Source: Clostridiales bacterium
GTDB taxonomy: Bacteria > Bacillota > Clostridia > Oscillospirales > Oscillospiraceae
DNA: 64,000 nt
Direction: 5' to 3'
NCBI GenBank assembly: GCA_022775085.1
Contig: JALFJQ010000043.1
Span: 31,337 to 95,336 of the forward strand
Positions 1 through 64,000 of the stretch are shown piece after piece. Within the stretch, counting starts at the first letter, position 1, and the number at the start of each line of letters is the position of its first letter. The position numbers were made by a program, and so were the translations under genes. The notes beneath the pieces are model-generated. The model was not told the origin of the DNA. It did no database searches and was given only the letters and a program-made list of their open reading frames with translations.

Positions 1-301
1 TGATTTTCAGGTTTTCCGGCGTGATGGAAACACCCTTGCTTGTGACATCTTCGATTTCCTTCCACAGGCTTTCCGGATCCAGTGCGACACCGTTTCCGAG
101 AATATTCACGACATTTTTACGGAAAATACCGGAAGGAAGCAGATGCAGGGCAAACTTACCGGATTCGTTCACCACGGTGTGACCGGCGTTGCCGCCGCCC
201 TGATAACGAACGACCACATCAAAGCGGTCCGTCAGAAGGTCAACCATGCGGCCCTTACCCTCGTCACCCCAGTTAATGCCTACAATCGCAGAATTACCCA
301 T
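1..301 (-). CDS. purA: Adenylosuccinate synthetase, N-terminal part (cut by window edge)
   Basis: Catalyses the GTP-dependent condensation of IMP with aspartate, the first step from IMP to AMP. About 100 N-terminal codons are visible. They begin MGNSAIVGINWGDEGKGRMV, which holds the family's GDEGKG phosphate loop, and a NAGHTVV motif follows. The ATG at 299-301 has a strong ribosome site (AAGGAGG) a few bases upstream. The 3' end lies outside the window. It follows purC by 12 bases, so it is probably the last visible gene of the glnN-amt-asnB-purC-purA run. Confidence 0.95.
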   Translation of the reverse strand, partial: MGNSAIVGINWGDEGKGRMVDLLTDRFDVVVRYQGGGNAGHTVVNESGKFALHLLPSGIFRKNVVNILGNGVALDPESLWKEIEDVTSKGVSITPENLKI

Positions 302-313
302 TTTCGTACCTCC

Positions 314-1027
314 TTACAGGTGCTCTTCCAGCCTGTGCATGATCTCGGCGTAAGCCTCCTCGACGCCACCCAGATCCCGGCGGAAACGGTCCTTATCCAG
401 CTTCTCGCCGGTAGCGGCATCCCAGAGACGGCAGGTATCAGGGCTGATCTCATCAGCCAGTACGATGGTTCCATCGCTGAGACGGCCAAACTCCAGCTTG
501 AAGTCTACCAGAGTCACGCCGCAGGTCTTCCAGAAGGCCTTCAGCAGTTCATCGATGCGCAGAGCGTAAGTGCGGATGGCTTCAATCTCCTCAGCGGTAG
601 CCAGCTTCAGGGCCAGAGCGTGGCTGGTATTCAGCAGGGGATCGCCCAGCGCGTCGTTCTTATAGGAGTATTCCACAGTGGGCTGGTCAAATACGATGCC
701 TTCCTCCACGCCGTAGTGCTTGGCAAAAGAACCTGCGGAGATATTGCGGACAATGACCTCCAGAGGCACAATGCTGACCTTCTTGACCAGCGTCTCCCGG
801 TCGCTCAGCTCTTTAACATAGTGGGTAGGAATGCCGTTTTTTTCCAGCATTGCCATCAGGCGGTTGCTCATTTTGTTGTTGATGACACCCTTACCCACAA
901 TGGTACCCTTTTTCAGGCCATTGAATGCGGTGGCATCGTCCTTGTATGCCACGATCAGGAGTTCGGGGTCATCCGTTGCAAAAACCTTTTTTGCTTTCCC
1001 TTCATAAAGCTGCTCTTTCTGTTCCAT
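314..1027 (-). CDS. purC: SAICAR synthase
   Basis: Phosphoribosylaminoimidazole-succinocarboxamide synthase joins CAIR and aspartate with ATP in de novo purine synthesis. The 237-residue length is normal for the stand-alone bacterial enzyme. The N-terminus has the EGKAKKVF loop, the middle has VPLEVIVRN, and the C-terminal part has [10 protein letters not shown] and [12 protein letters not shown], all family signatures. The ATG is preceded by AGGAGG. It sits between asnB and purA in one direction with short gaps. The three neighbours consume aspartate or glutamine nitrogen, so nitrogen-linked co-expression is plausible (inference). Confidence 0.95.
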
Positions 1028-1044
1028 TTCTTTGTTCCTCCTAA

Positions 1045-2625
1045 TTATTTTCCGCTGTCACCGTAGTTGGACAGAACGCGGGCGGAAGGATCATTTACAT
1101 TGCAGCCTTCCCACTCTTTGTTCGGCATCCAGAAATCCACGATCATCTGACCTTGACCGGGGTAGTATTTCTCGAAGATTTCACGGTAGAGCAGCGATTC
1201 TTTGGTAAAGGGCTGAGCGTGTGTGTACTTCTTACGCTTCAGTTCAAACTCCTCCTGGGTATAGCAGGATTCCGCATATTCCTTCAAATAATCCACCATG
1301 GAGTGACCCACGGCATCAGAGAAAGCTGCTTTCTCCCGCCACAGAATGTCGTGGGGAAGATAGCCGCCCTCTTCGAAGGCATGGCGAAGCAGGTACTTAC
1401 CCTTATTGTACCTGTTGAGTTTCATTTCCGGGTCAATGGACATGACGTATTTGACAAAATCCAGATCGCCGAAGGGAACACGGGCTTCCAGAGAGTTGAC
1501 GCTGATGCAGCGGTCAGCACGAAGCACATCATACATATGCAGCTCCCGGATTCGCTTCTGGGCTTCTGCCTGGAAGGCTTCCCCGGAGGGGGCAAAGTCG
1601 GTGTACTTGTAGCCAAACAGCTCATCGGAGATCTCACCGGTCAGCAGGACACGAATATCCGTGTTTTCATGGATGTACTTGCAGACCAGATACATACCGA
1701 TGCTGGCACGGATGGTCGTGATGTCGAACGTCCCCAGTAATTCTATCACATTTTCCAGAGCCTGCAACACTTTTTCTTTAGAAATTATTACTTCTGTGTG
1801 GTCGCTGCCAATAAAATCTGCTACCTGCTTGGCGTATTTCAGGTCAATGGCATCTCCGGTCATGCCGATGGCATAGGTTTTGATGGGCTTTTTACTCTCC
1901 CGGGCGGCAATGGCGCACACCAGGGAGGAATCCAGACCGCCGCTGAGCAGGAAGCCAACCTTGGCATCCGCCACCAGCCGTTTCTGAACACCGGTCACCA
2001 GCTTGTCGTGAATGTTACGGCAGACGGTTTCCAAATCGTCATGGCAGTAGGAATCCACTGCGGCAATATCGTTGTAGCAGACGAATTTACCGTCAGCGTA
2101 GTAATGTCCGGGGGGGAAGGGGAGTATCTCTTTCACAAGGCCCATCAGGTTCTTGGGTTCGCTGGCAAATACAATGGTGCCGGCCTCATCGTAGCCATAA
2201 TAAAGCGGACGGATACCGATGGGATCCCGAGCTGCAATGAACTGCTCCTTTTCGCCGTCATACAGAATGCAGGCGTACTCGGCATCCAGCATGGAGAACA
2301 TCTTCACGCCGTACTCAAAGTACAGCGGGAGCAGAATCTCGCAATCACTGTCACTTTTGAAGGTGTATTTTCCACGCAGTTCCCTGCGGAATTTTTCAAA
2401 GCCATAGATTTCGCCGTTGCAGACAACGGCGCTGGAATTTAATGTAAAGGGCTGCATGCCTTCCGGGTGCAGACCCATGATGGAAAGGCGGTGAAAACCA
2501 AGAACGCCCTGCCCCACATTCAGAATGCGGGAATCGTCAGGACCGCGGGAAATCGTTCTGGAAAAGCCCGCCTGAAACGCTGCCATGTCCAGGGGCTTTC
2601 CGCAATAACCAATAATGGAACACAT
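1045..2625 (-). CDS. asnB: Asparagine synthase (glutamine-hydrolysing)
   Basis: Makes asparagine from aspartate, ATP and glutamine. The class II amidotransferase nucleophile is Cys2 (MCSIIGYCG). The N-terminal Ntn domain shows RGPDDSR and NGEIYGFE. The C-terminal synthetase domain carries the ATP-pyrophosphatase loop [11 protein letters not shown] near residue 230. At 526 residues it is close to the usual 520-550. A good ribosome site precedes the ATG. A terminator-like hairpin separates it from the upstream ammonium channel gene, so it is probably reached by partial read-through or has its own control; I saw no clear promoter in the 64-base gap. Confidence 0.95.
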
Positions 2626-2650
2626 ATCTGTTTCCTCCTTAAAACCAACC

Positions 2651-2685
2651 CGTGGGAGAGCTGCTTTCCGCAGCTCTCCCGTGGG
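2651..2685 (-). terminator. Hairpin between amt and asnB
   Basis: An 11-bp perfect stem (GGGAGAGCTGC with its complement, 5-base loop) lies directly after the amt stop. Read on the minus strand it is followed by TTGGTTTT. This is a plausible partial terminator or processing site separating amt from asnB. Confidence 0.6.
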
Positions 2686-2689
2686 CTTT

Positions 2690-4408
2690 TTATTCTACAT
2701 CCTGCAGGGCATCAAAGCCTTCTTCACCGGTGCGGACCTTGACAACATTTTCAACATCATACACGAAAATCTTGCCGTCGCCAATGTGGCCGGTGTACAG
2801 GACCTTCTTCGCAGTTTCGATGACGGTGCGAACGGGAACCTTACTGATCACAATGTCAACCTGTACCTTGGGCAGCAGGCTGGCCTCCACAGGAACACCA
2901 CGGTAGTATTCGGGTTTGCCCTTCTGGACACCGCAGCCCATGACATGGGAGACGGTCATACCGGAAATACCAATGGTCATCATTGCGTTCTTCAGATTCT
3001 CCAGCCGGGATTCCTTGCAGATGATCTCGACCTTCGTCATCTTGGGAGTAGTGCCGTCCTCGAAGGAAGGCATCTTCTTGACGGGGATTGCCTCAGCGGC
3101 AGGTACGTCACCGCTGACGACCACGGGAACATCCTCATCCACAACGTCAGGCAGCATAGCGAAGCCGGCGTAAGCGGAGGGGAGACCGTGCTCGGTGGCA
3201 TCCAGACCGGTGATTTCCTCTTCTCTGGTAACGCGCAGCCCGATGGTTGCCTTGATAACCAGGAAGGTGATGGTGATGGTAACGACAGTCCACAGAGCCA
3301 CAGAGGCAAAGCCAAGCAACTGCAGGCCCAGAAGCTCAAAGCCGCCGCCGTAGAACAGACCGGTAAGGGTTTCACCGAAAGCGTTGGCGACTGCGTAGCC
3401 GGGAGCGGTGCTGGTAGCGAACAGGCCAACGGCAATGGTGCCCCAGATACCGTTCATGCAGTGAACAGCCACAGCACCAACGGGATCATCAATGCGCAGC
3501 TTGTGGTCAAGCAGCCACACACCGAATACCACCAGCACACCGGCAACAGCGCCGATGACAGTAGCCCCCAGACAGTCCGTCACATCGCAGCCAGCGGTGA
3601 TGGCCACCAGACCGGCAAGGGAAGCATTCAGGCACATGGAAACATCGGGCTTGCCGTACTTCACCCAAGTGAAGATCATGCACACGACAGTGGCAACAGC
3701 GGGGGCAACGGTGGTGGTCAGGAAAATGGAACCCAGCTGGCCAACGGAAGTCGCGGCGGCGCCGTTAAAGCCATACCAGCCCAGCCAAAGGATGAAGACG
3801 CCCAGAGCACCCAGAGCAATGCTGTGACCGGGGAAGGCGTTGATCTTTACGATCTTACCGGAAGCGTCGTGGGTAAACTTGCCGATACGGGGTCCCAGCA
3901 GCTTGGCGCCGATGAGAGCGGAGATGCCGCCGACCATGTGGATAGCACAGGAACCGGCAAAATCGTGGAAGCCAAGGCTGGCCAGCCAACCACCGCCCCA
4001 GATCCAGTGGGCTTCAATGGGATAGATCAGCGCGGAAATCACTGCGGAATAGATGCAGTAGGACAGGAACTTGGTCCGCTCTGCCATGGCGCCGGATACG
4101 ATGGTTGCGGTAGTGGCGCAGAAAACCAGGTTGAATACGAAGCTGGAGAAATCGAAGCTTTCGTAGGCGGTGAACAGGTCGAATCCCGGCTTGCCGATGA
4201 AACCAAACAAATCCTCACCCATCAGCAGACTGAAGCCGATCAGGATAAACACAACCGTGCCGATGCAGAAGTCCATCAGGTTCTTCATGATGATATTGCC
4301 GGTGTTTTTGGCTCTGGTAAAGCCGGCCTCCACCATTGCAAAGCCAGCCTGCATCCAGAATACCAATGCCGCACCGATCAGATACCAAACACTCCATACT
4401 TCACTCAT
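2690..4408 (-). CDS. amt: Ammonium transporter with fused C-terminal PII (GlnB/GlnK) domain
   Basis: Residues about 1-405 form an Amt/Rh channel with many membrane helices. Signatures include FWMQAGFAMVEAGFTRAKN near the N-terminus, WIWGGGWLA, DFAGSCAIHMVGG and a conserved HCMNGIWGT. A linker of about 50 residues leads to a PII domain (about 456-565) with MTKVEIICK, the T-loop QKGKPEYYRG, LPKV and the B-loop TGHIGDGKIF. The uridylylated Tyr of enterobacterial GlnB (Tyr51, next to the RG of the T-loop) is not evident. PII trimers normally plug Amt trimers as separate proteins, so a covalent fusion would give a self-gating channel (inference). It lies downstream of glnN. Confidence 0.95.
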   Translation of the reverse strand: MSEVWSVWYLIGAALVFWMQAGFAMVEAGFTRAKNTGNIIMKNLMDFCIGTVVFILIGFSLLMGEDLFGFIGKPGFDLFTAYESFDFSSFVFNLVFCATTATIVSGAMAERTKFLSYCIYSAVISALIYPIEAHWIWGGGWLASLGFHDFAGSCAIHMVGGISALIGAKLLGPRIGKFTHDASGKIVKINAFPGHSIALGALGVFILWLGWYGFNGAAATSVGQLGSIFLTTTVAPAVATVVCMIFTWVKYGKPDVSMCLNASLAGLVAITAGCDVTDCLGATVIGAVAGVLVVFGVWLLDHKLRIDDPVGAVAVHCMNGIWGTIAVGLFATSTAPGYAVANAFGETLTGLFYGGGFELLGLQLLGFASVALWTVVTITITFLVIKATIGLRVTREEEITGLDATEHGLPSAYAGFAMLPDVVDEDVPVVVSGDVPAAEAIPVKKMPSFEDGTTPKMTKVEIICKESRLENLKNAMMTIGISGMTVSHVMGCGVQKGKPEYYRGVPVEASLLPKVQVDIVISKVPVRTVIETAKKVLYTGHIGDGKIFVYDVENVVKVRTGEEGFDALQDVE

Positions 4409-4476
4409 AATCTTACCTCCTTATAATTTGGTTCTTCTCTTTTTTCCCGGGAGCCTCAAGAACTCCCCAAATTGGC

Positions 4477-4511
4477 TTTCCCGATTTGGACGTAACGCTC
4501 AAACCGGGAAA
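4477..4511 (-). other. 12-bp leader hairpin upstream of amt
   Basis: TTTCCCGGTTTG on the minus strand pairs with a downstream copy over 12 bp with one G-U, closing an 11-base loop. There is no T-run after it, so it is not a standard terminator. It lies in the glnN-amt intergenic region and could be a leader or processing structure. Confidence 0.45.
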
Positions 4512-4545
4512 GTACTTTAATAATGTAAAACATAAGCCGCTTTCC

Positions 4546-4570
4546 GGGAGGGGGTGGTCAGCCCCCTCCC
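4546..4570 (-). terminator. Hairpin downstream of glnN
   Basis: A perfect 9-bp GC stem (GGGAGGGGG with its complement, 7-base loop) lies about 45 bases after the glnN stop. The T-run is weak, so termination may be partial and allow read-through into amt. Confidence 0.45.
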
Positions 4571-4616
4571 ACGGGCCGTCCGGGACGGCATTTGGCAGCT
4601 ATGAAAGGGTAGCGAT

Positions 4617-6710
4617 TTAACGAACGCCGAAGAGCAGCTCGCCGTAAGTGGGGAAGGGCCAGTACTTCTCAGCGGTCTGGGTCTCAGCCTCATCTGCTAC
4701 GGCACGAAGAGCGGCCATCTTTCCGAGAATGGTATCCCGAATGGCGAAGGACTCTTCCTTGGTATCGGCGATGCCGTTCAGATCCAGCAGAGCGGCCTCC
4801 AACTCATCGGTTTTCTCTGCGATCTGATCCGTGAGGACAGAGAGCTTCGTGATCAAACCAGTCTCGTAGGCACAGGCGGCGGTGGGAACAACGGTCTTCT
4901 TGGCGGCGGCAGACTTTGCCAGATCGCTGACATAGCTTTCGACTGCGGGCAGGATCTGCTTGCGGGCCATATCGATCATGGTGGTCGCCTCGATGCGGAC
5001 GGTCTTGCAGTAATTCTCCAGCATGATCTCACAGCGGGACTCAAGCTCCGCAACGGTGAAGACCTTGTGAGAGGTGAGCATCTTTACATTCTTCTCGTCC
5101 AGCAGGTGGGGCATGCAATCAGGCGTGGTACGGTAATTGCACAGGCCGCGCTTCTCGGCTTCCTTCAGCCAAGACTCGTCGTAACCGTTGCCGTTGAACA
5201 GGATGCGCTTGTGATCCTTGATGGTCTTCTTGATCATCTCATGCAGCGCGGTCTCGAAATCCTCAGCGCCCTCCAGACGGTCCGCATAAATCTTCAGAGA
5301 TTCCGCTACGGCGGAGTTCAGCATCATATTGGCACAGGCAATGGAGTTGGAGGAGCCAAGCATACGGAACTCAAACTTGTTGCCGGTGAAAGCGAAGGGA
5401 GAGGTACGGTTACGATCCGTGGTGTCCCGGGCAAATCTGGGCAGCACATCCACGCCCAGCTTCATAGTGGTCTTCTGGGTGCCGGCATAGGGGGTGTCAT
5501 TCTCAATGGCATCCAGAATTGCCATCAACTCATCGCCCAGGAAAATGGATACCACTGCGGGAGGAGCCTCGTTGGCACCCAGACGGTGATCGTTGCCGGC
5601 GGTGGCGACGGAAAGTCTCAGCAGATCCTGATAATCGTCAACGGCCTTGATGACCGCGCATAGGAACAGCAGGAACTGGGCATTCTCGTAGGGAGTTTCG
5701 CCGGGGGACAGCAGGTTCACGCCGGTGTTGGTGGCAATGGACCAGTTGTTGTGCTTGCCGGAGCCGTTGACACCGGCGAAAGGCTTCTCGTGGAGCAGGC
5801 ACACCAGACCGTGCTTCGAGGCGACCTTCTGCATGATCTCCATAGTCAGCTGGTTGTGATCGGTGGCGACGTTGGTGGTGGTGTAGATGGGGGCCAGCTC
5901 GTGCTGAGCGGGAGCGACCTCGTTATGCTCCGTTTTTGCCAGAATACCCAGTTTCCAAAGCTCCTCATTCAGATCGGCCATATAGGCGGCAACTCCGGGC
6001 TTGATGACACCGAAGTAGTGGTCATCCATTTCCTGACCCTTGGGCGGCTTGGCACCGAACAGGGTGCGGCCGGTGTAGATCAGATCCTTGCGCTTGTCAT
6101 ACATTTCCTTGGGAATCAGGAAATACTCCTGCTCAGGTCCAACGGAGGTACGGACGCATTTGACATCCTCGTTGCCAAACAGCTTCAGGATCCGCATGGC
6201 CTGACGGTTCAGAGCCTCCATGGAGCGCAGCAGGGGAGTCTTCTTATCCAGCGCTTCGCCGCCATAGGAGCAGAAAGCAGTGGGGATGCACAGGGTCTTG
6301 CCCTTGATGAACGCGTAGGAAGTGGGGTCCCAGGCGGTGTAGCCTCTGGCCTCAAAGGTGGCACGCAGACCGCCGGAGGGGAAGCTGGAAGCGTCCGGCT
6401 CGCCCTTAATGAGCTCCTTGCCGGAGAAATCCATGATCACACCACCATCAGGAGCGGGGGATATGAAGCTATCGTGCTTCTCAGCAGTAATGCCAGTCAG
6501 AGGCTGGAACCAATGGGTAAAGTGGGTAGCACCGTTGGCGATTGCCCAGTCCTTCATGGCAGCGGCAACAGCGTTGGCTACGCTGGCATCCAGCTTCGCA
6601 CCCTGATCAATGGTCTTACGAAGAGACTGATAAACATCAGAGCTCAAATTTGCCTTCATCACGCGGTCATCAAAGACCAGACAGCCAAAATAATCGGATA
6701 TAGTACCCAT
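4617..6710 (-). CDS. glnN: Glutamine synthetase, type III
   Basis: ATP-dependent ammonia assimilation into glutamine. The length (697 residues) and the C-terminal extension are typical of the GSIII dodecamer rather than GSI. The N-terminus [40 protein letters not shown] and the ammonia-site segment [16 protein letters not shown] are GSIII hallmarks. I chose the ATG at 6708-6710. A GTG nine bases upstream would overlap the only ribosome site (GAAAGGG). A SigA-type promoter and an attenuator with an ANTAR-like hairpin lie upstream. Divergent to glnA. Confidence 0.95.
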
Positions 6711-6740
6711 AATTAACACCCTTTCATCTGTACATAAGAG

Positions 6741-6796
6741 AAATAAAAAAGAGACAAGGATGCCTGTGAGCTTTTGCTCAAAGACATCCTTGCCTT
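6741..6796 (-). promoter_or_regulatory. glnN leader attenuator with ANTAR-like hexaloop hairpin
   Basis: Transcribed leftwards, the leader forms an intrinsic terminator: CAAGGATG pairs with CATCCTTG (6755-6762 and 6785-6792), with an inner GAGC/GCTC, followed by TCTCTTTTTTATTT. Overlapping its 5' arm is an alternative hairpin, AAGGC-[AAGGAT]-GTCTT (6781-6796). Its six-base loop has A at position 1 and G at position 4, the known ANTAR recognition rule. The two folds exclude each other, as in antitermination. Only one such hairpin was found; classical ANTAR targets have two. Confidence 0.6.
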
Positions 6797-6805
6797 ACGG
6801 GGTGC

Positions 6806-6834
6806 ATTTTACAACAAATTATTCTGTTTGTCAA
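6806..6834 (-). promoter_or_regulatory. SigA-type promoter of glnN
   Basis: TTGACA, 17-base spacer, TAAAAT on the minus strand. Transcription would start just before the attenuator hairpin. The 6711-7149 gap between glnN and glnA holds this promoter, the attenuator and the glnA promoter; I see no gene in it. Confidence 0.75.
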
Positions 6835-7011
6835 CACCCTGCACAAAAAAAGTTTTTAGGCTTTGGACAGATTGACAACAGATACCATTTGGAATATAAT
6901 GGCAGTCAGAAGAGAAGACGATTTGAATGGGGGAATAGTACCCATATGAAGATGCTTTTCTGCATTTTTTGTCGAATTTTGCCGCTTATCCGCAGAATTT
7001 GAAAAAAGGTC

Positions 7012-7040
7012 TGGAAAATGAGCGGAAGGTCTGCTATAAT
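7012..7040 (+). promoter_or_regulatory. SigA-type promoter of glnA
   Basis: TGGAAA, 17-base spacer, TATAAT with an extended TGC before the -10. A leader of about 100 bases follows. It can form a long hairpin (ACGGCGGT pairing with ACCGCCGT) but has no T-run. Confidence 0.65.
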
Positions 7041-7149
7041 CCTATTATTCCATGAAAACGGCGGTACATCCGTTCTGGAACACCGGTCCCGGAAGAACCG
7101 CCGTCCCAGATTCTGCGTAATTGCAATCTCATAGAAAGCAGGTATCCGT

Positions 7150-8358
7150 ATGAAATATACTCCGCAGGAAGTCATACAGTTTATCCAGGAGGAGGATGTG
7201 AAATTCATTCGCCTTGCCTTCTGCGATGTGCAGGGACGGCATAAGAATATTTCCATCATGCCTCACGAGCTGGAGCGCGCGTTTGAATACGGTATTGCGA
7301 TCGACGCCTCTGCCATTGACGGCTTCTGCGATGAGGTGAATTCAGACCTGTTCCTGCGTCCGGATCCTGCTACGATCGCGGTTCTGCCTTGGCGTCCGGA
7401 ACATGGCAGAGTGGTCAGAATGTTCTGCACGATCACAGATCAGGCAGGGAATGTGTTCGCGCATGATAGCAGAAGCATTTTGAAACGGGCGATTGCAGAT
7501 GCCGCGGCTGCCGGATATACCTTTTCCTTCGGCTCGGAATTGGAATTCTATCTGTTTAAGCTTGATGATAACGGCGAGCCGACGCACATCCCCTATGACC
7601 AGGCAACCTATATGGACGTTTCACCGGAAGATAAGTGTGAGAATGTCCGCCGGGAGGTCTGCCTGACGCTGGAACAGATGGGAATCCGGCCGGAATCATC
7701 TCACCATGAACAGGGACCGGGGCAGAATGAAATCGACTTCCGGTATTCCGATGCCCTGACTGCCGCGGATAACGCGGTGACTTTCTGCACTGTGGTGAAA
7801 ACCATAGCCGCCAGCAATGGCCTGTATGCGGACTTTTCTCCCAAGCCCATTGCGGATCAGCCCGGCAGCGGGTTCCATATCAATATGTCGGTGAAGGGAA
7901 GCAGCGCCGATCAGATGCACTATATGATGGGCGGCATTCTGCGCCATGTGGCCGATATGACCCGTTTTCTGAATCCTGTGGTGCAGTCATATAACCGGCT
8001 GGGTGTGTTCAAGGCACCCAAATATATCTCCTGGTCGAATAATAACCGTTCTATGCTGATTCGTGTCCCGGCTGCTTCCGGCGAGTACCGCCGCATGGAA
8101 CTGCGTTCCCCGGATTGTATGGCCAACCCCTATATTGCGTTCGCACTTCTGATCTGGGCTGGCCTGGATGGTTTGAAAAATCAGATCATTCTTCCCGAAA
8201 AGGCAAATGTGAACCTGTATACTGCCGGTCCGAAGGATGTCTGGGATATGGAGACGCTGCCCCTGTCTTTGAACGCCGCCAGCAGGCGTGCGGAGGACAG
8301 CAGCTTCATTCGTGACCACTTGCCGGAATCGCTGATTGAATACTATTGCAGGCACTGA
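7150..8358 (+). CDS. glnA: Glutamine synthetase, type I-like
   Basis: Second glutamine synthetase of the window. An N-terminal beta-grasp domain (KFIRLAFCDVQGRHKNI) is followed by the catalytic domain: SFGSELEFYLF (metal-binding glutamates), HHEQGPGQNEIDFRYSD, GSGFHINMS, NNRSMLIRVP and RRMELRSPDC with the active-site Arg/Glu pair. At 402 residues it is about 40 shorter than Bacillus GlnA. Such short forms occur in anaerobic Firmicutes, though a GS-like ligase with another amine cannot be excluded. The ANTAR gene follows 31 bases downstream, probably in one transcript, so it likely belongs to the same nitrogen circuit as glnN and amt. Confidence 0.88.
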   Translation: MKYTPQEVIQFIQEEDVKFIRLAFCDVQGRHKNISIMPHELERAFEYGIAIDASAIDGFCDEVNSDLFLRPDPATIAVLPWRPEHGRVVRMFCTITDQAGNVFAHDSRSILKRAIADAAAAGYTFSFGSELEFYLFKLDDNGEPTHIPYDQATYMDVSPEDKCENVRREVCLTLEQMGIRPESSHHEQGPGQNEIDFRYSDALTAADNAVTFCTVVKTIAASNGLYADFSPKPIADQPGSGFHINMSVKGSSADQMHYMMGGILRHVADMTRFLNPVVQSYNRLGVFKAPKYISWSNNNRSMLIRVPAASGEYRRMELRSPDCMANPYIAFALLIWAGLDGLKNQIILPEKANVNLYTAGPKDVWDMETLPLSLNAASRRAEDSSFIRDHLPESLIEYYCRH

Positions 8359-8389
8359 TTTTTGATAATGGGAGAAGGGGGGAGTCCGA

Positions 8390-8974
8390 TTGGTTTTCGG
8401 TGCAGAAACATACGGTGTGCTGGTGGTTTCCAATCAGCACAGGTTTGATGACGCCCTGATGCCCATGCTGCCGCCTTCGGAATACTACCCGGTGTGTTTT
8501 ACAAGCAACGTTGCCGCCGCACGCAGGGAACTGCTGTCACGGGATTATGATTTTGTGATTATCAATGCGCCTCTGCCGGACGATCCGGGAACTAGATTTG
8601 CCATTGATGCCTGCGGCCGGTCAGATACGGTGGTTCTTCTTCTGCTGCGCCCGGAGAACTTTGAAGAGGTGAATGAACGGGTGACCTCTCACGGCGTTTT
8701 CACATTGCAGGTTCCGTTTCCTGCCAGCACGCTCCGCCAATGCCTGAAATGGATGATCTCCGCCCGGGAGCGTCTGCGCAAAATGAAAACGATCAATCTG
8801 TCTGTGGAGGAGAAGATGGAAGAGATCCGCCTGGTAAACCGGGCAAAGTGGATCCTGATCGAACAGCTGAAAATGAATGAATCCGATGCTCACCGGCATA
8901 TTGAAAAGCAGGCCATGGACCGCTGTACATCGAAAAAAGAAATCGCCCTGGGTATTATTAAGACCTACACCTGA
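8390..8974 (+). CDS. ANTAR-domain RNA-binding antiterminator with pseudo-receiver
   Basis: Residues 1-120 fold like a response-regulator receiver. Residues about 125-192 are an ANTAR domain (helical, with MEEIRLVNRAKWILIEQLK and AHRHIEKQAMD), which binds paired RNA hairpins to prevent termination. The usual phospho-acceptor Asp is Asn59 (DFVIINAPLPDD), so it may not be phosphorylated and could be controlled by partner binding. The start is TTG with AAGGGGGGAG six bases upstream. It is coupled to glnA. Likely RNA targets are nitrogen-gene leaders such as that of glnN (inference). Confidence 0.85.
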   Translation: MVFGAETYGVLVVSNQHRFDDALMPMLPPSEYYPVCFTSNVAAARRELLSRDYDFVIINAPLPDDPGTRFAIDACGRSDTVVLLLLRPENFEEVNERVTSHGVFTLQVPFPASTLRQCLKWMISARERLRKMKTINLSVEEKMEEIRLVNRAKWILIEQLKMNESDAHRHIEKQAMDRCTSKKEIALGIIKTYT

Positions 8975-8985
8975 TCTGCGGGGGA

Positions 8986-9017
8986 AACCGGCATCCGACT
9001 GGATGCCGGTTATTTTC
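8986..9017 (+). terminator. Terminator after glnA-ANTAR
   Basis: AACCGGCATCC pairs over 11 bp with its complement around a GACT loop and is followed by ATTTTCG. It also sits at the tail of the convergent spoIIID gene. Confidence 0.85.
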
Positions 9018-9033
9018 GCGTTAGGAAAGGATG

Positions 9034-9294
9034 CTAAACTGATTCGTTTTGGCGTTTATACTTCCGCTTTGTTGCCATGCCGCCCCGGATATGCCGTTCC
9101 TGCTTGTTGCGGTCAAGGACTTTGCGAACCTGAAGATACAACGTGTAGTTACAGGCCCTCAGCCGTTGAGTCAGGGCCTTGTGAACAGTGGATTTACTGA
9201 TCCCAAAGTGCTTTGCGGTCGCGCGTACGGTAGCGCCGGTTTCAATCATGTACACAGCCAATTCACAGGCTCGCTCCTCCAGATCTTGTTTCAT
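9034..9294 (-). CDS. spoIIID: Sporulation transcriptional regulator SpoIIID
   Basis: A mother-cell DNA-binding protein that modulates SigE-dependent genes. The 86-residue length and the sequence match the family: an N-terminal helix, a helix-turn-helix around residues 22-45 (TVRATAKHFGISKSTVHKAL), and the basic tail RHIRGGMATKRKYK that is conserved with Bacillus SpoIIID (RHLRGGEATKLKYK). The ribosome site is GGAGGGG. It is convergent with the glnA-ANTAR unit, and no other spore gene is directly adjacent. Confidence 0.96.
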   Translation of the reverse strand: MKQDLEERACELAVYMIETGATVRATAKHFGISKSTVHKALTQRLRACNYTLYLQVRKVLDRNKQERHIRGGMATKRKYKRQNESV

Positions 9295-9357
9295 AGGCTC
9301 CCCTCCGATGCTGTGTTGCTGGAAAATCCTATGCTTTCGAACTTGGCAATATGCTTA

Positions 9358-9386
9358 TTGACACAGGCCTTTGGAGGGTATAAAAT
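9358..9386 (+). promoter_or_regulatory. SigA-type promoter of the aldolase-like gene
   Basis: TTGACA, 17-base spacer, TAAAAT, ending 32 bases before the start codon. Confidence 0.7.
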
Positions 9387-9418
9387 AAGAAAATCAGGGA
9401 AAAGAAAGGAAGAAATCT

Positions 9419-10465
9419 ATGATTTATTTCAACAATGATTACGCGGAGGGCTGCCATCCCAAGGTACTGGAAGCGCTTTCGCTGACGAATTTTAATCAGA
9501 CGCCCGGTTATGGGGAGGATGTTTACTGCGCCCAGGCCGCAGAAAAAATTCGCACCCTCTGCCGCAGGAAGGATGCGGCTGTGCACTTTCTGGTAGGCGG
9601 CACCCAGACCAACATGACCGTCATTGCCGCTGCCCTCCGGCCCCATCAGGGAGCGCTGTGCGCCCAAAGCGGACACATTCACGTCCATGAAACGGGAGCC
9701 GTGGAAGCAACAGGCCACAAGGTATTGGCGCTGCCTTCGGCCGACGGCAAAATCACTGCCCAGCAGGTCCGACAGGCTGTGGAGGCCCACCGCAGCGACG
9801 GCAGCTTTGAGCACATGGTGCAGCCCAAGCTGGTGTACATTTCCAATCCCACCGAATTGGGCACGCTATACACCCTTGCGGAGCTGACCGCCCTGAGCGA
9901 AACCTGCCGGGAGCTGGGACTGTACCTGTTTCTGGATGGTGCCCGGCTTGGCTACGGCCTGATGGCAAAAGGCAATGACGTCAGCCTTCCCGACATCGCC
10001 CGCCTGTGCGACGTGTTCTACATCGGCGGTACCAAGGTGGGCGCCTTGTTCGGTGAAGCTGTGGTGATCACGACCCCGACGCTGAAAGAGGACTTCCGCT
10101 ACATCATCAAGCAGCACGGTGGTATGCTGGCAAAAGGCCGCCTGCTGGGAGTGCAGTTTGACGCGCTGTTGATGGACAATCTCTACTTTGAAATTTCCGC
10201 CCACGCCGACGCTCTGGCAGACCGCCTGAGGGACACGCTGCTGTCCTTGGATGTGCCGTTCTTAGTCCCTGGCGTTACAAACCAACTGTTCCCCATTCTG
10301 CCTGACGTGGTGCTGGGCAAACTCTCGGAAAAATACGTATTCTGCGAGCAGCAGCGTGTGGACGAAGCCCATCGCGCCGTCCGCTTCTGCACCAGCTGGG
10401 CAACCAAACCAGAGGCGGTGGATGCCCTCTGCGACGATCTTCGTAAGCTTTTAGGGGAAAATTAA
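9419..10465 (+). CDS. PLP-dependent lyase, low-specificity threonine aldolase family
   Basis: Fold-type I PLP enzyme of 348 residues, predicted to cleave L-threonine or allo-threonine to glycine and acetaldehyde. Family marks are the N-terminal NDYAEGCHP, HIHVHETGAVE, the cofactor-binding aspartate in LFLDGARLGYGL, and the Schiff-base lysine in YIGGTKVGALFGE near residue 205. Related beta-eliminating lyases share these motifs, so the exact substrate is inferred. It has its own promoter and an AAAGGA-type ribosome site. The next gene starts after a separate promoter, so it seems monocistronic. Confidence 0.85.
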   Translation: MIYFNNDYAEGCHPKVLEALSLTNFNQTPGYGEDVYCAQAAEKIRTLCRRKDAAVHFLVGGTQTNMTVIAAALRPHQGALCAQSGHIHVHETGAVEATGHKVLALPSADGKITAQQVRQAVEAHRSDGSFEHMVQPKLVYISNPTELGTLYTLAELTALSETCRELGLYLFLDGARLGYGLMAKGNDVSLPDIARLCDVFYIGGTKVGALFGEAVVITTPTLKEDFRYIIKQHGGMLAKGRLLGVQFDALLMDNLYFEISAHADALADRLRDTLLSLDVPFLVPGVTNQLFPILPDVVLGKLSEKYVFCEQQRVDEAHRAVRFCTSWATKPEAVDALCDDLRKLLGEN

Positions 10466-10476
10466 CAACTTATTCA

Positions 10477-10506
10477 TTGGACTTTTGTGCGAATTCCCGT
10501 TATACT
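10477..10506 (+). promoter_or_regulatory. SigA-type promoter of the AI-2E family permease gene
   Basis: TTGGAC, 18-base spacer, TATACT. Its position rules out in-frame start codons upstream of the GTG at 10528. Confidence 0.6.
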
Positions 10507-10527
10507 GAGAAAAAAGGGAGTGACGGT

Positions 10528-11793
10528 GTGCGAATTGATAAAAGTGTCATAAAAAAGCTGTTTGTGCTGATTGCCTGCTGTATTCTGTTTGCCTGGCTGG
10601 TGCTGGACACTGCCCGGGCGACTGTGCTTTTTCGTGCGGTCTGGAGCCTGTTTTCCCCATTTGTGATAGGGGCGGGTATTGCCTTTGTGTTCAATGTACC
10701 GATGCGGGCCATTGAGCGACAATTAGCGGACATACGCAAAAGCGGACTGCGTAGGATTCTGTCTATCGTATTGACGATCTTGTGCCTGATTTTGATCGTT
10801 ATGTTCGTTTTTGATCTGCTGGTCCCTCAGATTCGTCTGACAGTGGCCTCCCTGTCCCAGACTATCCCCGTGTTTATTGATAGCCTGGCGGCAAGGCTCA
10901 TGGTGATGATGCAGGACCACCCCGAAATGCGTTCGTGGATACAGGAAACCCTGAATCTGGAAAGCCTTAACTGGTCTGGGATTTTAACTGAGACGCTGGG
11001 CTTTCTGAGCAACCAGATGAGCACCGTCATGGGTGGCGCGGTCAGCGTCATCGGCAGCGTCACCGGTGCCATCATCAATACGGTTGTCAGCATTGCCTTT
11101 GCCATCTACTGCCTTGCGAGAAAGGAAATACTGGCCCGCCAGGGAAGACGGCTTCTGTACTCGCTTGTTTCTGAGAAGCACGCCGATGAAGTGATCCGGG
11201 TGCTGCGGCTGACCAATTCCACCTTCTCCAACTTCATTTCCGGTCAGTGTCTGGAAGCCTGTATCTTAGGCTGCCTGTTCGCCGTGGCCATGTCCATCTT
11301 CAAAATGCCCTATATATCGCTGGTCAGCGTGGTAATTGCGGTGACTGCTTTGATTCCCGTTGTGGGTGCCTTTGTGGGATGCATTCTGGGTGCCTTTTTC
11401 ATTCTGGTGAATAACCCTTTACAGGCGCTGACCTTTGTCATCATGTTCCTTGTCATCCAGCAGCTGGAAAACAACCTGATCTACCCCAGAGTGGTGGGCA
11501 CCTCCATCGGCCTGCCGGGTATGTGGGTGCTGGTGGCCGTCACCGTGGGCGGCGACCTGATGGGCGCGGGCGGTATGCTGCTGATGATTCCTGTGACCTC
11601 GGTGATTTATGCCCTGCTGCGGGAGTTTACGGATAAGCGTCTGGCAGAGCGTGGTATCCCGGCGGAAAAGCTCCAAAATCAGCCCCCGGAGTTGGAGTCC
11701 CGGTTTAATCGCACAAAGCAGCGTAAGGAACGCCAGAGATTGCAGAAAATGAAGGAAAAGTTCCTGCAAATGCAGAATCAGAAGAATCAATAG
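10528..11793 (+). CDS. AI-2E family transporter (PerM/YtvI-like permease)
   Basis: Integral membrane protein of 421 residues. It has two N-terminal helices, a large polar loop (about residues 60-140) and a C-terminal group of helices. That group includes GCLFAVAMSIFKMPY, ALIPVVGAFVGCILGAFF and the family motif QQLENNLIYPRVVG with GLPGMWVLVAVTVGG. Members are implicated in autoinducer-2 export, ion transport or sporulation, and the sequence does not tell which. The tail is basic and glutamine-rich (RTKQRKERQRLQKMKEK). GTG start with AAAGGGAG seven bases upstream. Confidence 0.88.
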   Translation: MRIDKSVIKKLFVLIACCILFAWLVLDTARATVLFRAVWSLFSPFVIGAGIAFVFNVPMRAIERQLADIRKSGLRRILSIVLTILCLILIVMFVFDLLVPQIRLTVASLSQTIPVFIDSLAARLMVMMQDHPEMRSWIQETLNLESLNWSGILTETLGFLSNQMSTVMGGAVSVIGSVTGAIINTVVSIAFAIYCLARKEILARQGRRLLYSLVSEKHADEVIRVLRLTNSTFSNFISGQCLEACILGCLFAVAMSIFKMPYISLVSVVIAVTALIPVVGAFVGCILGAFFILVNNPLQALTFVIMFLVIQQLENNLIYPRVVGTSIGLPGMWVLVAVTVGGDLMGAGGMLLMIPVTSVIYALLREFTDKRLAERGIPAEKLQNQPPELESRFNRTKQRKERQRLQKMKEKFLQMQNQKNQ

Positions 11794-11794
11794 G

Positions 11795-11829
11795 GAAATC
11801 CGCTGACGAAAGCCAGCGGATTTCTTTAT
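11795..11829 (+). terminator. Terminator after the AI-2E family permease gene
   Basis: GAAATCCGCTG pairs with CAGCGGATTTC around an 8-base loop and is followed by TTTAT. Confidence 0.85.
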
Positions 11830-11981
11830 ACCTGTGAAAATTCGTAATCCTCAAATTTCAGCACATCGCCCACGTCCACGCCGAAGGGGAGCAGGGCAAT
11901 AGCTACCTCGGAGACAACGCCGGTATCATGGTATTTGACAAATGCGTAGTCGCCCCGGATGTCAATGATAGTGCAAAGCAT
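11826..11981 (-). CDS. Small protein of unknown function (51 aa)
   Basis: An open frame of 51 codons begins MLCTIIDIRGDYAFVKYHD and ends FEDYEFSQV. A strong AAGGAGG ribosome site lies eight bases before the ATG. The composition is acidic and beta-rich, with an alternating pattern like a small barrel. The stop overlaps the terminator of the convergent permease gene. It starts right after the nifJ terminator hairpin. I do not recognise the family. Its ribosome site and host-like codons argue for a real gene. Confidence 0.6.
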   Translation of the reverse strand: MLCTIIDIRGDYAFVKYHDTGVVSEVAIALLPFGVDVGDVLKFEDYEFSQV

Positions 11982-12003
11982 AGCAGTCCTCCTTCTTTAA
12001 GAA

Positions 12004-12031
12004 ATTCGCCCCCGGTTTCCCGGGGGCGAAT
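12004..12031 (-). terminator. Terminator after nifJ
   Basis: A perfect 12-bp stem, ATTCGCCCCCGG with its complement and a four-base loop, is followed by TTCTT on the minus strand. Confidence 0.8.
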
Positions 12032-12061
12032 ATTAGGTTAGGGGGAGAGGCGTACAGGGAA

Positions 12062-15000
12062 TTAGTCCTTGTACATCTCAACCAGCTTGTTCAGGTGCTC
12101 CCAACGCTCCTTCGCGGCAGCCTCATTCTTAGCGAACAGATCGGTAGCGCGCTCGGGGAACTCGCGGGTCAGACGGCTGTAACGAGCCTCGTTCATCAGG
12201 AACTCCTGATAGCCGTCCTTCGGAGCCTTGCTGTCCAGCTGGAACTTGCCGGTCTCCTTAGAGGGATCGAAGCGGAACAGGTTCCAGTAGCCGCACTCAA
12301 CGGCCTTCTTCATCTCAGCCTGGCAGTTGGTCATGCCGCCCTTGATGGAGTGCATTTCACAGGGAGCGTAGCCAATGATCAGGGAGGGACCGTTGTAAGC
12401 CTCGGCCTCGGTGATGGCCTTCAGGGTCTGAGCGGGGTTAGCGCCCATGGCGACCTGAGCGACGTAGACATAGCCGTAGCTCATGGCAATCTCGGACAGG
12501 GACTTCTTCTTGGTCTCCTTACCGGCAGCAGCGAACTGAGCGACCTGGCCGATGTTGGAAGCCTTGGAGGCCTGTCCGCCGGTGTTGGAGTAAACCTCGG
12601 TATCGAAGACGAAGATGTTGACATCCTTGTTCTGAGCCAGAACGTGGTCAACGCCGCCGAAGCCAATGTCGTAAGCCCAGCCGTCGCCGCCGAAGATCCA
12701 CACGGACTTCTTGGACAGGTAAGACTTCTTGGACAGGATGTCCTTCTCGGTGTCGCAGCAGACGTTGGCTTCCAGGTTGGCAACCAGAGCCTTGGTGGCT
12801 TCCTTGTTGGCCTCACCGTCGTTGTAGGTGTCCAGCCACTTCTGGCAGACAGCCTTGCGCTCCTCGTCAGAGGTGTTCTCAATTACGGTCTTGACCTTGT
12901 TGGCCAGAGACTCGCGGATGACAGCCTGAGCGGTGTACATACCGAGGCCGTGCTCAGCGTTGTCCTCGAACAGGGAGTTGGCCCAGGCGGGACCATGACC
13001 CTCAGCGTTGGCAGTGTAGGGAGAGGTAGCGGCGGGACCGCCCCAGATGGAGGAGCAGCCGGTGGCGTTGGAGATGTACATACGATCGCCGAACAGCTGG
13101 GTCACCAGACGGGCGTAGCTGGTCTCGGCACAGCCGGCGCAGGAGCCGGAGAACTCAAGCAGAGGCTTGTGGAACTGAGAGCCCTTGACGGTGTTGTCCT
13201 GCATATCCTTCTTCTCGGAGACCTTGGAGACCATGTAGCCCCAGACATCCTGCTCAGGCAGCTCCTGCTCCTGGGGAACCATAGCAATGGCCTTGGTGGG
13301 GCAAACGCCGACACAGACGCCGCAGCCCATGCAGTCCAGAGGAGACACGGCCATGGTGTACTTGTAGACGCCCTTGCCCTTGCCGGCCTTCACATCCACC
13401 AGACGGGCGTTTGCGGGAGCGGCAGCGGCCTCTTCAGCAGTCAGAGCATAGGGACGGATGGTAGCGTGGGGGCAGACATAGGCACAGTTGTTGCACTGGA
13501 TGCACTTGGTCTCGTCCCAGTGAGGAACGGTAACGGCAACGCCGCGCTTCTCGTAAGCGGAAGCACCCAGGGGGAACTGACCGTCGGCCAGATCCTCGAA
13601 GGCGGAAACAGGCAGGCTGTAGCCGTCCATCTTGCCGATGGGGTTCAGGATGGTCTTGACAACCTTGACGGTGTCGGCGGGGCCTTCCAGAACGGTCTCG
13701 GGCTTATTGTCCTCGGCGGTAGCCCAGGCAGCGGGAACGTCGATCTTGGTGTAGGCAGTAGCGCCGGCATCGATGGCATTCCAGTTCTTCTCGACAACGT
13801 CACGGCCCTTCTTCAGGTAGGAGTGCTCAGCGGCGTCCTTCATGTACTTGATGGCGTCCTCAGCGGGCATGACCTTGGCCAGAGAGAAGAAAGCGGACTG
13901 CAGGATGGTGTTGGTGCGCTTGCCCATGCCGACCTTGATGGCCAGATCGATGGCGTTGATGGTGTACAGCTGGATGTTGTTGTTGGCAATGTAACGCTTG
14001 GAAGCGGCATCCAGATGATGCTCCAGCTCCTCCATGTTCCACTGGCAGTTGATCAGGAACACGCCGCCGGGCTTGACGTCCTGAACGATCTTGAAGCCCT
14101 TGGTGATGTAGGAGGGGTTGTGGCAGGCCACGAAGTCAGCCTTGTTGATGTAGTAGGGGGACTTGATGGCGTTGTCGCCGAAGCGCAGGTGAGACACGGT
14201 GACACCGCCGGTCTTCTTGGAGTCGTACTGGAAATAAGCCTGCACGTACTTGTCGGTGTGGTCGCCGATGATCTTGATGGAGTTCTTGTTGGCGCCAACG
14301 GTGCCGTCACCGCCCAGACCCCAGAACTTGCACTCGATGGTGCCCTCGGCAGCGGTGTTGGGGGAGACCTTCTCGTCCAGGGACAGGTGGGTCACGTCGT
14401 CCACGATGCCGATGGTGAACTCATGCTTGGGAGCGTCCTTAGCCAGCTCCTCGTACACAGCGAACACGGAAGCAGGATGGGTGTCCTTGGAGCCCAGACC
14501 GTAACGGCCGCCAATGACGGTCACGTCGCTGCGGCCGGCCTTGGCCAGAGCCATAACCACGTCCTGATACAGAGGCTCGCCCTGAGAGCCGGGCTCCTTG
14601 GTGCGGTCCAGAACAGCGATCTTCTTGGCGGTGGCAGGAATGGCCTCCAGCAGCTTCTCAGCGCAGAAGGGACGGAACAGACGAACCTTCACAACGCCGA
14701 CCTTCTCGCCGTGGGCGTTCAGGTAGTCGATGACTTCCTCAGCCACATCGTTGATGGAGCCCATGGCGACGATGATGCGGTCAGCATCGGGAGCGCCGTA
14801 GTAGTTGAACAGCTGGTAGTTGGTGCCCAGCTTGGCGTTAACCTTGTCCATGTACTTCTCGACCACTGCGGGCAGCGCCTGATAGTACTTGTTGCAGGCC
14901 TCACGGTGCTGGAAGAAGATATCGTCGTTCTCGTGAGAGCCGCGCATAGCGGGACGCTCGGGGTTCAGGGAGTGGTTACGGAAAGCCTCAACGGCATCCA

Positions 15001-15589
15001 TGTTGACCATTTCCTTCAGATCCTCATAGTCCCAGATAGCGATCTTCTGGATCTCGTGAGAGGTACGGAAGCCATCGAAGAAGTTGATGAAGGGAACACG
15101 GCCCTCGATGGCAGCCAGGTGGGCAACAGCGCCCAGATCCATGACTTCCTGCACGTTGGTCTCGCACAGCATGGCGAAGCCGGTCTGACGGCAGGCGTAC
15201 ACGTCGGAGTGGTCACCGAAGATGTTCAGGGACTGGGCGGCGACGGTACGGGCGGACACATGGAACACTGCGGGCAGCAGCTCGCCGGCGATCTTGTACA
15301 TGTTGGGGATCATCAGCAGCAGGCCCTGAGAAGCGGTGTAGGTGGTGGTCAGGGCACCGGCGGCCAGAGAGCCGTGCACAGTACCGGCGGCACCAGCCTC
15401 AGACTGCATCTCCACAACCTTGACGGTGTTGCCGAAGATGTTCTTACGGCCGGCAGCGGACCACTGGTCCACGTTGTCAGCCATGGGGCTGGAAGGGGTG
15501 ATGGGGTAGATGCCAGCTACTTCGGTGAACGCGTAGCTGACGTGGGCGGCAGCAGTATTGCCGTCCATGGTCTTAAATTTTCTAGCCAA
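12062..15589 (-). CDS. nifJ: Pyruvate:ferredoxin (flavodoxin) oxidoreductase
   Basis: Single-chain PFOR of 1175 residues that decarboxylates pyruvate to acetyl-CoA and reduces ferredoxin. In order: the pyruvate-binding N-terminal domain (GNTAAAHVSYAFTE, YPITPSSPMAD), the transketolase-like and gamma domains, two 4Fe-4S clusters (CIQCNNCAYVCP near 693 and CMGCGVCVGVCP near 753), a cluster-ligand segment SCAGCAET, and the thiamine-diphosphate domain (ATGCSSIWGG near 843, GDGWAYDIGFGGVDH). The start is TTG at 15587-15589, giving the usual MARKFKTMDGN; an AGGAGG lies eight bases upstream. It is a single-gene unit with its own promoter and terminator. Marks an anaerobic fermentative metabolism. 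Confidence 0.97.
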   Translation of the reverse strand: MARKFKTMDGNTAAAHVSYAFTEVAGIYPITPSSPMADNVDQWSAAGRKNIFGNTVKVVEMQSEAGAAGTVHGSLAAGALTTTYTASQGLLLMIPNMYKIAGELLPAVFHVSARTVAAQSLNIFGDHSDVYACRQTGFAMLCETNVQEVMDLGAVAHLAAIEGRVPFINFFDGFRTSHEIQKIAIWDYEDLKEMVNMDAVEAFRNHSLNPERPAMRGSHENDDIFFQHREACNKYYQALPAVVEKYMDKVNAKLGTNYQLFNYYGAPDADRIIVAMGSINDVAEEVIDYLNAHGEKVGVVKVRLFRPFCAEKLLEAIPATAKKIAVLDRTKEPGSQGEPLYQDVVMALAKAGRSDVTVIGGRYGLGSKDTHPASVFAVYEELAKDAPKHEFTIGIVDDVTHLSLDEKVSPNTAAEGTIECKFWGLGGDGTVGANKNSIKIIGDHTDKYVQAYFQYDSKKTGGVTVSHLRFGDNAIKSPYYINKADFVACHNPSYITKGFKIVQDVKPGGVFLINCQWNMEELEHHLDAASKRYIANNNIQLYTINAIDLAIKVGMGKRTNTILQSAFFSLAKVMPAEDAIKYMKDAAEHSYLKKGRDVVEKNWNAIDAGATAYTKIDVPAAWATAEDNKPETVLEGPADTVKVVKTILNPIGKMDGYSLPVSAFEDLADGQFPLGASAYEKRGVAVTVPHWDETKCIQCNNCAYVCPHATIRPYALTAEEAAAAPANARLVDVKAGKGKGVYKYTMAVSPLDCMGCGVCVGVCPTKAIAMVPQEQELPEQDVWGYMVSKVSEKKDMQDNTVKGSQFHKPLLEFSGSCAGCAETSYARLVTQLFGDRMYISNATGCSSIWGGPAATSPYTANAEGHGPAWANSLFEDNAEHGLGMYTAQAVIRESLANKVKTVIENTSDEERKAVCQKWLDTYNDGEANKEATKALVANLEANVCCDTEKDILSKKSYLSKKSVWIFGGDGWAYDIGFGGVDHVLAQNKDVNIFVFDTEVYSNTGGQASKASNIGQVAQFAAAGKETKKKSLSEIAMSYGYVYVAQVAMGANPAQTLKAITEAEAYNGPSLIIGYAPCEMHSIKGGMTNCQAEMKKAVECGYWNLFRFDPSKETGKFQLDSKAPKDGYQEFLMNEARYSRLTREFPERATDLFAKNEAAAKERWEHLNKLVEMYKD

Positions 15590-15629
15590 AATGAAATACC
15601 TCCTAAAGTATTCAATTTTTGTCGTTCCT

Positions 15630-15658
15630 ATCATACCACTTTTTTGTCAGTTTGTAAA
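15630..15658 (-). promoter_or_regulatory. SigA-type promoter of nifJ
   Basis: TTTACA, 17-base spacer, TATGAT on the minus strand, about 40 bases before the start codon. Confidence 0.7.
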
Positions 15659-15766
15659 GTCATGAAACGACTCCGTTTTGAATTTTTCGTGTAAAATCCC
15701 AACAGGGCACCGGGCGATTGAGAAAGCGGATGCGGCGGCGGGAAAACGGTTCAGAACAGATTGTGC

Positions 15767-15795
15767 TTGCAATCTTTAGGGTATCCCATTATAAT
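15767..15795 (+). promoter_or_regulatory. SigA-type promoter of comM
   Basis: TTGCAA, 17-base spacer, TATAAT; the start codon follows at 15819. Confidence 0.75.
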
Positions 15796-15818
15796 GGGGT
15801 ACGAAAAGGGGAATTGTT

Positions 15819-17333
15819 ATGATTTGCAGTGTAAAAACGCTCGGTATCTCAGGAATTCAGGGAAGTCTTGTAACAGCGGAGTGCTATATCTCCAATGGCC
15901 TTCCCGGTTTTGACATTGTGGGTCTGCCCGACGCAGCGGTGAAGGAGGCCCGGGAACGGGTCCGGGCGGCAGCCAAGAGCAGCGGCCTTGGTTTTCCGGC
16001 CAGCAGGATCACAGTGAATCTGGCTCCGGCGGGCCAGAAAAAAACGGGAACCCATTACGATCTGCCGATCCTCCTTGGAATTCTCAGCGCATTGGGAAGC
16101 ATCCGCCGTCCCCGTTCCGACAGTGCGTTTCTGGGGGAAGTCAGTTTGGATGGACAGATCCGCCCAGTCTCCGGTGTTCTCCCTATGGCGCTGGCAGCAA
16201 AACAGGCCGGCATCCAGACTTTGTTTGTCCCGGCAGAAAACGCTGCGGAAGCTACCTTGGCCCGTGGACCTGCCATTATTCCCATAACGTCCATTCGCCA
16301 GCTGGCGGATGGACTGAATGGGGAGACAGAATTCATGGAGCAGCCCCCATGGATGCCGGAGAGAAATCCCGCACCAGAGCTGGATTTTAAGGACGTGCTG
16401 GGGCAAGAGAACGTGAAACGGGCTCTGGAGGTTGCCGCTGCGGGCAGCCACAACGTGCTGCTCATCGGCCCTCCCGGTTCCGGCAAAAGTATGCTCAGCA
16501 AGCGCCTGCCCTCTATTCTGCCGGACATGACATGGGAGGAGGCACTGGAGGTCAGTCAAATCTACTCCGTTATGGGTCTTCTCACCGCAAAGCAGCCCCT
16601 TCTGACAAGGCGGCCCTTCCGTTCGCCTCATCACACCATTTCCAATGCCGGTCTTGCCGGCGGCGGCACCAATCCCCGGCCCGGTGAAATTTCCATGGCC
16701 CACAAGGGCGTGCTCTTCTTAGACGAAATGCCGGAATTCCGGAAGGACACCCTTGACCTGATGCGCCAGCCTCTGGAAGACGGAAAGGTGACTATCTCCC
16801 GTGTCTCCGGGGCGGTGACCTACCCGGCGGAATTCATGCTGGTGTGCGCTATGAACCCCTGCAAATGCGGCTGGTACGGTGACCCCTCCGGCCGGTGCCG
16901 CTGCTCGGAACGGGAAGTGGAAAGCTACCGCGGCCGCATTTCCGGTCCCATGCTGGATCGGATTGACATTGTGGTGGAGGTTCCGGCGGTACACTTTGAG
17001 GAACTCCGTGCCAGAGCCGAAGCAGAGCCGTCCTCCGCCATCAAGCAGCGGGTGGACAAGGCTAGGAAAATCCAGAACCAGCGCTTTGGCGGCACGGGTT
17101 TGTGCAATGCCCGGATGGGTCCGGAGGAAATGCGCCGCTACTGTGCCCTCAGTGAGGAAAGCGCGTCTCTGATGAAAAACGCCTTCGAGGTCATGGGCCT
17201 CACCGCCAGAAGCTATGACCGCATCCTCCGGGTAGCCCGCACCGTTGCGGACCTGGACGGCAGCGAGGACATCCAGCCCCAGCACATCGCCGAGGCCATC
17301 CAGTACCGGGCAGTGAACCTTGGAAAGAGTTAA
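15819..17333 (+). CDS. comM: YifB/ComM-family Mg-chelatase-like AAA+ ATPase
   Basis: ComM is a hexameric helicase that promotes branch migration during natural transformation; the role in Clostridia is untested. The 504-residue protein has the N-terminal ChlI-like domain (GLPGFDIVGLPDAAVKEARERV), Walker A in LLIGPPGSGKSML (near residue 215), Walker B FLDEMPEF and the zinc-like cysteine pattern NPCKCGWYGDPSGRCRCS. It ends with the C-terminal Mg-chelatase subdomain (ARSYDRILRVARTVADL). Gene length is standard. Confidence 0.93.
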   Translation: MICSVKTLGISGIQGSLVTAECYISNGLPGFDIVGLPDAAVKEARERVRAAAKSSGLGFPASRITVNLAPAGQKKTGTHYDLPILLGILSALGSIRRPRSDSAFLGEVSLDGQIRPVSGVLPMALAAKQAGIQTLFVPAENAAEATLARGPAIIPITSIRQLADGLNGETEFMEQPPWMPERNPAPELDFKDVLGQENVKRALEVAAAGSHNVLLIGPPGSGKSMLSKRLPSILPDMTWEEALEVSQIYSVMGLLTAKQPLLTRRPFRSPHHTISNAGLAGGGTNPRPGEISMAHKGVLFLDEMPEFRKDTLDLMRQPLEDGKVTISRVSGAVTYPAEFMLVCAMNPCKCGWYGDPSGRCRCSEREVESYRGRISGPMLDRIDIVVEVPAVHFEELRARAEAEPSSAIKQRVDKARKIQNQRFGGTGLCNARMGPEEMRRYCALSEESASLMKNAFEVMGLTARSYDRILRVARTVADLDGSEDIQPQHIAEAIQYRAVNLGKS

Positions 17334-17427
17334 GAGTGAAGATGCTTATTCAATCATCGCCGTAGGCGATACCATCACTCCACACTCCTCACTTCACACT
17401 CCACTCTAAAATAAACGAGGTAATGAA
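17334..17427. repeat. Palindromic intergenic element between comM and thiI
   Basis: The gap is built of inverted segments. GAGTGAAG near the left end faces CTTCACACT near the right, and a central palindrome ATCGCC-GTA-GGCGAT lies between. The composition resembles dispersed REP-like intergenic repeats. Only one copy is in this window. Confidence 0.4.
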
Positions 17428-18621
17428 ATGAAAGAAATCTTCTTATTAAAGTTGGGCGAGATCGTCCTGAAGGGCGCAAACAAGCGCCAGTTTGAGTCCC
17501 GTCTGCGGCAGAATGTCCGCCGCCGGATGAAGCGGTACGGTAATTTTGATGTATACATCATGCAGTCCACGGTTTACATTGAGCCGATGGACGAGGATGC
17601 GGACGTGGATGAGGCATGGGAGGCCTGCCGCTCCATTTTTGGCGTGGTCAGCCTGTGCCGCTGCCGTCCCTGCGAAAAAGACGTGGATGCCATTTTTGAA
17701 GCCATTGAAAATTATCTGGGGGACGATCTGGACTGCGCAAAGTCCTTCAAGGTGGAGTCCAAGCGTTCCGATAAACGCTTCCCCATGACCTCCATCCAGC
17801 TGTCACAGGAGATCGGCGGTCGGCTGGCTGAGGCCCATCCCGGTGTGGAGGTGGATGTGCACCATCCCGAGTACACCGTGTATGTGGAGGTTCGGGACTT
17901 TGCCGCCTATGTCCACGGCCCGGCCCAGCCAGGCGCTGGCGGCTTGCCCACCGGTGTGGGCGGAAGAGCCATGGTGCTGCTGTCCGGCGGCATCGACTCT
18001 CCCGTGGCAGCCTATATGATTGCCAAGCGGGGCGTGGAGATCGAAGCCGTTCACTTCTTCTCCTATCCCTACACCTCCCAGCTGGCTAAGGACAAGGTGG
18101 TGGAGCTGGCCCGGCTTGTGACAAAGTATTCGGGAAAAATGACGGTAAATGTTGTCTCCTTCACGGAAATTCAGGAAGCTATCCGGGATGACTGCCCGGA
18201 GGAGTTCTTTACCTTAATTATGCGCCGGTTCATGATGGAGATTTCCCAGCGCATCGCGAAAAATGACGGCTGCGGCGCCCTGATCACCGGCGAGAATCTG
18301 GGCCAGGTAGCCTCTCAGACCATGGAAGCCATGACCGTCACCGGGGCGGTGGTGGACATTCCCATCTTTATGCCCCTGGTGGGCATGGACAAGGAGGAGA
18401 TCATCACCATAGCCCGGAAGATTGGCACTATGGAGACCTCGATTCTGCCCTATGAGGACTGCTGCACCGTGTTTACCCCCAAGCACCCCAAGACCAAGCC
18501 CACCCTGGGCCAGGTGCTCCACGCGGAGGAAAAGCTGGACCGGGAAGCCCTCATTACCCGGGCACTGGAAAATATCGAAAAGATCAAGGTGAACTACTAT
18601 GATGACGAACCTGTGTTATGA
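17428..18621 (+). CDS. thiI: tRNA 4-thiouridine synthase ThiI
   Basis: Adenylates U8 of tRNA and inserts sulfur, and can supply sulfur for the thiamine thiazole. The 397-residue protein has an N-terminal ferredoxin-like region, a THUMP domain (about 60-165) and a PP-loop AANH domain with LLSGGIDSPVAAYM near residue 190. CGALITGENLGQVASQT follows. The C-terminal rhodanese domain of the E. coli protein is missing, as is usual in Firmicutes. It overlaps the next gene by 23 bases, suggesting coupling. Confidence 0.95.
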   Translation: MKEIFLLKLGEIVLKGANKRQFESRLRQNVRRRMKRYGNFDVYIMQSTVYIEPMDEDADVDEAWEACRSIFGVVSLCRCRPCEKDVDAIFEAIENYLGDDLDCAKSFKVESKRSDKRFPMTSIQLSQEIGGRLAEAHPGVEVDVHHPEYTVYVEVRDFAAYVHGPAQPGAGGLPTGVGGRAMVLLSGGIDSPVAAYMIAKRGVEIEAVHFFSYPYTSQLAKDKVVELARLVTKYSGKMTVNVVSFTEIQEAIRDDCPEEFFTLIMRRFMMEISQRIAKNDGCGALITGENLGQVASQTMEAMTVTGAVVDIPIFMPLVGMDKEEIITIARKIGTMETSILPYEDCCTVFTPKHPKTKPTLGQVLHAEEKLDREALITRALENIEKIKVNYYDDEPVL

Positions 18622-19060
18622 GGTTCTGGAAACTCTGAAAGGGAAGACCCTGGTCACCGCGGAAAGCCTCACCGGCGGCGGCATCGGAGCGGCGCTGACG
18701 GCGGTTCCCGGCAGCTCTGAGGTCTACAAGGGCGGCGTCATCTGCTACACCAACTGGGTCAAGGAGCATGTTTTGGGGGTTCCAGCTGAAATACTGGAAC
18801 GATACGGCGCAGTATCCACATGGACTGCGGGATATATGCTCAATGTGCGAAAGCTGTTGCAGGCGGATGTGGCGGTATCCGTTACAGGCCTTGCCGGCCC
18901 CGGTGGGGATGAATTCGGGCACCCCGTTGGGACGGTCTTCATTGGCTACGAGGACCGCCGTGCATCGAAGGTGATTGCCTGCCAGTTTACCGGCAGCCGG
19001 GAAGAGATACGGAATCAGACCATTGAAGCGGCTCTGCGTCTGATTCTCGACAACAAATAA
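18599..19060 (+). CDS. pncC: CinA C-terminal domain protein, nicotinamide-nucleotide amidase
   Basis: A stand-alone CinA-C domain of 153 residues, predicted to deamidate NMN to nicotinate mononucleotide in pyridine-nucleotide salvage. Signatures are TAESLTGGGIGAALTAVPGSS near residue 20, GGVICYTNWVKEHVLGV, and GLAGPGGDEFGHPVGTVFIG. The N-terminal CinA domain is absent, so this is the PncC type. The start is one of two tandem ATGs (18599 or 18602), inside the end of thiI. Confidence 0.9.
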   Translation: MMTNLCYEVLETLKGKTLVTAESLTGGGIGAALTAVPGSSEVYKGGVICYTNWVKEHVLGVPAEILERYGAVSTWTAGYMLNVRKLLQADVAVSVTGLAGPGGDEFGHPVGTVFIGYEDRRASKVIACQFTGSREEIRNQTIEAALRLILDNK

Positions 19061-19063
19061 AAG

Positions 19064-19093
19064 AAGCGGCGGTTCTGGTGAACCGCCGCTTTC
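19064..19093. terminator. Terminator between pncC and the LRR gene
   Basis: AAGCGGCGGTTC pairs with GAACCGCCGCTT around a four-base loop. It lies between two convergent genes and can serve both. Confidence 0.75.
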
Positions 19094-19101
19094 GCGTACT
19101 T

Positions 19102-20826
19102 TTATGCTGCTGTGGGGTCGTAGTTTACGATAATGTCCTTGCTTCTCAGGGCGGACACATCCGCAATGGCATTGCCGAACACATTGACCTGCACCAGGCA
19201 GTAGCAGTCCTGCAAGGCATCAATGTTGGTAATCTGGTTGTAGTCCATGTAGACGTGAGTCAGATTCTGCATATTCCGCAGGCTGTCAATGCTGGTCAGG
19301 GTGTTGTAGGAGCCGTCAATGGTGGTCAGGGCGCAGCCGTCGGGCCAGTCGGGCAGCTCCGAGATGGCATTGTTGCCGGAAAAATCAAAGCTCTGCAGCT
19401 TGGTAAGACCATTCAGCATGGTGATATCCGAAACGCTGTTGCTGGCAATGCCCAAGTTTTGAAGCGCAGTCAGGCCCGCAAGCTGGGAAACGCCGACGAT
19501 CTTGTTGTTGTTCACAGAGAAATCCGTCAGTGCCGTCAGCTTGTCTACACCGTCCAGCGTGGTAATCTGGTTGTTGTCGGCATTCAGCCAGGTAAGGCGG
19601 GTGCAGCTGCTCAGGGGAGCCAGTGTTGTCACCGCGTTGAAGCCGATGTTCAGCTTCACCAGCTTGTCCAGTCCACTGAGCTTGCCCAGGTCGGTGACCG
19701 CGTTGTGCTGCAGATCCAGCTCTGCCAAGGAAGGCATGGTTTCGAGAACATCCAGATTCCTGAGCGTATTGTCATGCAGGTCAAGATAGGTGAGATTCGC
19801 CGCATTTTCCAAGCCGGCGATGGTACTCAGGGAGCACTCCGCCATGGTCAGACTGGACAGGGAGGGCAGCGATGCCAGAACCTGCAGATCTTCTGCCGGG
19901 AATGTACTTCCGGTCAGATCCAGCACCACCAGCCTTGACAGGGGAGACAGGCTTTCCAGCGTTGGGATATTCTGTTCCCGAATGGTCAGCTTTGTCAGAT
20001 TGGGTAGGTATTTGAGGTCGGAGAAGTCCTTCACGTCCTCCGGTGCGGTGAATTCCGTAATGCCCCACAGGGCATCGGTGTACACGGTGCTGGTGCTGCT
20101 GACGTGGATCAGCTCCCGCATGGCGGCTTCCATAGCCGCGTCGGTGAATTCCACCTTTTCAATCACACCGGTGACGGTGTAGTCCAGGGCCGTCACCGGG
20201 CTGACCAGACCGTCCTTATTCACCGCAATGGCGCAGACCTTGGTCTCACCGGCAGGCAGAGAGATTCCTCCATCGTATACAGAACCTTCAACAGAAGGAT
20301 AGGTACCGTCAGTTGTGTAGTACACGGTGTCCGCGTTGGAAGACAGATGCACATCAATATACTGGCTGAAAAAGCCGGGTTCCTGATCGGCCTCAGGAGC
20401 GGTGGGGCGCAGAGCGTCAATTTCCTGCGCGATCGCCGGATTGGAAATGCTGCCAAGCATCTGAACAGCATCCAAGAGCTTATCCTGTTCCACATAGACT
20501 TTACTAAGGGCGGTATACAGCTCAACAGTGGGTTGGTCGTGGATGGAGGTGGTGAGGGTAAGCTCCGCCTTCGTATAATTGCCGACTTTTTTGTACTGAT
20601 TGGCCAGCTCAATGGCAACATTTTCATCATGTCCGGAGAAGTTGTAGGCGGCATCATAGAACCAGGAGGACAGGCGGGAGTTGCCGTGCAGCGCTTGAAA
20701 ACGCGCCTGACTCAGCAAGGTATCCCGGGTGAAATCCCGGTCATAAATGAACAGGTACCAGAAAACGCTGGCAAAAATCAGAAGGCCCAGCATCAGAGAT
20801 ACCAGAAATCTGGTGGCTTTTTTCAT
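19102..20826 (-). CDS. Membrane-anchored leucine-rich repeat protein
   Basis: The 574-residue protein starts with an uncleaved membrane segment (about 7-26, RFLVSLMLGLLIFASVFWYL). A helical TPR-like region follows (about 50-140). Next comes a chitobiase/beta-hexosaminidase-like Ig segment (VYYTTDGTYPSVEGS, about 165-225), then about ten internalin-style LRRs with the LTxLxxLxxLxxL spacing to the C-terminus. This suggests an extracellular protein-binding scaffold. No enzyme motif was seen. I chose the ATG at 20824-20826, preceded by GGAG and a SigA promoter, over an upstream in-frame codon inside the promoter. Confidence 0.8.
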   Translation of the reverse strand: MKKATRFLVSLMLGLLIFASVFWYLFIYDRDFTRDTLLSQARFQALHGNSRLSSWFYDAAYNFSGHDENVAIELANQYKKVGNYTKAELTLTTSIHDQPTVELYTALSKVYVEQDKLLDAVQMLGSISNPAIAQEIDALRPTAPEADQEPGFFSQYIDVHLSSNADTVYYTTDGTYPSVEGSVYDGGISLPAGETKVCAIAVNKDGLVSPVTALDYTVTGVIEKVEFTDAAMEAAMRELIHVSSTSTVYTDALWGITEFTAPEDVKDFSDLKYLPNLTKLTIREQNIPTLESLSPLSRLVVLDLTGSTFPAEDLQVLASLPSLSSLTMAECSLSTIAGLENAANLTYLDLHDNTLRNLDVLETMPSLAELDLQHNAVTDLGKLSGLDKLVKLNIGFNAVTTLAPLSSCTRLTWLNADNNQITTLDGVDKLTALTDFSVNNNKIVGVSQLAGLTALQNLGIASNSVSDITMLNGLTKLQSFDFSGNNAISELPDWPDGCALTTIDGSYNTLTSIDSLRNMQNLTHVYMDYNQITNIDALQDCYCLVQVNVFGNAIADVSALRSKDIIVNYDPTAA

Positions 20827-20859
20827 AAAAATTGCTCCATTTCGAGAGAATCTCCAGCA

Positions 20860-20888
20860 ATTATACATTATGCGCCCAATAAAGTCAA
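20860..20888 (-). promoter_or_regulatory. SigA-type promoter of the LRR gene
   Basis: TTGACT, 17-base spacer, TATAAT on the minus strand. Confidence 0.75.
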
Positions 20889-20940
20889 GTATTCGAGAAA
20901 ACGTTACAATTTCCTAACATTTCAGGTTTACATAACAGAA

Positions 20941-20966
20941 AGCCGCCGTGATTTTACCACGGCGGT
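20941..20966 (-). terminator. Terminator for the XRE/membrane-protein unit
   Basis: CCGCCGTG pairs with CACGGCGG around seven bases; on the minus strand CTTTCTGTT follows. It lies about 165 bases after the membrane-protein gene, beyond two palindromic repeats. Confidence 0.55.
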
Positions 20967-20986
20967 AAGATGTTATATAGAGACTG

Positions 20987-21012
20987 TAGGGGGCGATGCC
21001 CACATCGCCCCT
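20987..21012. repeat. Palindromic repeat, copy 1
   Basis: GGGGCGATG and CATCGCCCC face each other across four bases. A second, related palindrome lies 70 bases away (21068-21089). Both are flanked by GTAG/CTAC-like ends. Confidence 0.5.
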
Positions 21013-21067
21013 TCGTAAATGTATCGCATTCGCCTCAAAAGAAATGAAAATCGCAGCGTGGTACTGC

Positions 21068-21089
21068 GGGTCGATGTAGGCATCGACCC
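21068..21089. repeat. Palindromic repeat, copy 2
   Basis: GGGTCGATG and CATCGACCC face each other across four bases. It is related to the palindrome at 20987-21012 with C/T changes that preserve pairing. Confidence 0.5.
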
Positions 21090-21131
21090 CTACGGTAGAA
21101 GCATCGTTTTTTGCCCGATCAAATTTATGGA

Positions 21132-21569
21132 TCATTCCTGCTCCAGCTTTTCTCTGCGCTTTTTGTACAGCTTCATGCTGATTGACAGCGCCGCAAAGCA
21201 CAGTAGGAAGGTGAATCCACCACTAATGCCCGCAACCAGCACATAGTCCAGCGGCTCGGAAAGGTAGGGATTGCTCACAGTGATGAGAATTCCCGCAGCC
21301 GCGCCCGCCAGCAGACTCACAATTAGATTCGTCTTCCGGTTGGCTTTTAAGTGCCGATCCCAGATGCCTTTTCGCAGGCAGGCGATGACGAGGTACAGGG
21401 CCAAAACCATAAATACGATCCACTCGCCCAGCATCTGCGTACCCGGAACACCCATCACCATTTGAATCGCCATGACCGCCAGCAGCCCCCAGAAGGCCAG
21501 CCAGCAGCCGTTGTGCTCGATTTTCAGCAGCTCCTGCTCCTGCATTTCGTCCAGATTATTCTTTTTCAT
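21132..21569 (-). CDS. Uncharacterised small membrane protein paired with an XRE regulator
   Basis: 145 residues with a hydrophilic N-terminus (MKKNNLDEMQEQELLKIEHNG) and four predicted helices (about 27-45, 50-68, 88-106, 115-137). The end is basic (KKRREKLEQE). The start ATG lies inside the 3' end of the XRE gene (14-base overlap), a typical XRE plus DUF membrane-protein cassette of Firmicutes. Function is unknown. Resemblance to DUF6773-type proteins is only an impression. Confidence 0.7.
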   Translation of the reverse strand: MKKNNLDEMQEQELLKIEHNGCWLAFWGLLAVMAIQMVMGVPGTQMLGEWIVFMVLALYLVIACLRKGIWDRHLKANRKTNLIVSLLAGAAAGILITVSNPYLSEPLDYVLVAGISGGFTFLLCFAALSISMKLYKKRREKLEQE

Positions 21570-21771
21570 CAAAATCATCCTCCCAGAAAAGTTCGTCCAG
21601 TGTTTTCCCAAGCACCCGGCAGATAGCCCGGCACAGCTTGATGGTGGGGTTGTATTCCCCCTGTTCAATGGCATTGATGGTCTGCCGGGACACGCCCACG
21701 GCGGCAGCAAGATCTTTCTGCGTCATGTCCTTCTGTACCCGTGCGACCTTGACCGATAAATTCTTTGGCAT
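21556..21771 (-). CDS. XRE-family (Cro/CI-type) transcriptional regulator
   Basis: A 71-residue minimal repressor. The helix-turn-helix spans about residues 16-37 (MTQKDLAAAVGVSRQTINAIEQGE) and is followed by NPTIKLCRAICRVLGKTLDELFW, as in the short YozG-like family. The ribosome site is GAGGTGG. The promoter overlaps a perfect inverted repeat that may be its own operator. Its 3' end overlaps the start of the membrane-protein gene it probably controls. Confidence 0.9.
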   Translation of the reverse strand: MPKNLSVKVARVQKDMTQKDLAAAVGVSRQTINAIEQGEYNPTIKLCRAICRVLGKTLDELFWEDDFDEKE

Positions 21772-21795
21772 AGCGCCACCTCACTTTCTGAGGGG

Positions 21796-21824
21796 AGTAT
21801 ATCATAAGTCTGACAAAATGTCAA
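21796..21824 (-). promoter_or_regulatory. Promoter of the XRE gene with overlapping operator
   Basis: TTGACA, 17-base spacer, TATACT on the minus strand. A perfect palindrome TGACA-AAA-TGTCA (21811-21823) covers the -35, the expected place for autorepression by the small XRE protein. Confidence 0.7.
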
Positions 21825-21854
21825 GTATAGCAGACATAAAGAATATTATATTTA

Positions 21855-21890
21855 TCAGAAAAGCGGTGCGTCAGTTTTGACACACCGCTT
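21855..21890 (-). terminator. Terminator after tex
   Basis: AAGCGGTG pairs with CACCGCTT, with a further inner TCA/TGA stem; TTTTCTG follows on the minus strand. Confidence 0.75.
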
Positions 21891-21898
21891 AGCCTTAC

Positions 21899-24040
21899 TT
21901 ACTTACTTGCCTGCTTCATAGAAAGACTGATCCGGTGCCTCTTTTCGTCCACATTCAGCACCACGACCTTCACCACGTCGCCCACCTTGACCATCTCGCT
22001 GGGATGGCGCAGACGACGATTACATACCTCGGAGATATGCACCAGACCGTCCTGATGGACGCCGATGTCCACGAAGACACCGAAGTCGATGACGTTGCGG
22101 ACGGTGCCGGTCAGCTCCATGCCGGGCTTCAAATCCTTCATTTCCAGCACGTCCTTGCGCAGGATGGGGGCGGGCAGCTCGTCACGGGGATCCCGTCCGG
22201 GCTTGCTCAGCTCCCTGGCAATGTCCAGCAGGGTAGGTTCGCCCACGGCGCACTCCTGAGCAGCTTTGTTCAGGCCGTATTCTTCCAGTTTCCGGGTCAG
22301 ATCGGACAGATTGTCCCCCTTTTTGCAGCCCAGCAGTTTCAGAAGCGCGCTGGCAGCGGCGTAGGATTCTGGGTGGACACCGGTGTTGTCCAGCACTTCT
22401 TTGCTCTCGGGCACCCGGAGGAAACCGGCGCACTGCTCAAATGCCTTGGGCCCCAGCTTGGGCACTTTTTTCAGCTGGGCACGGCTGGTGAAGGGGCCGT
22501 TTTCCTCCCGGTAGGCCACAATATTCTTAGCGGTAGTCGCCGTCAGGCCGGAGACCTGCTGTAATAGGCTTCTGGAGGCGGTGTTCACGTCCACGCCCAC
22601 GGCGTTGACGCAGTCCTCCACCACCGCGCCCAGTGCTGCGTCCAGCTCCTTCTGGGGGCAGTCGTGCTGATACTGGCCAACACCGATGGCCTTGGGGTCG
22701 ATCTTTACCAGCTCTGCCAGAGGATCCTGCAAGCGCCGGGCAATGGACACGGCGGAGCGCAGATTCACGTCATAGTCCGGAAATTCCTCGGCGGCCAGGG
22801 GAGAGGCGGAGTACACGGAAGCGCCGGCTTCGTTGACGATCATATAGCTGGCTTCCGGGAAGGCACGCAGCAGCTCCACGGTCATGGCCTCGGTTTCCCG
22901 GGAAGCGGTGCCGTTGCCGATGGCGATATGGCGCACATCGTGCTTTCGCATCAGGCCGGAAAGAATGGTAATGGCCTCCTGCTTTTTCCGCTCGCTGAAG
23001 GTGGGGTAGACCACGGCTGTATCCAGCACCTTGCCGGTAGCGTCCACCACGGCCACCTTGCAGCCGTTGCGGTAGCCGGGGTCCAGTCCCATGGTCACAA
23101 AGCCCTTCACCGGGGGCTGCATCAGCAGGGGCTTTAAGTTCAGGGCAAAGTTGTGGATGGCCCCGGCGTAGGCCCTGTCGGACAGTTCATTGCGCACTTC
23201 CCGCTGGATGGAGGGGAAGATCAGCCGCTCATAGGCATCCTCCGCCGCCGCCCGGACAAAGGCGGACACGTTCATGGTGGGCTTCAGCGCCGCCCGGCAC
23301 ACCAGCGCCGCGCCCTCATTGCCCACCAGAGCCACGTTGGGTTTCAGCACGTCTTCCTTTTCGCCCCGGTTGATGGCCAGAATCTGATGATCCATCATTC
23401 TCTGGACGGGCTGGGAGAAGTCGTAGTACAATTTATATACGCCGTCTTCCTCTGCATCATCTGCGGCCTTGCAGGTAAACACACCCCGGCGCATGACCAG
23501 TTCCCGGAGGGACTTGCGGATGTCGGCATCGTCAGAGAGGTTCTCCGCGATGATGTCGTTGGCACCCTGCAAAGCTTCCTCAACGGTGTTCACGCCCTTC
23601 TCCGGGTCAATATAGGCCTTTGCCAATTCGGAAGGATCGGCGCCGTCCTGGGCGAAAATGGCTTCCGCCAGAGGTTCCAGCCCCTTTTCCCGGGCAATGG
23701 AGCCACGGGTGCGCCGTTTCTGTTTATAGGGCCGATACAGGTCCTCTACCTCCGTCATGGTGGCGGCGGCATCGATTGCCGCAGACAGCTCCTCAGTCAG
23801 CTTGCCCTGATTTTCGATGGATTTCTTCACCTCGTCCCGGCGATCCTGCAAATTCCGCAGGTACGTGAGCCTTGTCTCCAGATTCCGCAGAGTGGTGTCG
23901 TCCATGGCCCCGTGCAGCTCCTTGCGGTAGCGGGCGATAAAGGGGATGGTGTTGCCCTCGTCAATGAGCCGCACCACATTATCTACATATTCCTGCTTCT
24001 GACCCAGCTCCTGAGCCAGAATTTCATTGATGGTCAGCAT
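21899..24040 (-). CDS. tex: S1 RNA-binding transcription accessory protein Tex
   Basis: Conserved nucleic-acid-binding protein of 713 residues. In order: the helical Tex N-domain (TIPFIARYRKELHGAMDD), the YqgF/RNase H-like domain (GLDPGYRNGCKVAVVDATG near 330), the helix-hairpin-helix pair (SRSLLQQVSGLTATTAKNIV, KVPKLGPKAFEQCAGFLRV) and a C-terminal S1 domain (GTVRNVIDFGVFVDIGVHQD). Implicated elsewhere in transcription and ribosome rescue. A ribosome site AAGGAG precedes the ATG. Stand-alone gene. Confidence 0.95.
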   Translation of the reverse strand: MLTINEILAQELGQKQEYVDNVVRLIDEGNTIPFIARYRKELHGAMDDTTLRNLETRLTYLRNLQDRRDEVKKSIENQGKLTEELSAAIDAAATMTEVEDLYRPYKQKRRTRGSIAREKGLEPLAEAIFAQDGADPSELAKAYIDPEKGVNTVEEALQGANDIIAENLSDDADIRKSLRELVMRRGVFTCKAADDAEEDGVYKLYYDFSQPVQRMMDHQILAINRGEKEDVLKPNVALVGNEGAALVCRAALKPTMNVSAFVRAAAEDAYERLIFPSIQREVRNELSDRAYAGAIHNFALNLKPLLMQPPVKGFVTMGLDPGYRNGCKVAVVDATGKVLDTAVVYPTFSERKKQEAITILSGLMRKHDVRHIAIGNGTASRETEAMTVELLRAFPEASYMIVNEAGASVYSASPLAAEEFPDYDVNLRSAVSIARRLQDPLAELVKIDPKAIGVGQYQHDCPQKELDAALGAVVEDCVNAVGVDVNTASRSLLQQVSGLTATTAKNIVAYREENGPFTSRAQLKKVPKLGPKAFEQCAGFLRVPESKEVLDNTGVHPESYAAASALLKLLGCKKGDNLSDLTRKLEEYGLNKAAQECAVGEPTLLDIARELSKPGRDPRDELPAPILRKDVLEMKDLKPGMELTGTVRNVIDFGVFVDIGVHQDGLVHISEVCNRRLRHPSEMVKVGDVVKVVVLNVDEKRHRISLSMKQASK

Positions 24041-24110
24041 TGGTTCGCTCCTTCTTACAAAGTCTCGCCCAACAGCATATCACATCTTTCGGAAAAAGGG
24101 AAGAAAAAAC

Positions 24111-24139
24111 TTGACAACCGGCGATCCCAACGCTATAAT
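24111..24139 (+). promoter_or_regulatory. Promoter of tRNA-Ala
   Basis: TTGACA, 17-base spacer, TATAAT: full consensus, 14 bases before the tRNA. Confidence 0.85.
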
Positions 24140-24153
24140 ACTCAGGTAATCAC

Positions 24154-24229
24154 GGGCCCGTAGCGCAGCTGGGAGCGCATTACATTCGCATTGTAGGGGT
24201 CGAGGGTTCGAATCCCTTCGGGTCCACCA
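24154..24229 (+). tRNA. tRNA-Ala (CGC)
   Basis: Cloverleaf with a 7-bp acceptor GGGCCCG/CGGGTCC, anticodon loop TTCGCAT (anticodon CGC, reads GCG), T-arm GAGGGTTCGAATCCCTT and an encoded CCA end. It has its own consensus promoter and terminator. Confidence 0.95.
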
Positions 24230-24231
24230 GG

Positions 24232-24266
24232 AAGCAGATACACTCATTTGGGTGTATCTGCTTTTC
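24232..24266 (+). terminator. Terminator of tRNA-Ala
   Basis: AAGCAGATACAC pairs with GTGTATCTGCTT over 12 bp and is followed by TTCC. Between here and 24385 I see no further gene. Confidence 0.85.
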
Positions 24267-24385
24267 CGTTTTATGCCTGGCGAGTGCACATTCTAAGAGA
24301 TGAAAGGCCCCAAATCCACCTGATAAAAATACAGCCTAATGTATACTACCTCACTCTTCGGAATATACTGCTCCGAGGTGATCTC

Positions 24386-24658
24386 ATGGGCTACAGAATT
24401 GACTACCAATCCGTATTCAGAGAGAAAAAAACGAAAAAAGGCCGCTATCCCATTCTGATTTTCTCCGCTTGTTTGATTGCGGTACTGCTTTTCAATACTG
24501 TTTTGAAAGACCAGAGGGCATTGCTTCTGAAAATCATCTTTCCAGGGGATGCGGCTGTCACGGCAGCATCCCTAGACAATATGCTCTCCCAGCTGAAGGC
24601 TGGGGCACCTCTTGAGGATGCCCTGCTGGCTTTCTGCCAGCAGGTGATCGCCGGATGA
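24386..24658 (+). CDS. Small single-pass membrane protein upstream of an M50 protease
   Basis: 90 residues: a basic cytoplasmic head (FREKKTKKGRY), one membrane helix (about 24-40, YPILIFSACLIAVLLFN) and a short outside tail. It starts at an ATG preceded by GAGGTG. Its stop overlaps the start of the protease gene (ATGA), implying obligate co-translation. By position it recalls the spoIVFA-spoIVFB pair, but it lacks the LytM-like domain of SpoIVFA. I infer a partner or inhibitor of the protease. Confidence 0.6.
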   Translation: MGYRIDYQSVFREKKTKKGRYPILIFSACLIAVLLFNTVLKDQRALLLKIIFPGDAAVTAASLDNMLSQLKAGAPLEDALLAFCQQVIAG

Positions 24659-25209
24659 TTTACATTCAGCCTTCTGCTTATCTGATGGCGGCCGCGCTGG
24701 TGCTCCTGCTTCCGCCGGACTGGCTTCTGTCTGCATTTTTTGCTGCATTATTTCACGAATTTGGTCATCTTGCAGCGATTTACATGGCTGGAGTCCAAGT
24801 CAATTCTGTTGCTATCGGTTTTTTCGGAGCACAAATTCATACGGGGCCTTTGGAAAAACGAGCGGAGTTTCTCTGCTCCGTTGCCGGCCCGGCGGCAAGC
24901 CTTATGCTTCTTTCCCTGTGCCGCATTTGCCCAAAGATTGCTCTATGTGCTCTGGTTCAGGGGATGTTCAACCTGCTTCCTGTGTATCCTATGGATGGCG
25001 GCAGAATGCTGCATTGTCTGCTGCGGCGGCTGTTTCCACGGCGGGCTGACGGAATCATGCGTATGGTTGAATACCTGATCCTCTGCGGTATTCTTGTCCT
25101 GGCACTGTCATGGCTGATTTGCCGAAAGGACGGCGTGCTTCCTGTCCTGATTTGCGCGCCTGTCTTTTCCAGACTATTGGCCGCAAAAATTCCTTGCAAA
25201 TCATCCTGA
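24655..25209 (+). CDS. M50-family intramembrane metalloprotease (SpoIVFB-like)
   Basis: Site-2-protease-type enzyme of 184 residues. The zinc motif HEFGH is in the second membrane segment (FHEFGHLAAIYMAGV, about 34-48). The third zinc ligand lies in NLLPVYPMDGGRML (about 106-119). At least five hydrophobic segments are present; a C-terminal CBS domain is missing. In Bacillus SpoIVFB cleaves pro-SigK. Here the small coupled partner and the sporulation-rich region make a similar spore role possible, but other substrates cannot be excluded. Confidence 0.8.
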   Translation: MIYIQPSAYLMAAALVLLLPPDWLLSAFFAALFHEFGHLAAIYMAGVQVNSVAIGFFGAQIHTGPLEKRAEFLCSVAGPAASLMLLSLCRICPKIALCALVQGMFNLLPVYPMDGGRMLHCLLRRLFPRRADGIMRMVEYLILCGILVLALSWLICRKDGVLPVLICAPVFSRLLAAKIPCKSS

Positions 25210-25222
25210 TTCGCTGTACAAT
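25194..25222 (+). promoter_or_regulatory. SigA-type promoter of the radical SAM unit
   Basis: TTGCAA, 17-base spacer, TACAAT. It begins inside the last codons of the M50 protease gene. Confidence 0.65.
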
Positions 25223-25251
25223 AGCTCTACCAAAAACAAAGAGGTAATGCT

Positions 25252-27087
25252 ATGACCGAACTGAAACAGCGGATTTTGACGGCTGTACAGAAGCCCGCCC
25301 GCTATACCGGCGGAGAGTGGGGAGAAGTGAAAAAGGATTTGCCCCAGACCCGCGTGCGAGTGGCGTTCTGTTTCCCGGATACCTATGAGATTGGAATGTC
25401 CAATCTGGGAATGCGCATTCTGTACGGCGTGATGAATCAGATGGACGGCGTCTGGTGTGAGCGTGTCTTCGCCCCCTGGGGGGACATGGAAGCGGAAATG
25501 CGAAAAAACCAACTTCTCCTGTGGACGCTGGAAAGTCAGACAAACGTCCGGGATTTTGATATGATCGCTTTCACCATCGGCTATGAGATGGCCTATTCCA
25601 ATATCCTCAATATGCTGGATCTGGCCGGGGTTCCTCTCCATGCCAAAGACCGAAAAGGATTAAAAAATATCGTCTTTGCGGGAGGCGTCTGCGCCTTCAA
25701 CCCGGAGCCGCTGGTAGAGTTTATCGACTTCTTTTCTCTGGGAGAAGGGGAGGACAGCACCGTGGAGATCGTATCCCTGTACGACCGGGCCAAGGCCGGG
25801 AATTGGGACAAGGATACCTTCCTTAAAGAGGTTGCGAAGATTCCCGGTGTGTATGTGCCAAGCTTCTACCGCCATGAATACAACGAGGACGGTACGCTGA
25901 AAGCAATTATCCCGCTGGAGGGCGCACCCGAAACTGTCACAAAGCGCATTGTCGAGGATTTGAACAGTGCATATTTTCCCACAAAGATGATCGTTCCCTC
26001 CACGGAAATCGTCCACGACCGGGCCAATCTGGAGGCCTTCCGGGGCTGTATTCGGGGCTGCCGGTTCTGTCAGGCTGGCTTTTCCTGCCGTCCTGTCCGC
26101 AAAAAAAGTCCGGAGGTTTTATACCGTCAGGCAGTGGAGACGCTGGAATATTCCGGCGGCAATGAGATCAACGTGTCCAGCCTTTCCACCTCAGACTATC
26201 GGGGCCTGAAAGAGCTGACAGACCAGCTGATTCCCTATTGCGCGGAAAATAAGGTGAACCTGTCCGTCCCGTCTTTGCGGGCCGACAATTTCTCCCGGGA
26301 ACTGATGGAGAAACTGCAAACGGTGCGCAAAAGCGGTCTGACCTTCGCTCCGGAGGCAGGCACCCAGCGACTGCGGGATGTGATCAACAAAAATCTGACG
26401 GAGGAGGAGATCCTCAGCACCTGCTCTCAGGCCTTTTCCGGGGGCTGGAACAACGTCAAGCTCTATTTCATGCTGGGCCTGCCAACGGAAACTGACGAGG
26501 ATGTGCTGGGTATCGCCGAGCTGGTCTACAAGGTCATTCAGGCTTGGAAGGAAAACGCCTCGAACAAGAAGCGGGGCCTTCGTGTCCATGTGGCCACGGC
26601 CTATTTTGTGCCCAAGCCCCACACGCCCTTCCAGTGGGAGAAGCAGATCACGCCTCAAGAGTATCTGCGCCGCTGTAGGCTGCTAAAATCCCATTTCTAT
26701 TCCAAATCCATCGTTTACGACTACCACAGCCCGGATTTGAGCAGATTGGAAGCGGTATTTGCCCGAGGTGACCGCCGTCTTGGGCCGGTGATTGAGACGG
26801 CTGTGAAAAACGGCGCGAGACTGGATGGCTGGGATGAATACTTCAACTACGCCAAGTGGTATGACGCTTTCTGCCAGTGCGGGATAGAGGAGGATTTCTA
26901 TACCACCCGCGGCTATGGTGAGGACGAGATTCTGCCTTGGGATACTATCGATGTGGGCGTGAGAAAAGACTTCCTGAAGCGGGAACGTCATCGGGCCTAC
27001 GAAGGACAGGTGACCCCCGACTGCCGCCACGGCTGTGCCGGGTGCGGTGCCAACTGCCTGCTGAGGGAGGTGGCCTGCGATGCCTAG
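25252..27087 (+). CDS. Radical SAM protein, TIGR03960 family
   Basis: 611 residues. The N-terminal part resembles a B12-binding-like fold (VAFCFPDTYEIGMSNLGMRIL, IVFAGGVCAFNPEPLVEFID, GEGEDS). The radical SAM domain has the 4Fe-4S motif GCIRGCRFCQAG near residue 264, then ALSTSDYRGL-like and FAPEAGTQRLRDVINKN segments. The C-terminal tail is cysteine-rich (CRHGCAGCGANC). The reaction of the family is not known to me. Its 3' end overlaps the DUF2344 gene by 8 bases, a pairing conserved across Clostridia. Confidence 0.9.
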   Translation: MTELKQRILTAVQKPARYTGGEWGEVKKDLPQTRVRVAFCFPDTYEIGMSNLGMRILYGVMNQMDGVWCERVFAPWGDMEAEMRKNQLLLWTLESQTNVRDFDMIAFTIGYEMAYSNILNMLDLAGVPLHAKDRKGLKNIVFAGGVCAFNPEPLVEFIDFFSLGEGEDSTVEIVSLYDRAKAGNWDKDTFLKEVAKIPGVYVPSFYRHEYNEDGTLKAIIPLEGAPETVTKRIVEDLNSAYFPTKMIVPSTEIVHDRANLEAFRGCIRGCRFCQAGFSCRPVRKKSPEVLYRQAVETLEYSGGNEINVSSLSTSDYRGLKELTDQLIPYCAENKVNLSVPSLRADNFSRELMEKLQTVRKSGLTFAPEAGTQRLRDVINKNLTEEEILSTCSQAFSGGWNNVKLYFMLGLPTETDEDVLGIAELVYKVIQAWKENASNKKRGLRVHVATAYFVPKPHTPFQWEKQITPQEYLRRCRLLKSHFYSKSIVYDYHSPDLSRLEAVFARGDRRLGPVIETAVKNGARLDGWDEYFNYAKWYDAFCQCGIEEDFYTTRGYGEDEILPWDTIDVGVRKDFLKRERHRAYEGQVTPDCRHGCAGCGANCLLREVACDA

Positions 27088-27736
27088 AGCGCTGTTTGAA
27101 AAGATGGGAAATGCCCGGTATATCTCCCATCTGGATCTCATGCGGGTGTTCCAGCGGGCCTTCAAGCGGGCGGGCCTGCCCCTGACCCATACACAGGGCT
27201 TCAACCCCAGAGCGTCTGTCTCCATTGCTCTGCCTCTGAGCCTTGGCGTGGAGAGCAAATGTGAGCTGCTGGACTTTGAATTGGAGCAGCCAGTTGCCTG
27301 CGAAGAAATCCGTGAGAAACTGAACGCCGCGCTGATTGAGGGCGTTCATATCCGGGAAGTCTACAACCAGGGACAGAAGCTCAAAAACCTTACCCTGCTG
27401 CAAAGCCGTTTGATTCTGGAATATGACAGACCACTGCCCGAGGATGCCGTGACGCAGATTCAGAGCCTGTTTTCCCGGCCTGAGCTGGTAGTTGAAAAGA
27501 AAGGCAAAAACGGCGTTACTCAGCAGGACATCATTCCGATGCTCCGCAGTCTCTCGGTGGGTAAGCCTGATGATAGGGAAGTGGAGCTGGCTGTCCTGCA
27601 TAGCTGTCAGAATCCGTCCCTGAATCCAATGCAGATAAGCGCTGCCATAGCCAAATTCCTGCCCGAACTGGCTCCGGACTATGTCCGCTGCTTCCGGGAA
27701 GAGTTATTTGATATGAACGAAATGATTTTCAGATAA
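27080..27736 (+). CDS. DUF2344 / TIGR03936 radical-SAM-linked protein
   Basis: 218 residues with the family start LFEKMGNARYISHLDLMRVFQRAFKR and PLTHTQGFNPRASVSIALPLSLG. It is translated from an ATG within the end of the radical SAM gene. In many Clostridia these two proteins are adjacent or fused, implying one activity. The biochemical role is undetermined. Confidence 0.88.
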   Translation: MPRALFEKMGNARYISHLDLMRVFQRAFKRAGLPLTHTQGFNPRASVSIALPLSLGVESKCELLDFELEQPVACEEIREKLNAALIEGVHIREVYNQGQKLKNLTLLQSRLILEYDRPLPEDAVTQIQSLFSRPELVVEKKGKNGVTQQDIIPMLRSLSVGKPDDREVELAVLHSCQNPSLNPMQISAAIAKFLPELAPDYVRCFREELFDMNEMIFR

Positions 27737-27748
27737 GGAGAAACGAAA

Positions 27749-27967
27749 ATGGATGAAATGATCCTGTTGGAGGACTGCCCCATCTGCCGCGGTGCGGGCA
27801 TGATCATGCACGAAGGCGGCTGGAATGTTCAGGTTGAGTGCTGCGACTGCAGTGCCCATACCATTTATGTGGAGTACAATAGCGAGGAAGAGAAAAAAGA
27901 AGCAGAGCGGACGGTGGCCCATCTTTGGAACATCGGAAAGGTAGTCAGCAGCGAACGCGGTGAATGA
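27749..27967 (+). CDS. Small Lar-like zinc-ribbon protein
   Basis: 72 residues with CPICRG at 10-15 and CCDCSA near 31-36, then AERTVAHLWNIGK. This spacing (CPxCxG, CxxC, xxWN) resembles the Lar restriction-alleviation/zinc-ribbon family, often phage-borne; here it sits in a housekeeping operon. It follows DUF2344 by 12 bases and overlaps the thioesterase start. The function is not evident. Confidence 0.6.
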   Translation: MDEMILLEDCPICRGAGMIMHEGGWNVQVECCDCSAHTIYVEYNSEEEKKEAERTVAHLWNIGKVVSSERGE

Positions 27968-28406
27968 GTGTATTGATTTAGCTGAGAAGGTGCGGCGCCG
28001 TATTGCGCAGGTAGATGCCAGCATCCCCGGTTCCATCGCCGAAATGCTGCGTTTTGAGGTAGTGGGGGAGGACAAGGGAGACATCGTAATGACCTGCGAG
28101 ACTATGCCCTGGATGCGAAATTCCGCCGGCATGCTCCATGGCGGCCTGTGTGCTACGATCCTGGATCAGGCGATGGGCTTTGTATCCTGTTGCCTGAAGG
28201 AAGGCAACGACATTGCGCCTACAGTTCAGATGAGCATTTCGTACCACCGTCCGCTGCACCCGGGAGAACAGGTCATTGTAAAGGTTCATGTGGTCAGTGT
28301 TACACACAGCCTGATGAATTTGACAGCGGAAGCCTCTCAGGCTTCCTGCCCGGAGAAGATATGCCTGTCCGGTTCCGGCATGTACTTTGTCAAACAAAAG
28401 ATGTAA
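27960..28406 (+). CDS. PaaI-family hotdog thioesterase
   Basis: 148-residue hotdog-fold protein with the family segment NSAGMLHGGLCATILDQAMGF (general acid/base region, about 56-76) and TVQMSISYHRPLHPGE. It is predicted to hydrolyse an acyl-CoA thioester; the substrate cannot be read from sequence. The start is a GTG overlapping the previous gene's stop (8 bases). It is the last gene of the radical SAM operon. Confidence 0.8.
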   Translation: MNECIDLAEKVRRRIAQVDASIPGSIAEMLRFEVVGEDKGDIVMTCETMPWMRNSAGMLHGGLCATILDQAMGFVSCCLKEGNDIAPTVQMSISYHRPLHPGEQVIVKVHVVSVTHSLMNLTAEASQASCPEKICLSGSGMYFVKQKM

Positions 28407-28412
28407 AATAGT

Positions 28413-28433
28413 TCGGGATATTCCCGATTTTCT
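28413..28433 (+). terminator. Terminator after the thioesterase gene
   Basis: TCGGGA-TAT-TCCCGA followed by TTTTCT. Confidence 0.6.
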
Positions 28434-28471
28434 CCGTTTGGCATGGATTATTAGGTGCCAAACGGAGAAAA
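28428..28471. repeat. 16-bp perfect inverted repeat
   Basis: TTTTCTCCGTTTGGCA faces its exact complement across 12 bases. No T-run follows on either side, so it is not a simple terminator. An A-rich stretch leads into the tRNA-Pro promoter. Confidence 0.6.
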
Positions 28472-28502
28472 CAAAAAAATTGAAAAAAAGTAAAAAAAGT
28501 AC

Positions 28503-28531
28503 TTGCATTTTTAGAAGTTATGTGGTAATAT
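28503..28531 (+). promoter_or_regulatory. Promoter of tRNA-Pro
   Basis: TTGCAT, 17-base spacer, TAATAT. Confidence 0.6.
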
Positions 28532-28565
28532 ATCGAAGTCGCCAAGAGAGCGGCAAATAAAATAT

Positions 28566-28642
28566 CCGGGTGTGGCGAAGTTTGGTATCGCGCTTGAATG
28601 GGGTTCAAGAGGCCTCGAGTTCGAATCTCGACACTCGGACCA
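28566..28642 (+). tRNA. tRNA-Pro (GGG)
   Basis: Acceptor CCGGGTG/CACTCGG with discriminator A and encoded CCA. D-stem GCGA/TCGC. Anticodon arm CTTGA-ATGGGGT-TCAAG (anticodon GGG, reads CCC). T-arm TCGAG-TTCGAAT-CTCGA. A terminator follows at once. Confidence 0.93.
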
Positions 28643-28680
28643 AAACGGTCAATTTCTTAGGAAATTGGCCGTTTTTCTTA
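28643..28680 (+). terminator. Terminator of tRNA-Pro
   Basis: AAACGGTCAATTTC pairs with GAAATTGGCCGTTT (one G-U) and TTCTTA follows. Confidence 0.8.
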
Positions 28681-28746
28681 TGCTAAAAGCTGTGTGTTTT
28701 TGCTGGATTTTTGAGCGTTGATACCGGGTTGATACGCGGTTGATAC

Positions 28747-28916
28747 TTAAGGCAACGCCGCATAATGGGGCAAGGAAATTCGGCGAGAGATTTTGGCCCA
28801 AGCGAAAGTATGGAAAATGCGGGAATACTGGATGTATTTCCCATTTTTCATGCTGCACGATTGGGGCAAAAGATCCGCCGAAGCCCGCTGCTCCCATTGT
28901 GCGGTGTTGCCTTAAA
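28747..28916. mobile_element. MITE-like hairpin element, copy 1
   Basis: A 170-bp imperfect palindrome with terminal inverted repeats starting TTAAGGCAAC and matching for about 20 bases with a few changes. Nearly the whole element can fold back on itself; the tip is GTATTCCCGC-type sequence against GGGAAATAC. It encodes no transposase. A diverged copy in opposite orientation lies at 49306-49459. Any short open frames inside it are by-products. Together with the 39-bp repeat and hairpin below, it fills the gene-free interval 28681-29196. Confidence 0.7.
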
Positions 28917-28955
28917 TCAGGCCATCTTGGAGATGGCTTCTTTCAGGGACACTTC

Positions 28956-28994
28956 TCAAACTGACAATATCGAGTTCAGCAAGGTGCGAAGTTT
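28956..28994. repeat. 39-bp dispersed repeat, copy 1
   Basis: TCAAACTGACAATATCG then GTTCAGCAAGGT and CGAAGTTT match 61254-61292 at 37 of 39 positions. On the minus strand both copies read LAE-x-DIVSL in the same frame, suggesting fragments of a formerly coding sequence. Confidence 0.6.
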
Positions 28995-29086
28995 GGGATA
29001 TTATCTCATAGCTGAGCGGGAGATGACAGGCGGAAGGTTATTGATCGTTTTCGAAAGACCGACGAATATGCCATCATGGCAGCAAA

Positions 29087-29123
29087 ACAGCGCACAGCCT
29101 GTCTTCGCTTTGCTGTGCGCTGT
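29087..29123. repeat. 12-bp inverted repeat before the cotJC 3' half
   Basis: ACAGCGCACAGC pairs with GCTGTGCGCTGT across 13 bases. It may terminate transcription coming from either side; no clear T-run. Confidence 0.45.
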
Positions 29124-29196
29124 CATTGCCCATGAGTTGCTATACCCCTTCGCTTTTAACTAAATAATTGGGTATTGATGCCTCTATCTGTTTCCG

Positions 29197-29610
29197 CTAC
29201 ATATCCATCGCTGGATTCATATAGTACACATTTTTCTGACTCAGCTTCTCACGAAGCAGTTGTACAGCTTCGCCAAAACGCTGAAAATGCACGATTTCCC
29301 GTTCACGAAGGAACTTGATCACATCATTTACGTCCGGGTCGTCACTGAGGCGCAGGATGTTGTCATAGGTGACCCGCGCTTTCTGCTCAGCGGCCAGGTC
29401 CTCCACAAGATCCGCCATGGGATCACCTTTGACTGCCATACTGGCAGCATTCCAGGGACTGCCTGAAGCGGCTGTGGGATACACACCGATGGTATGGTCA
29501 ACGAAATAAGGTGCAAATCCGGCTTCTTTGATTTGGGAATCATTCAGGCTTCTTGTCAGCTGGTGCACAATCGCGCCGATCATTTCCAGGTGTCCCAGTT
29601 CTTCTGTACC
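29197..29610 (-). CDS. cotJC: Spore coat protein CotJC, 3' part of an interrupted gene
   Basis: Encodes the manganese-catalase-like C-terminal two thirds of CotJC, from GTEELGHLEMIGAIVHQLTR through TIGVYPTAASGSPWNAASM and EDLAAEQKARVTYDNI to REREIVHFQRFGEA and the stop. There is no start codon or ribosome site of its own. The reading frame opens at the core GGTACAG (29604-29610). There it would join the 5' part at 33421-33610 in frame, giving 198 residues, close to the Bacillus protein (189). Separated from the rest by the 3.8-kb recombinase element. Confidence 0.92.
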   Translation of the reverse strand, partial: GTEELGHLEMIGAIVHQLTRSLNDSQIKEAGFAPYFVDHTIGVYPTAASGSPWNAASMAVKGDPMADLVEDLAAEQKARVTYDNILRLSDDPDVNDVIKFLREREIVHFQRFGEAVQLLREKLSQKNVYYMNPAMDM

Positions 29611-29636
29611 TATATTGGCAGCAAAAAGGCACCCAC
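29604..29636. other. Left attachment site of the cotJC element
   Basis: Core CTGTACC, then 17 bases, then the arm GGCACCCAC (29628-29636). This arm is the exact complement of GTGGGTGCC at the right attachment site. In the circle the two arms would flank the core. Confidence 0.7.
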
Positions 29637-29692
29637 TTAGAAACCAGACGCCGACATTCGTGTTCCTTATTCTGCGGTGATTTGTGTTTCTG

Positions 29693-31273
29693 TCAGATAT
29701 TCAACAGGTCGCTGTAAGCCTTCAGCGCACCGTCGGTGTCATGGGCCAGAACCTTCTTAGCCAGAACCTTACCCAGCTGAACGCCTTCCTGATCGAAGGA
29801 GTTGATGTTCCAGGCAAAGCCCTGATACATGACCTTGTTCTCAAAGTGAGCAAGCAGAGCGCCCACAGCCTGGGGGGTCAGCTTGTCGCCGATGATGATG
29901 GAGGAGGGACGGCCGCCCTCGAACTTCTTGTTCAGATTGGTGTCATCCTTGCCGCAGGCGAAGGCTACAATCTGCGCGGCAACATTGGCGCACAGCTTCT
30001 GCTGGCTTGTGCTGCCTTGAATCAGGACATCGCTGCCCATCTGACTGTTGCGGAAGCCGACGAACTGCAGGGGGATAATGTTCGTGCCCTGATGCAGCAG
30101 CTGATAGAAGGAGTGTTGACCGTTGGTGCCGGGCTCGCCAAAGATGACGGGGCCGGTAACGTAGTTTACTGGCTCACCGAAGCGGTTGACAGACTTGCCG
30201 TTACTCTCCATGTCCAGCTGCTGAAGATGGGCGGGGAAACGGCTCAGCGCCTGGGAGTAGGGCAGAACGGCGGTGGTGGGGTAACCCAGCACATTGCGCT
30301 CGTAGACGCCGATCAAAGCATCCAGCAGGGCCGCGTTCTTCCGCAGGTCGGGATTCGCTGCCAGCCGGTCAGCCTCGGCAGCACCGCTGAGGAAATCGGC
30401 GAACACCTCGGGGCCAAAGGCAAGCGACAGCACGCAGCCGCCCACGCCGGAGGAAGAGGAGAACCGGCCGCCGATGTAGTCGTCCATGAAGAAAGCAGCC
30501 AGATAGTCGGCTGACTTTGCAAGAGGAGAGGTCTCGGAGGTGACAGCCACCATATGATGGGCCGCATCCAGACCGGCCTCCGCCAGGGCGTTCTTAACAA
30601 AGGATTCGTTGGTCAGAGTCTCCAGCGTGGTGCCGGATTTGGATACCAGGATAAACAGCGTGTGGGCCAGATCCAAGTTGCTCAGGACACCGGCAGCGTC
30701 GTCGGGGTCAACGTTGGAGATGAAGGCAGCCTTCATTTTTAAGGTGTTGTTGACCTTTGCCCAGTTCTCCAGGGCCAGATAGATGGCACGGGGGCCAAGA
30801 TCGGAACCGCCGATGCCGATCTGGCAGACGGTGGTGAACTTCTCGCCGGCAGCATTGGTGATTTCACCGGCGTGAACCTTGTTTGCGAAGTCCGCGACCC
30901 GGTTCTGCTCGCCTACATAGAACTCGCGCTTGTTTACGCCGTCAGCCACCACGTCATCGCCCAGCTGACCCCGGCAAAGGTGGTGCAGCACCAGACGCTT
31001 TTCACCGGTGTTAATCACTTCGCCATTGTACAGCGCGGCAAACTTTTCCACCAGCTGCTGCTCAGCGGCGAATTTCTCGAGAATGGAAAGAATCGCGTCA
31101 TCCACAGGCCGCGCGGCAAAGTTGAAATCCATACCCGCACCCATGGGCACGGTGTAATTCTTCACACGGTTTGCACCGTTTTCACCGCTCATGGCACACG
31201 CGACGCAGACCTTGTCTGCCGCCTGCAGTTCCGAGTAAGCAGCCAGGGTATCCATATTCTTCCAAGTAACCAA
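29693..31273 (-). CDS. pgi: Glucose-6-phosphate isomerase
   Basis: Interconverts glucose-6-phosphate and fructose-6-phosphate. The 526 residues contain the family marks QIGIGGSDLGPRAIYLALE, LFILVSKSGTTLETLTNE, GGRFSSSSGVGG, GEPGTNGQHSFYQLLHQG and the C-terminal FDQEGVQLGKVLAKKV. All expected regions are present, so it looks active. The start is TTG at 31271-31273 with GAGGAGG eight bases upstream. The frame stays open for another 59 codons upstream without a better site. It is carried inside the cotJC-interrupting element, an unusual place for a central glycolytic gene. Confidence 0.95.
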   Translation of the reverse strand: MVTWKNMDTLAAYSELQAADKVCVACAMSGENGANRVKNYTVPMGAGMDFNFAARPVDDAILSILEKFAAEQQLVEKFAALYNGEVINTGEKRLVLHHLCRGQLGDDVVADGVNKREFYVGEQNRVADFANKVHAGEITNAAGEKFTTVCQIGIGGSDLGPRAIYLALENWAKVNNTLKMKAAFISNVDPDDAAGVLSNLDLAHTLFILVSKSGTTLETLTNESFVKNALAEAGLDAAHHMVAVTSETSPLAKSADYLAAFFMDDYIGGRFSSSSGVGGCVLSLAFGPEVFADFLSGAAEADRLAANPDLRKNAALLDALIGVYERNVLGYPTTAVLPYSQALSRFPAHLQQLDMESNGKSVNRFGEPVNYVTGPVIFGEPGTNGQHSFYQLLHQGTNIIPLQFVGFRNSQMGSDVLIQGSTSQQKLCANVAAQIVAFACGKDDTNLNKKFEGGRPSSIIIGDKLTPQAVGALLAHFENKVMYQGFAWNINSFDQEGVQLGKVLAKKVLAHDTDGALKAYSDLLNI

Positions 31274-31601
31274 TTTCGTATCCTCCTCGATTTGTTTATC
31301 TGTTTTTTCTGTTTGCATTGTGTCATCTGCTTTAACAGTGCTTATACGTTCTGCCGTTTCCGCATAAACGAAGGTATCGTTACCGGGTTCTGCTTTTGCA
31401 GGACCCAGTAATGTACAAACTTGCAGCACAATTCCCTTATACATTAACACCGGATATTGGAAATGTCAATGCCGGACAGCAAACACACCGGCAGAGAAAA
31501 TGGAACTATGAGAGGACTGCTCCGTACCTGTCTGGAAGTATGAGCCGGGTTCTTATCTGCGCCAAGGAATCATATATCTAACGCAGAAAGGGGAGAGTTG
31601 A

Positions 31602-31823
31602 ATGTATACTACTACGAAATTTGTCCGTGTCGGCAATGATCGGCCCATTACCAGGCAGACCGATCCGGAATTCTATTTTGAATTTCAGCAGGGAGTGCTG
31701 CTTGCTCTGAAGGAGCAGGGAACGCTTACCGAAATGCAATTCAAATATGCGCAGGATGCCCTAAAGGAGCAGCGCCGGGCAATGGCCCTGACTGCAGCTG
31801 GGCAGGGAGGAGAACAACAGTGA
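31602..31823 (+). CDS. Small SHOCT-like protein coupled to the recombinase
   Basis: 73 residues, MYTTTKFVRVGNDRPITRQTD then a helical part with EFQQGVLLALKEQGTLTEMQF and KEQRRAMALTAAG. The last part resembles a SHOCT-type short C-terminal helix pair. The ribosome site is AAGGGGAG. Its stop overlaps the recombinase GTG start, so the two are co-translated. By position it is a candidate recombination directionality factor or regulator of excision (inference). Confidence 0.7.
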   Translation: MYTTTKFVRVGNDRPITRQTDPEFYFEFQQGVLLALKEQGTLTEMQFKYAQDALKEQRRAMALTAAGQGGEQQ

Positions 31824-33388
31824 TCAAAGTGGCAAGCTACTGCCGCGTCTCCACAGACAGTGAAGATCAGGCTAACTCCTTTGAATCACAGCAGCGTTAC
31901 TTCCGCGCGTACATTGAAAGACATCCGGACTGGGAACTGTATGAAATCTATGCTGACGAGGGAACGACCGGCACTTCCACCAAAAAACGCACGCAGTTCA
32001 ACAGAATGATCAACGATGCCTACCGCAGAAAGTTCAACATGATTATCACAAAAGAAGTCAGCCGGTTTTCCAGGAACCTGCTGGATACCATCGCCTATAC
32101 CAGAGAGCTGAAAGCTTTGGGGGTAGGCGTTATTTTTATGAACGACGGCTTTACATCTCTGGACCCGGATGCGGAGCTGCGGCTGTCCATCATGGGCTCC
32201 ATTGCCCAGGAAGAGAGCCGAAAGACCTCCTCCCGTGTCAAATGGGGCCAATCCCGTCAGATGGAGAGGGGAGTCGTATTTGGCACCTCCATGCTGGGAT
32301 ATGACGTCCATGACGGCAAGCTCACCATCAATCCGGAGGGCGCTGAAATTGTCAGAATGATCTTTCAGAAATACGCGGTTGAAAAGAAAGGAACCTCCGC
32401 CATTGCACGGGAATTGCGGGAAGCCGGCATCAAAACGTTCACTGGCAGCGTGATGTGGAACAGCACTTCCATCGTCAGGATTCTGCGGAACGAGAAGTAC
32501 GTCGGAGATTTGATACAAAAGAAGAGTATTACACCGGACTATCTGACGCATGAGAAAAAGAGAAACACCGGTCAGGAGGAACGGATTATCATTCGGGATC
32601 ATCATAAGCCAATCATTGAAAGGGCTTTGTGGAACTCGGCACAGGAAGAGCTTACGCGAAGGAATCGGAACCGATCCGGTTCTTCCGGCCATTCCACCAG
32701 ATATGTATTTTCCGGGAAAATGGTCTGTGCTGAGTGTGGCGCCAGATTTGTTTCAAGACGCAAAACCAGAAAAAGCGGGTCTTCCTATATGCGATGGGGA
32801 TGCTATACGGCATCCCGTTTCGGACAAAAACAAACAGATGCCAGGGGAAATGAGATTGGCTGCGATGTTGGAAAGCAAATTCGGGACGATCTTGCTGTGG
32901 AACTATTAACGAAAGTGTTCAAAAGCATTCCTGCCGACTTTGAATGGATCATTCAAAATCTTACGGGCATCGTGGTTTCCGCAATTGCGTCTGAGGCAGA
33001 TCTGCTGGATAACCCGGATCGGCTCAGAAAGCAGATCGACCAGCAGCAAAAGAAAAAAGAGGCCGCCATCGATGCTTTCGCGTCAGGCTTGATAACGAAA
33101 GAGGAACTGCGGCAGGCAAAAGTACAGTACGATGCGAAGATTGCTATGATGAAGAAGAAGCTTTGCGCCTGTCAGCGGGCCCAAATTCCCACTGCGTCAC
33201 AACGGCAATCCGAAATCAGCAGGAGCATCAGGTCAATCGTTTCCTGTGAGGAGTTTTCTGAGCCATTTTATAAGGCGGTTCTCCAGACAATGGTTGTACA
33301 TAAGGATGGCACATTGGAAATCAAGATCAACCATCTTCCCCAAACATGGGTCTACTGCCTGATTTATCACAGAGCAAATCCAGAATAA
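31820..33388 (+). CDS. Large serine recombinase of the cotJC element
   Basis: 522 residues. The resolvase domain starts VASYCRVSTDSEDQANSFESQ with the nucleophile Ser11, and further has EGTTGTSTKKRTQFN, ITKEVSRFSRN and GSIAQEESRKTSSRVKWG. The recombinase domain covers about 160-280 (NPEGAEIVRMIF, SIVRILRNEKYVGD). A zinc ribbon follows (MVCAECGARF ... WGCYTA ... GCDVG, about 300-360). A coiled coil lies at about 390-450. This is the SpoIVCA/TnpX architecture. GTG start with AGGAG upstream, coupled to the small gene. Its 3' end abuts the right attachment arm. Confidence 0.93.
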   Translation: MIKVASYCRVSTDSEDQANSFESQQRYFRAYIERHPDWELYEIYADEGTTGTSTKKRTQFNRMINDAYRRKFNMIITKEVSRFSRNLLDTIAYTRELKALGVGVIFMNDGFTSLDPDAELRLSIMGSIAQEESRKTSSRVKWGQSRQMERGVVFGTSMLGYDVHDGKLTINPEGAEIVRMIFQKYAVEKKGTSAIARELREAGIKTFTGSVMWNSTSIVRILRNEKYVGDLIQKKSITPDYLTHEKKRNTGQEERIIIRDHHKPIIERALWNSAQEELTRRNRNRSGSSGHSTRYVFSGKMVCAECGARFVSRRKTRKSGSSYMRWGCYTASRFGQKQTDARGNEIGCDVGKQIRDDLAVELLTKVFKSIPADFEWIIQNLTGIVVSAIASEADLLDNPDRLRKQIDQQQKKKEAAIDAFASGLITKEELRQAKVQYDAKIAMMKKKLCACQRAQIPTASQRQSEISRSIRSIVSCEEFSEPFYKAVLQTMVVHKDGTLEIKINHLPQTWVYCLIYHRANPE

Positions 33389-33399
33389 CTGTGTTCCGC

Positions 33400-33427
33400 G
33401 TGGGTGCCGTTCCATTTCGCCTGTACC
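33400..33427. other. Right attachment site of the cotJC element
   Basis: Arm GTGGGTGCC (33400-33408), 12 bases, then core CTGTACC (33421-33427). Joined to the left site in a circle, the two 9-bp arms sit symmetrically, 18 bases on each side of a centre at the last C-C step of the core. The total is about 54 bp, the size of a serine-recombinase attP. Confidence 0.7.
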
Positions 33428-33610
33428 GATGTCCGTCAGCAGTCCTTTCAGCTCGTCAAAGGGCATGGAGTAGCGCTGGGATAAATAGCGCAGCGAAGCA
33501 CCCAGCTCACCGTCAGGCCCGCCGTACTGGGAAATGATGATCGCAGCCAGCCGGGGATTGGTATTTGCGATTTTTACGGGATATTGCAGCTTCTTGTCAT
33601 ATACAAACAT
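33421..33610 (-). CDS. cotJC: Spore coat protein CotJC, 5' part of an interrupted gene
   Basis: The first 63 codons of CotJC: MFVYDKKLQYPVKIANTNPR, LAAIIISQYGGPDGELGASL, RYLSQRYSMPFDELKGLL, then TDIGT. In the present chromosome the frame runs on into the element as GEMERHPRGTQLF and stops at 33233, which is not CotJC. At the core GGTACAG it can rejoin the 3' part (29197-29610) in frame. ATG with AAGGAGG, two bases after the cotJA-cotJB stop, so it is the last gene of the cotJ operon. Confidence 0.92.
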
Positions 33611-33612
33611 GA

Positions 33613-34059
33613 TTACGCCTCCTTATTTCCGCAGTATTCCCAGGGCCATGGGTCATCCAGCCAGCTGTAGCCCTCGGATTCAGACGGCATCCCATGGTTA
33701 AGAGGGCCGTGCCTGCGGATATACAGCTGTCTGCATTTATCGTACATCTGCTGGTATTCCCGGTACAGTGACAGCGCCTCCATATCGTCCCTGTGCGTGT
33801 CCAAATAAAGCGCCAGCTCCTGCACGGCAAAGCCCAGCGCCTGCAGTTCCGCCAGCGTGGTCGGCGGCAGCTCGGATTGGTTGACCATCCCCATAAATGG
33901 AAGATCCAGACCGGGGAAAAGGGTGCCCCGCACCAGTCCCTTTTTCGCTTCATATCTTGCGGGGTTTTCCATCTGGAAGGGAACGTAAGGATTCGCCAGG
34001 GGTGCCATGGCAGGTAAACGTCCGTCCCGATAGGACGGCTCCTGAGTTTGTCTGTCCAA
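33613..34059 (-). CDS. cotJAB: Fused spore coat proteins CotJA-CotJB
   Basis: One frame of 148 residues joins two coat proteins that are separate in Bacillus. Residues about 20-65 are CotJA-like (PLANPYVPFQME, GLVRGTLFPGLDLPFMG). Residues about 68-145 are CotJB-like (LAELQALGFAVQELALYLDT, YREYQQMYDKCRQLYIRRHG, DDPWPWEY). No stop lies between. The start is TTG at 34057-34059, eight bases after AGGAGG. An ATG near the ribosome site is out of frame. A SigE-like promoter precedes it, and cotJC follows with overlapping signals. Confidence 0.85.
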   Translation of the reverse strand: MDRQTQEPSYRDGRLPAMAPLANPYVPFQMENPARYEAKKGLVRGTLFPGLDLPFMGMVNQSELPPTTLAELQALGFAVQELALYLDTHRDDMEALSLYREYQQMYDKCRQLYIRRHGPLNHGMPSESEGYSWLDDPWPWEYCGNKEA

Positions 34060-34103
34060 TTTCCATACCTCCTGAAAGATAGAGTCGGATTTTCGTCCGT
34101 GCC

Positions 34104-34132
34104 ATACTATGTTTTCTCCCGGCGGGATGTTC
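34104..34132 (-). promoter_or_regulatory. Candidate SigE promoter of the cotJ operon
   Basis: GAACATC, 14-base spacer, CATAGTAT on the minus strand. This resembles the mother-cell SigE pattern (KMATATT, 14 bases, CATACAAT). cotJ is SigE-controlled in Bacillus. Confidence 0.5.
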
Positions 34133-34176
34133 AGAGAAGGGATGCTGCCGCATAAAAATGGCAGGAGGTGGTGCAT

Positions 34177-34875
34177 TTGAAAAGGTGGAATTATTATCTG
34201 TTCTGTGTTTCGACAATGGTACTGATGCTTCTGTGTGCGTATTGGGGGAGCAGGGTGGTGACCGTGATCTCGGAGGAACTGCCGTTCGTGCGGAAACACT
34301 GCATCGTGATCGATCCCGGTCATGGGGGAGAGGATGGCGGCGCAGTTTCTTGTACGGGACGGATGGAAAGCGAATACAATCTCGCGATTTCCAGACGGTT
34401 GGATGACCTGCTGCATCTGCTGGGATACAGAACACGCATGACCCGTACATCGGATGTTTCGATCTACACGACCGGCAGCACCCTTGCTCAGAAAAAAGTT
34501 TCTGATTTGAAGGAGCGGGTCAGAATTGTAAACGAAACTGGCAACGCGCTGCTTGTCAGCATCCATCAAAATCAGTTCAGCGATTCCAGGTACAGCGGCG
34601 CACAGGTGTTCTATGCTAAAACGGCGGGAAGCAAGGATTTGGGCCAGAAGCTGCAAGCAGAACTGGTTGCCGCACTCAATCCGGGCAGCAACCGAAAGAG
34701 CAAACCTGTCAGCGGTGTATACCTTCTGGAAAACATCCCATGCGCAGGCGTATTGGTTGAATGCGGTTTCCTGTCAAATCCTCAGGAAGAGGCAATGCTG
34801 CGGAACACGGACTACCAGAAAAAGCTTTGCTGTGTATTGGCGGCTACGCTGCATCAATACCTTTCGAACACTTGA
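34177..34875 (+). CDS. cwlD: N-acetylmuramoyl-L-alanine amidase, CwlD type
   Basis: Zinc amidase_3 enzyme of 232 residues with one N-terminal membrane helix (about 9-28). The zinc ligands are in IDPGHGGEDGGAV, ESEYNLAISRRL and SIHQNQF, with the catalytic Glu in GVLVECGFLSNPQE. Size, anchor and the neighbouring cotJ operon fit CwlD, which makes muramic-delta-lactam precursors in spore cortex. A general cell-wall amidase is the alternative. The start is TTG with AGGAGG eight bases upstream; a GTG pair closer to the site is less well placed. Confidence 0.82.
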   Translation: MKRWNYYLFCVSTMVLMLLCAYWGSRVVTVISEELPFVRKHCIVIDPGHGGEDGGAVSCTGRMESEYNLAISRRLDDLLHLLGYRTRMTRTSDVSIYTTGSTLAQKKVSDLKERVRIVNETGNALLVSIHQNQFSDSRYSGAQVFYAKTAGSKDLGQKLQAELVAALNPGSNRKSKPVSGVYLLENIPCAGVLVECGFLSNPQEEAMLRNTDYQKKLCCVLAATLHQYLSNT

Positions 34876-34900
34876 CCGAACAACACAAAACTGGTATAAT
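34872..34900 (+). promoter_or_regulatory. SigA-type promoter of radA
   Basis: TTGACC, 17-base spacer, TATAAT, beginning at the cwlD stop codon. Confidence 0.75.
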
Positions 34901-34934
34901 CTCAGGTAATCAAGAATCTGCCGGAGGATACCAT

Positions 34935-36296
34935 ATGGCAAAAACAAAATCGGTCTTTTTTTGTACCAACTGCGGAAATGAAACGCCGAAGTGGATGGGC
35001 CGCTGTCCCAGCTGCGGCGCCTACAATACCATGGAAGAGCATGTGGAGAAACCGGTTGCTCCCGGCAAGGTGAAGGCCGCGCCAGTGGGAATGAGCCGCA
35101 GACCCCAGCGTATCCGTGAGGTGGACAGTGACGGAGAGATCCGTTTCTCCACCGGTATGGGGGAACTGGACCGGGTCCTTGGCGGCGGTGCGGTGGCGGG
35201 TTCTCTGGTACTGGTGGGCGGCGCGCCCGGTATCGGAAAATCCACTCTGCTGCTCCAGATTTGCGACAGCCTGTGCGCCGGACGGCGGGTGCTGTATGTC
35301 TCCGGTGAGGAGAGCGAGCGCCAGCTGAAACTACGGGCGGAGCGGCTTGGGGTGTCTCCTGAAGAGCTGTACATTCTTTCCGAAACTCGGCTTTCGGACA
35401 TTGTGGATACCGTGGACGAGATGAAACCGGATATTCTGATCGTCGATTCCATCCAGACCCTGTACAACGAAAACAATGATTCCTCCCCCGGCAGCGTATC
35501 TCAGGTGAAAGACTGCACTATGACCATGATGCAGATCTCCAAGGCGCAGGGCATTACGGTTTTTGTTGTCGGCCACATCAATAAAGACGGCAACATTGCC
35601 GGCCCCAAGGTATTGGAGCACATGGTGGACTGCGTGCTGTACTTTGAGGGAGATCCCAACACTTCCTATCGGCTCCTGCGGGCAGCGAAAAACCGGTTCG
35701 GCTCGACAAATGAGATCGGCGTATTCGAAATGATAGATACCGGCCTTATGGAAGTGCCGAATCCATCCCAGATGCTGCTGGAAGGCAGGCCGGAGGGAGC
35801 AAGCGGTACCTGTGTTGCCTGTGTCATGGAAGGAACCCGGCCTGTTCTGGCGGAGGTTCAGGCACTCATTGCCAAAACGACTTTCAACGTCCCCCGCCGC
35901 GCGGCAGACGGCTTTGACTTCAATCGGGCGGTTCTGCTGATGGCAGTGGCAGAGAAACGGGCAGGGATGAAGCTCAGCGCCTTTGACGCCTATATCAATG
36001 TCATCGGCGGCCTGCATCTGGATGAGCCGGGGGCTGATCTGCCTGTGGTGCTGGCGATCGCTTCATCCTACCGGGACGCTTCTATTGCCGATGATCTGGT
36101 CGCCATCGGGGAGGTGGGCCTGACCGGCGAAATTCGAGCTGTATCTCACCTGAGTCAGCGTCTTGGTGAGGTCGCCCGTCTGGGCTTTCGAAAGTGTATG
36201 ATTCCCAGAAGCGGGTCGGAAAAGGTGGAGATCCCCAAGGGGCTGACGGTCTACCGGGTGCGGAATCTTCGGGAAGCCATCGAAACCGCATTATAA
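34935..36296 (+). CDS. radA: DNA repair protein RadA
   Basis: RecA-related helicase that extends recombination intermediates. The 453-residue protein has the N-terminal C4 zinc finger (FCTNCGNETPKWMGRCPSC), Walker A GGAPGIGKSTLLLQ near residue 97, Walker B ILIVDSIQT, the RadA-specific KNRFG motif (RAAKNRFGSTNEIGVF) and a Lon-protease-like C-domain (GLHLDEPGADLPVVLAI). The start ATG has GGAGG upstream; earlier in-frame codons lie within cwlD. Confidence 0.96.
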   Translation: MAKTKSVFFCTNCGNETPKWMGRCPSCGAYNTMEEHVEKPVAPGKVKAAPVGMSRRPQRIREVDSDGEIRFSTGMGELDRVLGGGAVAGSLVLVGGAPGIGKSTLLLQICDSLCAGRRVLYVSGEESERQLKLRAERLGVSPEELYILSETRLSDIVDTVDEMKPDILIVDSIQTLYNENNDSSPGSVSQVKDCTMTMMQISKAQGITVFVVGHINKDGNIAGPKVLEHMVDCVLYFEGDPNTSYRLLRAAKNRFGSTNEIGVFEMIDTGLMEVPNPSQMLLEGRPEGASGTCVACVMEGTRPVLAEVQALIAKTTFNVPRRAADGFDFNRAVLLMAVAEKRAGMKLSAFDAYINVIGGLHLDEPGADLPVVLAIASSYRDASIADDLVAIGEVGLTGEIRAVSHLSQRLGEVARLGFRKCMIPRSGSEKVEIPKGLTVYRVRNLREAIETAL

Positions 36297-36302
36297 GAAA
36301 CA

Positions 36303-36331
36303 TCGGCTGCCCGGAAAATCCGGACAGCCGA
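36303..36331. terminator. Terminator between radA and coaBC
   Basis: TCGGCTG and CAGCCGA pair around an inner CCGG/CCGG stem with one mismatch. It lies between convergent genes and is probably used by both. Confidence 0.6.
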
Positions 36332-36335
36332 ATCG

Positions 36336-37532
36336 TTATTCCTTGACAAGTGTCATTGCCTGATCCAGAATGGCGTTTGCCGCCGCATCCTTGGACAGCA
36401 GAGGAAGCTCTGTGATGCCTGCCTGTGTAATGATGGTGATGACGTTGGTATCCACGCCGAACCCGGCACCGGGCACCTTCAGATTGTTGGCGCAGATCAT
36501 ATCCACCCGCTTTTTCTGAAGCTTTGCCCGACTGTTTTCCAGCATGTCCCGGGTCTCCATGGAAAAACCGCAGATAACCTGGTCGTCCCGGCGATGTTCC
36601 CCCAGATACCCCAAAATATCCTGTGTCCGCTTCAAAGGAATCTGCAAACAGCCGTCATGTTTCTTGATCTTGTCATCCGCATACTGGACAGGTGTGTAAT
36701 CCGCCACCGCGGCTGCCATGAAGATATAATCAGACTTGGGGGCATTGGCGGTAACTGCCGCAAACATATCCTGTGCGGAGACTGCGGGAACAACCCGGAC
36801 AAAGGGCGGCGGCGCAATGGAAACCGGGCCGGATACCAAGGTGACATCCGCGCCCCGAAGCATTGCCATGCGGGCAAGGGCATAGCCCATCTTCCCGGTA
36901 GAATGATTGGTAAGGTATCGAACGGGATCAAGCGATTCCTGTGTCGGGCCGGCGGTGACGAGTACCTGTTTCCCTTTCAAATCATGAGACATCGCCAAAT
37001 GATAAAGAACGTGCTGTAACAGTTCATCCGGCTCCGGCAGCTTTCCGGGACCCACGGCGCCGCAGGCAAGCCGCCCGCTGGCAGGGGAGATCACCTCCCA
37101 TCCATAGCGGCGCAGAGTATCCAGATTGTCCTGCGTCACAGGATTTTCGTACATATTGGTGTTCATGGCGGGAGCGATGAGCTTGGGGCAGCGGCAAGCC
37201 AATACGGTCGTCGTGAGCATATCGTCAGCCAGACCGTGGGCCAGCTTCGCGCAGATATTGGCGGTCGCCGGGGCTATGATCACCAGGTCGGTACGCTGGG
37301 CCAGAGAGATGTGCTCCACTTGATGGACAAAATTCCGATCAAAGGTATCCACCATGGCCTTGCGCCCGGTGAGCTGCTCAAAGGTCAGCGGCGTGATAAA
37401 TTCGGTGGCGTGCCGCGTCATGACAACCTCTACGGCGGCATGCTGTTTCACCAGCGCGGACGCAAGTGCCGCTGCCTTATAGGCGGCAATCCCGCCGGTT
37501 ACGCCCAACAGAACAGTTTTTCTCTTCAGCAT
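36336..37532 (-). CDS. coaBC: Bifunctional phosphopantothenoylcysteine decarboxylase / phosphopantothenate-cysteine ligase
   Basis: Two successive steps of coenzyme A synthesis. The 398-residue protein has an N-terminal flavoprotein decarboxylase (GVTGGIAAYKAA, IIAPATANICAKLAHGLADD, PAMNTNMYENP, the active-site loop GRLACGAVGPGKLPEP). The C-terminal ligase domain has LVTAGPTQESLDPVRYLTNH and STGKMGYALA. ATG with GGAGG. It diverges from panT-coaX, so pantothenate uptake, phosphorylation and conversion to phosphopantetheine are encoded together. Confidence 0.95.
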   Translation of the reverse strand: MLKRKTVLLGVTGGIAAYKAAALASALVKQHAAVEVVMTRHATEFITPLTFEQLTGRKAMVDTFDRNFVHQVEHISLAQRTDLVIIAPATANICAKLAHGLADDMLTTTVLACRCPKLIAPAMNTNMYENPVTQDNLDTLRRYGWEVISPASGRLACGAVGPGKLPEPDELLQHVLYHLAMSHDLKGKQVLVTAGPTQESLDPVRYLTNHSTGKMGYALARMAMLRGADVTLVSGPVSIAPPPFVRVVPAVSAQDMFAAVTANAPKSDYIFMAAAVADYTPVQYADDKIKKHDGCLQIPLKRTQDILGYLGEHRRDDQVICGFSMETRDMLENSRAKLQKKRVDMICANNLKVPGAGFGVDTNVITIITQAGITELPLLSKDAAANAILDQAMTLVKE

Positions 37533-37566
37533 ATGGTTTCCTCCAGAATCGTTCCCATTTGCGTAC

Positions 37567-37595
37567 ATTATAGCCGGAATGCTTCCCGATGTAAA
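37567..37595 (-). promoter_or_regulatory. SigA-type promoter of coaBC
   Basis: TTTACA, 17-base spacer, TATAAT on the minus strand. Confidence 0.7.
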
Positions 37596-37609
37596 GCGCA
37601 GATTTCCAC

Positions 37610-37638
37610 TTGTTTTTTGAGGAATGCTCTGCTACAAT
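37610..37638 (+). promoter_or_regulatory. SigA-type promoter of panT-coaX
   Basis: TTGTTT, 17-base spacer, TACAAT, nearly back to back with the coaBC promoter. A TCGGGC-ATAA-GCCCGA hairpin sits at the start of the leader (37645-37660) without a T-run. Confidence 0.6.
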
Positions 37639-37712
37639 AGAGCGTCGGGCATAAGCCCGAAAACATTGCGCTGTATCCTTATGTGAGGAACGGCAGCAGG
37701 AGGTAATTGAAT

Positions 37713-38345
37713 ATGAACTGTAAGAAAATGGACACCCGCTACATGGCGACACTGGCAATGTTCTGTGGAATTTTGCTGGTGATGGGCGCAACCGGCATTG
37801 GGTTTATTCCGCTGCCTGTGATCAAAGCCACAACCATGCACATCCCGGTCATTCTTGGCGCTGTCCTTTTGGGGCCAGCCGCGGGAGCGGTATTGGGCGG
37901 CGTATTTGGCCTTTGCTCTATCTGGGCGAATACCACATCTCCCGGACTGCTGGCTTTCGCCTTCTCTCCCTTTATGACCACAGAAGGCCTGCCCGGTGTT
38001 CTGAAAAGTCTTTGGATTGCATTGGGATGCCGTATCCTTCTGGGCGTGATCGCAGGCTGGCTCTGGAAGGGTATGAAGCGGGTTTTGAAACAGGATTATC
38101 TGGCACTGCCGGTGACAGCGGCTTTCGCGACGATTTGCCATACGATCCTGGTCATGGGCAGTATTTACCTGCTGCTGGCTCAGCAGTACGCCCAGGCAAA
38201 GAACGTAGCCATTACTGCGGTATTTGGACTTGTCATGGGTACTGTGACCGCTTCCGGTATTCCTGAGGCAATCATCGCCGCGGTTCTGGTGACGGTGATC
38301 GGCAAGGCTCTTCTGCATTTGGCGGAACGGATGAAGAAACGATAA
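37713..38345 (+). CDS. panT: ECF transporter S component, probably pantothenate-specific
   Basis: Substrate-binding membrane subunit of an energy-coupling-factor vitamin transporter. It has 210 residues and about six helices. The early segment GIGFIPLPVIKATTMHIPVILGA and the loop GPAAGAVLGGVFGLCS are typical of S components. Substrate is inferred from context: coaX lies 12 bases downstream and coaBC is divergent. The ATPase and T subunits are not in the window, as expected for group II ECF systems. ATG at 37713 chosen over a TTG too close to AGGAGG. Confidence 0.8.
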   Translation: MNCKKMDTRYMATLAMFCGILLVMGATGIGFIPLPVIKATTMHIPVILGAVLLGPAAGAVLGGVFGLCSIWANTTSPGLLAFAFSPFMTTEGLPGVLKSLWIALGCRILLGVIAGWLWKGMKRVLKQDYLALPVTAAFATICHTILVMGSIYLLLAQQYAQAKNVAITAVFGLVMGTVTASGIPEAIIAAVLVTVIGKALLHLAERMKKR

Positions 38346-38357
38346 GGAGGAAAACGT

Positions 38358-39125
38358 ATGCTTCTGGCAATTGACATTGGAAATACGAATCTGGTGATTG
38401 GCTGTGTCCACGACGACAAGATCCTGTTTAAAGCCCGTATCGCAACGGACCGCACCAGAACCTCAGACCAGTACGGTGTGGAAATCAAAAGTATGCTGGA
38501 GGCATACGGCGTCAAACGCTCTGACATCGAGGACTGTATTATTTCCTCAGTGGTCCCACCGGTGTTTAACTCTGTCCGGACAGGTGTCATCAAAATCATT
38601 GGGAAACAACCTATGGTCGTTGGGCCAGGTCTGAAAACAGGACTGAACATCCATGTTGATGTTCCCTCTCAGGTGGGAAGCGACCGAATCGTGATCGCGG
38701 TAGCGGCTCTGGCGGAGTATAAAGCGCCGCTGCTTCTGATGGACTTGGGTACAGCTACAACGATTGAGGCGGTGGAGCCGGACAATGTTTACATGGGCGG
38801 CGTGATTATCCCCGGTGTGCGGGTCTCTCTGGACGCGCTGACGAGCCGCGCGGCGCAGCTGCCCGGAATCAGCTTGGATCAGCCCAAACAGGTCATTGGC
38901 AAAAACACCGTGGACTGTATGCGCAGCGGTATGATGTACGGAACCGCAGCCATGATCGACGGGCTGGTGGAGCGGATGGAAGAAGAGCTTGGCCACCGCT
39001 GCACTCTGATCGCCACCGGCGGTCTTGCCCAGTTTATTACGCCCCTGTGCAGGCGGGAGATCATCCTGGAAAAGGATCTGCTGCTGAAGGGCCTGAACAT
39101 TATCTACAAAAAGAACAAGAAATGA
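38358..39125 (+). CDS. coaX: Type III pantothenate kinase
   Basis: Phosphorylates pantothenate, the first committed step to coenzyme A. 255 residues of the ASKHA fold with LLAIDIGNTNLVIGCV at the N-terminus, the DRTRTSDQY segment, NIHVDVPSQVGSDRI, the aspartate in LMDLGTATTIEAV and GGVIIPGVRVSLDALTSRAA. Strong AAGGAGG. Co-transcribed with the transporter gene upstream. Confidence 0.96.
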   Translation: MLLAIDIGNTNLVIGCVHDDKILFKARIATDRTRTSDQYGVEIKSMLEAYGVKRSDIEDCIISSVVPPVFNSVRTGVIKIIGKQPMVVGPGLKTGLNIHVDVPSQVGSDRIVIAVAALAEYKAPLLLMDLGTATTIEAVEPDNVYMGGVIIPGVRVSLDALTSRAAQLPGISLDQPKQVIGKNTVDCMRSGMMYGTAAMIDGLVERMEEELGHRCTLIATGGLAQFITPLCRREIILEKDLLLKGLNIIYKKNKK

Positions 39126-39134
39126 CAAAATTAG

Positions 39135-39170
39135 AAAGCCACTCCGTGAAAACGCGGAGTGGCTTTTTCT
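39135..39170 (+). terminator. Terminator after coaX
   Basis: AAAGCCACTCCG pairs with CGGAGTGGCTTT around eight bases and is followed by TTTCT. It insulates the vegetative CoA genes from the spoIIIA operon. Confidence 0.9.
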
Positions 39171-39172
39171 GT

Positions 39173-39200
39173 GATAATCCAGCGCTGGGCAGCATAGGCT
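39173..39200 (+). promoter_or_regulatory. Weak candidate SigE promoter of spoIIIA
   Basis: GATAATC, 13-base spacer, CATAGGCT. It has partial similarity to the SigE pattern and lies in the expected place; spoIIIA is SigE-dependent in Bacillus. Confidence 0.3.
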
Positions 39201-39218
39201 GTGCCAGGAGTGATGCAA

Positions 39219-40049
39219 ATGATCTGTGCGTGGAAGCAGCTGCTGTCTGTGCTGCCGCAGGAAATCAGTACGCAGGTTGACCCTTTGGGAAGAGAGGAAC
39301 TTCAGGAGCTTAGGCTTCGGGTCAATGCGCCCCCGGAGATGATTACCGGCAGCGGCAGCGTGTGGCTCAGAGGCGTTGTTCGGCAGGAGGAAGTGAATTA
39401 TATCGTCAATGCTGCCAGCCGCTATTCCCCGTGGTGTGCCGCCACGGCCGCACAGGGCTATATCACCGCCCCAGGCGGGCATCGGATCGGAATCTGTGGG
39501 GATGCGGTATCCTGTGGCGATGACCGGACAGGGAGCTTTCAAAATATCCGCTCACTAAGTATCCGTGTAGCCAGAGATTATCCGGGTATTTCCGGGAAAA
39601 TACCGGCTGTGGGGGAGTCCGTTCTGATCCTTGGAGCGCCCGGATGGGGAAAATCGACGTTGTTGCGGGATTTGGCAAGAAACATTGCAAATGAACGGAT
39701 TGTATGCGTAGTGGACGAGCGGGGAGAGCTGTTCCCGGAGGGAATCGCACGGGGAAAACGTATGGATGTTCTCAGTGGTTTTTCAAAATCCCGGGGGCTG
39801 GAAATGCTCCTTCGGACCATGGGTCCGGAGTATATCGCAATGGACGAAATCACGGCAGAAGAGGACTGCGCCAGTGTCATTCGGGCTGCCAACTGCGGTG
39901 TCCGGCTGATTGCTACGGCTCATGCGTCCTCTATGCGGGATTTCGAAATAAGAAATCTGTATCGGGAGCTGATCAATTGGAATGTCTTTTCAGTCATTGT
40001 TTTGCTCCGTAAGGACAAGTCGTATCAGATTGAAAGGGTGAAATCATGA
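39219..40049 (+). CDS. spoIIIAA: Stage III sporulation protein AA (secretion ATPase)
   Basis: Type II/IV secretion-like ATPase that powers the feeding-tube channel between mother cell and forespore. 276 residues with Walker A LGAPGWGKSTLLRDLAR (near 137), VVDERGELFPEG, Walker B YIAMDEITAEEDC and the HASS segment IATAHASSMRDF. The start ATG at 39219 is eight bases after CAGGAG. Earlier in-frame ATG/GTG codons are too close to it. First gene of an eight-gene operon with overlapping starts. Confidence 0.95.
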   Translation: MICAWKQLLSVLPQEISTQVDPLGREELQELRLRVNAPPEMITGSGSVWLRGVVRQEEVNYIVNAASRYSPWCAATAAQGYITAPGGHRIGICGDAVSCGDDRTGSFQNIRSLSIRVARDYPGISGKIPAVGESVLILGAPGWGKSTLLRDLARNIANERIVCVVDERGELFPEGIARGKRMDVLSGFSKSRGLEMLLRTMGPEYIAMDEITAEEDCASVIRAANCGVRLIATAHASSMRDFEIRNLYRELINWNVFSVIVLLRKDKSYQIERVKS

Positions 40050-40558
40050 ACAGTAAGTGGGTCGGAGCGCTGTTTGTACTCATCAGCTGCGGCGGCTTTG
40101 GTTTCAGTATTGCCCACGGCTGTCGGCAGCGGGAAAGGCTTTTGTATCAGCTGCTGGCAGCGTTGGGGATGATTTCTTCGGAACTGGAATACCGGCTAAC
40201 GCCGCTGCCGGAGCTTGCGCGCAGGGCCGCGAAAGACACCAGCGGTGTGCTGCGGGATGTTTTCCTGAATTTGGTCAGGGAACTGGACTGGCAGGCGGAG
40301 CCGGATGCGGAAAGCTGCATTTACTCAGCAATGGAAAAATGCCACGATCTGCCGCCGTGCCTGAGACGTCCGCTGCGGATACTGGGACAGACACTGGGCC
40401 GCTTTGACCTGCCGGGACAGTTACAGGGTCTGAACGCAGCACAGGATGCCTGCCGACGGGAAATTGCCCGGTTGGAACAGAACCGGGATGCCAGACTGCG
40501 CAGCTATCAGACATTGGGATTGTGTGCCGGCGCGGCGCTGGTGATCCTTCTTGTATAG
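40046..40558 (+). CDS. spoIIIAB: Stage III sporulation protein AB
   Basis: 170 residues with an N-terminal membrane helix (about 6-23) and a type II secretion F-like helical domain (LAALGMISSELEYRLTPLPE, TLGRFDLPGQ), ending in a second helix (LCAGAALVILLV). It starts within the spoIIIAA stop (ATGA). Part of the SpoIIIA-SpoIIQ channel; exact role in the complex is structural. Confidence 0.93.
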   Translation: MNSKWVGALFVLISCGGFGFSIAHGCRQRERLLYQLLAALGMISSELEYRLTPLPELARRAAKDTSGVLRDVFLNLVRELDWQAEPDAESCIYSAMEKCHDLPPCLRRPLRILGQTLGRFDLPGQLQGLNAAQDACRREIARLEQNRDARLRSYQTLGLCAGAALVILLV

Positions 40559-40559
40559 A

Positions 40560-40754
40560 ATGGATATTGATCTGATCTTCAAAATTGCCGCGGTGGGAAT
40601 TATTGTTTCCATCCTGAATCAGGTGCTTTCCAGATCCGGACGGGAAGAGCAGGCCACCATGACCAGTTTGGCGGGGCTGGTCGTGGTGCTTATGATTCTG
40701 GCTCAGAAAATTGCGGAATTATTCGAATTGGTGAAGAATCTATTTGAGTTCTGA
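40560..40754 (+). CDS. spoIIIAC: Stage III sporulation protein AC
   Basis: 64-residue membrane protein with two helices (FKIAAVGIIVSILNQVL, TSLAGLVVVLMILAQKI), the normal size for the family. ATG two bases after the spoIIIAB stop; its own stop overlaps spoIIIAD (ATGA). Confidence 0.93.
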   Translation: MDIDLIFKIAAVGIIVSILNQVLSRSGREEQATMTSLAGLVVVLMILAQKIAELFELVKNLFEF

Positions 40755-41149
40755 TGAGTGAGTTTTGGAAAATCACATCGGTCATTCTTTTATCGGTCAT
40801 TCTCTGCCTGACGGTGGGGAAAACAGAAAAAGACATCGCAACGATTTTAGGTATGGTCGTATGCTGCGTCGCTGCCGGTGCCGCGGTGAAAATTTTGGAG
40901 CCGGTGCTGGACTTTCTCTGGGAACTTCAGCAGCTCTGCGATTTGCCGGAGGGGGTGATTGGACCGCTGCTGAAGGCGGTTGGAGTCGCACTGGTAGCGG
41001 AAATATCCGCTGCCGTCTGCGCAGACGCAGGGAATGCTTCGTTGGGAAAAACACTGCAAATGCTGGGCGGCGCAGTGGTTTTGTCTCTGTCTGTCCCCAT
41101 GCTCCGTTCACTTATGACGATCATCAAGGAGTTGATCAGTGGCTTATGA
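40754..41149 (+). CDS. spoIIIAD: Stage III sporulation protein AD
   Basis: 131-residue membrane protein, related to SpoIIIAC in its first two helices, with GKTEKDIATILGMVVCC and EISAAVCADAGNASLGK. Start overlaps the AC stop by one base. Confidence 0.93.
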   Translation: MSEFWKITSVILLSVILCLTVGKTEKDIATILGMVVCCVAAGAAVKILEPVLDFLWELQQLCDLPEGVIGPLLKAVGVALVAEISAAVCADAGNASLGKTLQMLGGAVVLSLSVPMLRSLMTIIKELISGL

Positions 41150-42186
41150 TCCGGCTGCTTATCCCATTTCTGCTCGTTTTGTGTCTTTGTGTACCCGCTT
41201 CCGCCGCTGAATTTACCGCGCCGGAAGTGCCGGACTCTGGGCAGAGCCTGATGCCCGCTGATTTCAGAGATTTTGGCGCCGGTGCAGCGGCTCTGCTGAA
41301 AAAAGCGTGCTCCAGAATTCGCCCGGATCTTGCCGAAGCGGTAAAACTCAGTACCGGACTGATTGCGTCCGCAGTGCTGATCGGCCTTCTTCGCACGTTT
41401 TCCGGAATTTCCAGGGCCATGGTGAACCTGTCAGGCGCTGTGATCGTTTCTGTTTTGCTGTTGACGTCTGCAAATTCCATGCTGCGTTTGGGGTGTGATA
41501 CTGTGGAGGAACTGAGCAGCTATGGGCAGCTGCTGGTGCCGGTAATGGCGGCGGCGCTGGCCGCACAGGGCGGTGTAACGTCCTCAACAGCGCTGTATGT
41601 GGGAACGACCGTGTTTGACACAATTCTTGGAAGTCTGATTGCCAGACTGTTTACCCCAATGGTTTTCCTGTTCCTGGCCCTTGGGATAGGAGCATACGCA
41701 CTGGGAGATGAGACTCTGAAGAAGCTGCTGGATATGATAAAGGGAATCCTTAGCTGGAGCCTAAAGACGATTCTGATTGCATATACCGCCTATATGAGTA
41801 TTACCGGTGTCGTCAGCGGAACAACGGACGCGGCGGCTGTGAAGGCGGCAAAAGTCACCATTTCCACATTTGTACCGGTTGTGGGCGGGATCCTGTCCGA
41901 CGCGTCGGAGGCGGTGCTGGTCAGTGTAGGAACCATGAAAAACGCAGCTGGTATCTATGGAATCCTCGCCGCGTTGGCAATCCTTCTGGATCCTTTCATC
42001 CGAATCGGCGCACACTACCTGGTCCTAAAAGGGACCGGGGCGGTCTGCGGTGTCCTGGATCCAAAAGGGATCAGCGGCTTGATCGATGTGTTTTCCAGTG
42101 CCATGGGGCTGATCCTTGCCATGACAGGGAGCTGCTGTCTGCTTTTGCTGATCAGTACGGTTTGCTTTCTGAGGGGAATGACCTGA
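41146..42186 (+). CDS. spoIIIAE: Stage III sporulation protein AE
   Basis: Large polytopic component of the spoIIIA channel. 346 residues with a signal peptide (MIRLLIPFLLVLCLCVPASA, predicted cut near residue 20), then about six helices with SYGQLLVPVMAAALAAQGGV, SVGTMKNAAGIYGILA and KGISGLIDVFSSAMG. ATGA overlap with spoIIIAD. Confidence 0.95.
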   Translation: MIRLLIPFLLVLCLCVPASAAEFTAPEVPDSGQSLMPADFRDFGAGAAALLKKACSRIRPDLAEAVKLSTGLIASAVLIGLLRTFSGISRAMVNLSGAVIVSVLLLTSANSMLRLGCDTVEELSSYGQLLVPVMAAALAAQGGVTSSTALYVGTTVFDTILGSLIARLFTPMVFLFLALGIGAYALGDETLKKLLDMIKGILSWSLKTILIAYTAYMSITGVVSGTTDAAAVKAAKVTISTFVPVVGGILSDASEAVLVSVGTMKNAAGIYGILAALAILLDPFIRIGAHYLVLKGTGAVCGVLDPKGISGLIDVFSSAMGLILAMTGSCCLLLLISTVCFLRGMT

Positions 42187-42653
42187 TGGACGGGCTGCGC
42201 GAATATGTCATCCGTGTAGTGGCGGCCGCGCTGATCAGTGGGGTCGTAATCCGCCTGACTGAGGGCATCGGCAGCGGTGAGATCATCAGAATGCTGTGCG
42301 GACTGTTTATGACCCTGATCCTGCTCCAGCCGATCATCGGCAGACGGGAGCTGCAATGGGAATTCATGCTGCCGCAGATCCGCCGGCAGGCGGAAGAGAA
42401 TGTTTTGGAGGGAGTCGCAGCCGCCGAAAAAATCAGGCAGGAATTCATAATGCGGCAGGCGGAAACATATATCTCAAACAGAGCCGCAGAGATGGACACA
42501 GAGATACAGGCAGAGATCATGCTGGGAGAAGATAACCTTCCGGAATCTGTGGTGCTTACAGGTGCGGTATCTCCCCTGAACAAAAGCAGGCTGACACAAA
42601 TCATAGCCTCTGAGTTAGGAATACCGAGGGAGCGGCAGGAATGGATTGGGTAA
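42186..42653 (+). CDS. spoIIIAF: Stage III sporulation protein AF
   Basis: 155 residues with two N-terminal helices (VIRVVAAALISGVVIRL, LCGLFMTLILLQPI) and a soluble ring-building-motif-like tail (AEMDTEIQAEIMLGEDNLPE). The ATG at 42186 overlaps the AE stop; GAGGGGAAT lies upstream. Confidence 0.92.
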   Translation: MDGLREYVIRVVAAALISGVVIRLTEGIGSGEIIRMLCGLFMTLILLQPIIGRRELQWEFMLPQIRRQAEENVLEGVAAAEKIRQEFIMRQAETYISNRAAEMDTEIQAEIMLGEDNLPESVVLTGAVSPLNKSRLTQIIASELGIPRERQEWIG

Positions 42654-43132
42654 CAAAAAAAGTCGCAATTCTGAATCTGGCTAAAAAATACAGACTCGCG
42701 GTGATGGTGCTTCTGGCTGGAATCATTCTTCTGATGCTTCCGGTTGGTGAGAAAGAAGAATCGGTTTCCGAACCTGTAGGCACCGAGGTATCCGTCCAGG
42801 AATCTCTGGAGAAGATTCTGGGAAAGATTTCCGGCGCGGGAAAGGTATCCGTTTTGCTTACGCAGTCAGCGGGAGAGGAGACGGTCTACCAGATCGATGA
42901 GGAGGTTTCCGGAAGTGACAGCGCTAACAGTCGCCGTCAAACCGTTCTGGTTTCCGGAAACGGAAGGGAAGAAACAGGTTTGATCCGGCAGATAAAGGCA
43001 CCTACGTATCTGGGCGCGGTAGTTGTATGTCAGGGGGCAGACAACGCGTCTGTCCGGCTGGCGGTAGTGGAAGCCGTTAAAAGCGCGACAGGACTTACCT
43101 CAGACCGCATCAGTGTGTTGAAAATGAAATGA
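42641..43132 (+). CDS. spoIIIAG: Stage III sporulation protein AG
   Basis: 163 residues: one membrane helix (about 20-37) and a ring-forming domain with LEKILGKISGAGKVSVLLTQ and KSATGLTSDRISVLKMK. In Bacillus it forms a 30-subunit ring in the intermembrane space. It overlaps AF by 13 bases. Confidence 0.94.
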   Translation: MDWVTKKVAILNLAKKYRLAVMVLLAGIILLMLPVGEKEESVSEPVGTEVSVQESLEKILGKISGAGKVSVLLTQSAGEETVYQIDEEVSGSDSANSRRQTVLVSGNGREETGLIRQIKAPTYLGAVVVCQGADNASVRLAVVEAVKSATGLTSDRISVLKMK

Positions 43133-43146
43133 ATGGAGGCATTTTT

Positions 43147-43704
43147 ATGAAAATTTGGAAGAAGAACCTGATTGCTGCCGCGATTCTGGTCACAGTATGC
43201 GCGGGAATTTATGTCAACTGGCTGTATACGGAGGACAACACGGCGGCAAGCCTTGAGGACGCGCTGGATACACAAAAAGTCATGAATGAGGATACGCTGG
43301 TACTTAGTGGGGATATGGAGGCAATCGCGTCCGGTGAAGATACTACCGCCTCGGATTATTTTGCGGCGGTTCGCCTGTCGCGGCAGCAGGCGAGGGACAA
43401 TGCCGTAAATCTTCTTCAGGAAGCGATGGCATACAGCGGCAGCGAAAGCACGAAGGATCTGGAATCCGCCATGGAACTGGATGAAATCGTGCAGACCGCG
43501 CTGAGTGAGGCGCAGATCGAGAGTCTGGTCATTGCAAAGGGATATGCCGACTGCGTGGCGTATATGTCCGGGGAAGGAATCTCGGTCGCTGTTTCTTCTC
43601 CGGAGGGTGGACTGCAGCAGTCTGATGTGGCTGTGATTGCGGATATTGTCATGACACAATCTGACTATTCTCTGGATGACATCCGGGTGGTAGAGGTTCA
43701 ATGA
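43147..43704 (+). CDS. spoIIIAH: Stage III sporulation protein AH
   Basis: 185 residues: an N-terminal anchor (LIAAAILVTVCAGIYVNW) and a YscJ-like domain (EIVQTALSEAQIESLVIAKG, YADCVAYMSGEGISVAV) that binds forespore SpoIIQ across the septum. The start ATG at 43147 is seven bases after GGAGG. Last gene of the operon, closed by a strong terminator. Confidence 0.94.
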   Translation: MKIWKKNLIAAAILVTVCAGIYVNWLYTEDNTAASLEDALDTQKVMNEDTLVLSGDMEAIASGEDTTASDYFAAVRLSRQQARDNAVNLLQEAMAYSGSESTKDLESAMELDEIVQTALSEAQIESLVIAKGYADCVAYMSGEGISVAVSSPEGGLQQSDVAVIADIVMTQSDYSLDDIRVVEVQ

Positions 43705-43710
43705 AAAGGT

Positions 43711-43751
43711 TTCCCCGCAGACAGTGAAAAATGTCTGCGGGGAATTTATAT
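43711..43751. terminator. Terminator after spoIIIAH
   Basis: A 13-bp stem TTCCCCGCAGACA with its complement is followed by TTTATAT. It is shared with the convergent glycosyltransferase gene. Confidence 0.85.
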
Positions 43752-44689
43752 CATTTTCCGGGATAGTCCAATACCTCTTTGGCAATATAAATGGGGCGGT
43801 CTTTGCTCTGCTCAAAGATTCTGCCGACATACTCTCCAATGATTCCGATGCAGAACAGCTGAACACTGCTGAAGAACAGAATCAGGGTAATGATCGTTGC
43901 ATAGCCAGGTACGGCAATGCCCCACACCAGCTTTTCGATGACGACCCAGATCAGATAAAGGACTGCGGCAATGCCGGTCATGCTCCCCAAAACGGTGGCC
44001 AGCCGAAGCGGCGCGGTTGAGAAACCAATGATCCCTTCAATAGCGTATTCCACCAGTTTCCAAAAGCTCCACTTCGTGGTGCCGGAGGCACGCTTACAGG
44101 CGGTATAGGGGATGAATTTGGTTTCATATCCAACCCATGCAAACAGGCCCTTGGAAAAGCGGTGATACTCAGAAAGCTCCAGCAGACTGTCACGGACACT
44201 TCTGCGGAAAGTCCGGAAATCACTGGCATCCGGTTGGAGAGATACACGGGAAAGCTTGTTGATCAGGGTGTAAAAGCTTTTCTTGAAGAAGGAAAGAACC
44301 TTGCCCTCTCCGCGCCGGTCCTGATAGGCAGCAACCACATCCACATCCGGCTCTTTGTCCAGAATGTGAACCATGTCCCGGACAATTTCCGGCCTCTGCT
44401 GCAGATCGGCATCGATCAGGGAAATATACTCTCCCCGTGCGTGCTCCAAACCGGCGTAAAGCCCGGCCTCTTTGCCGAAATTGCGGGAAAAGGAGATGAC
44501 CTGAACAGGACACTTCTGCGCGGCGTGGATCTTTCTCAGATTGTGCAGCGTCGCGTCCCGGCTGCCGTCGTTGATGAACACGATTTCATATTCATAGCCG
44601 CAGCCGGCAAAGGCGGAGATTACGGCATCCTGAAACGAAAATACATTTTCCGCTTCATTGTAACAGGGAACAACAAGAGATAGTTTCAT
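43751..44689 (-). CDS. Family 2 glycosyltransferase (GtrB/DPM1-like, polyprenyl-phosphate sugar transferase)
   Basis: 312 residues. The GT-A catalytic domain has LSLVVPCYNEAENV, IVFINDGSRDATL, ISFSRNFGKEAGLYAGLEHA and the DxD-like ISLIDADLQQRPE, plus the acceptor loop FRTFRRSVRDSLLEL. Two C-terminal helices (about 230-290) suit transfer to undecaprenyl phosphate at the membrane. The sugar is unknown. The ATG at 44687-44689 gives the canonical family start; its ribosome site is weak. Single-gene unit, convergent with spoIIIA. Confidence 0.85.
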   Translation of the reverse strand: MKLSLVVPCYNEAENVFSFQDAVISAFAGCGYEYEIVFINDGSRDATLHNLRKIHAAQKCPVQVISFSRNFGKEAGLYAGLEHARGEYISLIDADLQQRPEIVRDMVHILDKEPDVDVVAAYQDRRGEGKVLSFFKKSFYTLINKLSRVSLQPDASDFRTFRRSVRDSLLELSEYHRFSKGLFAWVGYETKFIPYTACKRASGTTKWSFWKLVEYAIEGIIGFSTAPLRLATVLGSMTGIAAVLYLIWVVIEKLVWGIAVPGYATIITLILFFSSVQLFCIGIIGEYVGRIFEQSKDRPIYIAKEVLDYPGK

Positions 44690-44794
44690 ATTGATCACTC
44701 GCAAAATATTAGTATTCTAAAGGGTATTATATTGACTGCGGGGGCAAACGTCAAGTATGAAAGAGGAAGAACGCAAAAGAATGAAAGGAATTGG

Positions 44795-44823
44795 TTGACA
44801 TTCATCGGAAAATATGCTAACTT
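44795..44823 (+). promoter_or_regulatory. Promoter of the valS T-box transcript
   Basis: TTGACA, 17-base spacer, TAACTT. Confidence 0.65.
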
Positions 44824-44830
44824 AAGCAAG

Positions 44831-45061
44831 TAAACGCAACGATGGGGAGGTTCCGCTTCCTGAACCGGAAAGAGAGTGCCCGGCTGGTGTGAGGGTATGC
44901 GGTGAAAAGCGGATGGTCGCCCGGGAGCGGATTTCCTGAATGCAGTAGGGAAGTACGGGTATGCCCGTTACAGCAGCTTTGAGCGCCCGAAAGGGAATTC
45001 AGGTGGTACCGCGGAAAGTCTTTCGCCCTGAGTCATTGTGACTCGGGGCGTTTCTTATTTT
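44831..45061 (+). promoter_or_regulatory. T-box riboswitch controlling valS
   Basis: A leader of about 230 bases with the T-box core AGGTGGTACCGCGG (45001-45014), which pairs with the uncharged tRNA end. A stem I follows the GAGAGTGCCC and GCTGGTGTGAG pattern. A likely valine specifier GTC sits at 44916-44918. It ends in a terminator, CGCCCTGAGTCA with its complement then TTTCTTATTTT (45023-45061). Uncharged tRNA-Val should favour the antiterminator. Confidence 0.92.
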
Positions 45062-45079
45062 ACAAAGGAGCGAAAGAAA

Positions 45080-47725
45080 ATGGCAAGAGAGTTACCAAAG
45101 ATCTACGAGCCTCAGCAGGTCGAGTCCCGTATCTACAAGATGTGGCAGGATGGCGGCTACTTCCACGCAGAGAAGGATGAGAGCAAAAAGCCCTTCACCA
45201 TTGTGATGCCCCCACCAAACGTCACCGGACAGCTGCACATGGGCCATGCCATGGACGCAACCCTGCAGGACACCCTGATCCGGTTCAAACGGATGCAGGG
45301 CTATAACGCCCTGTGGGTTCCCGGCGTTGACCATGCCGGCATCGCCACCCAGATCAAGGTGGAGGAAGTGCTTCGTAAGGAGGGCCTGACCCGTTACGAT
45401 CTGGGCCGGGAAAAATTCCTGGAGCGGGTCTGGGACTGGAAGAACAAGTATGGAAACCGGATCGTTGAGCAGCAGAAGAAGCTGGGCGCCTCCTGCGACT
45501 GGGATCGTGCCCGGTTCACCATGGACGAGGGCTGTTCCAAGGCTGTCCGGGAGGTTTTTGTCTCCCTGTACGAAAAAGGGCTGATCTACAAGGGCAGCCG
45601 GATCATCAACTGGTGCCCCCACTGTGTCACCGCCCTGTCCGATGCCGAGGTGGAGTATGTGGACAAGCCCGGCCATTTGTGGCACATCCGCTATCCATTG
45701 GCGGACGGCAGCGGTGAGGTGATCGTGGCCACCACTCGTCCTGAGACCATGCTGGGCGACTCCGGTGTCTGTGTCAACCCCAACGATGAGCGCTATAAGG
45801 ACATCGTCGGTAAGAAGGTCATTCTGCCGCTGGTGGGCAAGGAGATTCCCATCGTTGCCGACGACTATGCCGAGATGGAATTCGGCACCGGCTGCGTCAA
45901 GATGACTCCCGCCCACGATCCTAACGACTTTGAAGTGGGTCTGCGGCATAATCTTGAGGTCATCCGGGTTCTGGATGACAAGGGTGTCGTCAACGAGTTC
46001 GGCGGCAAGTATCAAGGCTTAGACCGCTATGAAGCCCGCAAGCAGATCGTAGAAGATCTGGAATCCGGCGGATACCTGGTAAAGGTGGAGGACTACTCCC
46101 ACAATGTGGGTACCTGCTACCGCTGCCACCAGGACGTGGAGCCTATCATCTCCGCCCAGTGGTTCGTCAAGATGAAGCCTCTGGCTGAGGAAGCCATCCG
46201 TGTGGTGAAGGAAGGGGAGACGAAGTTCGTTCCCGACCGGTTCAGCAAGACCTATATGAACTGGATGGAAAACGTCCGCGACTGGTGCATTTCCCGTCAG
46301 CTCTGGTGGGGCCATCAGATCCCCGCCTGGACCTGCGCCGACTGCGGCCATATCACCGTTTCCCGTGAGGATGCCTGCAAGTGCGAAAAGTGCGGCAGCA
46401 CAAATATCACCCGGGAGGAGGATGTGCTGGATACTTGGTTCTCCTCCGCTCTGTGGCCCTTTGAAACTTTGGGCTGGCCCGAAAATACCGAGGACTATAA
46501 CTATTTCTATCCCACGGATGTGCTGGTCACCGGCTATGACATTATCTTCTTCTGGGTCGCCAGAATGATCTTCTCCGGCTGTGAGCATACCGGAAAGACG
46601 CCCTTCCACACAGTGCTGATCCACGGCCTTGTCCGTGACAACCAGGGCCGTAAGATGTCCAAGTCTCTGGGCAACGGCATCGACCCGCTGGAAATGATTG
46701 ACAAATACGGCTGCGACGCTCTGCGCCTGAACCTGATCACCGGCAACTCTCCCGGAAATGATACCCGATTCTATACGGAAAAGTGTGAGGCTATGCGCAA
46801 CTTTGCAAACAAGCTGTGGAATGCCTCCCGTTATGTGCTGATGAACCTGGGCGAGGATGCTGTCAACGCGCTGCCTGCTGCTGACAAGCTGGAAATCCCC
46901 GACAAGTGGGTTCTGTCCAAGCTGAACACCCTGATTGCCGAGATGACCGAAAATCTGGAAAAGTACGAGCTGGGCGTTGCTGTTCAGAAGGTGTACGATT
47001 TCATTTGGGACACCTACTGCGACTGGTATATCGAGCTGACCAAGGCCCGGCTGTACTCTGAGGATGCTGACCGCAAGCAGACTGCCCTGCAGGTGCTGGT
47101 GTACGTTCTGGATCAGATCCTGCGTCTGCTGCATCCCTTCATGCCCTTTATTACCGAGGAAATCTGGCAGAGCCTGCCCCACGAAGGCCCGGCCCTGATC
47201 GTTGCTCAGTGGCCTGTGTTCCGCCAGGAGCTGGATTTCAGCGCCGAGGAGAGCCATATGGAGTCCGTTATGGAAGCCATCCGCGCCATCCGTGCCCGCC
47301 GGACAGAAATGAACGTCCCGCCCAGCAAGAAGGCGGCTCTGTATATCCTGACCAATAAGCCTCAGGTGTACACTGAGGGTGAGGGCTTCATCCAGAGACT
47401 GGCCTACGCCGATACCGTGACACTGCTTACTGCGGAGCCGGAGAATCTGGACGGTATGGTGACTATCACCACCGCCGACGCCAAGCTGTATATCCCCATG
47501 GGACAGCTGGTAGATGTGGCGAAGGAGCTGGAGCGGATCGCCAAGGAACTGGCAGACGCTAGGAAATTCCTGGCTTCCGTGGAAGGAAAGCTGTCCAACG
47601 AGAAGTTCGTTTCCCGTGCCCCGGAGGCAGTCGTGGAGGCAGAACGCCAGAAGGCCCAAAAGACCCGTGACCTGATCGCTCAGCTGGAGCAGAGCGAAGC
47701 GGCCATGAAGAAACTGTCCAACTAA
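45080..47725 (+). CDS. valS: Valyl-tRNA synthetase
   Basis: Class I synthetase of 881 residues. The HIGH motif is HMGH in [11 protein letters not shown] near residue 52. The KMSKS motif is [10 protein letters not shown] near 524. The editing domain has [17 protein letters not shown], and the anticodon-binding domain [15 protein letters not shown]. The C-terminal coiled-coil arm (about 815-880) is characteristic of ValS. ATG at 45080 with AAAGGAG. Regulated by the T-box upstream. Confidence 0.97.
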
Positions 47726-47739
47726 ATCCATTTCCAATC

Positions 47740-47780
47740 GCAGGGCGCAGAATGATGATTTGCGCCCTGCTTTTATTTTG
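47740..47780 (+). terminator. Terminator after valS
   Basis: GCAGGGCGCA pairs with TGCGCCCTGC and is followed by TTTTATTTT. Confidence 0.9.
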
Positions 47781-47784
47781 AAAC

Positions 47785-47825
47785 AAACCCGTTTTCGACT
47801 GAAAAATCGAAAACGGGTTTTTATA
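47785..47825 (+). terminator. Second hairpin before spoIIAA
   Basis: AAACCCGTTTTCGA pairs with its exact complement across eight bases, then TTATACT. A backup terminator, or a structure in the spoIIA promoter region. I could not place a SigH- or SigF-type promoter with confidence. Confidence 0.65.
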
Positions 47826-47856
47826 CTGAAAGGGACACAAATAAGGAGGTAATTTC

Positions 47857-48174
47857 ATGCACTTTACAAGCTTTTTGGAGGAAGGGCGGCTGACAGTCGC
47901 CCTGACCGGCGAAATAGACCATCACTGCGCAAAGGCGTACATTCAGGAAATCGCGGCAAAAATTGAAGCCTATATGCCCGAGATTTGCGTGCTGGACTTT
48001 CGGGAGGTTTCCTTTGTGGATTCCTCGGGGATTGCGGTGGTCATCAACGCGCTGCGGAATATGACGCAGATCGAAGGAAAGCTCCTGCTGACCGGAATTG
48101 CTCCTCAGCCCATGCGGGTATTCCGGGCATCGGGAATTGACAAGTTGGTGGAGATCAGGGAGGCGGTATCATGA
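47857..48174 (+). CDS. spoIIAA: Anti-sigma F factor antagonist SpoIIAA
   Basis: STAS-domain protein of 105 residues. Dephosphorylated SpoIIAA frees SigF from SpoIIAB in the forespore. The phosphorylated serine is in SFVDSSGIAVVINALR (about 52-67). First gene of spoIIAA-spoIIAB-sigF with overlapping starts; ribosome site AAGGAGG. Confidence 0.95.
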   Translation: MHFTSFLEEGRLTVALTGEIDHHCAKAYIQEIAAKIEAYMPEICVLDFREVSFVDSSGIAVVINALRNMTQIEGKLLLTGIAPQPMRVFRASGIDKLVEIREAVS

Positions 48175-48602
48175 AATTTGAAAACTATATGATTCTGGAT
48201 TTTCCGAGCAGGTCCAGCAATGAAGCCTTTGCCCGTTCCGCTGTCGCCTGCTTTGCAGCGCAGATGGACCCAACACTGGAAGAGCTGGGAGATATACGTA
48301 CCGCGGTTTCAGAGGCAGTCACCAACTGCATTGTTCACGCTTACCCGGACAAAATCGGCAATATCACGCTGCGCTGCCGGATCCTCAAGGACAATGTTCT
48401 GGATATTGTGGTGAAAGACAGGGGGATCGGGATCCCGGATGTGGAGCAGGCGAGAAAGCCGGCGTTCACCACCGGTGGGAGGGAACGAAGCGGCATGGGC
48501 TTTACCATCATGGAGAGCTTCATGACCAATTTGGAAATTTCCTCCATGCCTGGAAAAGGAACCACGGTACATATGCGCCGGAAGCTTCAGCGTCGGCAAT
48601 GA
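48171..48602 (+). CDS. spoIIAB: Anti-sigma F factor and serine kinase SpoIIAB
   Basis: GHKL-fold kinase of 143 residues that binds SigF and phosphorylates SpoIIAA. N-box EAVTNCIVHAYPDKIGN, G1 box VKDRGIGIPDVEQA and G2 box GRERSGMGFTIMESF are all present. ATGA overlap with spoIIAA and with sigF. Confidence 0.95.
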   Translation: MKFENYMILDFPSRSSNEAFARSAVACFAAQMDPTLEELGDIRTAVSEAVTNCIVHAYPDKIGNITLRCRILKDNVLDIVVKDRGIGIPDVEQARKPAFTTGGRERSGMGFTIMESFMTNLEISSMPGKGTTVHMRRKLQRRQ

Positions 48603-49303
48603 GCGCGTCCGAAGAACTGATCCGCCTTGCACAGGCGGGAGACAAAAAGGCTGCGGAACAGCTGGTTACGGAGAACTCCGGCCTGATCTGGGCAGTGGCA
48701 AGGCGATTCCTTGGCAGAGGCGTGGAGATGGACGACCTGTACCAGCTGGGCTCCATGGGGTTCCTGAAAGCGGTGGAAGGGTTTGACCAATCCTTTGGTA
48801 CACAGTTTTCCACCTATGCGGTGCCGAAAATCGCGGGGGAGATCCGAAGATTTCTGCGGGATGACGGTGCCGTAAAGGTATCGAGAAGCATAAAGGAGCG
48901 GGCGGCAGTCATTCGTTCCTGCCGGAACCAGCTGGCTTCGTCTCTGGGAAGGGAGCCGACATTGAAAGAGATCGCAAGACAGACGGGCATTTCGCCGGAG
49001 GACATTGCACTGGCAGAGACAGCCACCGCTTCCACGGAATCTATCCAGCAGGAAAATGGTGAGGAAGGGTTTTCTTTGGAGGATGTGCTGACCGACACGG
49101 AATCTGAGGATCAGATGCTTGAAAAAATCGCGCTGCGGCAGGCAATCACTCAGCTGCCTGAGCGGGAGCGCTCCGTGGTCGAATTGCGCTATTTCCACTG
49201 CCTGACGCAGCAGCGGGTGGCGAAGATCCTGGATGTCAGTCAGGTACAGGTGTCACGCATTGAGAAGAGAGCCATTTTCCTGCTGCGTGAGATGCTTGCC
49301 TAA
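48599..49303 (+). CDS. sigF: RNA polymerase sporulation sigma factor SigF
   Basis: Earliest forespore-specific sigma factor, 234 residues. Region 2 has DDLYQLGSMGFLKAVEGFDQ and FSTYAVPKIAGEIRRFLRDD. Region 3 has GREPTLKEIARQTGIS. Region 4 has LPERERSVVELRYFHCLTQQ and DVSQVQVSRIEKRA. The order of genes fixes the identity against SigG and SigB. Followed by a MITE-like copy. Confidence 0.96.
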   Translation: MSASEELIRLAQAGDKKAAEQLVTENSGLIWAVARRFLGRGVEMDDLYQLGSMGFLKAVEGFDQSFGTQFSTYAVPKIAGEIRRFLRDDGAVKVSRSIKERAAVIRSCRNQLASSLGREPTLKEIARQTGISPEDIALAETATASTESIQQENGEEGFSLEDVLTDTESEDQMLEKIALRQAITQLPERERSVVELRYFHCLTQQRVAKILDVSQVQVSRIEKRAIFLLREMLA

Positions 49304-49305
49304 AG

Positions 49306-49459
49306 CAACACCGCACAAAAAGCGTCTGCGGATCTCAACGGGTCTCTTGCGCCAGCTTAAGCAGTTTCAAAAACGGGAAATACGTACAGTATTCCCGCGT
49401 TTTCGGAACGAAAGAACTGGCACAAAATCTCTCTCTGAGATTCCTTGACGAATTATGCG
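49306..49459. mobile_element. MITE-like hairpin element, diverged copy 2
   Basis: Related to 28747-28916 in reverse orientation. It opens with AAAGCAACACCGCACAA, contains GGGAAATACGTACAGTATTC (22 of 24 matching over the tip) and ends near ATTATGCG. The arms still pair in part (GCCAG with CTGGC). No transposase. It separates sigF from the helicase gene. Confidence 0.6.
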
Positions 49460-49471
49460 TAAAACAAATGC

Positions 49472-49500
49472 TTTACCTTTTTGAAAAAATGCGCTAAAAT
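49472..49500 (+). promoter_or_regulatory. SigA-type promoter of the helicase gene
   Basis: TTTACC, 17-base spacer, TAAAAT, just outside the MITE-like copy. Confidence 0.6.
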
Positions 49501-49531
49501 AGTCGCATCACAATTTTGGATTGGTGCGACT

Positions 49532-51937
49532 ATGAACGAACAAATAGACGAACGATTTCTGAAAGCCCGGTGCCGCTACATTGAGCGTCAGTTTTCCCAG
49601 CTCAATGATATGCAGCGGCAGGCTGTCATGACCACAGAAGGCCCGCTGCTGCTGTTGGCAGGCGCGGGAAGCGGAAAAACAACGGTTCTTATCAACAGGA
49701 TCGCAAACCTGATGCGATTTGGACGGGGCAGTGACTGCAATGAGATACCTGCGGAAATTACAGAGGAAGATGTTACGTTTCTCGAATCCGTGGCTGATTC
49801 TTCCGTTGAATCTGACTGTCTGCGTGCCGAAAGACTCTGCGCGGTAGAACCGGCGGCCCCTTGGAGCATACTCGCCATCACCTTTACCAACAAGGCGGCA
49901 AATGAAATTCGGGACCGCCTGTCCGCACTCCTTGGACCGGAGGCACAGGATATTTGGGCAATGACCTTCCATTCCGCCTGCTGCCGTATCTTGAGGCGTG
50001 ATATTGAAAGGATGGGTTATACCCGCAGCTTTACCATCTATGATACATCAGATTCCGAGCGGATCATGAAGGACATCATCAAGGATATGGGCCTGGATGA
50101 TAAGACCTTTCCCGCGAAGTACGTACTGGGAGCCATTAGCCGGGAAAAAGACAAGATGGTGTCTTCCGAGGAAATGCTGGAGCGGGCGGAAGGCAGCGGT
50201 GACCTGCGAGCACTGCACATTGCCCGGTGCTATGCAAAATATCAGGCCCGACTGAAGGACAATAACGCCCTGGATTTTGACGACATTATTTATGTGACGG
50301 TGAAGCTGCTTCAGGAGCATGAGGATGTCAGGCGGTATTACCAGCGGAAATTTCGGTATGTTCTCGTGGACGAGTATCAGGATACCAACCATATGCAGTA
50401 TCTGCTGACCTCTCTGCTGGCAGGCGGGTATGAAAACGTCTGCGTTGTCGGTGACGACGACCAGAGCATCTACCGTTTCCGGGGCGCGACCATTGAGAAT
50501 ATTCTGAATTTTGAAAAGCAGTACCGCGGCTGCCGTACGATTCGCCTGGAGCAGAACTATCGTTCGACACAATCGATTCTGGATGCCGCAAACGCTGTCA
50601 TTTCTCATAATTTGGGCCGAAAGGGAAAACGTTTGTGGACTGCCAACGGACGCGGTGACCCAATCACCCTGTATGAGGCCAGCGACGAAGGAGCGGAAGG
50701 TAATTTCATTGCCAGCAGAGTGATTTCCGGTGTAAGCGGATCGGGCGGAAACCATTTCAAGGACTATGCGATCCTTTACAGGACAAACGCCCAGTCCAAC
50801 GCACTGGAATTTGCCCTGAAGCGGAATGGAATCCCGTACCGTGTCATTGGCGGTACACGTTTCTTTGACCGCGCTGAAATCAAGGATATGCTGTCCTATC
50901 TTTGCGTCATCAACAACCGTGCCGATGACCTCCGGCTGAGACGGATCATCAACAATCCGCCCAGGGGCCTTGGCCCGAAAACGATCGATACAGCTCAGCG
51001 TCTGGCAGATGCCGGGCATTTGCCGCTGTACAGCGTGGTATCGGATCCTTATTCCTACGCGCCTCTGGAAAAATCAGCCATGAAGCTGCTGCAATTCTCC
51101 GCACTGATCGAGGAGCTGGCGCAGCTGCTGGAGGACGGTATGAGCCTGCCGGACTTTTACGAGGAACTGCTGATCCGCTCCGGGTATGTGGATATGCTGA
51201 ACGCCAGGGATACGGAAGAGAACAAGACCAGACTGGAAAACGTGCGAGAGCTGAAATCCAGTATTTTGTCCTACATGGAAAATACGGAAACGCCAACGCT
51301 GGCAGGTTTTCTGGAAGAAATCGCACTGTATACGGATCTTGAGCAGTACAATGACAGCGATGACGCCGTTGTCATGATGACCATGCACTCGGCAAAGGGT
51401 TTGGAATTTCCCAATGTATTCCTTGTTGGCTTTGAGGACGGCCTTTTTCCCGGAATGCGAGCCATTGGTGATGCCGAGGAAATGGAGGAGGAACGCCGTC
51501 TGTGCTATGTGGCAATTACCCGCGCGAAGCAGTCGCTGACCATCAGCTATGCCCGGCAGAGAATGCTGTACGGACGTACTTCAGCCTCGCTGCCGTCCCG
51601 GTTTCTGAAGGAAATCCCGGAGGAGTGTCTGATTCGAAAGGGAGGATACCGCCGTGCTGCCGCGGAATATGACGGCGGATACAGCCAAAGCAGCCGCCCG
51701 GCGCCTGCCCGCAGACCGCAGCCCAGGTTTACAGGCAGCTCCGTTGGTTCTTCTGCCAGCGTAACGCTGCTGGATCTGAATGCGGGCGATATGATCCAGC
51801 ACGCCGCGTTCGGCAGAGGAATGGTTCTGTCCGTGATGAAGATGGGCGGGGATGCTCTTTTGGAGATCGCGTTTGATGATATTGGAACCAAAAAGCTGAT
51901 GGCTAAAACTGCCTCTGCCCATATGAAAAAGCTGTGA
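49532..51937 (+). CDS. UvrD/PcrA-type superfamily 1 DNA helicase
   Basis: 801 residues. Motif I is LLLLAGAGSGKTTVLINR (near 42), motif Ia AITFTNKAANEIRDRL, motif II VLVDEYQDTNHMQY, motif III VVGDDDQSIYRFRGA, motif IV LEQNYRSTQSILDAAN, motif V MTMHSAKGLEFPNVFLVGFE and motif VI EERRLCYVAITRAK. An extra stretch of about 40 acidic residues sits between motifs I and Ia. The C-terminal Tudor-like domain (AGDMIQHAAFGRGMVLSV) is as in PcrA. ATG at 49532; its ribosome site is weak. Confidence 0.9.
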   Translation: MNEQIDERFLKARCRYIERQFSQLNDMQRQAVMTTEGPLLLLAGAGSGKTTVLINRIANLMRFGRGSDCNEIPAEITEEDVTFLESVADSSVESDCLRAERLCAVEPAAPWSILAITFTNKAANEIRDRLSALLGPEAQDIWAMTFHSACCRILRRDIERMGYTRSFTIYDTSDSERIMKDIIKDMGLDDKTFPAKYVLGAISREKDKMVSSEEMLERAEGSGDLRALHIARCYAKYQARLKDNNALDFDDIIYVTVKLLQEHEDVRRYYQRKFRYVLVDEYQDTNHMQYLLTSLLAGGYENVCVVGDDDQSIYRFRGATIENILNFEKQYRGCRTIRLEQNYRSTQSILDAANAVISHNLGRKGKRLWTANGRGDPITLYEASDEGAEGNFIASRVISGVSGSGGNHFKDYAILYRTNAQSNALEFALKRNGIPYRVIGGTRFFDRAEIKDMLSYLCVINNRADDLRLRRIINNPPRGLGPKTIDTAQRLADAGHLPLYSVVSDPYSYAPLEKSAMKLLQFSALIEELAQLLEDGMSLPDFYEELLIRSGYVDMLNARDTEENKTRLENVRELKSSILSYMENTETPTLAGFLEEIALYTDLEQYNDSDDAVVMMTMHSAKGLEFPNVFLVGFEDGLFPGMRAIGDAEEMEEERRLCYVAITRAKQSLTISYARQRMLYGRTSASLPSRFLKEIPEECLIRKGGYRRAAAEYDGGYSQSSRPAPARRPQPRFTGSSVGSSASVTLLDLNAGDMIQHAAFGRGMVLSVMKMGGDALLEIAFDDIGTKKLMAKTASAHMKKL

Positions 51938-51981
51938 TTTTTTTGACATCCTGCGCATATCCTGTTCCGGGGGGATCGGAT

Positions 51982-54580
<2,599 letters not shown>

Positions 54581-54585
54581 AGAGG

Positions 54586-54620
54586 ATGGAGGTCAGTTTC
54601 TGTGAACTGACCTCCATTTA
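54586..54620 (+). terminator. Terminator after ligA
   Basis: ATGGAGGTCAGTT pairs with AACTGACCTCCAT across six bases and is followed by TTAT. Confidence 0.85.
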
Positions 54621-54676
54621 TGATAGCAATTCATTCGCGATAGCCGATACTATTTCTTGTTAATTTTAATCAAGAA

Positions 54677-54698
54677 GACACCGCCTTATGGCGTTGTC
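54677..54698 (-). terminator. Hairpin after the 5'-nucleotidase gene
   Basis: GACAACGCC-ATAA-GGCGGTGTC on the minus strand (one mismatch), then TTCTTG. Confidence 0.5.
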
Positions 54699-54711
54699 GT
54701 ATCCATGATTT

Positions 54712-56748
54712 TCAGAACAGGAAATCATGGATACCCGTCTTATTATGATCTTCTTTTTGCTTTTTCAGCAAAAGGAAAAACATACCGATTATCAGTGCCA
54801 GGGACACGGCCGCGACAAGCAGGGGGACTACAGGAAAGGAAGGAGGTGCAGACTCCGCTTGCTCAGGCTGGGTTTCAGCTTCGACGTATTCCGTGGGAAG
54901 TGCCGCCATTGTCTCAACGGTCGGTTCTGGATGATGCTCGGTTTGCGCGTTCTCAATTCTACCCGAACCATTTACGGTACCGTAATCGATCCCAAAATCC
55001 GGATACTTTTCCAACAGGGGGGAATTGTCGGCAAGCACAGTTTTTCCTTCAAATCCCTGCACATAGCGCGCAAGGACCATGTAATCTTCCATCACATAAT
55101 CCACCACATTCACAGCGGAAGAAAACATGTTAAAACCATCACCGGCGTTTCTGAGCGTATAGTTGTAGCCGGCCAGGTTGTAGCTTGCCTGGGTATCCAG
55201 CGGTTTCCAGCTGCCGGAAGCTTTATCGAAAAGCATAACGTCATGCACCCGGTATCCGCCTGTGGGGCCGCCGACCCACATACCGTTTTCATCTGCCTGC
55301 GTAGAATCCGGCCATTGGGTATCGATCTGATACCGCAGACCGGAGACCTGAAGAAAACCACCGCATTCTTCGCCGTTTCCAGCCAATCGGGACCCCCACT
55401 CCAAAGCGTCCAAAAGCTGTTGGCCTGTTACGGTCACCAGGCAGGCAATGTTTCCGAATGTATGAATGTCCTTGCAGGTTTTGTACGTAATCGTGCCGGA
55501 AACCGCTTGATTTCGGATTCCACCGCCATTGACGATAGCCGCGTCCACATCCAGATCCATCTGATCGAACAGATAGTACAGCGCGTCCGCCGCAAAGTCG
55601 CCGCTGTTCGTCTCTTGGCAGCGAACCAGTCTGGTTCCGTCGCCATTGTAGTTGTCAAGCGTAATTTTGGCTTCTCCAATCTTCTGCTTCAGGGCTTGAT
55701 TCACCTTATTGACCCACTTGTTTTGGTAAAAGGAGAGCGTATTGTCGGTGACCCACTCCGGCCCCATGTAAAGCCCTGACGTCAGCCGATAACCGGTGAC
55801 TTTTGTCGTTTCAGTGCCGTCCCGGTTTTGAGAGGTTTGGAGGATCTCCTCGCAGCTGATCAGATCTGACCGAATCTCTCCGGTTTCATAGTCAATAAGC
55901 ATGATGCCCACATGATTCAGGTATTCTCCAGTCTGGGTCAGAAGCGTTTGACCGCCGTCCGCACCCATAACCATTCTGCCGCTGATCTCGCTGTGGGAAT
56001 GACCGTCGATGAAAGCATCCAGCCCACTTACGTTAGCAATTACTTCCTCGCTGGTCCACGGAGAAGAGGAGAGATCGTCTCCAAGGTGGCCAATGGCGAT
56101 GACCTTTGTCGCGCCGGCATTGCGGACCGTGTCCACGGAAGCCTGTACCTGCGCATACAGTGCTTTCCCATCCTCACCGCCGGCAATACCGTAGCAATAG
56201 TTTCCAAATTCATCCTGAAAGTATGCCGGTGTGGACTTTATGATGGATTCCGGCGTAGTGATGCCGATAAATGCCACGATCTCCTTTCCAAAATGGTAAG
56301 CCTGAAAAGCGTCCAGCACATTATCCCCGCGTACTCCGCCGTCCTGGCAATACAGGTTACAGGAAAGATACGAAAACTCCGCCTCCTGCACGCGCTTGAG
56401 GAAGGTGTCCATGCCATAGTCGAATTCATGGTTACCAGGAACCGCCAGATCATAGCCCGCTTTGTTCATCAGCTGAATGATCGAAGCGCCCTTGTCCGTC
56501 GATCCAAAAGCAGTTCCCTGCAAATGATCGCCCGCATCCACAAGCAGTACATACCGATATGTCTTTTCAAGCTGCTTTTTCAGTGCGCTGACTGTACCAT
56601 ATCCCATGGGACCATCTATATACGAGTGTACGTCATTGGTATAAAGAATCACAATATCATTGGATTTTGGCGTTTCCGCCGCAGATGCGCGGCTACCCAA
56701 TGACGCGATCATCAGAACAGCGCACAAAAGTGAAAGCAGTTTTCGCAT
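54712..56748 (-). CDS. Surface-anchored 5'-nucleotidase / UshA-like phosphoesterase
   Basis: 678 residues with a signal peptide (LLSLLCAVLMIASLGSRASA). The metallophosphatase domain has ILYTNDVHSYIDG, DAGDHLQGTAFG, VPGNHEFDYGMD and IDGHSHSEISG. The 5'-nucleotidase C-domain has NSGDFAADALYYLFDQ, IVNGGGIRNQ and the substrate-stacking NAGDGFNMF. A proline/glutamate linker leads to a C-terminal membrane helix (VPLLVAAVSLALIIGMFFLL). It probably releases nucleosides and phosphate outside the cell. Start ATG at 56748 with AGGAGG nine bases upstream. Confidence 0.9.
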   Translation of the reverse strand: MRKLLSLLCAVLMIASLGSRASAAETPKSNDIVILYTNDVHSYIDGPMGYGTVSALKKQLEKTYRYVLLVDAGDHLQGTAFGSTDKGASIIQLMNKAGYDLAVPGNHEFDYGMDTFLKRVQEAEFSYLSCNLYCQDGGVRGDNVLDAFQAYHFGKEIVAFIGITTPESIIKSTPAYFQDEFGNYCYGIAGGEDGKALYAQVQASVDTVRNAGATKVIAIGHLGDDLSSSPWTSEEVIANVSGLDAFIDGHSHSEISGRMVMGADGGQTLLTQTGEYLNHVGIMLIDYETGEIRSDLISCEEILQTSQNRDGTETTKVTGYRLTSGLYMGPEWVTDNTLSFYQNKWVNKVNQALKQKIGEAKITLDNYNGDGTRLVRCQETNSGDFAADALYYLFDQMDLDVDAAIVNGGGIRNQAVSGTITYKTCKDIHTFGNIACLVTVTGQQLLDALEWGSRLAGNGEECGGFLQVSGLRYQIDTQWPDSTQADENGMWVGGPTGGYRVHDVMLFDKASGSWKPLDTQASYNLAGYNYTLRNAGDGFNMFSSAVNVVDYVMEDYMVLARYVQGFEGKTVLADNSPLLEKYPDFGIDYGTVNGSGRIENAQTEHHPEPTVETMAALPTEYVEAETQPEQAESAPPSFPVVPLLVAAVSLALIIGMFFLLLKKQKEDHNKTGIHDFLF

Positions 56749-56853
56749 AGCGTGCATCCTCCTATTCTTTAATAATGTATGTATTTTACACTATTTTGTC
56801 AGAAAAGGGAAGTCCTCCGGTGAAGAAAAAACGCGCTGCATTGGTTTGGCGTA

Positions 56854-56882
56854 TGGACAAAGAAGCGGATCTGTGATATTCT
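56854..56882 (+). promoter_or_regulatory. SigA-type promoter of the GH25 gene
   Basis: TGGACA, 17-base spacer, TATTCT. Confidence 0.55.
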
Positions 56883-56917
56883 ATCCATGAAAAACCAACA
56901 AGGAAATGGTATTTGCA

Positions 56918-58492
56918 ATGAAAAAGAAAATGGTTCTTCGTCTGACAGCAGCCGCGGTTTCGGCACTGCTGATTGCAGGCTGTTTTTTATCCGGATGCGG
57001 AAAGAACAAAAGGGTCACGGCCGAGACGGCGGAAACGACATTTGGCATTGATGTTGCCCGGTATCAGGGAACGATCGATTGGAAAGAGGTCGCTGGGTCC
57101 GGCATAGATTTTGCCATGATCCGTGTGGGATACCGGGGAAAGACGGATGGGATCATCAAAGCGGATCCAAACGGCCGCTATAATCTCCAGGAAGCTTCCG
57201 AAGCTGGAATCAAAATCGGCGCGTACTTCTTTTCAACAGCTATATCAGAGGAAGAAGCAAAAGAAGAAGCCGCTTGGATGGCGGACGTACTTGCGCAATA
57301 TCCCATTACCTACCCGGTCGTATACGACTGCGAGGGTTTTCTGGAAACATCCAGCAGACAGTACGAAATGAGTAAGCAGGAACGAACCGACGCTGCGCTC
57401 GCGTTTTTATCCGAAATAGAGCGTCTGGGGTATGAGGGGATGTTCTATGCCTCAAAAGGGGATATGGAGCTAGATAATCGCTGGGAGACCTCCCGGATCG
57501 AGGAGAAATATAAAATCTGGGTGGCACAATATCCAGCAGAGCCTTATCCGGCAACGGCGGCATCCAGTTATTCTCAGACGCACCATATGTGGCAATATTC
57601 AACCACCGGCTCCATACCGGGTATCTCCATACCGGTGGATATGAATGTTGCTTACTTTGGATATGATGGAATTGAGCCCGCAAAGGATCAGACGCCGCCG
57701 CCGGAAGCAGAAGCCGATGTTGAAGCAATTATGGATTTTACGCCTGTTTCTGAAGCGGTGACAGCGAAAGATGAGACAAATCTGCGCAGCATTCCCAGTC
57801 AGGGTGAGGACAGCCAGGTGCTGGATACACTTCATAACGGCGAAATCGCGCAGCGTGTCGCTATCAGCAGCAGTGGGTGGTCGAAGATTCTCTACGAGGG
57901 TCAGACCTATTATGCTGTATCCAGTTATTTAACTACGGATTTAAGTGAAAAAACGAAGGAGACCCAGGCGGATGACGGCATCCAGACCCAGTTTTCACCA
58001 GTCAATCAGACTGTGACCGCCAAAAAGTTGGTAAATTTGCGGAAGCTTCCCAGCGTGGAACATGAGGACGCCGTGGTAATCGCGCAGCTGAAGCACGGTG
58101 ACATAGCCATCAGAACCGGAATCAGTGAGAACGGCTGGTCAAAGCTCGAATATAATGGTCAAACCTGTTACGCTATTACCAGCTATTTAGTGTTGGAAGG
58201 GGAAGAGGAGGAAACATCGGAGCCAACCGGAACCCAAAGTGACGGCTCCTCCGCAACAGTAGAGATCCAGACGCAGTTTGAGCCGATTCAGGATCAGGTT
58301 ACTGCAAAAGTAGAGGTCAATCTGCGCAGTATTCCCAGTGTGGAAGATCCCAGATGTGTTGTTGTTGCTACGCTGAAAAACGGAGAATATGTGACACGTA
58401 CCGGGATCAACAGAGACGTTGGCTGGTCCAGAGTGGAATATCAGGGGCAGATTCTGTATTGTGTCAGTAATTATTTATCCTCCGAAGGTTGA
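56918..58492 (+). CDS. GH25 lysozyme lipoprotein with three SH3-like repeats
   Basis: 524 residues. A lipoprotein signal ends in the lipobox LSGC. A GH25 muramidase domain follows (FGIDVARYQGTIDWKEVAGS, VVYDCEGF, YEGMFYASKGDMEL, HMWQYSTTGSIPG; about 40-245). Then come three repeats of about 75 residues, each starting VTAK and containing NLR, GWSK/R and YxVSSYL-type ends (about 280-345, 365-430, 455-522), bacterial SH3 wall-binding modules. It likely cleaves peptidoglycan at the cell surface. The second ATG is chosen because the first lies too close to AAGGAAA. Confidence 0.9.
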   Translation: MKKKMVLRLTAAAVSALLIAGCFLSGCGKNKRVTAETAETTFGIDVARYQGTIDWKEVAGSGIDFAMIRVGYRGKTDGIIKADPNGRYNLQEASEAGIKIGAYFFSTAISEEEAKEEAAWMADVLAQYPITYPVVYDCEGFLETSSRQYEMSKQERTDAALAFLSEIERLGYEGMFYASKGDMELDNRWETSRIEEKYKIWVAQYPAEPYPATAASSYSQTHHMWQYSTTGSIPGISIPVDMNVAYFGYDGIEPAKDQTPPPEAEADVEAIMDFTPVSEAVTAKDETNLRSIPSQGEDSQVLDTLHNGEIAQRVAISSSGWSKILYEGQTYYAVSSYLTTDLSEKTKETQADDGIQTQFSPVNQTVTAKKLVNLRKLPSVEHEDAVVIAQLKHGDIAIRTGISENGWSKLEYNGQTCYAITSYLVLEGEEEETSEPTGTQSDGSSATVEIQTQFEPIQDQVTAKVEVNLRSIPSVEDPRCVVVATLKNGEYVTRTGINRDVGWSRVEYQGQILYCVSNYLSSEG

Positions 58493-59007
58493 GAAAACGA
58501 GAATATGATCGAAATTCGCAAGGGACCCAATATGACGTTGAGCCATTGATGACTCTGATGGCATCTGTCAGAGCAGGGATGGTTTGTAAAGAATGGCTTT
58601 ATCTGGACACACCGGACGAAGTCCGAAGAATGATGACCAGCGGAACCATGTCTCTATGGGTTGCCATGGATGGGGAGCAGTTGGCAGCGGCTTTCGACAT
58701 GCTTTATCCCGGCCTGGAACCATACAATTATGGCTATCTGCTTGGCTTTTCACCGGAAAAATTGCGGAAAGTTATCAATATGGACACAGCGGTCGTACAT
58801 CCGGCATACAGAGGACTCGGACTGCAAAGGAAACTGATGCGCTGCGCAGAAACATCCTTTGCGGAAACAGAGGAGCACATCCTTTTGTGCACCGTACACC
58901 CAGATAATGTTTTCAGTCTGAACAATGTTCTGTCTCAGGGATATACTATTGAAAAGACCGTTGCCTTGTATGGTTCCATCCGACATGTTCTGCGGAAAGA
59001 TATTTGA
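58489..59007 (+). CDS. GNAT-family acetyltransferase (start uncertain, possible frameshift)
   Basis: The acetyl-CoA-binding core is clear: MDTAVVHPAYRGLGLQRKLM then LCTVHPDNVFSLNNVLSQGY, with TLMASVRAGM near the N-terminus. The frame as read can only begin at a TTG overlapping the GH25 stop, with no good ribosome site. One frame over, the ATG at 58505 reads MIEIRKGPN, a typical GNAT start, but stops after 14 codons. One missing C in a CCC run would connect the two. So this is either a TTG-started gene, a sequencing slip, or a young pseudogene. Substrate unknown. Confidence 0.7.
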   Translation: MRKREYDRNSQGTQYDVEPLMTLMASVRAGMVCKEWLYLDTPDEVRRMMTSGTMSLWVAMDGEQLAAAFDMLYPGLEPYNYGYLLGFSPEKLRKVINMDTAVVHPAYRGLGLQRKLMRCAETSFAETEEHILLCTVHPDNVFSLNNVLSQGYTIEKTVALYGSIRHVLRKDI

Positions 59008-59085
59008 TGCCCGGTATGCCTGTTAGCCTGACTGTCACCAACGAAAGTAGATCATGGAAAACGTGAAAATAATCGAATTTTACTA

Positions 59086-59114
59086 TTGACAAACGAAAGT
59101 AAATGTGATAGTAT
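59086..59114 (+). promoter_or_regulatory. Promoter of tRNA-Leu
   Basis: TTGACA, 17-base spacer, TAGTAT. Confidence 0.75.
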
Positions 59115-59139
59115 AACACAGTCGTTGATAGACGGATAT

Positions 59140-59227
59140 GGGCGAGTGGTGGAATTGGTAGACTCGCTAGATTCAGGTTCTAGTGTTCACTGCGGACGTG
59201 CGGGTTCAAGTCCCGCCTCGCCCACCA
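59140..59227 (+). tRNA. tRNA-Leu (CAG)
   Basis: Class II tRNA with acceptor GGGCGAG/CTCGCCC, anticodon arm CTAGA-TTCAGGT-TCTAG (anticodon CAG, reads CTG), a long variable arm, T-arm GCGGGTTCAAGTCCCGC and an encoded CCA. Confidence 0.95.
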
Positions 59228-59264
59228 AAAAGGAAGACACACATTTGTGTGTCTTCCTTTTTTG
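59228..59264 (+). terminator. Terminator of tRNA-Leu
   Basis: AAGGAAGACACAC pairs with GTGTGTCTTCCTT and is followed by TTTTG. Confidence 0.9.
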
Positions 59265-59303
59265 CATAAAAAGGGTAACAATCAAAGAGGGGAGGGGGGC
59301 AGT

Positions 59304-59693
59304 CTAAAATAAGACTGCCCCTAGAATAACGCCAATAATCAGGCTTACGATGCACAAGGCAGCATATTCCAGCGGATTTCTTAAATACTTAACACGGATA
59401 ACGCGCCGAATAACCGGTTTTTCGACAACTCTTTCAACCACACGGTCAACTTTTTTCACCATATTCAATATGATTGGCGGTTCTTCATAGACTGGTTTCC
59501 GACCAGTCGCCAGGAACTCCACTTCTGTATCAAGGACATCAGCAAGCTTGATCAGATGCAGCGTATCAGGACTGGTTTGATCGTTTTCCCACTTGCTGAT
59601 GGCTTGCCTTGAGACATCTAATGCCTCCGCCAGCTGACCCTGGGATAATTTCTGCTGTGTGCGTAGCAGTGCGATCCTTTCTCCAATTGACAT
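59304..59693 (-). CDS. XRE-family regulator with C-terminal membrane anchor
   Basis: 129 residues. The helix-turn-helix covers about 4-58 (IALLRTQQKLSQGQLAEALD, VSRQAISKWENDQTSPD). A basic/valine-rich linker (VVERVVEKPVIRRVIRVKYL) leads to one C-terminal helix (AALCIVSLIIGVILGAVLF). Membrane-tethered XRE proteins of this kind may sense envelope state; no signal domain is visible. I chose the ATG at 59691-59693 (MSIGERIALL). An upstream ATG at 59705 lies almost on a possible -10. Two CTATAG palindromes separated by TTT lie just upstream and could be its operator. Confidence 0.8.
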   Translation of the reverse strand: MSIGERIALLRTQQKLSQGQLAEALDVSRQAISKWENDQTSPDTLHLIKLADVLDTEVEFLATGRKPVYEEPPIILNMVKKVDRVVERVVEKPVIRRVIRVKYLRNPLEYAALCIVSLIIGVILGAVLF

Positions 59694-59741
59694 TATTTCA
59701 CTCATTTCTATAGAAACTATAGGTTGCAATTCAAGCTTTTA

Positions 59742-60743
59742 TTAACTTTTATCGAAATCCAGCTTGGAAAGTGGGTTTGCTTCTGCCGCAATTTTCAATT
59801 CAGTACTTTCGATATGTGTATAAATCTGTGTCGTGTTCAAATTTTCGTGCCCCAGTACTTCTTGCACCGTTTTTACATCAACACCACCCGACAGCATCAT
59901 TGTCGCTGCTGTATGACGAAGTTTGTGTGCTGAAAACTGCGTGGAATCCAAACCCGCCTGCTTCAATGCTTTTTTTACCAGCCTGTGAACCGCTGTCACG
60001 CTGATCCGATTATTGTCTCTGGATCCGAACAAGGCACGATTATCGGATAATTCTTTTTTATTCCGCTCTACCATATAGGCATCGATCGCTTTCCGACATG
60101 ATTTGCCAAAGTAAACAAATCGTTCTTTATTTCCTTTGCCAACAACACGGATTCGATCCTCGTATACATCCGATATGTTCAGTCCAACCAATTCACTGCG
60201 CCGGATACCACAGTTCAAAAAGAGCATCAGGATTGCGTAGTCTCTTTTTTCATTTTGACCGGATACCGCCTGGAGAAGAGCCGCAGACTGCTCCATAGTA
60301 AGGTATTTGGGCAAGCTCTTGCGCAGCTTTGGATACTCCAGATCTGCAACCGGATTTTCCTCTAATTGTTTCGTTCTGACAGTCAGATACTTGTAAAACG
60401 ATTTTATGGATGACAGTTTTCTGGCACGTGACGCAGCAGAAATGCCATAATCAGGAGATGCGGAGTCTGGGTTGATCGCGCGGTCATTTGCCAGATAGGA
60501 TAGGAAATCAAAGACATCCGCAGTATCAATACTGCGGATAAATTTAATATCCACATCCCGAATATCAATATTGTCCAGTAAGGTGTTGACAGGCATTTCA
60601 TTTCGCATGAGCTTAATAAATCTCAGGAACATCCTGAGGTCCAGATAATACTCTGATATAGTCAGCTGTGACTGGCCCATTATATTTTCATGATAGATCA
60701 GAAACTCCCGCAGAACCTGAGGGCAATCGGAATAACGCTTCAT
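59742..60743 (-). CDS. Tyrosine recombinase, XerC-like
   Basis: 333 residues. The N-terminal SAM-like domain (LREFLIYHENIMGQSQLTIS, KLSSIKSFYKYL) is followed by the catalytic domain. This has Arg in CGIRRSELVGL, Lys in GKGNKERFVYFG, HKLRHTAAT (His-x-x-Arg), GHENLNTTQIYTHI with the nucleophile Tyr. All catalytic residues are present. ATG with AAGGAG. It may be the chromosomal XerC partner of the XerD-like gene at 62450 or an element integrase; no attachment site was found around it. Confidence 0.85.
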   Translation of the reverse strand: MKRYSDCPQVLREFLIYHENIMGQSQLTISEYYLDLRMFLRFIKLMRNEMPVNTLLDNIDIRDVDIKFIRSIDTADVFDFLSYLANDRAINPDSASPDYGISAASRARKLSSIKSFYKYLTVRTKQLEENPVADLEYPKLRKSLPKYLTMEQSAALLQAVSGQNEKRDYAILMLFLNCGIRRSELVGLNISDVYEDRIRVVGKGNKERFVYFGKSCRKAIDAYMVERNKKELSDNRALFGSRDNNRISVTAVHRLVKKALKQAGLDSTQFSAHKLRHTAATMMLSGGVDVKTVQEVLGHENLNTTQIYTHIESTELKIAAEANPLSKLDFDKS

Positions 60744-60792
60744 TGTAATCTCCTTAATACGTTGTCTGTATCGAAATATGCTTGATATACAG

Positions 60793-60844
60793 ATCATAAC
60801 ACATTTCCTCTTCAAACGCAACAAAATTTTTATTTTGTTGCGTT
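60793..60844 (-). promoter_or_regulatory. Candidate promoter of the XerC-like gene with overlapping 13-bp inverted repeat
   Basis: TTGCGT, 17-base spacer, TATGAT on the minus strand (60793-60821). The -35 lies in a perfect inverted repeat AACGCAACAAAAT (60815-60827 with 60832-60844). The repeat could be an operator or a terminator. Confidence 0.45.
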
Positions 60845-60925
60845 CGTTCTTTTTATAGATACGCTGCCCATTCAACGTCATTGCCTACCCTCTCTATCCC
60901 TCAAAATTCTATTACGGACGGTGAT

Positions 60926-61200
60926 CTACTTGTCAAAGAATGCTCTTTCTTTTCGGATACTTTCCTTTACTTTTGCGCTGCTCATTTGCTTTGCTGTTCC
61001 ATCAAATCCATTGACCGCTGATGCAACGGATGTTGCTGGAACGGCAATTCTCATCGTTGGCATATCTAGGCCATATTCGAGCAGCAAGGAATAATTCGGG
61101 TTCTTGGGGATGCAAGTTCTTCCCTATGACGGATTGAATATCCTGCAATTCGGCAAAGTCTGCTTCAACCGTATTTCTAATAAGAGATGTCTTCCTGGAA
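60926..61200 (-). pseudogene. Decayed gene remnant
   Basis: Two minus-strand frames look coding but are out of register. One reads NTVEADFAELQDIQSVIGKN from about 61200. The other continues NPNYSLLLEYGLDMPTMRIA and ends QMSSAKVKESIRKERAFFDK before the stop at 60926-60928. A further coding-like stretch (YLAEPDIVSLKIDDFLNW) lies upstream across 61230-61285 and hits a stop. I do not recognise the family. It looks like a frameshifted leftover in the gene-free interval 60744-61401. Confidence 0.45.
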
Positions 61201-61253
61201 TCCAAGTAAAAAAATTGTAGAATTTACAGTCCAATTGAGAAAATCGTCAATTT

Positions 61254-61292
61254 TCAAACTGACAATATCGGGTTCAGCAAGGTACGAAGTTT
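61254..61292. repeat. 39-bp dispersed repeat, copy 2
   Basis: Matches 28956-28994 at 37 of 39 positions; both differences are A/G changes. It lies in the decayed coding region upstream of pfkA. Confidence 0.6.
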
Positions 61293-61336
61293 AAGCGCAA
61301 TCATGAAAAATCGCAAAGCAAAAGTCGAATTAACTC

Positions 61337-61365
61337 TTTACTTTTTCACAATTTATAGCTACAAT
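61337..61365 (+). promoter_or_regulatory. SigA-type promoter of pfkA
   Basis: TTTACT, 17-base spacer, TACAAT. Confidence 0.65.
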
Positions 61366-61401
61366 AGAGTTGTCTCAATCCGTAAGAATGGAGGAACCAT
61401 A

Positions 61402-62373
61402 ATGAGCGTAAAAAGAATTGGCGTACTTACCAGCGGCGGTGACGCTCCTGGCATGAATCCATGTGTTCGCGCAGTTGTCCGTACCGCACTATACCACGGT
61501 CTGGAGTGCTATGGAATTCGCCGCGGATGGAATGGTTTGATCAGCGGTGATATTGTAAGACTGGATGAGAAAAGCGTATCTCACACGATCAACAAAGGCG
61601 GTACCATTCTGTACACAGCGCGGAGCAAAGAGTTCATGACTGAGGAAGGTCAGCGCAAAGCGGTATCTACCTGCAAGTTCCTGGGTCTGGACAGCATTAT
61701 TGCCATCGGCGGTGACGGCACATTCCGTGGCGCCCGTGCGTTGAGCAAGTACGGAATCAATGTGATTGGCATTCCTGGTACAATCGACAATGACATCAGC
61801 TGCACGAACTATTGCATCGGTTTCGATACCGCTGCAAATACAGCTATCGAGTGTATCGATAAGCTTCGCGATACCATGCAGTCTCATGAACGCTGCTCTG
61901 TTGTTGAAGTCATGGGCAGAAACGCCGGCTATCTTGCTATGTATGTGGGATTGGCCGTGGGTGCGACCGCAGTCCTGGTTCCGGAAGAAAAAATTGATTT
62001 CGAGCGGGATGTCGTGGAAAAAATCCGTAAAGCGCGTTTTAACGGCTTCACACATTACATGATCGTTGTTGCTGAAGGCGCCGGATCCGCCTCCGATATT
62101 GCAGCGAAGATCAAAGAGGCCACCGATCTTGACCCCCGCGTGACAGTTTTGGGCCATATCCAGAGAGGCGGTACCCCAACCGGACGCGATCGCGTTAACG
62201 CGACAAAAATGGGCTATCTGGCTGTGGAGCTCCTTCTGCAGGGAAAAACGAACCGCATTGTCTGTACGCATGATGGCGGCTTTACGGATGTTGACATTGA
62301 CGAGGGACTGGCCATGCAGAAAAGCATCCAGCAGATGGAAGTTGATGTCCTGGCTGCTATGACCGGTATTTGA
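61402..62373 (+). CDS. pfkA: 6-phosphofructokinase (ATP type)
   Basis: Phosphorylates fructose-6-phosphate. 323 residues with GVLTSGGDAPGMNPCVRAVV at the N-terminus, IIAIGGDGTFRGARAL, IPGTIDNDISCT, VEVMGRNAGYLAMY and GHIQRGGTPTGRDRV. The GGDG and PGTIDND forms indicate ATP rather than pyrophosphate as donor. ATG with GGAGG. Stand-alone gene between a decayed region and a strong terminator. Confidence 0.96.
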   Translation: MSVKRIGVLTSGGDAPGMNPCVRAVVRTALYHGLECYGIRRGWNGLISGDIVRLDEKSVSHTINKGGTILYTARSKEFMTEEGQRKAVSTCKFLGLDSIIAIGGDGTFRGARALSKYGINVIGIPGTIDNDISCTNYCIGFDTAANTAIECIDKLRDTMQSHERCSVVEVMGRNAGYLAMYVGLAVGATAVLVPEEKIDFERDVVEKIRKARFNGFTHYMIVVAEGAGSASDIAAKIKEATDLDPRVTVLGHIQRGGTPTGRDRVNATKMGYLAVELLLQGKTNRIVCTHDGGFTDVDIDEGLAMQKSIQQMEVDVLAAMTGI

Positions 62374-62414
62374 GCGCCATTTCCCCGTACTACATTCAAT
62401 ATTCAATACCAATG

Positions 62415-62451
62415 CAAAAAATCTGCCGTTTTCGGAAACGGCAGATTTTTT
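62415..62451. terminator. Bidirectional terminator between pfkA and xerD
   Basis: AAAAAATCTGCCGTTT pairs with AAACGGCAGATTTTTT across four bases, with A- and T-runs on both sides. Confidence 0.95.
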
Positions 62452-63337
62452 ATGCTTTTGGATGACATTTTTCGTAAACAGTTTTAACCTTCTTATTCAC
62501 CATGGACGCATAAAGCTGTGTCGAAGAAATATCGCTGTGCCCCATCAGCTCCTGGAGCGCACCAAGATCAGCGCCATTCTCCAACAGATGAACTGCAAAG
62601 CTGTGACGCAGGGTATGCGGCGTAATATCCTTCTCGATACCAGCCTTCGCCTGATAGTATTTCAGTATCTTCCAAAAGCCTTGACGACTCATGCGGAATC
62701 CGTTGATATTGACAAAAAGTGCCTTCTCGGAGGCGTCTGAAATCATCGTGGGACGTGCGTCGCTCAAATAGCTGCCCAGCGCCTTCAATGCTGCAGGATA
62801 TAATGGAATAGCCCTTGTTTTTTTTGCGCTGACACAGCGTATCACGCCAACTTCCAGACTGACATCCTCTACATTCAAGTCAATTAGCTCCGTTACGCGG
62901 ATGCCGGTGGCATACATAAGCTCCAGCATTGCCTTATCGCGGATCCCCTTCGGATCTACTGCAGCCGGTTGAGACAGAAGCAGTTCCACTTCCCTGCCGC
63001 TCAGGATCTGAGGAAGTTTTCTTTCACCTCGCTCGATATGAATCTGGTCGGTGATAGGCGAAACCTCCAGGAAACCGGAAGATACCGCATACACATAAAA
63101 ATTCTTCAGACTGGCCAAAGTTCTTGATACCGTCGCGCCAGACTTCCCCTGCTCCAGCAGATAGTCCAAATAATTGCTGATATTCTGTTGTGAAGCATTC
63201 AGAATGCCGGTTTTCACGACGCGTTCCAGCCAATCGACGAACTGGCGAATGTCACGCATATAGGAAGATACCGTATTACCGGATGCTCGTTTTACCTGTA
63301 TGAGGTAATTTTCGTAAACGTGAATCAAGTCCAGCAT
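62450..63337 (-). CDS. xerD: Tyrosine recombinase XerD-like
   Basis: 295 residues. N-domain VYENYLIQVKRASGNTVSSY; catalytic domain with ATGIRVTELIDLNVED (Arg), the beta-hairpin lysine in SAKKTRAIPLY, TPHTLRHSFAVHLLENGADL (HxxR) and GHSDISSTQLYASM with the nucleophile Tyr. Length and neighbourhood fit the chromosome-dimer-resolution recombinase of Clostridia. ATG at 63335-63337; a TTG five codons upstream is an alternative with AAAGGG. Follows the membrane-protein gene directly. Confidence 0.88.
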   Translation of the reverse strand: MLDLIHVYENYLIQVKRASGNTVSSYMRDIRQFVDWLERVVKTGILNASQQNISNYLDYLLEQGKSGATVSRTLASLKNFYVYAVSSGFLEVSPITDQIHIERGERKLPQILSGREVELLLSQPAAVDPKGIRDKAMLELMYATGIRVTELIDLNVEDVSLEVGVIRCVSAKKTRAIPLYPAALKALGSYLSDARPTMISDASEKALFVNINGFRMSRQGFWKILKYYQAKAGIEKDITPHTLRHSFAVHLLENGADLGALQELMGHSDISSTQLYASMVNKKVKTVYEKCHPKA

Positions 63338-63345
63338 GTAGCAGC

Positions 63346-63876
63346 CTACCAATTTACCCTTTCATAGAATCTGTCGCACACTTGCGCGATGACACGATAA
63401 TCCAATATAGTGGTCAGCAAAAATAAGCAGCAAGTAAAAAAGCTCGAAACCCAAAGGTGTTTTGCCGACCCAGTGAATGCATGCACCCAGTACCAATATA
63501 ACAGCGGAAGCATCGTACAGTCACCGAATAGAAGGAAATATCGAAGAAGCCATCCACCGGAACCGCAGCTCGCAAGAATCCCCACGGATACAAATGAAAA
63601 CAGAAACGCCTTAAAAAAGCATAAAACCATGAGCATCCGTTTCATGGACAGCACTATAAAAACAACAGATAACAGAAAGGGCACGAAAACCGCATTCAGC
63701 ACACCAACGATCGACACAGGACCCGCAAAGATCCCGCACATCAAAGAAACCGTATCCTCAGGGGATACACAATAGCAAGCAACACCGAACAGTATACCGG
63801 AAAGCCAGAAGATTGCAAGAATCAGCGGCGTTTCCTTGCGAGTGTTCGTGCGTACGTAAATCGGGCTATTTTGCAC
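63346..63876 (-). CDS. Membrane protein, possibly SpoIIM-like
   Basis: 176 residues with about five helices (PLILAIFWLSGILFGVACY, FAGPVSIVGVLNAVFVPFLL, MLMVLCFFKAFLFSFVSVGI, LRYFLLFGDCTMLPLLYWYW, SSFFTCCLFLLTTIL). The pattern and the position just upstream of xerD recall SpoIIM, an engulfment protein often next to xerD, but sequence similarity is too faint to be sure. GTG at 63874-63876 chosen for its spacing to AGGGGGG; a TTG upstream is possible. Confidence 0.6.
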   Translation of the reverse strand: MQNSPIYVRTNTRKETPLILAIFWLSGILFGVACYCVSPEDTVSLMCGIFAGPVSIVGVLNAVFVPFLLSVVFIVLSMKRMLMVLCFFKAFLFSFVSVGILASCGSGGWLLRYFLLFGDCTMLPLLYWYWVHAFTGSAKHLWVSSFFTCCLFLLTTILDYRVIAQVCDRFYERVNW

Positions 63877-63946
63877 CGCCAAAGACCCCCCTAATTCAAA
63901 CAAGAGGGCCAAAACGCTTGCTTATGAAAAAAGGGAGATATGCACA

Positions 63947-64000
63947 GTGAACGATACAATAATCCACAAAATTTATGTGTTCATACTATACTCCATTTTT
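63947..64000 (+). CDS. Possible start of a divergent gene (cut by window edge)
   Basis: AAGGGAG is followed by a GTG opening NDTIIHKIYVFILYSIF, which stays open to the window end and looks like a membrane segment. Too short to identify. Confidence 0.25.
   Translation, partial: MNDTIIHKIYVFILYSIF

Follow-up and report, generated by a model that had tools for sequence, protein, structure and literature searches.

A recombinase-bearing element splits the spore-coat gene cotJC and is predicted to be excised in the sporulating mother cell

The spore-coat gene cotJC lies in two pieces in the 64,000-nucleotide stretch of a Clostridiales bacterium genome analysed here (the window), which raises the question of whether the gene has been lost or is rebuilt when the cell sporulates. 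In the portion of PMC11222575 available to us, cotJC is likewise described as a spore-coat gene. The first-pass annotation of the sequence had claimed that the two pieces share a strand and stand 3.8 kb apart, that both end at the 7-bp core GGTACAG and read IGTEELG when joined there, and that a large serine recombinase lies between them. Each of these points was borne out. The 5′ part (33421..33610, minus strand) comprises codons 1-63 plus one base and ends in the core, and the 3′ part (29197..29610, minus strand) runs from the core to the stop codon; both halves match PF05067 (CotJC / Mn-catalase family) above cut-off. The core, which reads CTGTACC on the plus strand, was located at the end of the 5′ part (33421..33427, minus strand; the right att site in plus-strand coordinates) and at the start of the 3′ part (29604..29610, minus strand; the left att site). 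Core to core, the element measures 3,817 bp and is inserted after codon 63. Joining the pieces at the core yields an open frame of 198 aa that passes through IGTEELG, with the junction region ...LLTDIGTEELGHLEM... The element thus interrupts the reading frame of a sporulation gene, and recombination between its end repeats would restore that frame. Just upstream of cotJC lies a fused, cotJA-cotJB-like ORF with a predicted TTG start (33613..34059, minus strand).

Three genes were recognised in the element. The large serine recombinase (31820..33388, plus strand; 522 aa, GTG start) is intact, with the three expected domains, Resolvase N-terminal, Recombinase and zinc-ribbon, all present (PF00239, PF07508, PF13408). 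Its start is overlapped by four bases by a 73-aa ORF (31602..31823, plus strand), which we take by analogy to be a candidate recombination directionality factor, and similar ORFs precede many recombinases of the same cut-site class (site A, below). This ORF matched no Pfam family. It was modelled as a hairpin of two helices (mean pLDDT 75), and a fold search with the model gave no useful structural match (best E 0.75). The third gene, carried as cargo, is pgi, for glucose-6-phosphate isomerase (29693..31276, minus strand; NF010695, 793 bits). Neither pgi nor the 73-aa ORF figured in the first-pass annotation. Just inside the right end of the element lies GTGGGTGCC (33400..33408, plus strand), an arm of a putative attP to which arms in other site-A elements are related, and the same sequence recurs inverted inside the left end (29628..29636, minus strand; GGCACCCAC on the plus strand), the arrangement that a pair of attP arms should show. 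We also considered a prophage. No phage structural or lysis gene is among the recognised genes of the window element, and when 26 distinct proteins were sampled across eight larger elements, none matched a family named as phage structural, though several matched families of unknown function; a prophage is thus unsupported on both counts.

A second intact cotJC, which had been raised, together with clear decay of the recombinase, as an observation that would speak against rebuilding, was searched for in the same genome (82 contigs, 98.8% complete), and none was found. The one other family member there is a Mn-catalase paralogue, a 223-aa ORF on contig C29 that is 36% identical. A cotJC free of the element does occur in a close relative (G053; L161), where the gene runs uninterrupted through the site-A position. 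In this relative, pgi stands just outside cotJC, between a tRNA-Pro gene and the cotJC 3′ end, in opposite orientation; a gene that neighbours cotJC on the G053 chromosome thus lies within the element in the window. The window copy has ACG where that of G053 has its ATG start, and a TTG two codons on is a possible start. The idea that pgi acts as an addiction gene, being the sole isomerase, was rejected because contig C58 of the same genome encodes another PGI-family ORF, 438 aa long.

Programmed rearrangement is known in spore formers from elements in sigK, spsM, spoVFB, gerE and yabG. We propose, with a probability of roughly 0.8, that the 3.8-kb recombinase-bearing element in cotJC is likewise excised in the sporulating mother cell, restoring the 198 codons. 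In such a scheme, the recombinase would have inserted the element by attP x attB recombination, and the element would stay in place in growing cells. During sporulation, the 73-aa ORF and the recombinase would be expressed jointly in the mother cell from a promoter of the sigma-E/sigma-K type; the small protein would act as directionality factor and turn the reaction to attL x attR recombination. The circle, pgi included, would be lost with the mother cell, the forespore chromosome would keep the element, and cotJC could serve as a standing dock for such islands.

The first-pass annotation concerned a single case, whereas the arrangement recurs across the order at other sites, with other recombinase clades and with up to three elements per gene. 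There are at least five cut sites in cotJC. Site A, the class of the window, falls at codons 61-64 (core around GGTACAG); site B at codons 133-136 (core around GCAGCAGA); site C at codon 51 (core TTCGACGA), in G060 only and with the halves on two contigs; site D at codons 28-32; and site E at codon 172 (core around GCTTTGG), in G093 and G246. A further cut lies near codon 65-66 in G009. We take the cut codons to be conserved and near the metal-binding residues of CotJC. Within a site class, the element ends have palindromic arms in common, for example the pair GGGTGCCATTTTGA and TCAATTTGACACCC in site-A elements or AGGTTGC and GCAACCT in site-B elements.

When the split pairs for which both halves were available were joined, one-half loci being left out, all 24 gave open frames, of 180-247 aa (14 pairs from the genus, 10 from the order). 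The junction was picked among shared runs by best identity, so that it is the open frame, not the exact base chosen, that serves as the test. Shared runs were at least 4 bp long in 19 of the 24 and 2-3 bp in G054, G019, G052, G024 and G241. In G207, the join uses a 3-bp run only and loses two residues, and its junction is uncertain. Several genes are cut more than once: G088 at sites A and B (joined, 201 aa), G082 at sites D and A (198 aa), and G104 at sites D and A (205 aa, spread over three contigs). In G093, cotJC is cut at A, B and E, and three elements measuring about 11.6, 5.6 and 7.5 kb separate its four pieces, all on one 1.55-Mb contig; joins at GGTACCGAAG, CGCAGCAGA and CGCTTTGGCGA produce a single in-frame sequence of 210 aa.

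A search of 247 genomes of the order with the window recombinase as query yielded 44 matches (E 1e-90 or better) spread over 39 genomes, and a cotJC piece was present in the fetched surroundings of 35 of the 44, including 28 of the best 29. Related recombinases thus stand beside cotJC pieces in many genomes of the order, which argues that the window case is not due to chance. Against our reading, the fetched region held no cotJC piece at the other nine matches (G217:C75, G240:C10, two in G196, G108, G203:326829, G258, G202 and G305); in G258, G202 and G305, similarity to the recombinase ends after about 337-371 residues. In a tree of 35 recombinase entries, from which later loci and site E were left out, the site-B recombinases form one clade (branch support 100/100), as do those of site D (100/99), and the site-A recombinases, that of the window included, form one group (100/99) together with L163, a further copy of the window recombinase. 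The lone site-A entry outside this group is a second, 217-aa recombinase in G072.

In a search of a phage collection, the best two records (MT839280.1 and MT837874.1) proved to be human faecal scaffolds in which the recombinase abuts a cotJC piece, while MT837325.1 had no cotJC match. The 4.4-kb MT839280.1 was considered as an excised circle and rejected; it has no terminal repeat and is a cotJC locus. Viral contigs contained neither recombinase peptide patterns nor site-A-type att patterns, the latter being patterns that fit other site-A elements and not the window's own ends.

How often is cotJC split? In a genus sample of 61 genomes, 48 had a cotJC match, which we read from the matches as 16 whole, 26 present as a piece or pieces with an end close to a cut site, two cut by contig ends (G038, G053) and four paralogue-only or weak; nine of the 26 rest on one piece only. 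In an order sample of 102 genomes at least 90% complete, with every cotJC match listed, 84 had a match. These were read as 52 whole (a class that includes G124, with a stop within the match, and a few matches that reach only to codon 175-185, some possibly split at site E), 27 split, four paralogue only and one unclear (G075, with a 40-codon cotJC piece beside a site-D-like recombinase). Split genes therefore account for 27 of the 80 order genomes having cotJC, with six of them (G112, G147, G127, G133, G061 and G081) read from one piece.

As a control, SpoIVA was present in 58 of the 61 genus genomes, whole in 55 and partial in three (G004 and G045, both at contig ends, and G047). In the order sample, it was found in 93 of 102 genomes, with a single match each, and was split in none of the 93, being shorter in G065 and G137 (the latter at a contig end). 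SpoIVA is present in 26 of the 27 split genomes; G127 has a split cotJC yet no SpoIVA match, a point against our reading. The Mn-catalase paralogue served as a second control: 13 of its 14 order matches, at 36-39% identity, span codon 1 to at least 176, and the fourteenth (G075:C14) covers 1-86. Most of the genomes are drafts or MAGs and several cotJC pieces end at contig ends, as might be expected if the split were an artefact of assembly. We regard this as extremely improbable, given that the split lies inside contigs of 2.2 (G247), 2.3 (G200) and 1.55 Mb (G093), that it recurs in two scaffolds (MT839280.1, MT837874.1) from a different set of human faecal data, and that many elements have matching att arms while SpoIVA is unsplit in the same genomes.

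The cuts could still be the work of plain parasites, that is, a site-specific mobile island could have inactivated a dispensable cotJC with no rebuilding. The available part of PMC11222575 suggests redundancy among coat catalases in C. difficile, and 18 of the 102 order genomes have no cotJC match at all. In G154, moreover, a single-contig genome, the cotJC halves lie about 675 kb apart; a join on paper gives 185 aa, but the order of the halves means that one simple excision cannot mend the gene, and we count this case against our reading. If the split genes were dead, however, they should decay, and the G093 gene is open once its pieces are joined across three elements. Substitution patterns also indicate that the cotJC pieces are kept under purifying selection. 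Median dN/dS was 0.046-0.094, alike in split and unsplit cotJC, with dS near saturation. Over 190 compared codons, the window (site A) differs from G052 (site B) by 8 nonsynonymous and 83 synonymous changes, and over 133 codons it differs from the unsplit G053 by 7 and 54; dS is at least 0.94 in every close comparison, which weighs against our reading. Pieces that are never joined would hardly be so conserved, and this strong purifying selection on open pieces argues that they are in use. Together with the mother-cell-type boxes that precede many of the small ORFs, these observations make parasitic insertion without rebuilding unlikely.

The boxes were found upstream of the small ORFs. Of the 41 site-A recombinase entries, 31 are preceded by a small ORF with a ribosome-binding site. 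Two of these ORFs proved to be wrongly chosen and were removed, and the 29 retained are 52-85 aa long, four of them (L157, L178, L186 and L222) scoring low against the window ORF and possibly unrelated. The sequence CATAnnnT is the -10 common to sigma-E and sigma-K. Of 28 non-redundant site-A elements, 15 have it 14-60 bases ahead of the small ORF, 12 of them at -27 to -33, compared with a mean of 1.4 and a maximum of 7 in 2000 shuffles and at most 6 for permuted words, the motif having been chosen after inspection of the site-A upstream regions. Site B was examined later with the motif fixed: an unlike small ORF (41-54 aa) precedes 11 of 18 recombinase entries, and CATAnnnT is found in 7 of the 11, a count made without shuffles. 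The motif is also present before the ORF that precedes the site-C recombinase, and directly before the site-D recombinases no small ORF with such a box was found. In the window, CATATATC (31571..31578, plus strand), one base off CATAnnnT, lies before the 73-aa ORF, and CATAGTAT (34104..34111, minus strand) is a putative mother-cell-type -10 before the cotJ operon, with similar -10 boxes before this operon in six relatives examined upstream. By the available text of PMC3789822, the -10 sequences of sigma-E and sigma-K closely resemble each other, and a C. difficile sigK mutant shows lowered expression of the cotCB and cotD operons. We take the ORFs just before the recombinases, often behind CATAnnnT, to be candidate directionality factors.

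A different possibility is a reversible switch apart from sporulation, in which some growing cells would excise the element, in the style of active lysogeny, and yield CotJC on sporulating. The close relatives of the window do differ in state (G053 unsplit, the window cut at site A, G052 at site B and G009 with two cuts), and a sigma-A-like promoter is apparent by eye before some recombinases. On the other hand, the mother-cell-type -10 precedes small ORFs of two unlike families, and G038 has no third contig to account for both forms; such a switch seems quite improbable to us. Two apparent instances of joined and split forms in one genome were rejected. In both, overlapping contig ends resembled a branch at site B; in G038 the overlap is 89 bases, but the 89-mer is in only two contigs, and in G062 a 141-base overlap starts 13 bases before the core. 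Recurrent cuts, an unsplit control gene, purifying selection and promoter boxes thus support, at the level of sequence comparison, developmental excision of the elements.

The principle is that of skin in C. difficile (PMC5025042). There the sporulation gene sigK is interrupted by an element that encodes a large serine recombinase, CD1231, and a directionality factor, CD1234, from a small ORF of 72 aa, against 73 aa in the window. As set out in the part of PMC5025042 available, the skin recombinase is constitutive and sigma-E and SpoIIID govern the directionality factor; such mother-cell control, known for the small ORF of skin, is suggested here. Unlike skin as described there, the target is the coat catalase gene cotJC and not sigK, the small ORF of the window lies directly before the recombinase, and several elements are possible per cotJC. 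The gin element of Bacillus cereus gerE is also a non-prophage serine-recombinase island in a sporulation gene, which is rebuilt during sporulation; by the accessible account (PMC5595907), it has three recombinases in 28.6 kb, compared with one in the 3.8 kb of the window element, and cotJC differs in being cut at no fewer than five sites by different recombinase clades. The gene-intervening elements yin/yabG, vfbin/spoVFB and SP-beta/spsM are of the same kind in other target genes (PMC10747680, as far as available). In C. difficile, the phi027 prophage is also integrated at a cotJC relative, but it is adjacent to the CotJC homologue and does not split it, going by the descriptions in the available parts of PMC11222575 and PMC12122855. 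The word cotJ is absent from the main text of PMC10747680 and PMC5595907, and we recognised no report of a split cotJC in the open-access literature, a scope outside which most subscription journals and preprints fall and which leaves priority unproved. The target, the many sites, the several recombinase clades and the multi-piece gene are thus new to the open-access literature searched.

One coat gene is cut repeatedly by several recombinase clades in about one third of the sampled order genomes that bear cotJC, and in such genomes the gene may be annotated as missing or defective although the cell probably uses it. Ties between host development and mobile islands become testable, with many sets of recombinases, att sites and candidate directionality factors for comparison. 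We lean towards a broader reading, held with somewhat more confidence than doubt, in which cotJC is a gene in pieces across the order, docking at least five classes of serine-recombinase island, up to three per gene, that would be spliced out at the DNA level for each spore, much like introns, and that harbour accessory DNA. Excision confined to a dying cell would cost the host little and make lasting cargo possible, and a spore gene could thereby be the order's safe harbour for accessory DNA. The cargo includes CRISPR-Cas, restriction, secretion-like and metabolic genes. For example, a 16-kb element in G203 carries type I-C cas3, cas5c, cas8c, cas7c, cas4c and cas1c together with a repeat family of 38 copies, and an element in G097 has type I restriction-modification genes. 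The 30-kb element of G055 encodes FHA, PASTA-kinase and FtsK-FHA proteins, which we read as secretion-like. ABC-transporter and Y-family-polymerase proteins are encoded at L123, and a GatZ/KbaZ-like protein at L252.

The glucose-6-phosphate isomerase gene, pgi, lies within the cotJC element of the window (29693-31276). In G053, a close relative whose cotJC is uncut at the window's site, pgi instead lies outside cotJC and in the opposite orientation (locus L162, 2449-4043), and the ATG start codon of the G053 gene is ACG in the window. A single inversion is not enough to account for the move of pgi between the two arrangements. Near pgi, a 3'-terminal stretch of some 20 bases of a tRNA-Pro gene occurs in two copies in G053, about 150 bases apart (L162, 1804-2052); the matching stretch of the window (28566-28747) holds one copy.

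Cargo of another kind occurs in genome G203, where a type I-C CRISPR-Cas operon and its array lie inside the cotJC element (L179, 2801-19400), such that excision would remove both from the mother cell. In the one-contig genome G154, the cotJC halves share a strand and lie roughly 675 kb apart (C1, 198617-198805 and 873266-873643); they are so ordered that simple excision could not rejoin them as one gene.

When recombinases of sites A, B, C and D were used as queries, those adjoining site E, at codon 172 of cotJC (L257 in G241, L265 in G246, L241/L256 in G093 and L263 in G214), matched the site-C (codon 51) recombinase, with 33-52% identity. In one subfamily (loci L187, L209, L210, L211 and L156), 160-250 bases separate the recombinase from the preceding small ORF, a candidate directionality factor. 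By eye, this gap contains what looks like a sigma-A-type promoter, and in several members the word ACATTCG; to judge from these sequences, the two genes are arranged as if controlled separately.

Two records from human faeces deposited as Bacteriophage sp., MT839280.1 (L198) and MT837874.1 (L199), appear to be recombinase-bearing bacterial cotJC loci.
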